Source: a virus. From it: DNA of 21,814 nucleotides. Each line of letters opens with the position of its first letter. The stretch's first letter is position 1. The stretch is taken from positions 1 to 21,814 of the IMG/VR virus record IMGVR_UViG_3300002144_000351, one strand, 5' to 3'. A program made the translations under genes and the position numbers. Shown here one piece after another: positions 1 to 21,814 of the stretch. The notes beneath the pieces are model-generated. The model was given only the letters and a program-made list of their open reading frames with translations. It searched no databases and had not been told where the DNA came from.

Positions 1-1218
1 AATATTAGCCGCTAGTCCTAAATTAATATCTGTTATACCCGAACTAAAGATACCAGCAGTTGTTGTGCCTGTGTTTACTGAGATAGAACCTGATCCTGGA
101 TTAGTACCATATTGTACTGTTCCATCTGACGCTATTACATTGCCAGCAGTAGCATTACCAGTAACAGTTAATGATGTTAGTGTACCCAATGATGTAATGT
201 TAGGTTGTGCTACAGTTGTTAGCGTTCCTGCTATATTGTCAGCACTTAATGTGTTTGTTGCTTGGTCGTAAGTAAATGCCGCTTCTGCTCCGAAGTCACC
301 ATTGTTATTATATTGAATCTGAGTGTTTGCACCTGCCGCTGATGTACCAAATGTTATAGCATCACCGTTAGCATAGTAATAGTTGTCTGTCTTAACACCT
401 AATGGTACTACGTTACCCGAAGATGTGATAACTCCTGCGCCATTAATATTTACAATGTTCGCATTTCCTGCGGCGCCTATAGCGATATTACCATTTAACA
501 AAACACGTACATTAGATGTACCGTTTGCAATAGTTGATTGGTCTAAATTGTCAGTGCCACCGAATGTCCAAGTTCCACCGTCGCCATTAGTTAAAACAAT
601 GTCGCCATCAACATTTTCTGCTATAGAAGACGTGCCCAAGAATATTGATGTACCAGAAAGATATAAATCTTTCCAACGTGATGCTGATGAGCCGATATCG
701 TATGTGACATTTGCTCCAGGTATAAGATTACCTGTCGCATTAACATTGCCTGGTATTGATAAGTTGCCTGTGCTTGGCTGAAAAGAAAACCCTGTATTAC
801 CAGTTAGTGTTCCGTTGTTGTCATAGTAAACTTCGTATGGAGCCGCATTCTGAGATGTTCCGACTTCAATAAGAATACCATCAACTTCAAGTGTGCCTTC
901 AATATCAATTGCTTGTGCATAGAGACCTTGAAAGTTTTCTGGTACAATGAATGTATCACCCGAAACAATAATGTAGGGCATAGGTGCCGCACTATCAGTC
1001 GTTGTGTCTGCAAATGATAGGACACCAGAGCCATCAGTTGTTATAATTTGTCCGTTAGAACCACCAGTAATAGTAATATTACCGATGGGACCTAAGTTTG
1101 TTAACTCCGTTACCGTTAGGTTAACCGGAGTTACGTTACCAATGTCACTAATTATAGCAAGTTGTGGATCTTGTCCAGTCGAAAAACCAGAGACTGAATT
1201 AAATGATCGTAATGCCAT
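1..1218 (-). CDS. Tail fibre / virion adhesin protein, 3' end beyond window (at least 406 residues)
   Basis: An open frame runs from the ATG at 1218 to base 1 without a stop, so the C-terminus lies outside the window. AGGAA lies just upstream of the ATG and the gap to the preceding gene is 12 bases. The N-terminus (MALRSFNSVSGFSTG) matches the cap of the genes starting at 6926 and 8548. Visible modules are a GSNGQIITTDGSG motif near residues 50-65, a YDIGSSxSRWKDLYLSG segment near 173-190, NGTSNV near 230, an NTQIQYNNNGDFGA segment near 297-322, and QPNITSLGTLTSLTVTGN near 335-353. These modules are widespread in phage tail fibre and adhesin proteins, especially in marine T4-like phages. The role in host-surface binding is inferred from the family. 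No catalytic or chaperone domain is seen in the part present; the receptor-binding tip is probably in the missing end. Confidence 0.8.
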   Translation of the reverse strand, partial: MALRSFNSVSGFSTGQDPQLAIISDIGNVTPVNLTVTELTNLGPIGNITITGGSNGQIITTDGSGVLSFADTTTDSAAPMPYIIVSGDTFIVPENFQGLYAQAIDIEGTLEVDGILIEVGTSQNAAPYEVYYDNNGTLTGNTGFSFQPSTGNLSIPGNVNATGNLIPGANVTYDIGSSASRWKDLYLSGTSIFLGTSSIAENVDGDIVLTNGDGGTWTFGGTDNLDQSTIANGTSNVRVLLNGNIAIGAAGNANIVNINGAGVITSSGNVVPLGVKTDNYYYANGDAITFGTSAAGANTQIQYNNNGDFGAEAAFTYDQATNTLSADNIAGTLTTVAQPNITSLGTLTSLTVTGNATAGNVIASDGTVQYGTNPGSGSISVNTGTTTAGIFSSGITDINLGLAANI

Positions 1219-1230
1219 CGTTAATATTCC

Positions 1231-4200
1231 TTAAATTGTTCTATATTGTGTTGTCCATACTGTAGAATTAGAACTTGCAGGGGTTGTACTCAACGCCAGA
1301 TTCGATCCTGAGATCGCCACTGATAATACGCCAGTTGCTGTCCCTAAAAATGCTTGTCCGTAGACAGAGAAGTCAACTGTTGACCCGTCTGTTACTGCTA
1401 GAACTGTTGCTACACCATATTTTGAACCAGTAGAGTCAATAGATTTTACCATAAATTCTACACCATTAAGTCCTGAAACAGGGAACTCAGCGATTACTTC
1501 ACTACTAGTGGCAGTTGTAGTTACAGATTCTGCCGCAATAGTTGATATTGCACTTGCGCCAATGTTAACTGCACCTGCTATATTAGCATCTCCACTAGAA
1601 GTGATAGATGTTAAAGTACCAACAGATGTGATGTTTGGTTGTGCCGCTGTATATACTGTACCTGAGACTAGTGCGTTTGCCACTTGTCCAGAGACATTAG
1701 CGCCTGCTACAGAGTTTGCTGTAGTTGCAAAAGCAACTGCTCCAGTTACGTTAGCACCGACTACATTAGATAGTCCGCCGCCGTCGCCTGAGAAGAGACC
1801 TGTGTTTGCTGTGAAAGCTGGTGCTGTTACAGTACCACTGATTCCTGCTGTTCCTGCTACTTCAAGTCCTGTCGCTGTTATTATAGCAACGTTGCCTACT
1901 GAGTTAACAGACATTGTGATGTTGCCATCTGCTGTTGCGATGTCTACATTAGATGTTCCGTTAGAAATACCTGATAGATTCAATCCGACAATGTTACCTG
2001 CCGCGATGTTTGAGATACCATAACCGTCACCGTTAAAGATGCCTGCTGTAGTATCAATGTTTCCTGCTGTAGTTAAGTTGCCACCAGACACATTGCCTGT
2101 TGCTGTAACTACGCCTGCTGTAGTGATGTTGCCACCAGATACGTTACCTGTTGCTGAGACAAGACCTACTGTAGTTAGATTTCCACCAATTACATTGCCT
2201 GTTACTTCTACAACACCACCTGATGTTAAATTAGCACCAGATACGTTACCAGTTGCGTCTACTACGCCTGCTGTAGTGATGTTTCCGCCAGATACGTTAC
2301 CTGTTGCTGAAACAGTGCCGCCTGTAGATAAGTTACCACTGCTTGTGTTACCAGTTACAGTTAATGATGTTAATGTACCAACTGATGTGACGTTTGGTTG
2401 CGCCGCTGTTGTTAATGTGCCTGTTAATAATGAAGCACCGATAGTACCTGCGTTAGCATAAACATTGCCGCCGAGAATATTACCAGTTGCTGTTATGATT
2501 CCGACAGTAGTTAAGTTGCCACCTGCTACGTTTCCAGTTGCTGTAAGACTTGTACCAGTTGCCGCTCCGATATTTGGAGTAGTTAACTGAGCAGAAGTTT
2601 TAACAACTACGTTTCCACCTGAAATCGCTGTTGTTAAGTTATCAACGTTTACAGAGAACTCAGTGCCTGTTAATGTAAGACCTGCACCTGCTGTGAATGA
2701 ACCAGCACCTGAGAATTGTACCCAAGTAACGTCAGATGTACCGACAGTTGTTACTGGATCCGTCATTACCCAACCAGTGTCATTATAAGTTGTGCCTTGT
2801 TGAACAAAACAGAAGTCACCACCAGCCATTTCAGTTGGAGTGTCAAAGTCTGTTGCTCTAGTTAGAACAGTTGAACTTGTGTAGACATAGATACCATTGT
2901 TTGGTAGATTAGCGCCTGTTTCGTCTTTAATGATAATACGATCATTAACTGTTAGTGTAATACCATCAATTGCTGTTAAAGCAACTGTAGTTGTTAATGT
3001 TGCTCCGACGCCTGCTGTACCGTTGTCATATGTTACAGTACCAGTTGACATAGCCGCATATGTACCTGTTGATGCCGCTACTGCCGGTGCTTGAATAGAA
3101 AGACCTTGTGCTACGTCATCTACGTATTGTTTTGTTGCCGCATCTGTTGATGCTGAAGGAGCTCCGAGTGATTCAATTCTGAAACCACCAACGTGAACTT
3201 GTCCAGTTCCTGTAGGTCTGATTTCAACATACTGATCTGTTGAGCCTGCTGTTAATGTTAAGTTACCACCAGCATCTGCTGTTAATTGTGATGATACGAC
3301 TGAACCGAATGTTGCTATGCCGTTTGCATTAAGAGTACCTGTAACGTTTGCGCCAGTGCCTGTAATAACTACAGTTGTGTTGCCTGCTGATACTAAATCA
3401 ACGTTGCCGTTGTTGTTAACGGTAATGTTTGAAGTACCATCTATTAATGTACCTGTAAAGAATGATGCTGAAACTAAGTTTCCACCTGATACGTTACCGA
3501 AAGTACCGTTACCAGTTGCTGAAACAAGACCTGCTGTAGTGATGTTTCCACCAGATACGTTACCAGTTGCAGATACGACACCTACAGTAGTGATGTTTCC
3601 ACCAATTACATTGCCTGTTACTTCTACAACACCACCTGATGTTAAATTAGCACCAGATACGTTGCCAGTTGCGTCTACGACTCCACCAGTAGTGATGTTG
3701 CCGCCAGATACGTTACCTGTTGCTGAAACAAGTCCTACAGTAGTAAGATTTCCACCGATTACATTGCCTGTTACTTCTACAACACCACCTGATGTTAAGT
3801 TGCCACCAGATACGTTACCTGTTGCTGAAACTACACCGCTTGTGTTTAAATTCGCACCAGATAAATTACCTGTAAACGAACCTGTACCTGTTGCAACAAT
3901 TCCAGAATCTGTGATATTTGCTGTCAGGATGCCGTTAACATTAAGGTTGATATTTCCATTAACGAGTGGGATAGAAACATTAGATGTTCCGTTTGCTATA
4001 CCTGATGAATCGATTCCTGATAAGAATGCGCCATTGCCATAAAAATATGATGCTGTAATGTTACCTGATGTAACAACTTGTCCTGTTCCGTTTGGAGTAA
4101 GAATGATGTTAGCATTAGTATCTTGACCAGTAACTGTTTGATCACTGATTACGAGATTACCGATTTGAGTTCCGTCTGGTAAACTAGTTACTCCAGTTAA

Positions 4201-4722
4201 ACCAATGTATCTGTAACCTACGATGTAAAGAACTTTACTACTTGTTAGAGCAGTCGGAATTGTTTCTCCGATAAAGTTAAGAACACCTGATTGATAGTTA
4301 TAGAAGAACTCACCTGTTCCACCTGAACCTGCTCCAAATATCTGAGTACCTGTTGAAGTTGGGTCTGCGGCGCCTGAATCATCAACCCAAACACTAACTG
4401 AATATGTTGATCCGAATTCTGCTGGGATCCAGTATGTTAATGAGGTTTTCCAAGTTGGATAAACTCCGCCAATCGGCACAGTTGTGTTATCCGCAACACA
4501 TTCTTGTGCTCCAGAACCTGTGTATGCTTGAACCAGGCCAGCGGTTGATGCCGCGACTCCTGGTATTTGATCTGATTGCGACCATAAAGTATCACCACGA
4601 TTAAGTAGTGGACTTGCGATTGATTCATTTGACGGACTCTTATTAGCTTCTGTGTCAGTTTTAGTGACACCGAACGCTTGTTTATAGAGTAAGTCTACTT
4701 TTTGTGAAATTGGTATACTCAT
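1231..4722 (-). CDS. Large repeat-containing tail fibre / virion structural protein (1163 residues)
   Basis: The N-terminus (about 1-180) differs from the other fibre genes here. It has a KxDLLYKxxFGVTKT start, a SPLLNRGD segment and a VLYIVGYRYIGLTG segment, which I recognise from structural proteins of marine T4-like phages. Residues about 293-415 and 724-886 are tracts of a 17-residue repeat of the type TTVGLVSATGNVSGGNL. Between them, about 525-675, is a distinct domain beginning ATKQYVDDVAQGLS and ending near VTWVQFSGAG, common in phage tail fibres. NGTSNV modules occur near 244 and 921 and QPNxTSVGTLTS near 775 and 1029. Residues about 1065-1163 form a tip domain related to that of the 508-residue protein. 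The start is ATG 4722, two bases after the upstream stop, with only a weak ribosome site. A fibre or adhesin role is inferred; the attachment point on the virion is unknown. Confidence 0.85.
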   Translation of the reverse strand: MSIPISQKVDLLYKQAFGVTKTDTEANKSPSNESIASPLLNRGDTLWSQSDQIPGVAASTAGLVQAYTGSGAQECVADNTTVPIGGVYPTWKTSLTYWIPAEFGSTYSVSVWVDDSGAADPTSTGTQIFGAGSGGTGEFFYNYQSGVLNFIGETIPTALTSSKVLYIVGYRYIGLTGVTSLPDGTQIGNLVISDQTVTGQDTNANIILTPNGTGQVVTSGNITASYFYGNGAFLSGIDSSGIANGTSNVSIPLVNGNINLNVNGILTANITDSGIVATGTGSFTGNLSGANLNTSGVVSATGNVSGGNLTSGGVVEVTGNVIGGNLTTVGLVSATGNVSGGNITTGGVVDATGNVSGANLTSGGVVEVTGNVIGGNITTVGVVSATGNVSGGNITTAGLVSATGNGTFGNVSGGNLVSASFFTGTLIDGTSNITVNNNGNVDLVSAGNTTVVITGTGANVTGTLNANGIATFGSVVSSQLTADAGGNLTLTAGSTDQYVEIRPTGTGQVHVGGFRIESLGAPSASTDAATKQYVDDVAQGLSIQAPAVAASTGTYAAMSTGTVTYDNGTAGVGATLTTTVALTAIDGITLTVNDRIIIKDETGANLPNNGIYVYTSSTVLTRATDFDTPTEMAGGDFCFVQQGTTYNDTGWVMTDPVTTVGTSDVTWVQFSGAGSFTAGAGLTLTGTEFSVNVDNLTTAISGGNVVVKTSAQLTTPNIGAATGTSLTATGNVAGGNLTTVGIITATGNILGGNVYANAGTIGASLLTGTLTTAAQPNVTSVGTLTSLTVTGNTSSGNLSTGGTVSATGNVSGGNITTAGVVDATGNVSGANLTSGGVVEVTGNVIGGNLTTVGLVSATGNVSGGNITTAGVVTATGNVSGGNLTTAGNIDTTAGIFNGDGYGISNIAAGNIVGLNLSGISNGTSNVDIATADGNITMSVNSVGNVAIITATGLEVAGTAGISGTVTAPAFTANTGLFSGDGGGLSNVVGANVTGAVAFATTANSVAGANVSGQVANALVSGTVYTAAQPNITSVGTLTSITSSGDANIAGAVNIGASAISTIAAESVTTTATSSEVIAEFPVSGLNGVEFMVKSIDSTGSKYGVATVLAVTDGSTVDFSVYGQAFLGTATGVLSVAISGSNLALSTTPASSNSTVWTTQYRTI
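2065..2553 (-). repeat. Second tract of 17-residue (51 bp) in-frame repeats
   Basis: This tract encodes residues about 724-886 of the 1163-residue fibre. It holds two diverged copies, an interrupting segment with a QPNVTSVGTLTSL motif, then five good copies of the TGNVSGGN-type unit. The B and D types of unit follow each other as in the first tract, and 2180-2247 is base-for-base identical to 3596-3663. Confidence 0.85.
3478..3846 (-). repeat. First tract of 17-residue (51 bp) repeats with 153 bp higher-order period
   Basis: About seven copies of a 17-residue unit, covering residues about 293-415 of the 1163-residue fibre. Units fall into types ending VSATGNVSGGNL, VEVTGNVIGGNL and VDATGNVSGANL, which recur in the same order. 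This gives a 51-residue (153 bp) super-unit, seen as near-identical DNA starting at 3596 and 3749. The last copy carries a five-residue insertion (GTFGN). Confidence 0.88.
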
Positions 4723-4724
4723 AA

Positions 4725-6926
4725 TTAATTACTCGCTGATTCTAGTGATAATGCTGATACTGATTGACCCGATGTCAATTTAATACGAACATATATTTCA
4801 TTTGTTGCCGTACTTGATGAACTCACAGTACCAAATGTTGCTGTTGTTGATTCGTTAGATACAGAACTGCCTGTAGTAACTGTACCACCCAACGAACAAC
4901 CATCTGAACCGTTACCACCAGCCCCTGTGTTGGCTCCTGGAGCCCCTGATCCTGCATACGCGGTTGACATATTTACCCAGCCATTGAGACTAGATGATGA
5001 ATCAATTGTTGATCCCGGAAGACCTATCCACATACCTGCAATTGTTCCTGTAAATTTAACGTCAAATTTAGATACCGAAGTTCTGATAAATCTAAATGTA
5101 AAGTACTGAGACGCTCCTTGTCCAGTTAAGTCAGGTCCAGCCGGTAAGAAACCAGTCGAGTAATCTGTTGTACTGTGTGCGAGAGAGTCTGCTACTACTG
5201 TAGCATCGTATGTTTGTAATGGTCCATTCTGACTGTCGAATAATGTTGCACTTGCAGAGAAACTTGGTGTGTCAGTTGAACCCGGGTTAGCGATCCTTGA
5301 TGCTAAGCCTGAGCCTGTTCCAATTGATGATCCGATGTACACGTTTGCTTCTTCGATTCTGCTTGCAGATGAAGAAGTTCCTGTTTTGTAAAGTACTGTT
5401 GCTCCAGGACTAAGAGTTTGCACACCTGATGCATAACTGTTAGTAACAAGTACTGATGGAGAACCAGCACTTGAGCCGAAGCCTGAGATGACTGATGCAG
5501 TTGTGCTAACTGAAGCATTACCAGAAGCTACATATAAATTCTGTAACAATGGTGTTGTAATTGATGCTTGAGTATACGATCTACTTGCCGGAGAACTAAA
5601 TGCTCCGCCACTTGATCCTGTAGCAAATGTGTCACTTGTTGGATACATGTCACCAGATAGTCTATTAACATTAAAGTCTACTTCCCATACAGTAGCGTTC
5701 GTATAATGAGGTACTGTTGAACTATATAATAGTGTTGGTGTTGCGTCTGCTGTGAATGTTACCGCAGAGAACTGTGGAGTTCCTGGACTTGATGAGTCAT
5801 AGTACCAGTCTGGAGTACCTGTGTTTCCAGCTACTGAATCTGTAATCTGTACTTCGTTCCAACCTGCTGGGATAGAAGAACCTGCTGAGTCTGCTGTAAA
5901 GACTGACCAGAAGCCTGCCGCTACGTTTGAATCAACTGCGTTGTAATCTACGTTGTTTGTGATAATCAAGTTACTGTATGTACCGTTACCGTCTAATGAT
6001 GTTGTCAATGCACGTGAACCCGAAGACACACCATTTAATAATAATGTGATCAGACCTGAATCACCAGGGCCTGCATTTGTAATAGCATTTGTTGTGTATG
6101 TAGATGATCGTCTTACTTTAGTAACTGATGTTCCGCCAGCCACTGATTTACCACCAGTGCCTGTGTTATCAGTCTGTGTAAAGTCTGTCATACGATATGT
6201 TGATAAACTTTGTACTGATAAAGTCTGTGAAGCTGGGAAAGCTGGAGGACTACTTGGAACTAATTTTCCTAATACTTGATTCAACTGAGCAATCGAGTTG
6301 GAGACCGATGACGAAGTAGTTAAAGTCAATGCGTTAGATGTAAGATTTCCTTGAGTCGGAGTACCTAATGCTATATCAATAGCACCTGTTGTACTTGGCA
6401 CAGTAATAATACCCGTAACATTTAATGTACCTGCAATGTTTGATCCAGTGCCTGTGACTGTCATAATAGCCGCATTACCTGCAACTCCTACAGTTACATT
6501 ACCACCAGAAGTAGCAATATCTACATTAGATGTACCATTTGAAATTGACGAGAGATCGAGACCAACAATATTGGCTGCCGCAATATTTGAAATACCATAA
6601 CCGTCACCTGTATAGTAACCAGTTACTAAGTTTATGTTGCCTGTTACACCTAAATTAGCAGTATCTTTATCAAACGTAAAGTTTGCTGAACCGCCAAAAC
6701 TTTCGTCATCGTTGAACTGAACTGCTGTGTTTGATCCGCCTGGATCTGATAAATCCCATGGAGTCCCGTTTGCATAGTAAAGATTATCTGTTAATACGCC
6801 TAATGCCGCAATGTTTGAGGTAAAAGTTGCGCCGTTAGTAGTAATGTAACCGTTACTGAGTATAATATTAGCGGGCGTTTCTCCTACTGAGAAGCCTGCG
6901 ACTGAATTGAATGGTTTAATTGCCAT
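4725..6926 (-). CDS. Tail fibre-like virion structural protein (733 residues)
   Basis: The N-terminus (MAIKPFNSVAGFSVGETPAN) carries the same cap as the genes at 1218 and 8548. An NTAVQFNDDESFGG module lies at 66-80, GDGYGISNIAAANIVGL at 107-123 and NGTSNVDIA at 130-138; the last two are closely related to residues 898-928 of the 1163-residue protein. From SNSIAQLNQVLGKLVP (209-224) onward the protein is unlike its neighbours, with long Ser/Thr/Gly-rich beta-type sequence. A C-terminal part contains FTFRFIRTSVSKFDVKF, LNGWVNMSTAYAGSGAPG and a final IYVRIKL segment. I recognise this C-terminal part as conserved in large structural proteins of cyanophage-like T4 relatives, but no biochemical function is known to me. 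GGAG lies about 10 bases before ATG 6926. The stop is two bases before the next ATG, suggesting coupled translation. Confidence 0.82.
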   Translation of the reverse strand: MAIKPFNSVAGFSVGETPANIILSNGYITTNGATFTSNIAALGVLTDNLYYANGTPWDLSDPGGSNTAVQFNDDESFGGSANFTFDKDTANLGVTGNINLVTGYYTGDGYGISNIAAANIVGLDLSSISNGTSNVDIATSGGNVTVGVAGNAAIMTVTGTGSNIAGTLNVTGIITVPSTTGAIDIALGTPTQGNLTSNALTLTTSSSVSNSIAQLNQVLGKLVPSSPPAFPASQTLSVQSLSTYRMTDFTQTDNTGTGGKSVAGGTSVTKVRRSSTYTTNAITNAGPGDSGLITLLLNGVSSGSRALTTSLDGNGTYSNLIITNNVDYNAVDSNVAAGFWSVFTADSAGSSIPAGWNEVQITDSVAGNTGTPDWYYDSSSPGTPQFSAVTFTADATPTLLYSSTVPHYTNATVWEVDFNVNRLSGDMYPTSDTFATGSSGGAFSSPASRSYTQASITTPLLQNLYVASGNASVSTTASVISGFGSSAGSPSVLVTNSYASGVQTLSPGATVLYKTGTSSSASRIEEANVYIGSSIGTGSGLASRIANPGSTDTPSFSASATLFDSQNGPLQTYDATVVADSLAHSTTDYSTGFLPAGPDLTGQGASQYFTFRFIRTSVSKFDVKFTGTIAGMWIGLPGSTIDSSSSLNGWVNMSTAYAGSGAPGANTGAGGNGSDGCSLGGTVTTGSSVSNESTTATFGTVSSSSTATNEIYVRIKLTSGQSVSALSLESASN

Positions 6927-6951
6927 TTGAAGTGATCTCCGTTAATTTATT

Positions 6952-6966
6952 GATCTTCAGAAGATC
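6952..6966. repeat. 15 bp perfect inverted repeat in the leader of the 733-residue fibre gene
   Basis: GATCTTC, one base (A), GAAGATC. It lies 26 bases upstream of ATG 6926 on the minus strand and downstream of a late-promoter-like octamer. As RNA it could form a five-base stem with a five-base loop, with no U tract after it, so it is not a terminator. It could be an operator or a leader hairpin; neither is shown. Confidence 0.5.
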
Positions 6967-6980
6967 GCTCTTCTTAGTGT

Positions 6981-6988
6981 TATTTATC
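6981..6988 (-). promoter_or_regulatory. Possible T4-type late promoter (GATAAATA)
   Basis: The minus strand reads GATAAATA, seven of eight matches to the T4 late-promoter octamer TATAAATA. It is in the 95-base gap between two fibre genes, about 55 bases upstream of ATG 6926. Octamers with one mismatch are frequent in AT-rich DNA, so position is the main support. Confidence 0.4.
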
Positions 6989-7021
6989 ATTTATGTTCTC
7001 GTATTCCATGTGTTTTTCTGG

Positions 7022-8548
7022 CTAAGACGAAGAATATTCGTCTAATAATACCTTGTAATTCGTTGTGTTGGTTGACGCTGGTGTCGCATAAAGAACAACT
7101 TGAGCATTTCTATACGCATCACCTGGAACATATACTACTTCAAAGTCTGCTAATGCGGCACCAACTGAAATTGATGCATATTCTACATAGTTTACAGTTG
7201 TGGCATAAGTCGCACATGTTATCTTGCTTGTTTGTCTTGCGGCTTGAGCCGCATCTGTTGCAACAATTGTATAATCGACTGCTGAGACAGCGGATGCTTC
7301 TGTTGCACATATTTCTATTTGTGCCACCGAGGATGTTGTTCCAGTGGCCACTTTAGATGTTCTGAATGAATATGCTCCGGATCCCACAGTCATTGTGTTT
7401 GCAGTCATGCTTCCAGCCATAGTGACTGTGTTAGTCATATTATTGTACACTAGATTCGCAGTTCCACCAAATGTTCCTGCATTGTTGAACTGTATCTGAG
7501 TATTGGCGCCACCTGGTGATCCACCTCCGCCGCCACCAGACTGAACTGTCCATGCGAGTGTTCCAGCACCATCTGTTGCTAATACATATCCGTTGAGTCC
7601 GCCATCGATGTGTAAGTTTGCTATCGGTAGTTGAACATTAGGCGAGTTCTGCAAGTTTGCATTACCTGACATTGTAAGATTACCTAAAGAAGTAATCAGT
7701 ACTGGCCCTGTAAACGTTGATGTTTCTGTTACTGCTATATTACTAGCACCAATGTTTCCTGTAACAGATAATCCGCCTGATCCTACTTGTAGGCCTGTTA
7801 ATGTTCCTACAGAAGTGATATTCGGTTGTGCTACTCCTACTACATTGCCCGCATAGTTAGCAAAGTTTGCATTTGTTCCTGCTGTGATGTCTGCAAAAAC
7901 ACCGTTACCGTATAAAACTGTATTTGCGCCGCCAGTTAAGTTAACTGCTGATATGTTTCCGATACCAGTGATGTTAGCATAAGTGAGATTAGATAGATTT
8001 CCGCCTTCGCCTGAAATATGAACTACTGTTAATTTATCAGTAGCAATATCATAGGTAAAGCCTCCGTCGCCGTCAAAAGTGCCAGCATTGTTAAACTGTA
8101 CTTGAGTGTTAGTTCCGCCTGGCGAACCGTTGCCGCCACCGCCAGATTGTGCCGCCCATGAAAGATTACCAATGCCGTCTGTTTGTAAGACGTAACCGTT
8201 TGTTCCACCTGTTATAGAGACAGATGTGACATCTCCTAAGAGGGTATTGCCTGACACTGCAAGATTTGCGGTAGTTAGTGTGTCAGTTGTTGTGTCAAAT
8301 ACAAGGTCTGCACTAGCTCCGAATTCTCCGGCATTGTTAAACTGTACTTGTGTGTTACTTCCGGCTGGATCGCTAGTGAATGGTGCTCCGTTTGCGAAAT
8401 AATAATAATTTGCAAACACAGCATTCGACGTAACGTTTCCGCTAGGGAAGTTATGATTTGTTACTACGTTTCCAGAAGAGTCTACTGTATCAACTGCTGG
8501 CCAGCCGACTGAGTACCCTCCAATAGAATTATATTTTTCTGCGGCCAT
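7022..8548 (-). CDS. Tail fibre protein with modular repeats and C-terminal tip domain (508 residues)
   Basis: The N-terminus (MAAEKYNSIGGYSVG) is the cap shared with the genes at 6926 and 1218. Three NTQ[VI]QFNNAGxF modules lie at about 65-76, 147-157 and 349-360. Two GGxNGYVLxTDGxGxLxW modules lie at about 114-131 and 316-333, each followed by a glycine-rich linker and then an NTQ module, so this part is an internal duplication. QPNITSVGTLTGL lies at 241-253. Residues about 400-508 form a tip domain ending TPASTNTTNYKV, similar to the C-terminus of the 1163-residue protein. The start is ATG 8548 with a weak GGAA some 14 bases upstream. It is the first gene of the fibre block in transcription order, behind a late-promoter-like octamer. 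Fibre function is inferred from these modules, which are common in phage fibres. Confidence 0.83.
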   Translation of the reverse strand: MAAEKYNSIGGYSVGWPAVDTVDSSGNVVTNHNFPSGNVTSNAVFANYYYFANGAPFTSDPAGSNTQVQFNNAGEFGASADLVFDTTTDTLTTANLAVSGNTLLGDVTSVSITGGTNGYVLQTDGIGNLSWAAQSGGGGNGSPGGTNTQVQFNNAGTFDGDGGFTYDIATDKLTVVHISGEGGNLSNLTYANITGIGNISAVNLTGGANTVLYGNGVFADITAGTNANFANYAGNVVGVAQPNITSVGTLTGLQVGSGGLSVTGNIGASNIAVTETSTFTGPVLITSLGNLTMSGNANLQNSPNVQLPIANLHIDGGLNGYVLATDGAGTLAWTVQSGGGGGGSPGGANTQIQFNNAGTFGGTANLVYNNMTNTVTMAGSMTANTMTVGSGAYSFRTSKVATGTTSSVAQIEICATEASAVSAVDYTIVATDAAQAARQTSKITCATYATTVNYVEYASISVGAALADFEVVYVPGDAYRNAQVVLYATPASTNTTNYKVLLDEYSSS

Positions 8549-8575
8549 ATCTATAAGGTTCCATTGTTGTCTTTG

Positions 8576-8583
8576 TATTTATG
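8576..8583 (-). promoter_or_regulatory. Possible T4-type late promoter (CATAAATA) for the fibre block
   Basis: The minus strand reads CATAAATA, seven of eight matches to TATAAATA, 28 bases upstream of ATG 8548. It lies in the only divergent intergenic gap of the window, where a promoter for the fibre genes is needed. A palindrome ATTATATAAT at 8584-8593 sits next to it and gives TATAAT on both strands. Confidence 0.5.
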
Positions 8584-8608
8584 ATTATATAATTATGTAC
8601 GGCACCAT

Positions 8609-8632
8609 AAAAAGCACTAAGGTGTGCTTTTT
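8609..8632. terminator. Perfect 9-bp hairpin with A/T tracts, probable bidirectional terminator
   Basis: AAAAAGCAC, loop TAAGGT, GTGCTTTTT. On either strand the stem ends in a run of five T. On the minus strand it would stop read-through from the accessory cassette before the fibre promoter. On the plus strand it precedes the ATG at 8652, so a promoter upstream of it would be attenuated. The GC core is only four pairs, so efficiency may be modest. Confidence 0.55.
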
Positions 8633-8651
8633 AATAAATATATGTATGATT

Positions 8652-9014
8652 ATGACACAACCCAGTAGGCCTCTATGTTCTCATTGCAAATTTACATTGT
8701 CAAAACCCAATGGAAAGAGTAAACATGGGTTTCAAAAGTGGCACAAATACTGTGTAGATTGTGCTAAAGCTATGTATAGCAAAAGATTCAAGCACATATT
8801 AAACAAGAAGATGTTATGTGAGGAGTGCGGGTTTATACCACATGATAAAATTCAAATAGATTTGGTATATAAAGACGGTAATGCCATTAACAAGAGCAAA
8901 ACTAACTTAATTACGTTGTGTGCTAATTGTGCTAGGCTTTACAACAAAAAAACAAGAAAAGTTAAAAAATCGATTATTGATCTTCCAGTAGATTCAGATA
9001 TGAGAATTAGTTAA
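8652..9014 (+). CDS. Small zinc-binding protein with degenerate HNH fold (120 residues)
   Basis: This is the only gene on the plus strand. It has four CxxC pairs: C9/C12, C34/C37, C56/C59 and C90/C93. The second half (CEECGFIPHD, IDLVYKDGN, NLITLCANC) follows an HNH endonuclease outline. However, the His expected after the Asp is Leu71 and the final His expected after the last CxxC is Ala94, so nuclease activity is doubtful. A DNA- or RNA-binding or regulatory role is possible but not shown. I chose ATG 8652; in-frame ATGs also exist at 8646 and 8595, but the 8595 start would put the hairpin at 8609-8632 inside the gene and would add sequence unlike the family. No clear Shine-Dalgarno site precedes any of the three. 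Its TAA overlaps the end of the convergent gene by eight bases. Similar small CxxC proteins are common in marine phages. Confidence 0.7.
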   Translation: MTQPSRPLCSHCKFTLSKPNGKSKHGFQKWHKYCVDCAKAMYSKRFKHILNKKMLCEECGFIPHDKIQIDLVYKDGNAINKSKTNLITLCANCARLYNKKTRKVKKSIIDLPVDSDMRIS

Positions 9015-9732
9015 TAGCAATTTCGTTTATTTTGTTGTACCAATCATTATAGTAAGTAGCGAGTTTTTCTCTGTCGTATCCTTTAATACCTAATATATCA
9101 TACATTTCTTTGATTGCATCTAATGTTTCAGTTTCAGATTCGTACTTTCTTACATCAAACTCGTAGACTACATTAGGAAGTGATCTCATTTCTTTTAAAT
9201 TTTCTTCATAGTCAGCTAAACGCTCATAGAAAACACTAATCTTTCGATCTTTACTTGCTCTTTTCTCTACATAGTCATGTGGATGAGTGAACAATATAAT
9301 ATTAGCATTCTTCCAAATCTTTTTAATTTCAATGACTTCTGGATTAAAGTGTGATGCTATAAAGAATTTGTAATCACCGTATGATACATCTTTAACATAT
9401 TTGTGGTATGTTATTCCTCTCCAAGGGTTGATATAATCTTTCTTGGCAAAACCAAAAAATTTATTATCAGTTATCAAAAGATCATTCCAAAAATCACCTT
9501 TGTTTATTTTAGATAACTCACCAGTTAAGTAATTTAATTTATCATCTGGAGAAAACTCACCTCTTAGTTGGGCTTCAGTCATTTCTTTGTGCCCGAATAA
9601 CCCATGATCAGATAGGCTCAAACAATTAGCCATAAATTTTCCACCAGAGTAATTATGATACCAAATAATAGTTAAATTATCAGTATCTAAATTACAATCC
9701 TCAGGCTTGACTCTAAGAATTTTTTTAGACAA
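9007..9732 (-). CDS. Sulfotransferase-like (P-loop type) protein, tentative (241 residues)
   Basis: Near the N-terminus a beta strand leads into IIWYHNYSGGKFMANCLSLS (22-41). The SGGK at 29-32 looks like the phosphosulfate-binding loop of sulfotransferase-like proteins. NIILFTHPHDYVEKR (144-158) could be the central strand and following helix. The C-terminus (LDAIKEMYDILGI, then LATYYNDWYNKI) has the helical ending usual in phage sulfotransferase-like proteins. Substrate unknown. Identification is by motif pattern only and could be wrong. The frame has a TAA at 9738-9736, and the only usable start before the conserved motif is TTG 9732. That codon overlaps the upstream stop by eight bases, so translation is probably coupled. 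No membrane segment is seen. It is co-transcribed with the gene ending at 9725. Confidence 0.6.
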   Translation of the reverse strand: MSKKILRVKPEDCNLDTDNLTIIWYHNYSGGKFMANCLSLSDHGLFGHKEMTEAQLRGEFSPDDKLNYLTGELSKINKGDFWNDLLITDNKFFGFAKKDYINPWRGITYHKYVKDVSYGDYKFFIASHFNPEVIEIKKIWKNANIILFTHPHDYVEKRASKDRKISVFYERLADYEENLKEMRSLPNVVYEFDVRKYESETETLDAIKEMYDILGIKGYDREKLATYYNDWYNKINEIAIN

Positions 9733-10684
9733 GTTTTATGTTCTCGCCATCTTCTCCCAAGTCTTCGTTACCGTCTGAATTCAAGTCAACTAATGACTGT
9801 TGTAAATCTTTATATGTTTCTGCTTCAGCATCTTCAACAACAGGAGGATTTATTAAGGGAACAACATCAGGATCAACTTCAAATCCTGGATTGTCAATAG
9901 TTCCTACTTCACCTACGATCTCATTCACAGAGATGTTGAGTGGTATAGTTGTTGCTCTTTCTTTCTTCTTTTCAGCAACTTCATCATCGTATTCTTCCCA
10001 AATGCCTTGTTCATTTAGATACTCTTCAGTGTACTTGCTGAATGGGTCATGCCATTTCATGTTCATGTAACCAACCATTGCGTGATAGCCTTTGCCTGTC
10101 GATTCTGCATAATCGTAATCCATTTCTAATTCTTCTTTTTTGTAATAAACATTTTCTATTTGTTCCCAGTATGGAGTTTCTACTAGAGTATATGCAAATT
10201 CATCCATGTCTATATCTTCGCCTTCTGTTTCAACAAACCATACACCAAAGCTACCTTTCTCGGCACTATGGAATACTAAGACTGGCTTGTAGTCAGTTAG
10301 ATCGTCTGGTTTGCTATTATCAACATATGCTTCTCTGCCGTGCAACTGATGTGGGTCTAATACAACTTCGTCTTCATAATTATGATACAAGTAATCATCA
10401 CTGCCATCAGCAGGAACTTCAGTTATAATAAATCTACTGTCTGCGTATGCACTGTTTGTGTGTTCAATTTCATCGCATTCGTTCCAAGCATAAAAGTTTT
10501 CTTTAATTAGCGGGATGCCTTCCACTTCTGGCTCATCGCCCCATTCTAACTTTTGTAGATGATCTATTAATTCACCTTCATCGTCTTGTTCAAGCCAATA
10601 ATCTACAAAGTCGGCATTTACTTCACCGATAGTTAATTCTCCGCCGTATCTACCTGCTTCAATTCTAAATTTTCTTTTCGCCAT
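9725..10684 (-). CDS. Acidic conserved phage protein of unknown function (319 residues)
   Basis: The start is ATG 10684 with AGGAG seven bases upstream. The N-terminus FRIEAGRYGGELTIGEV followed by FVDYW is a conserved opening that I associate with hypothetical proteins of cyanophage-like T4 relatives. The rest is strongly acidic and rich in aromatic residues (for example LVFHSAEKGSFGVWFVET near 135-152). It has a lysine-rich patch near 238-243 and an acidic tail of probable low structure. No catalytic motif, signal peptide or membrane segment is seen. It is the first gene behind a perfect sigma70-type promoter, and its stop overlaps the next start by eight bases. The independent promoter suggests expression outside the late programme; function unknown. 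Confidence 0.75.
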   Translation of the reverse strand: MAKRKFRIEAGRYGGELTIGEVNADFVDYWLEQDDEGELIDHLQKLEWGDEPEVEGIPLIKENFYAWNECDEIEHTNSAYADSRFIITEVPADGSDDYLYHNYEDEVVLDPHQLHGREAYVDNSKPDDLTDYKPVLVFHSAEKGSFGVWFVETEGEDIDMDEFAYTLVETPYWEQIENVYYKKEELEMDYDYAESTGKGYHAMVGYMNMKWHDPFSKYTEEYLNEQGIWEEYDDEVAEKKKERATTIPLNISVNEIVGEVGTIDNPGFEVDPDVVPLINPPVVEDAEAETYKDLQQSLVDLNSDGNEDLGEDGENIKLV

Positions 10685-10717
10685 AATAATCTCCTAACTA
10701 TAATAGTATTTAATATC

Positions 10718-10746
10718 ATTATACTACCATAAAAACAATTTGTCAA
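10718..10746 (-). promoter_or_regulatory. Consensus sigma70-type promoter
   Basis: On the minus strand the -35 box TTGACA (10746-10741), a 17-base spacer and the -10 box TATAAT (10723-10718) match the bacterial consensus at all 12 positions with the ideal spacing. ATG 10684 follows 33 bases after the -10 box, with AGGAG between. The upstream terminator ends 14 bases before the -35 box, so the promoter starts a separate transcription unit. Confidence 0.88.
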
Positions 10747-10760
10747 GCCTTTTTGTACCC

Positions 10761-10788
10761 AAAAAAAAGCCTCTTTTAAAGAGGCTTT
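10761..10788 (-). terminator. Rho-independent terminator of the capsid operon
   Basis: On the minus strand the stem AAAGCCTCTTT / AAAGAGGCTTT, with a GCCTC/GAGGC core, is followed by eight T (10768-10761). It lies 38 bases after the gp23 stop codon and directly before the promoter at 10746. Confidence 0.9.
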
Positions 10789-10826
10789 AAAACTTATAAC
10801 AATAAGTTGATTATATAATAATCGGC

Positions 10827-12026
10827 TTACTGGAAAGTTAAGTTTTGAACTGCGATCTCGCCTAAATAATCAGCCGCATTACCAAAAGATGATGCAGTGT
10901 TAGTTAGTTCGATGTAACCATAACGAGTCATAAATGACACGACTGGCTCAAACGTAGCTGGATCTAATACAACTCCACTGCTCATTAATGGAATATATGG
11001 GCAATAGAAGGCTGCCGCATCAGTTTCAGATGAACCTTTGTATCCAACTAATACTGCTTGAGTATCAGGTGCATAAGAGTCAACGAAAACACGCATAGCG
11101 CCGTTCAACGTACCAACAAACTTAGTGTTAGTAGGAGCTTCGAAAGTTCCTTCAGTTGTACGAGCAAATGCTGATGTAGTAGCAGATTGTAATACAGTCA
11201 GTGCCGCAGAACTCACAACAGCCCAGTTACCTGCGCCTCTACGTGTTCTTTGAGCGATCAAGTTTGCAACTCTGTTGATAAGAACGGCCAAAGCGGCATG
11301 TTCGTCACCAACGTAAGTAGCAGTACCTGATACAGCTGCCTGGTTGTATGTGAATTCAGTTGCAGCCAAAGTTCTAAGAGATAATAAAATCTCCTGATCG
11401 ATTTCAGCAGTGATTTCTTGTGCTAAAGCAGCCATAATCTCTGCTTCAACGTCGATGCCGTGCTGAGACTGTGCGTCCTGAGCGGCTTCGAATGTCCAAC
11501 GTGCTTGTAACTTACGTGACTTCGCTTCAACAGCTTGTCTTAAGATTTGCACACTGATTTGCTTACCGCCGTTTCCTTCTAAAGTTGCTGTATTAGCACC
11601 AGTATATGAAGCGGATGTTCCTGTTCCTTGAGCAGTACGTGAATACGCTTGAGCAATTTTGAACGGTGATAATGCTTCTTCACCAGCTGTTACCGAAGTA
11701 GCGGCTGCTGAGTTGTCAGTCAATGACTGAGCATAACGTACACGTAATGTGTGAATCTGTCCAACAGGACCAGTCATTGGCTGAACGCCGACTAGTTCGT
11801 TAGCAATAACAGTAGGCATAACCCTTCTGATTACTGGTAAGATTACACGGTTAAGTGTTGCTATATTTCCTGCCCCGGTGCTACCTGCGGTAGCATTCTC
11901 ATTTAAGAGACCTTTGCGAGTGTTTTCAAGGATCACACCCATTGTTGAGCGGCGAGTGCCTTTTAAGCCTTCTAACAGAGCTTCTTTGGTTTCGCCCCAA
12001 CGGCTTTCTAAGAGTACTTTTGACAT
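10827..12026 (-). CDS. 23: Major capsid protein gp23
   Basis: Forms the hexamers of the phage head. The N-terminus MSKVLLESRWGETKEALLEG and the segment NELVGVQPMTGPVGQIHTLR (76-95) are typical of T4-superfamily gp23; GVQPMTGP is the region used for g23 diversity surveys. At 399 residues it is shorter than T4 gp23 (521), placing it among the reduced relatives. [LI]xE-type sites that gp21 proteases cut occur at LLE (5-7), LLE (17-19) and ILE (32-34), so removal of an N-terminal piece is likely; which site is used cannot be read. The ATG at 12026 has AGGAG about nine bases upstream. It follows gp22 by 33 bases and ends the head operon, before a terminator. Confidence 0.96.
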   Translation of the reverse strand: MSKVLLESRWGETKEALLEGLKGTRRSTMGVILENTRKGLLNENATAGSTGAGNIATLNRVILPVIRRVMPTVIANELVGVQPMTGPVGQIHTLRVRYAQSLTDNSAAATSVTAGEEALSPFKIAQAYSRTAQGTGTSASYTGANTATLEGNGGKQISVQILRQAVEAKSRKLQARWTFEAAQDAQSQHGIDVEAEIMAALAQEITAEIDQEILLSLRTLAATEFTYNQAAVSGTATYVGDEHAALAVLINRVANLIAQRTRRGAGNWAVVSSAALTVLQSATTSAFARTTEGTFEAPTNTKFVGTLNGAMRVFVDSYAPDTQAVLVGYKGSSETDAAAFYCPYIPLMSSGVVLDPATFEPVVSFMTRYGYIELTNTASSFGNAADYLGEIAVQNLTFQ

Positions 12027-12059
12027 GGTTTATTTCTCCTAATCAATGTCGAGTTTTAA

Positions 12060-13172
12060 TTAAAGCCCTGCCAGACGCTTGAGATCGATTACGTTGCTAG
12101 ATTCAACATCATATTCGTCTTTCGCTTCTCGTGCTTGCTTGGCAGATTTATTACCGTCTAATACAGTTGTACGAGATTCAGTAAGAGGAGCTTTTTTCGC
12201 TTTCTCACTTCCTTCGTTCAATACAGCTGGTAAATACTTATCAAATGCGTTCATCAGCCTAGGCGTCTGAACACTTTCTAACAAAGATCGCATTACTAAG
12301 GCTTTCTCTTTGTTCAAAGATGACACTAATTTGTCTAAAGTCTTTTCACGGTGAGTAGTTTCTTTGATAATGTTCACTTCACGTTCTTTTGAATCAATAA
12401 TTTGTTTTGCTTTCGCAAGACTAACCATTGATTCTGCTAGTTTTTTGTCCTTAGCTTCTAATGTTTGAACTAACTTGCGAGTCTCAGCCTTATCGTTAAG
12501 ATAAGTTGTGCTGAATTCACCTGCAAATGATTCAAAAATCTTTCTGCCGAAGTTATTTTCCCTAGCGGATTTAATATCTTCTTTCAGTTGTGATAATTCA
12601 CCTTTAAGATTCGATGTAACTGCAACGTTGATTCTCTTAGCACTCTCGGAAATAAATTTCGCTTTGAGTTTTTCGAGTTGTGTACGTCCTTCTGCAACTA
12701 ACTTAACACGTTGTTCAACCACTGCTTGTCTATCCTGAGCAAATTCTTTGATCTCTTTAGCCAATGCATGTACGATAAATTTTTGAAGTTTATCTTGGTT
12801 TTCTAATTGAACCTTACGATCAGTACGCAATTCTTTAATTTCTTCAGCTAACTTAGTTACCATAAATTCATTAAATTTTGTTGCATTTTCTTTAAGTTTC
12901 AATTTCGCTTTTACGCGGTCTTCGTTAATAGCTTTTTTCTCTTCGTGGAATTCTTTAATTTCTTCCGAAAGAGATTCAGTTACCATCTTGTCTAGGGCTT
13001 CAACCATCACGTTCCTGTCGTGTTCGTATCGTTGTGCGAATTCATTTCTGAGTTCACCGCGAACTTGATCCCTAGCTTCAGTTAATTTAGATTCCCAGGC
13101 AATGTTTAGTTCACCTGCGACATCCTCGTTAATAAGGCCTGAATCAATTAATGGTTTAATAGCATCTATCAT
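12060..13172 (-). CDS. 22: Prohead core scaffold protein gp22
   Basis: Internal scaffold around which the prohead shell assembles, later degraded by gp21. Position between gp21 and gp23 and composition (long charged helix, rich in Lys/Glu, few aromatic residues) fit gp22. It is 370 residues, longer than T4 gp22 (269). The N-terminus IKPLIDSGLINEDV and a C-terminal LLESVQTPRLMNAFDKYLPAVL segment (about 294-315) are typical of marine T4-like gp22. A coiled-coil repeat centred on EIKE at 71, 111 and 140 ([LF]xxEIKEfxxDRK pattern) suggests tandem duplication lengthened the rod. GAGGGG precedes ATG 13172; the gap to gp21 is 15 bases. Confidence 0.93.
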   Translation of the reverse strand: MIDAIKPLIDSGLINEDVAGELNIAWESKLTEARDQVRGELRNEFAQRYEHDRNVMVEALDKMVTESLSEEIKEFHEEKKAINEDRVKAKLKLKENATKFNEFMVTKLAEEIKELRTDRKVQLENQDKLQKFIVHALAKEIKEFAQDRQAVVEQRVKLVAEGRTQLEKLKAKFISESAKRINVAVTSNLKGELSQLKEDIKSARENNFGRKIFESFAGEFSTTYLNDKAETRKLVQTLEAKDKKLAESMVSLAKAKQIIDSKEREVNIIKETTHREKTLDKLVSSLNKEKALVMRSLLESVQTPRLMNAFDKYLPAVLNEGSEKAKKAPLTESRTTVLDGNKSAKQAREAKDEYDVESSNVIDLKRLAGL

Positions 13173-13187
13173 GCTTGTTCCCCTCTA

Positions 13188-13826
13188 TTATATTTTTAAG
13201 TCTTTGATCAAACGAGAAATTTCGTCTTTCAAATACCGTTCTACTTTCTTGTTGCCTCGTGCTTCTCGTGCTACTTCTAAAACTTTATGTCCGTGCTTCA
13301 TATTCATGAGGCCCTCGTATATTGCTTTAGGATAAGCATTTGGTGCACTTGGTTGAGCAACAATATCTACTGTGATTATTTCAAAATCACTTACTCGGCC
13401 ATCAATATCGTTAACGTTGCCGCTACCTCTACTGGATACTCCGAGTTTCACCCCTGATTCCAACATAGTCTGAACTAACTGACCCATTGGAGTTGGTAAA
13501 ATCTTTAATTTGCCGTAGCCATTCGGCCCGTCCATCCACATCTTAGTGATCATGTGTGATACACGATCTAAGTTGATTTTTAAATCATCTGGATGATCAA
13601 CTTCACCTAAGACAGAATTACCTTCTTTAATTTGTGTGTTGAGTGTTTCTACGGCGCTCTCTATTTCAGCGATGGGGTAAACTCGCTCATTTGCGTTTTT
13701 AACCCCACCTTGAATAAAGATACCCTTCATAAAAAGGGTTTTTAAATCTGTATCGCCTTCCTTAACGGACTCGACCAGCATTTCTGCACGATCAAACGAT
13801 AAGTGTTCTTTAAGATACAAGGCCAT
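13188..13826 (-). CDS. 21: Prohead core protease gp21
   Basis: Serine protease (T4 gp21 type, MEROPS family S77) that matures the prohead by cleaving scaffold and capsid proteins. At 212 residues it has the usual family length. GEVDHPDD places the catalytic His at 78, LGVSSRGSG the nucleophile Ser at 131 or 132, and ITVDIVAQPS an acidic residue at 154 in the expected third position. The opening GIFIQGGVKNANERVYP (35-51) and the GYGKLKILPTPMGQ strand (103-116) are also family features. TAAGGA precedes ATG 13826; 13 bases separate it from the core gene upstream. Substrates should include gp22, gp23 and the acidic core protein. Confidence 0.95.
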   Translation of the reverse strand: MALYLKEHLSFDRAEMLVESVKEGDTDLKTLFMKGIFIQGGVKNANERVYPIAEIESAVETLNTQIKEGNSVLGEVDHPDDLKINLDRVSHMITKMWMDGPNGYGKLKILPTPMGQLVQTMLESGVKLGVSSRGSGNVNDIDGRVSDFEIITVDIVAQPSAPNAYPKAIYEGLMNMKHGHKVLEVAREARGNKKVERYLKDEISRLIKDLKI

Positions 13827-13839
13827 TTATATCAGTTCC

Positions 13840-14607
13840 TTAAGCTATTACAGATTTAGTATTTACGCCTGAAGCCTGTGCTGTGACTGGCTTGGGTGCA
13901 GAACTTAATGCTTTAGCATTTTTTCCAGGCTGATTTTGGAAACCGGAAGCACCATCAACGTCTTTAGCTGTTGGAGCTGGACGTCCTTGCTCACCGCTGT
14001 TGCCGTCATCAAAGTTTACTGGTTTTGCTACAGAGCCTTTAGATCCTGAGTTAGCATCTACTGGACTTCTAGTTTGCGAACCATTGTCACCCATTTTTGC
14101 GGTAACTTTTTGAAGTGTAATTGCTTCTGCAACTAGTTCTTCATCGTCAACATCTACGTCAACGTCTACTTCTTCATCGCCCATGTCACTTACATCAGCG
14201 TCCATTTCGTCTTCTAAATCATCTTCTTTACCCATGATTGATTCAAATTCTGCCATTAACTCGTCTAATTTGTCTTCAATGCGAATAACTGCATCTTCAA
14301 CTTCAGACTCGCCGCCGAACTCATCTTCATCACCACCGATATCAAATACTTCTTCAGAATCGATATCAATTTCGTCTTCTTCTTCTTCTCTAACACCTTG
14401 TTCTTCAGCATTGATTTCGTCAAGTAGATCACCTACTTGTCCACCAATACCTTCTTCAAGGTCATCATCCATCATTTCGTCTTCCATGATAGATTCATAA
14501 ATTGCTTTGGATTTTTCTACCACAATCTCGTGGAAAAGTTCTGATGCTTGTTCCTCGTTCTCATTAATTATGAGGTCGATTAGTTTTTCAAATTTCTTGT
14601 TATCCAT
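13840..14607 (-). CDS. Acidic prohead core protein, gp67/gp68-like (255 residues)
   Basis: Residues 1-45 (KLIDLIINENEEQASELFHE, then IVVEKSKAIYESIM) form two helices resembling the start of T4 gp67. Residues about 42-160 are extremely rich in Asp and Glu, and about 170-255 are a Gly/Asn/Ser/Pro-rich low-complexity tail. The place directly before gp21 is that of gp67-gp68 in T4. T4 gp67 is about 80 residues, so this is an enlarged version; cyanophage relatives are similar. Expected role: internal prohead core component, largely degraded by gp21 on maturation. ATG 14607 has AGGAG nine bases upstream, and a perfect late-promoter octamer lies 40 bases before the ATG. Which T4 name applies (67 or 68) cannot be settled from sequence alone. 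Confidence 0.8.
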   Translation of the reverse strand: MDNKKFEKLIDLIINENEEQASELFHEIVVEKSKAIYESIMEDEMMDDDLEEGIGGQVGDLLDEINAEEQGVREEEEDEIDIDSEEVFDIGGDEDEFGGESEVEDAVIRIEDKLDELMAEFESIMGKEDDLEDEMDADVSDMGDEEVDVDVDVDDEELVAEAITLQKVTAKMGDNGSQTRSPVDANSGSKGSVAKPVNFDDGNSGEQGRPAPTAKDVDGASGFQNQPGKNAKALSSAPKPVTAQASGVNTKSVIA

Positions 14608-14647
14608 TGAGTTTCTCCTGATATTTAAAGTAATGGCTTTGTAGATT

Positions 14648-14655
14648 TATTTATA
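14648..14655 (-). promoter_or_regulatory. T4-type late promoter (TATAAATA)
   Basis: The minus strand has the exact octamer TATAAATA of T4 late promoters (recognised by gp55 sigma with gp33 and the gp45 clamp in T4). It lies in the 128-base gap before the core protein gene, 40 bases before ATG 14607, and would drive core protein, gp21, gp22 and gp23. One chance match in a window this size is possible, but the location favours function. Confidence 0.65.
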
Positions 14656-14735
14656 ACATAGTTCACAAAATACTGTTTTAAGTACTACTTTTTTGCGTTT
14701 TTTGCTACTCTGAGGTAATTTTAATAAATTCGTTA

Positions 14736-14963
14736 TTAAATAGATGGTGCCGCATCATCTGATGGGGTGCTGTATTGTTTTCTAACCTTAACAAGATGTT
14801 TGGATTTTTCATAATTTCGAACATCTAACATCTTTCGTAGTTTTCTTATTTGACTTAAAGTAAGTTTAGTTTTTCTGGAAGTTCTCCACACAGGTTTACT
14901 GTTATCAGTATCTGCATCCTGAAGTCCTGGAATTGCTTGGTCAAACATTTCAAATAATTTCAT
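14736..14963 (-). CDS. Small conserved head-module protein of unknown function (75 residues)
   Basis: MKLFEMFDQAIP at the N-terminus is followed by a basic, helical middle (TRKTKxTLSQIRKLRKMLDVRNYE type, about 29-52) and a short polar tail ending PSDDAAPSI. The pattern MKLFEMFD, then RKTKLTL, then KLRKMxDVR matches small proteins I know from the gp20-gp21 interval of cyanophage-like T4 phages. Net charge is positive, unlike the acidic core protein next to it. ATG 14963 follows the hydrolase stop by eight bases, with no good Shine-Dalgarno site. A role in prohead assembly is plausible from position only. Confidence 0.72.
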   Translation of the reverse strand: MKLFEMFDQAIPGLQDADTDNSKPVWRTSRKTKLTLSQIRKLRKMLDVRNYEKSKHLVKVRKQYSTPSDDAAPSI

Positions 14964-14971
14964 AAGAGTAT

Positions 14972-15826
14972 TTAGTCGAAAAACTTTTTAGTCTCTAAAA
15001 AGGGCTTTAAAATGTCATTAAAGTATTTTTCTTGGCCTTCTGCGTTAGGGTGGACATCTATTTCTGACACAGTTAAACCAAATGGTTTCACATATTCATG
15101 TATCGCTGGCTTAACTAGATTGGGTGTATCTAATTGCTTATATAGATAATTAATTATTTCATGGTCTTTGTTTTGCTCAATATCTGCATATGTATGTTTC
15201 ATATAGTATTGTTGATAAAACGGAATGCCGTGTAATTTACATAGATTTTGTAACATAAGCATATTTTCTAAAGCAACATGCAATGAATTGATGTTATACT
15301 TATCATAGTTTCTGTCAGTGACAGGCTCGGTAAGCATTATATAATCATTAATAAATTTTGGTTCTCTGTGATTCCATGCAGAGTGATACCATCCACCATT
15401 TGGATTATAGTTTACATGGTAGTGACCGTTTTCATTATCAAACTCTAAGATTTCAACGCCTTCTTTACTATTTTTAAGGTTACAAAATTGTACATGCCAA
15501 CAATCTCCTCCGCTTGTACCCCAATGTTCTTTGATATCGTTAATATAATCTTTGTTAGTTATGTACCAAGTCTTGCGATCATTGCCACTCCATGAAACAA
15601 GCACAGCAATTTCATCAGGAGCAAAGCCTTCATCTAAGGCATCCATGATAGCATTTGTAGTTTTCTTTTGAATGAGTTCTTGGCCTTGATGACCCATGCC
15701 TCTATGATCAAACGTAACGTTAGGGTCTATTGATTTTGTATGTGCTTCTAAATGATGAGGCCAAGTCCATGGCGTATAAGCATCTCCAAAACTACAACCA
15801 GCAGTAATAATATGTTTTATTTTCAT
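14972..15826 (-). CDS. SGNH/GDSL-type hydrolase in the head module (284 residues)
   Basis: All main SGNH blocks are visible: GCSFGD with nucleophile Ser12, a glycine-containing block II (RGMGHQGQE, 42-50), SWSGND with Asn82, and DVHPNAEGQ with Asp257 and His259. The family hydrolyses esters, often acetyl groups on carbohydrates; the substrate here is unknown. No signal peptide or membrane segment is seen. The ATG at 15826 directly follows the gp20 stop (TAAATG), without a Shine-Dalgarno site, so translation is probably coupled to gp20. T4 has no such gene between 20 and 67, so it is an insertion in the head operon. It may act on host surface glycans or modify a virion component; nothing in the sequence decides this. 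Confidence 0.85.
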   Translation of the reverse strand: MKIKHIITAGCSFGDAYTPWTWPHHLEAHTKSIDPNVTFDHRGMGHQGQELIQKKTTNAIMDALDEGFAPDEIAVLVSWSGNDRKTWYITNKDYINDIKEHWGTSGGDCWHVQFCNLKNSKEGVEILEFDNENGHYHVNYNPNGGWYHSAWNHREPKFINDYIMLTEPVTDRNYDKYNINSLHVALENMLMLQNLCKLHGIPFYQQYYMKHTYADIEQNKDHEIINYLYKQLDTPNLVKPAIHEYVKPFGLTVSEIDVHPNAEGQEKYFNDILKPFLETKKFFD

Positions 15827-17611
15827 TTAAGAAACCGGCCCAACTTCTCCTGCGCCTTCGACTGAACCTGCGGCTGTTGATGCTTGTCCACCTACTGGGC
15901 CTGCAACATCAAAGTCACTCATGTCATCCATGTTTTCAGAATCTTCAATTTCTTCACCAGTTTCTTCGTCAGCATCAAAGTCACCTGTTGAGACTCCTAC
16001 GTTTCGTAGATCAGAACCAGTCGGCTCATCACCTGAATTCTCAATGTTTTCTTCTTGCCAAAGTTTTTCGTTTCTGTTGATTTCTTCTTCAGTTAACCCT
16101 AAGAATCTTTCTAATGCGAAGCGTTTTGAAATATAAGGGAATGCTTCCATTCCACTGAATGTGGACACTCTAGCAGTATCTAGTTCACTCTGTCTATAAG
16201 CGGCAAAGTTTTGTGGGGGATTAAATTGTAATTGAAACATACTTGTATCAATATTGAAACCTCTCCAACGCAAGAACAACTTGAATTCTTCATCAAGTGT
16301 TTGACAGATATAGTTCTGTAGTCTTTCACAATACTGATTGAATCTGAACTCTTGTATCATTGCTGTACCAACACGTCCATCGTTCAAAGGAGACGTGTTA
16401 TCGTCTGGTCCAGTTGGTAAGTATGAACTAGGCACACGCAAACCACGTGCTAGTCTGTTGTTAAAGTATTTAAGATCGTCAATCTCGCCTAAGTTCTGAC
16501 CACCTGGTAGAACTTCAACTGATGATCCTCTGCCTTCTGCTGTAACTGGGAAGAAGTAATCTTCGTTCATTGATAGAGGATTGTACGTAGCGTCTACGTG
16601 AGAGTCTCCACCATGAATACTTGGTATACGTCTTTGATGTATCTCGTTTTTAATTCTGTCTACGAATGCCATTGCCAGGTGACTTGGCATGTTACCAACA
16701 TCAATCTTAAACATTCTACGTTCTGGCGCACGTTGTACACGATAGATAAGAACAGCATCTTCTAATAGTTCTTTCTGCTTGTATACTTTAAAGACATTCT
16801 CTAAGATAGATTGTCCGAAAGGCCAAAAACGATCTAAGCCTTCTGTTAGTGACAAGTGAACAACATGATTAGAATCGATTGCTGACTCTGCTTGCCCTAA
16901 TGTAAATCTACTACCTGATGTGTTGTAAGGCATAGACGGGACTGTGTAGCCACCTCCGCCTCCGCCACCACCTGTGCCGCCCATTCCTGTTGTTGGATTA
17001 GCGGCAAAATCTGTGTTTGTTTTTTGTGCAACTGTTAAGTTCTGTAAGTTAATGTTTAAGTCTTTAATGACATACTGTTCAGGAAGTTTACCTTCACTCT
17101 CGTTAACTATAACTTTAATGACTTTAACCATGTCAACCCAGTAGAGTTTAAAGTTCTCTGGATCTCTTACGAAGACTTGATCGCCATATTTGACCACGTT
17201 TCTGAACATCTTAAACATGCGAGTGTCAAACTCGTTGAGTTTACACCACTGTTGTAATTGTTTAGTTAGCAATTCTACTTCATGTGGAGTAGGATCTTCT
17301 TTGTATTCGAATGAGAATGGTGTTTTATTGTGATCGTTGCGTTGAGTACTAAACTCTGCTATAATGTCTAAACATGCGTTAATCTCAGCATCGACATCCA
17401 TCATCTCGTATTGATTGTATCGTTCTATTCTGTTAGGATGTCCTGTATAAACTTCTGGAAGTCTACTCATGTAATTCTTGTAACCAAAGTCAGTATTTGA
17501 ATACCCTGCTTTAGCATTTTCAGCGCCATTCCAAGCACCGGAGTTACTATTGCCGCCTGATATAGGGCTTGATACTCCACTCTTGTTTAAAAATTTCTTT
17601 GTATATGACAT
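15827..17611 (-). CDS. 20: Portal vertex protein gp20
   Basis: The portal dodecamer through which DNA enters the head and to which the neck attaches. Strongly conserved segments are RLPEVYTGHPNRIERYNQYE (50-69), a WVDMVKVIKV strand (158-167), LSLTEGLDRFWPFGQSILE (253-271), YRVQRAPERRMFKIDVGNMP (290-309) and RGLRVPSSYLP near 400. The length is 594 residues against 524 in T4. The extra length includes a glycine-rich loop (GMGGTGGGGGGGGYT, 209-223) and an acidic tail ending in a Gly/Ala/Ser-rich stretch. ATG 17611 has only a weak purine-rich site. The gap to the upstream gene is 33 bases, and its TAA is directly followed by the hydrolase ATG. Confidence 0.96.
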   Translation of the reverse strand: MSYTKKFLNKSGVSSPISGGNSNSGAWNGAENAKAGYSNTDFGYKNYMSRLPEVYTGHPNRIERYNQYEMMDVDAEINACLDIIAEFSTQRNDHNKTPFSFEYKEDPTPHEVELLTKQLQQWCKLNEFDTRMFKMFRNVVKYGDQVFVRDPENFKLYWVDMVKVIKVIVNESEGKLPEQYVIKDLNINLQNLTVAQKTNTDFAANPTTGMGGTGGGGGGGGYTVPSMPYNTSGSRFTLGQAESAIDSNHVVHLSLTEGLDRFWPFGQSILENVFKVYKQKELLEDAVLIYRVQRAPERRMFKIDVGNMPSHLAMAFVDRIKNEIHQRRIPSIHGGDSHVDATYNPLSMNEDYFFPVTAEGRGSSVEVLPGGQNLGEIDDLKYFNNRLARGLRVPSSYLPTGPDDNTSPLNDGRVGTAMIQEFRFNQYCERLQNYICQTLDEEFKLFLRWRGFNIDTSMFQLQFNPPQNFAAYRQSELDTARVSTFSGMEAFPYISKRFALERFLGLTEEEINRNEKLWQEENIENSGDEPTGSDLRNVGVSTGDFDADEETGEEIEDSENMDDMSDFDVAGPVGGQASTAAGSVEGAGEVGPVS

Positions 17612-17644
17612 CTGATTTTATTCTCTATTATACTATATATTTAG

Positions 17645-20600
17645 TTAAACATTAGCAGTTGACAATATTTTCTTGTTCACTGTAACGCTTGCTTCTGAAG
17701 CATCTGCTATAGCAGAAAGTTTTGCATTTTGCTCTGCACCGTTCTGTGCTATGAGTCTCAGCGTCTCTAACATTTCAGTAGTTGAATCTTTTGTTTCTGT
17801 AATGTCTGTTGTCGATGTGCCTTTTTCTTTCGATTCTTCTACTGCATCTTTTGCTAACAATGTTTTAGCATCCGGACTTGTTGGCATCGCTCCCATTGCT
17901 TCACCAGCTAACAGTTGATCTGGCTTTCTTGCTAACATGCGGTACGCTTCAGAGTCTCCGCCTATTGTTGTTGTAGATGTTTCTCTAGTTCTTCTTTCTG
18001 GTGATTTTTCAGAATAATCATTCAGGAATGTAGTTGAACCATCGGCCATCGATGTATCATATATTTTTTCTTCTGGTGATTTGCCCTCGCCGAATAATCC
18101 ACCTACCATTGATTTAACTTTTTCTGACATTTTCGCAAAAAGCCCGGGTCCTGACTCTTTTTCTTCTGCTACTACAGGCTCTGCATCGAAAGACATTGTT
18201 TTGTCAAGGTCTGCTAATTTTGTAAAGGGTTCTGATACAGGTAGTTCAACTGGGCTTACTACTCCGTTAGCTGTTGCTTTTGCGTTTTCTGCTTGTTCGT
18301 CTTTCTTTGCCTGAAGTTTGATTCTTCTTAAAGCATCATTTGCTAGGCTGCGTTTGATCGTACCTTCTTTTTTGCCTCGTTCGATTTCTTCTTTGTTAAG
18401 TTTTTTGATGCCAGATGTTGTCATTACCGAGTGCTTTTCGGATTCGTTTGTGTCTACCGGCTGAGTTTTGATGTCTTGGTCTACCAGCTGAGTTTTGATG
18501 TCTTGGTCTACCGGCTGAGTTTTGATGTCTCTGTCTACTTTCCTGACTTTAAAGCCGTTGACTGTTTTTGTAGCTGGGCCCGCCATTTCTTCGAGTGCGT
18601 TTTCACTCTTCTTCGTTAACATGCGATACGCTTCAGAGTCTCCGCCTGTTTTTGTTGTAGATGTTTCTCTAGTTCTGTTTGTTATTGGGTTGTCGTACCG
18701 TGTGTCAAAAGGATCGACTGCTCCTGCCACTTGACTTTCTTTACCACCGTCTAATTTTCCGCCAACAAATGTGCCTGAGGTTTGACCTTCTGGTAGTTGG
18801 GCCGCATTCTTTTCCAATCGATCGAAATCTCTTTGCTGCCTTCCTGCAATTGACATATCTCTTTTAGTGGATTTCTCTTCAGCAAGTTGAGTCTCTTCTT
18901 CAACTTCGTTTTTACCTTTGAAGAAGTCCATGCCTTTCTTAAGAAGATTTGCACCGGGTATCGCACCAAGTAGACCTTTGAACAATGTTGACATTAACGA
19001 CGGGCCACTTTCCGCTAGTTTATCCCCTGATTCGGTTATTGACTCTTCTACCTTGTCGCCACCGCCCACAATTCCTTCTGCTGTGCTGTCCAATCCGCCT
19101 ATAACGCCTCTACTAGCCTCTGACAAAAGAGCATTGATCTCTGCTTCGCCCTTGAGTCCTAATTCTTTTTGTGCAAGTTCTGCCGCGTCTAATTCTGCTT
19201 TAGTACCAGCAGTCTTTTTAGAATCATCCAAAGCCTTCGTCACTGCATCAACTCTAGCTTTCGCTAGGGCTGTTTCTTTTTTGTAGGTTTCCTCGTCTCT
19301 TGCTAGTTTTTCTTTTTCCAGTGTTTCTGCTCGTTCCTTAGCAGTCTTGTCCATTTCGAACACTTGTCCCGCTTCTCTAAACTGGTCCATGATTGTTATG
19401 AGTTTAGCTTGATCTTCTTCACCTAAGTCATCATCTAAGAGCATTGCTTCTAGCATTTCAGGCTTAAATTGTCCTGCAAGTGTGGCTTCTTCTAGTCTAT
19501 CAAAGTCAATCTCACTCTCGCCATAGTCATTTTCATTATAAATGTCTAAGTCTCTTGCCGCATTTAAGTCTTCTCTGTTTGCTTCAGGCTTATCATCTTC
19601 TGTTATTTTTTTGCCTATCCAACCACCTAATTCTTTTCCGATGTACCCGCCGACTATCATACCTAATGGTCCAAGTGCCACTCCCATTGCTGTACCGATT
19701 GCGGCTCCTGCTGTACTGCCGACAGCTTCGCCCATTTCGTTTTGTTTTGCTTCGTCTGCTTCTGCGTTGGTTATTAAACCGTCTGCTACTTGTTGATCAA
19801 TTTTTGCTTTGTCTCTGTTAAACTCAGTAAATTCACCGAACCCTACTGCTAGTATGCCTGCAGGGCCTAACACTTTACTCAAGGGCCCAATAGAAGTTGT
19901 TAATGTTTTTTGCAATATAGTTGAACTTGCTTTTGCTGATGCCTGCAATACAGATGCACTTGCTTTCGCCGCCTCAGCAGATGCTTTGGTCATTATCGGC
20001 CCTATAGTTTTTCCAAGACTTGATCCTAGTCCTTTGACATCAAGTCCTTTGAAAGGATTAAGTCCTTTGACCATTGACCCAGCTGTTGGTGCTTTAACAA
20101 ATTTGCTGGTCTTAGCATCTATCAGTCTACCTGCAGAATTAAGTTTAGTTCCGCTGGCTTTCATGCCAAGTCCTTTGAACATACCTGCCAGACCTGATGT
20201 AGCTTTGCCTAAGGGACCGCCCAAAGACATAGCAAACATAGCACCTGATGCCAATACTGCTGAAGCAGTTAATGCCACCATTGCGGCTTTGGCCGCGTCC
20301 ATTTCACCTGTAAGGGGGTTTAGACTTTGTATAACACGTTCGGCTGATGTTTGTAAATCTCTTTGAGTTTCTTGTAATGCTACTTGTGCGCCAATTAATT
20401 TTTCACCATCTTCGCCTCCACCTTTTCTTCCAGCTTGAGCATATCTGACTTTTCGTTGTCTATCTACTTCACTGCCTTCACCTTCGCCAGTGGTGCCAAT
20501 CTTAGATGCTTGTTTATATGATTGTTCGGTAGCACCACCCAGTAGCATCTTTAGTGTCTCGAGGTCAGCAAACTCAGTGGAGGGACCGAGTCTTTGACCC

Positions 20601-21814
20601 ATGTCATCTTGACCTTGTTTAAACTCAGATAAGAACTTAGCAAATTCATCTTTGTATTCTTCAGATTCTGGGTCCATGCCTGAAAATCGTTCTTTTAGTT
20701 CTTTTGGATTTACACCTACCGCGGCCATACCAATTGATTCTTTGTCAAATGCGCCTGAACGCATGATTTTACTCAATTGAATTGCTTGTTCGGAACTCAT
20801 GTTGGCTGATGCGTCTGCCATAAACTGTTGACGCATGTCTTGGTCTGCTTGTAGGCTTTTTGCTTGGTTTTCAAGTCTTGCTTTTTCGACTGGGTCACCG
20901 GCTGCCGCGGCTGCTTTCTTCAAGTTTCTAATTTCTATCTCAACGTTACGGGTTGCAATTTGTTCTCGTAACTGAGATGCGGCCGCTTGTTGTTCGTCTT
21001 TGATTGCAGATGCCTGCTTACCTGTTAAATCAGATAAGACTTGTAGATTTGAAACATACGCCATTGCGGATGTTTGTATCTGTTTTGATGTTTTGTCTGA
21101 TCTACCTAATTGAAAACCGCTTGCTTCTTGTAGTTTCAAGTAGTCTTTCATACCTTCTTGCAAGTCTTCTAAATCGATACCAGTTCTAGCAAATGCCATT
21201 CTGGTCTGTTTATCGATCTTGAACATTTCGAGCATTTGGCGTTGACCTTCGCCTGCAGTTCCACCTAAAGACACTAATGCACTACTAGCATCTTGTGCCA
21301 GTCTAGTGATATTACCAAAGTTATCTGCTGTTATACCAGCTTCGTTACCTAATCTAAATAACTCATCAGATGATGCACCTGAGATGCCTCCCATTTTTCG
21401 TAAATCTTTGGTTAGAGTGACTTGAGCATCACTCAGACGAGTCATTTCTTGGGCGGCCATGGTAGCACCCTTGACGAGTCCACCTAAGATCATGCCTATA
21501 GGACCGAAGTTTTTACCTAGAGAAAAAGCCGCATCGCCTGCACTACCTAACCCATCATTAAAGTCTGAGAATTTGCCCTTGCCATCAATCATGGCTGTAG
21601 TCATACTGACTAACGCATCAGTACTAGATTTGGTTGCATTAGAAAAGTTTTGTGTGCGTTCAACCAGTTCAGCAGTCGCTTTGGCGGCCGCTTCTTGTAT
21701 TCTGGTGCCTGCATTTATACTACCGGTGTTTTTTTGTCTGGCTTCATTTTCTGCTTTTTGTGCTTGTGATTGGCCACCGCCTGCGATGTTTAATTTATCC
21801 AGCGTTCCAGACAA
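17645..21814 (-). CDS. Giant virion protein, tape-measure-like, 5' end beyond window (1389 or more residues)
   Basis: The frame is open at the right edge, and its first visible codon is TTG, so the true start is probably outside the window. Features in order: polar Ala/Thr-rich helices; a LSDAQVTLTKDLRKMGG region near 130-150 recalling tail tape-measure proteins; a long Ala/Gln/Lys coiled coil near 270-330; hydrophobic segments near 500-530; a glycine-zipper stretch near 690-735 (AAIGTAMGVALGPLGMIVGG); then charged coiled coil and a repeat-rich C-terminus (about 940-1310). Tape measures set tail length and can insert in the host membrane; the hydrophobic segments would suit that. In T4 the tape measure (gp29) is encoded elsewhere, next to other baseplate genes, so an internal or neck-related virion protein is an alternative. 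No protease or lysozyme motif is seen. Confidence 0.7.
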   Translation of the reverse strand: MSGTLDKLNIAGGGQSQAQKAENEARQKNTGSINAGTRIQEAAAKATAELVERTQNFSNATKSSTDALVSMTTAMIDGKGKFSDFNDGLGSAGDAAFSLGKNFGPIGMILGGLVKGATMAAQEMTRLSDAQVTLTKDLRKMGGISGASSDELFRLGNEAGITADNFGNITRLAQDASSALVSLGGTAGEGQRQMLEMFKIDKQTRMAFARTGIDLEDLQEGMKDYLKLQEASGFQLGRSDKTSKQIQTSAMAYVSNLQVLSDLTGKQASAIKDEQQAAASQLREQIATRNVEIEIRNLKKAAAAAGDPVEKARLENQAKSLQADQDMRQQFMADASANMSSEQAIQLSKIMRSGAFDKESIGMAAVGVNPKELKERFSGMDPESEEYKDEFAKFLSEFKQGQDDMGQRLGPSTEFADLETLKMLLGGATEQSYKQASKIGTTGEGEGSEVDRQRKVRYAQAGRKGGGEDGEKLIGAQVALQETQRDLQTSAERVIQSLNPLTGEMDAAKAAMVALTASAVLASGAMFAMSLGGPLGKATSGLAGMFKGLGMKASGTKLNSAGRLIDAKTSKFVKAPTAGSMVKGLNPFKGLDVKGLGSSLGKTIGPIMTKASAEAAKASASVLQASAKASSTILQKTLTTSIGPLSKVLGPAGILAVGFGEFTEFNRDKAKIDQQVADGLITNAEADEAKQNEMGEAVGSTAGAAIGTAMGVALGPLGMIVGGYIGKELGGWIGKKITEDDKPEANREDLNAARDLDIYNENDYGESEIDFDRLEEATLAGQFKPEMLEAMLLDDDLGEEDQAKLITIMDQFREAGQVFEMDKTAKERAETLEKEKLARDEETYKKETALAKARVDAVTKALDDSKKTAGTKAELDAAELAQKELGLKGEAEINALLSEASRGVIGGLDSTAEGIVGGGDKVEESITESGDKLAESGPSLMSTLFKGLLGAIPGANLLKKGMDFFKGKNEVEEETQLAEEKSTKRDMSIAGRQQRDFDRLEKNAAQLPEGQTSGTFVGGKLDGGKESQVAGAVDPFDTRYDNPITNRTRETSTTKTGGDSEAYRMLTKKSENALEEMAGPATKTVNGFKVRKVDRDIKTQPVDQDIKTQLVDQDIKTQPVDTNESEKHSVMTTSGIKKLNKEEIERGKKEGTIKRSLANDALRRIKLQAKKDEQAENAKATANGVVSPVELPVSEPFTKLADLDKTMSFDAEPVVAEEKESGPGLFAKMSEKVKSMVGGLFGEGKSPEEKIYDTSMADGSTTFLNDYSEKSPERRTRETSTTTIGGDSEAYRMLARKPDQLLAGEAMGAMPTSPDAKTLLAKDAVEESKEKGTSTTDITETKDSTTEMLETLRLIAQNGAEQNAKLSAIADASEASVTVNKKILSTANV
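17931..17992 (-). repeat. 62 bp dispersed direct repeat, copy 1 (in giant virion gene)
   Basis: Matches 18615-18676 in the same frame at 58 of 62 bases, 684 bp (228 codons) away. Both encode a RETSTT..GGDSEAYRML-type segment of the giant protein. Confidence 0.85.
18452..18532 (-). repeat. Three tandem 27 bp repeats (in giant virion gene)
   Basis: Copies begin at 18452, 18479 and 18506; copies 1 and 2 differ at one base, and copy 3 differs at its end. Each encodes nine residues of the type VDQDIKTQP. A partial fourth copy starts at 18533. Near-identity at DNA level suggests recent expansion or slippage. Confidence 0.9.
18615..18676 (-). repeat. 62 bp dispersed direct repeat, copy 2 (in giant virion gene)
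   Basis: Partner of 17931-17992. The flanks show weaker parallel features in the protein (an ESGP motif, then a short hydrophobic/glycine helix, before each copy), so the original duplication was longer than the part still alike in DNA. Confidence 0.85.

Follow-up and report, generated by a model that had tools for sequence, protein, structure and literature searches.

T4 carries segD, a gene of homing-endonuclease type that sits between genes 23 and 24, antisense and directly after gp23 (PMC2988022); segD is of the GIY-YIG type and free-standing, without a recognised promoter of its own. Two models describe how T4 homing endonuclease genes are regulated: an operator that overlaps the late promoter, as in I-TevI autorepression, or a hairpin that hides the ribosome-binding site (RBS) and is left out of late transcripts (PMC2988022). 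Homing-endonuclease islands and boundary nucleases (PMC10448857) place a nuclease-type gene beside an essential gene, with variable cargo and adjoining recombination breakpoints. Morons of lambdoid phages are ORFs that carry a promoter of their own and separate genes which adjoin in relatives; in a study of T4-like phages, most novel ORFs did not appear moronic (PMC1524935).

The locus described here resembles each of these systems in part. Its convergent gene is like segD in type and in its antisense position directly after gp23, but it is HNH-derived and predicted to be dead, it has its own late box, and it faces a two-gene cassette. Like a lambdoid moron, the cassette has its own promoter and lies between genes that adjoin in relatives, whereas it is core to its clade rather than recent and has no conserved terminator of its own. 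As in the islands, a nuclease-type gene, variable cargo and recombination breakpoints are found beside an essential gene; here, in contrast, the resident nuclease-type protein is predicted to be dead and the fixed cargo is non-nuclease. Finally, a conserved dyad stands by a late promoter upstream of an endonuclease-type gene, as in I-TevI autorepression or RBS-hiding hairpins, but with fixed spacing and mostly without a stable stem. The reading we favour, at somewhat better than even probability, is that the cassette is a two-gene accessory operon in a cargo slot, with tandem promoters and host-acting products, and that a dead HNH regulator stands at its far end.

The locus and its relatives

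The window, the whole stretch of DNA analysed, is a 21.8-kb viral contig with T4-like gene order: gp20, gp21, gp22 and gp23 on the minus strand, then fibre-like genes. The named phages closest to its gp23 are the giant T4-like phages Vibrio 2.275.O, PA5oct, GAP32 and CBB (65-69%), and contigs bearing relatives reach 303 kb; the group consists of uncultured, probably very large T4-like phages of bacteria. The relatives compared are all metagenome contigs, and many loci are near-duplicates. The features of the locus are as follows.

8576-8582, minus strand: T4-type late box ATAAATA of the fibre-like gene p508, from the motif list, divergent from the box of the convergent gene
8609-8632, either strand: dyad AAAAAG-N12-CTTTTT, a stable hairpin in the window
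8634-8640, plus strand: T4-type late box ATAAATA, 5 nt before the start codon of the convergent gene
8646-9014, plus strand: convergent gene for an HNH-derived zinc protein of 122 aa, predicted from the family alignment to be nuclease-dead
9007-9732, minus strand: p241, ORF of 241 aa with a TTG start, encoding a sulfotransferase-like P-loop protein
9725-10684, minus strand: p319, ORF of 319 aa from a phage-only family, function unassigned
10707-10713, minus strand: T4-type late box TTAAATA, between the -10 box and p319
10718-10746, minus strand: sigma70 promoter TTGACA-17-TATAAT, matching the consensus at 12/12 positions
10766-10788, minus strand: gp23 intrinsic terminator from the terminator scan, a 10-pair stem followed by a T-run

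The p319 and p241 ORFs share 8 nt, and p241 in turn shares 8 nt with the convergent gene. Because these opposing ORFs overlap, the transcripts of p241 and the convergent gene should overlap as well; in the window there is no terminator between the two genes, and the hairpin at 8609 lies beyond the convergent gene. As a separate observation, the head operon appears to have a second accessory position: p284 (14972-15826, minus strand), between gp20 and p75, has an SGNH-hydrolase-like start by eye and no family match, and is absent from several relatives, such as L205-L209.

Promoters and timing of the cassette

The gp23 terminator folds at -12.2 kcal/mol (z -3.0), and a hairpin with a T-run also follows gp23 in the relatives inspected; a terminator has been predicted for gene 23 in six T4-like genomes (PMC1524935). 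This terminator should separate p319-p241 from the capsid operon. Exactly 14 bases after the end of its T-run comes the -35 box (TTGACA, 10746-10741), followed by a 17-nt spacer and the -10 box (TATAAT, 10723-10718), all on the minus strand. Terminator, gap and promoter are thus as an earlier, sequence-only reading of this DNA had placed them, and so are the two overlapping genes that meet a gene on the opposite strand.

This is the single 12/12 sigma70 site in the window, where dinucleotide shuffles of the window give an expectation of 0.03; for the shuffled 145-nt intergenic region between gp23 and p319, the probability of such a site is ~5e-5. With sequences identical around the gp23 end removed, a promoter matching at least 11/12 positions with the exact 17-nt spacer is present in 24 of the 26 distinct cassette-bearing relatives and in 1 of the 91 cassette-free ones, counts that do not equal independent events. 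The spacer letters between the two boxes diverge freely among cassette loci, from AATTGTTTTTATGGTAG to ATACTAACCAAAGGTTG. Even in L005, where ~790 extra bases lie between gp23 and p319, a 10/12 match still stands immediately upstream of p319. The shuffles together with this conservation (24/26 against 1/91) rule out a chance origin, and we judge the promoter to be real because it is conserved with the cassette while its spacer varies. Judging from that conservation, the host sigma70 RNA polymerase should initiate here early or throughout infection.

In eight relatives (L004, L084, L087, L118, L126, L129, L131 and L144), the 17-nt spacer contains an ACC-N3-GGT palindrome whose flanks show compensating changes; placed as it is between -35 and -10, it resembles a repressor operator. 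The spacer of the window's own promoter has no such palindrome.

A second promoter element accompanies the first. Every cassette locus has TAAATA between gp23 and p319, in most cases immediately ahead of the -35 box or immediately behind the -10 box. Across 283 ORFs of relatives, it peaks at two distances ahead of start codons, 10-14 nt (37 occurrences) and 25-34 nt (94 occurrences), and it is almost absent within genes (5 hits in internal controls). The late sigma factor of T4, gp55, has a single weak match in 10 of 12 large genomes (E 4e-8 to 3e-3). T4-type late promoters are marked by a TATAAATA-like box at a set distance before late genes in phages with gp55, and this combination is what we find here; from its position and the weak gp55 match, we infer that TAAATA is the late promoter box. 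Since it accompanies the sigma70 promoter in every cassette locus, we read the pair as a host-type and a late promoter in tandem, in which the late box should contribute late transcription of p319-p241. Tandem early and late expression therefore seems likelier than early expression only. The proposal that these genes are made early or continuously was right to rely on the sigma70 promoter, which is conserved; taken to mean early and not late, it is too strong. The late box also weighs against the reading we favour, since the sigma70 promoter may not be the principal one.

In many late genes TAAATA stands just 10-14 nt ahead of the ATG, which would leave a near-zero leader if transcription began there. 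Leaderless late mRNAs are thus possible in this phage group (window positions 8634-8648; cargo genes of relatives).

The cargo slot after gp23 and the cassette proteins

In relatives, gp23 and the convergent gene enclose a slot that is either empty (56-97 bp) or filled with up to 7.8 kb. Besides the cassette, the slot can hold endonucleases of GIY-YIG and HNH type, a protein resembling desaturases, a possible radical-SAM enzyme and fibre-like genes, names given for recognisable features of the predicted proteins by inspection, not by a library scan. The 7.8-kb slot of L184 contains an HNH-endonuclease-like gene and an opposite-strand block of fibre-like genes.

Within the clade of the window, p319-p241 is always in the slot: with L135 left out as a possibly chimeric contig, 25 of 25 gp23 sequences fall into a single clade (support 1.0). 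This single cassette clade was hidden in a midpoint-rooted tree and in a tree that included L135. Near position 3200, close to the gp23 end, the identity of L135 to L136 jumps from 75-83% to 100%, which may reflect very recent recombination or a chimeric assembly; given the possible chimera, we set L135 aside as proof of cassette transfer to a distant gp23 lineage.

These data separate two parts of the claim that the cassette is a moron. It had been described as an accessory unit typical of morons, and the comparison bears out the accessory part: the cassette is inserted between genes that adjoin in relatives, wider relatives have nothing or other cargo in its slot, and it has its own conserved sigma70 promoter. 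A recent moron-type insert, peculiar to this phage, is ruled out, as every close relative carries both genes here; judged from gene order and the gp23 tree, the cassette is clade-core. The sequence-only reading had named in advance the presence of the genes at the same place in all relatives as evidence against itself; they are so placed, but inside the clade only. We found neither distinct composition nor recent acquisition. The GC content of the cassette is 30-38%, compared with 43-47% for gp23 and the fibre genes, and the gp22 region is equally low (35-37%).

The convergent gene had been counted as part of the same unit. Instead, it is a distinct gene that has been at the site for longer, and it is conserved in relatives that lack the cassette. 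Along the window, p319-p241 is mostly 80-92% identical to L003 and, over most of its length, 63-75% identical to L146, whereas for the convergent gene L146 is the closer relative (81-90% against 65-70%). The gene trees agree with this split profile: the two cassette genes do not share the recombination history of the convergent gene. On both grounds we rejected the idea that the cassette and the HNH gene form one mobile unit.

The contents of the slot also raise the possibility that it is mainly a homing-endonuclease island, where p319-p241 hitch-hiked with a then-active endonuclease and inherited its tandem promoters. Indeed, many relatives hold endonuclease-like genes in the slot, and in more distant relatives some of these lie behind TTGACT- or TTGACC-type promoters with a late box; the slot of PA5oct contains an annotated Hef-like homing endonuclease; phage nuclease genes mark exchange boundaries (PMC10448857); and the convergent gene is itself HNH-derived. 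But the cassette retains no active nuclease, and the convergent gene is kept in its absence and has recombined separately. We consider this history unlikely as a rival; it would account for the origin of the cassette rather than its present function, and it is compatible with the host-acting operon that we favour.

Both cassette proteins are under purifying selection, with median dN/dS of 0.16 for p319 and 0.08 for p241. The p319 model (pLDDT 78) has no match in a fold search of the PDB, and its structure matches in BFVD are exclusively uncharacterised phage proteins. There are 255 p319 relatives in viral contigs; among the best 80 of these, 34 have no gp23 linkage in the stretch examined. For most of the 34, the operon includes a UvsW-like helicase and APRT; many of these operons also have a nucleoside phosphorylase-like gene and ThyX, and some have MetK. 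The relatives outside the slot are thus found in operons of helicase, nucleotide and SAM metabolism, not among structural genes, and in a 340-kb contig p319 is ~54 kb from gp23. In L351, L352, L362 and L363, the operon comprises helicase, MetK, APRT and a NadR-like kinase/nucleotidyltransferase fusion. We had considered the kinase downstream of some p319 relatives as an APS kinase, which would tie p319 to sulfate activation; APS-kinase profiles match it weakly, and its additional nucleotidyltransferase domain makes it more NadR-type, so this candidate was dropped.

The p241 model (pLDDT 82) is confident apart from one loop region. Its ten best PDB neighbours are all sulfotransferases, among them the tyrosylprotein sulfotransferases (3ap3), with TM-scores of 0.40-0.47 (best E 5.8e-4, TM 0.47) and other P-loop kinases close behind. 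p241 matches no sulfotransferase sequence family in Pfam, PHROG or NCBIfam. From the model, p241 is probably a sulfotransferase-like P-loop transferase; because the TM-scores stay below 0.5, our naming stops at sulfotransferase-like P-loop protein. It is present in 46 viral-contig loci, and in those checked for context it adjoins p319 after gp23; no relatives turned up when bacterial and archaeal genomes were scanned by motif. Neither p319 nor p241 matches anti-phage defence families.

Do these proteins act in the virion after all? They could be clade-specific late or virion-associated proteins, for example for capsid decoration or modification, with the sigma70 promoter minor to the late box. 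The cassette lies between head and fibre genes, it is fixed beside gp23 across the whole clade, a constancy that would also fit a core late function, and it has a late box in every intergenic region. Yet the p319 relatives in metabolic operons far from gp23 argue against this, as do the resemblance of the p241 model to enzymes and the near-perfect sigma70 promoter, kept only with these genes. We consider a virion role quite improbable, in agreement with the original proposal that the genes do not serve virion assembly; in the host-acting operon that we favour, p319 and p241 would most likely act on the metabolism or surface of the infected cell.

The convergent gene and the dyad upstream of it

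The convergent protein has a weak PHROG match to HNH endonucleases, and its family retains the frame of that fold without the catalytic residues. In the readable rows of the alignment, the zinc Cys pairs (eight Cys) and the central Asn are invariant, preserving the zinc frame of the HNH fold. The general-base His, on the other hand, is absent in 64 of 64 readable members, replaced by Tyr, Phe or Leu, and the last His of the HNH motif is missing in 63 of 64. In relatives of the protein from other phages the DVDH...CANCH motifs are intact; two such relatives are encoded directly after a major capsid gene. The description of the gene as HNH-like is therefore right by descent, although the catalytic residues are missing. 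With a median dN/dS of 0.11 indicating purifying selection, the gene is predicted to be a catalytically dead descendant of an HNH homing endonuclease, kept by selection.

Alternatively, the protein might still be a nuclease whose active site is rearranged rather than dead; the invariant Asn and zinc cysteines, the strong selection and the gene's own late box speak for it. We regard this as very unlikely, since both histidines are lost throughout nearly the entire family while the relatives in other phages keep them.

Just upstream of the convergent gene is the dyad at 8609-8632. It had been noted as a second terminator-like hairpin at the far end of the unit, and in the window the hairpin is real, with both strands folding at -10 to -11 kcal/mol; it is not conserved as a stable stem, however, and marks no conserved end of a unit. 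The N12 spacing is found in 54 of 65 upstream regions, and AAAG, CTTT and the 12-nt spacing stay fixed across relatives, while in most of them the inner 12 nt are unpaired (mean z -0.5 on the minus strand and 0.1 on the plus strand). In most relatives the dyad is followed by the late box and, ~5 nt later, by the ATG; TAAATA lies 7 to 11 nt before the start of the convergent gene in most and at ~-40, ahead of the dyad, in a few. A collection-wide scan for the dyad was uninformative, the motif being too low in complexity. We also discarded the idea that the likeness of this hairpin to the gp23 terminator marks a former homing site, as few relatives with the HNH gene share the N12 spacing there.

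The element could be a true terminator that ends the p319-p241 transcript ahead of the fibre genes. Its stability of -10 to -11 kcal/mol with a T-tract, seen in the window, L005 and L146, would suit such a role, and the minus strand pairs somewhat better than the plus strand (mean -3.65 kcal/mol, against -2.44 kcal/mol). A true terminator would, however, conserve pairing, and here it is the outer letters and their spacing that are conserved; because the inner 12 nt mostly fail to pair, a conserved terminator at this position is doubtful, though less so than the rivals weighed above.

Of the two T4 models, we favour the operator for the dyad, because the zinc frame is retained without the nuclease. 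The convergent protein would most likely bind DNA and regulate the short stretch with divergent promoters just upstream of its own gene, in keeping with the dead HNH regulator of the favoured reading: a descendant at the far end of the slot that has lost catalysis, whose zinc frame is under selection and which likely binds DNA locally. A more specific version is tentative, and we give it clearly less than an even chance: a homing endonuclease that invaded the gp23 boundary may have lost its nuclease and been domesticated as a zinc-finger regulator that binds the dyad between divergent late promoters, bordering a cargo slot which in one clade holds a fixed host-promoter operon of two uncharacterised, cell-modifying proteins.

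The locus is a testable case of how T4-like phages may house host-acting genes within the late structural region, by a design in which an insertion slot at a set position behind the capsid gene would come with tandem promoters, one of host consensus type and one late. The locus also brings forward p319 and p241 as well-conserved phage proteins without functional annotation. And with a large, predicted nuclease-dead HNH family under selection where T4 keeps segD, it makes the fate of dead phage homing endonucleases accessible experimentally.
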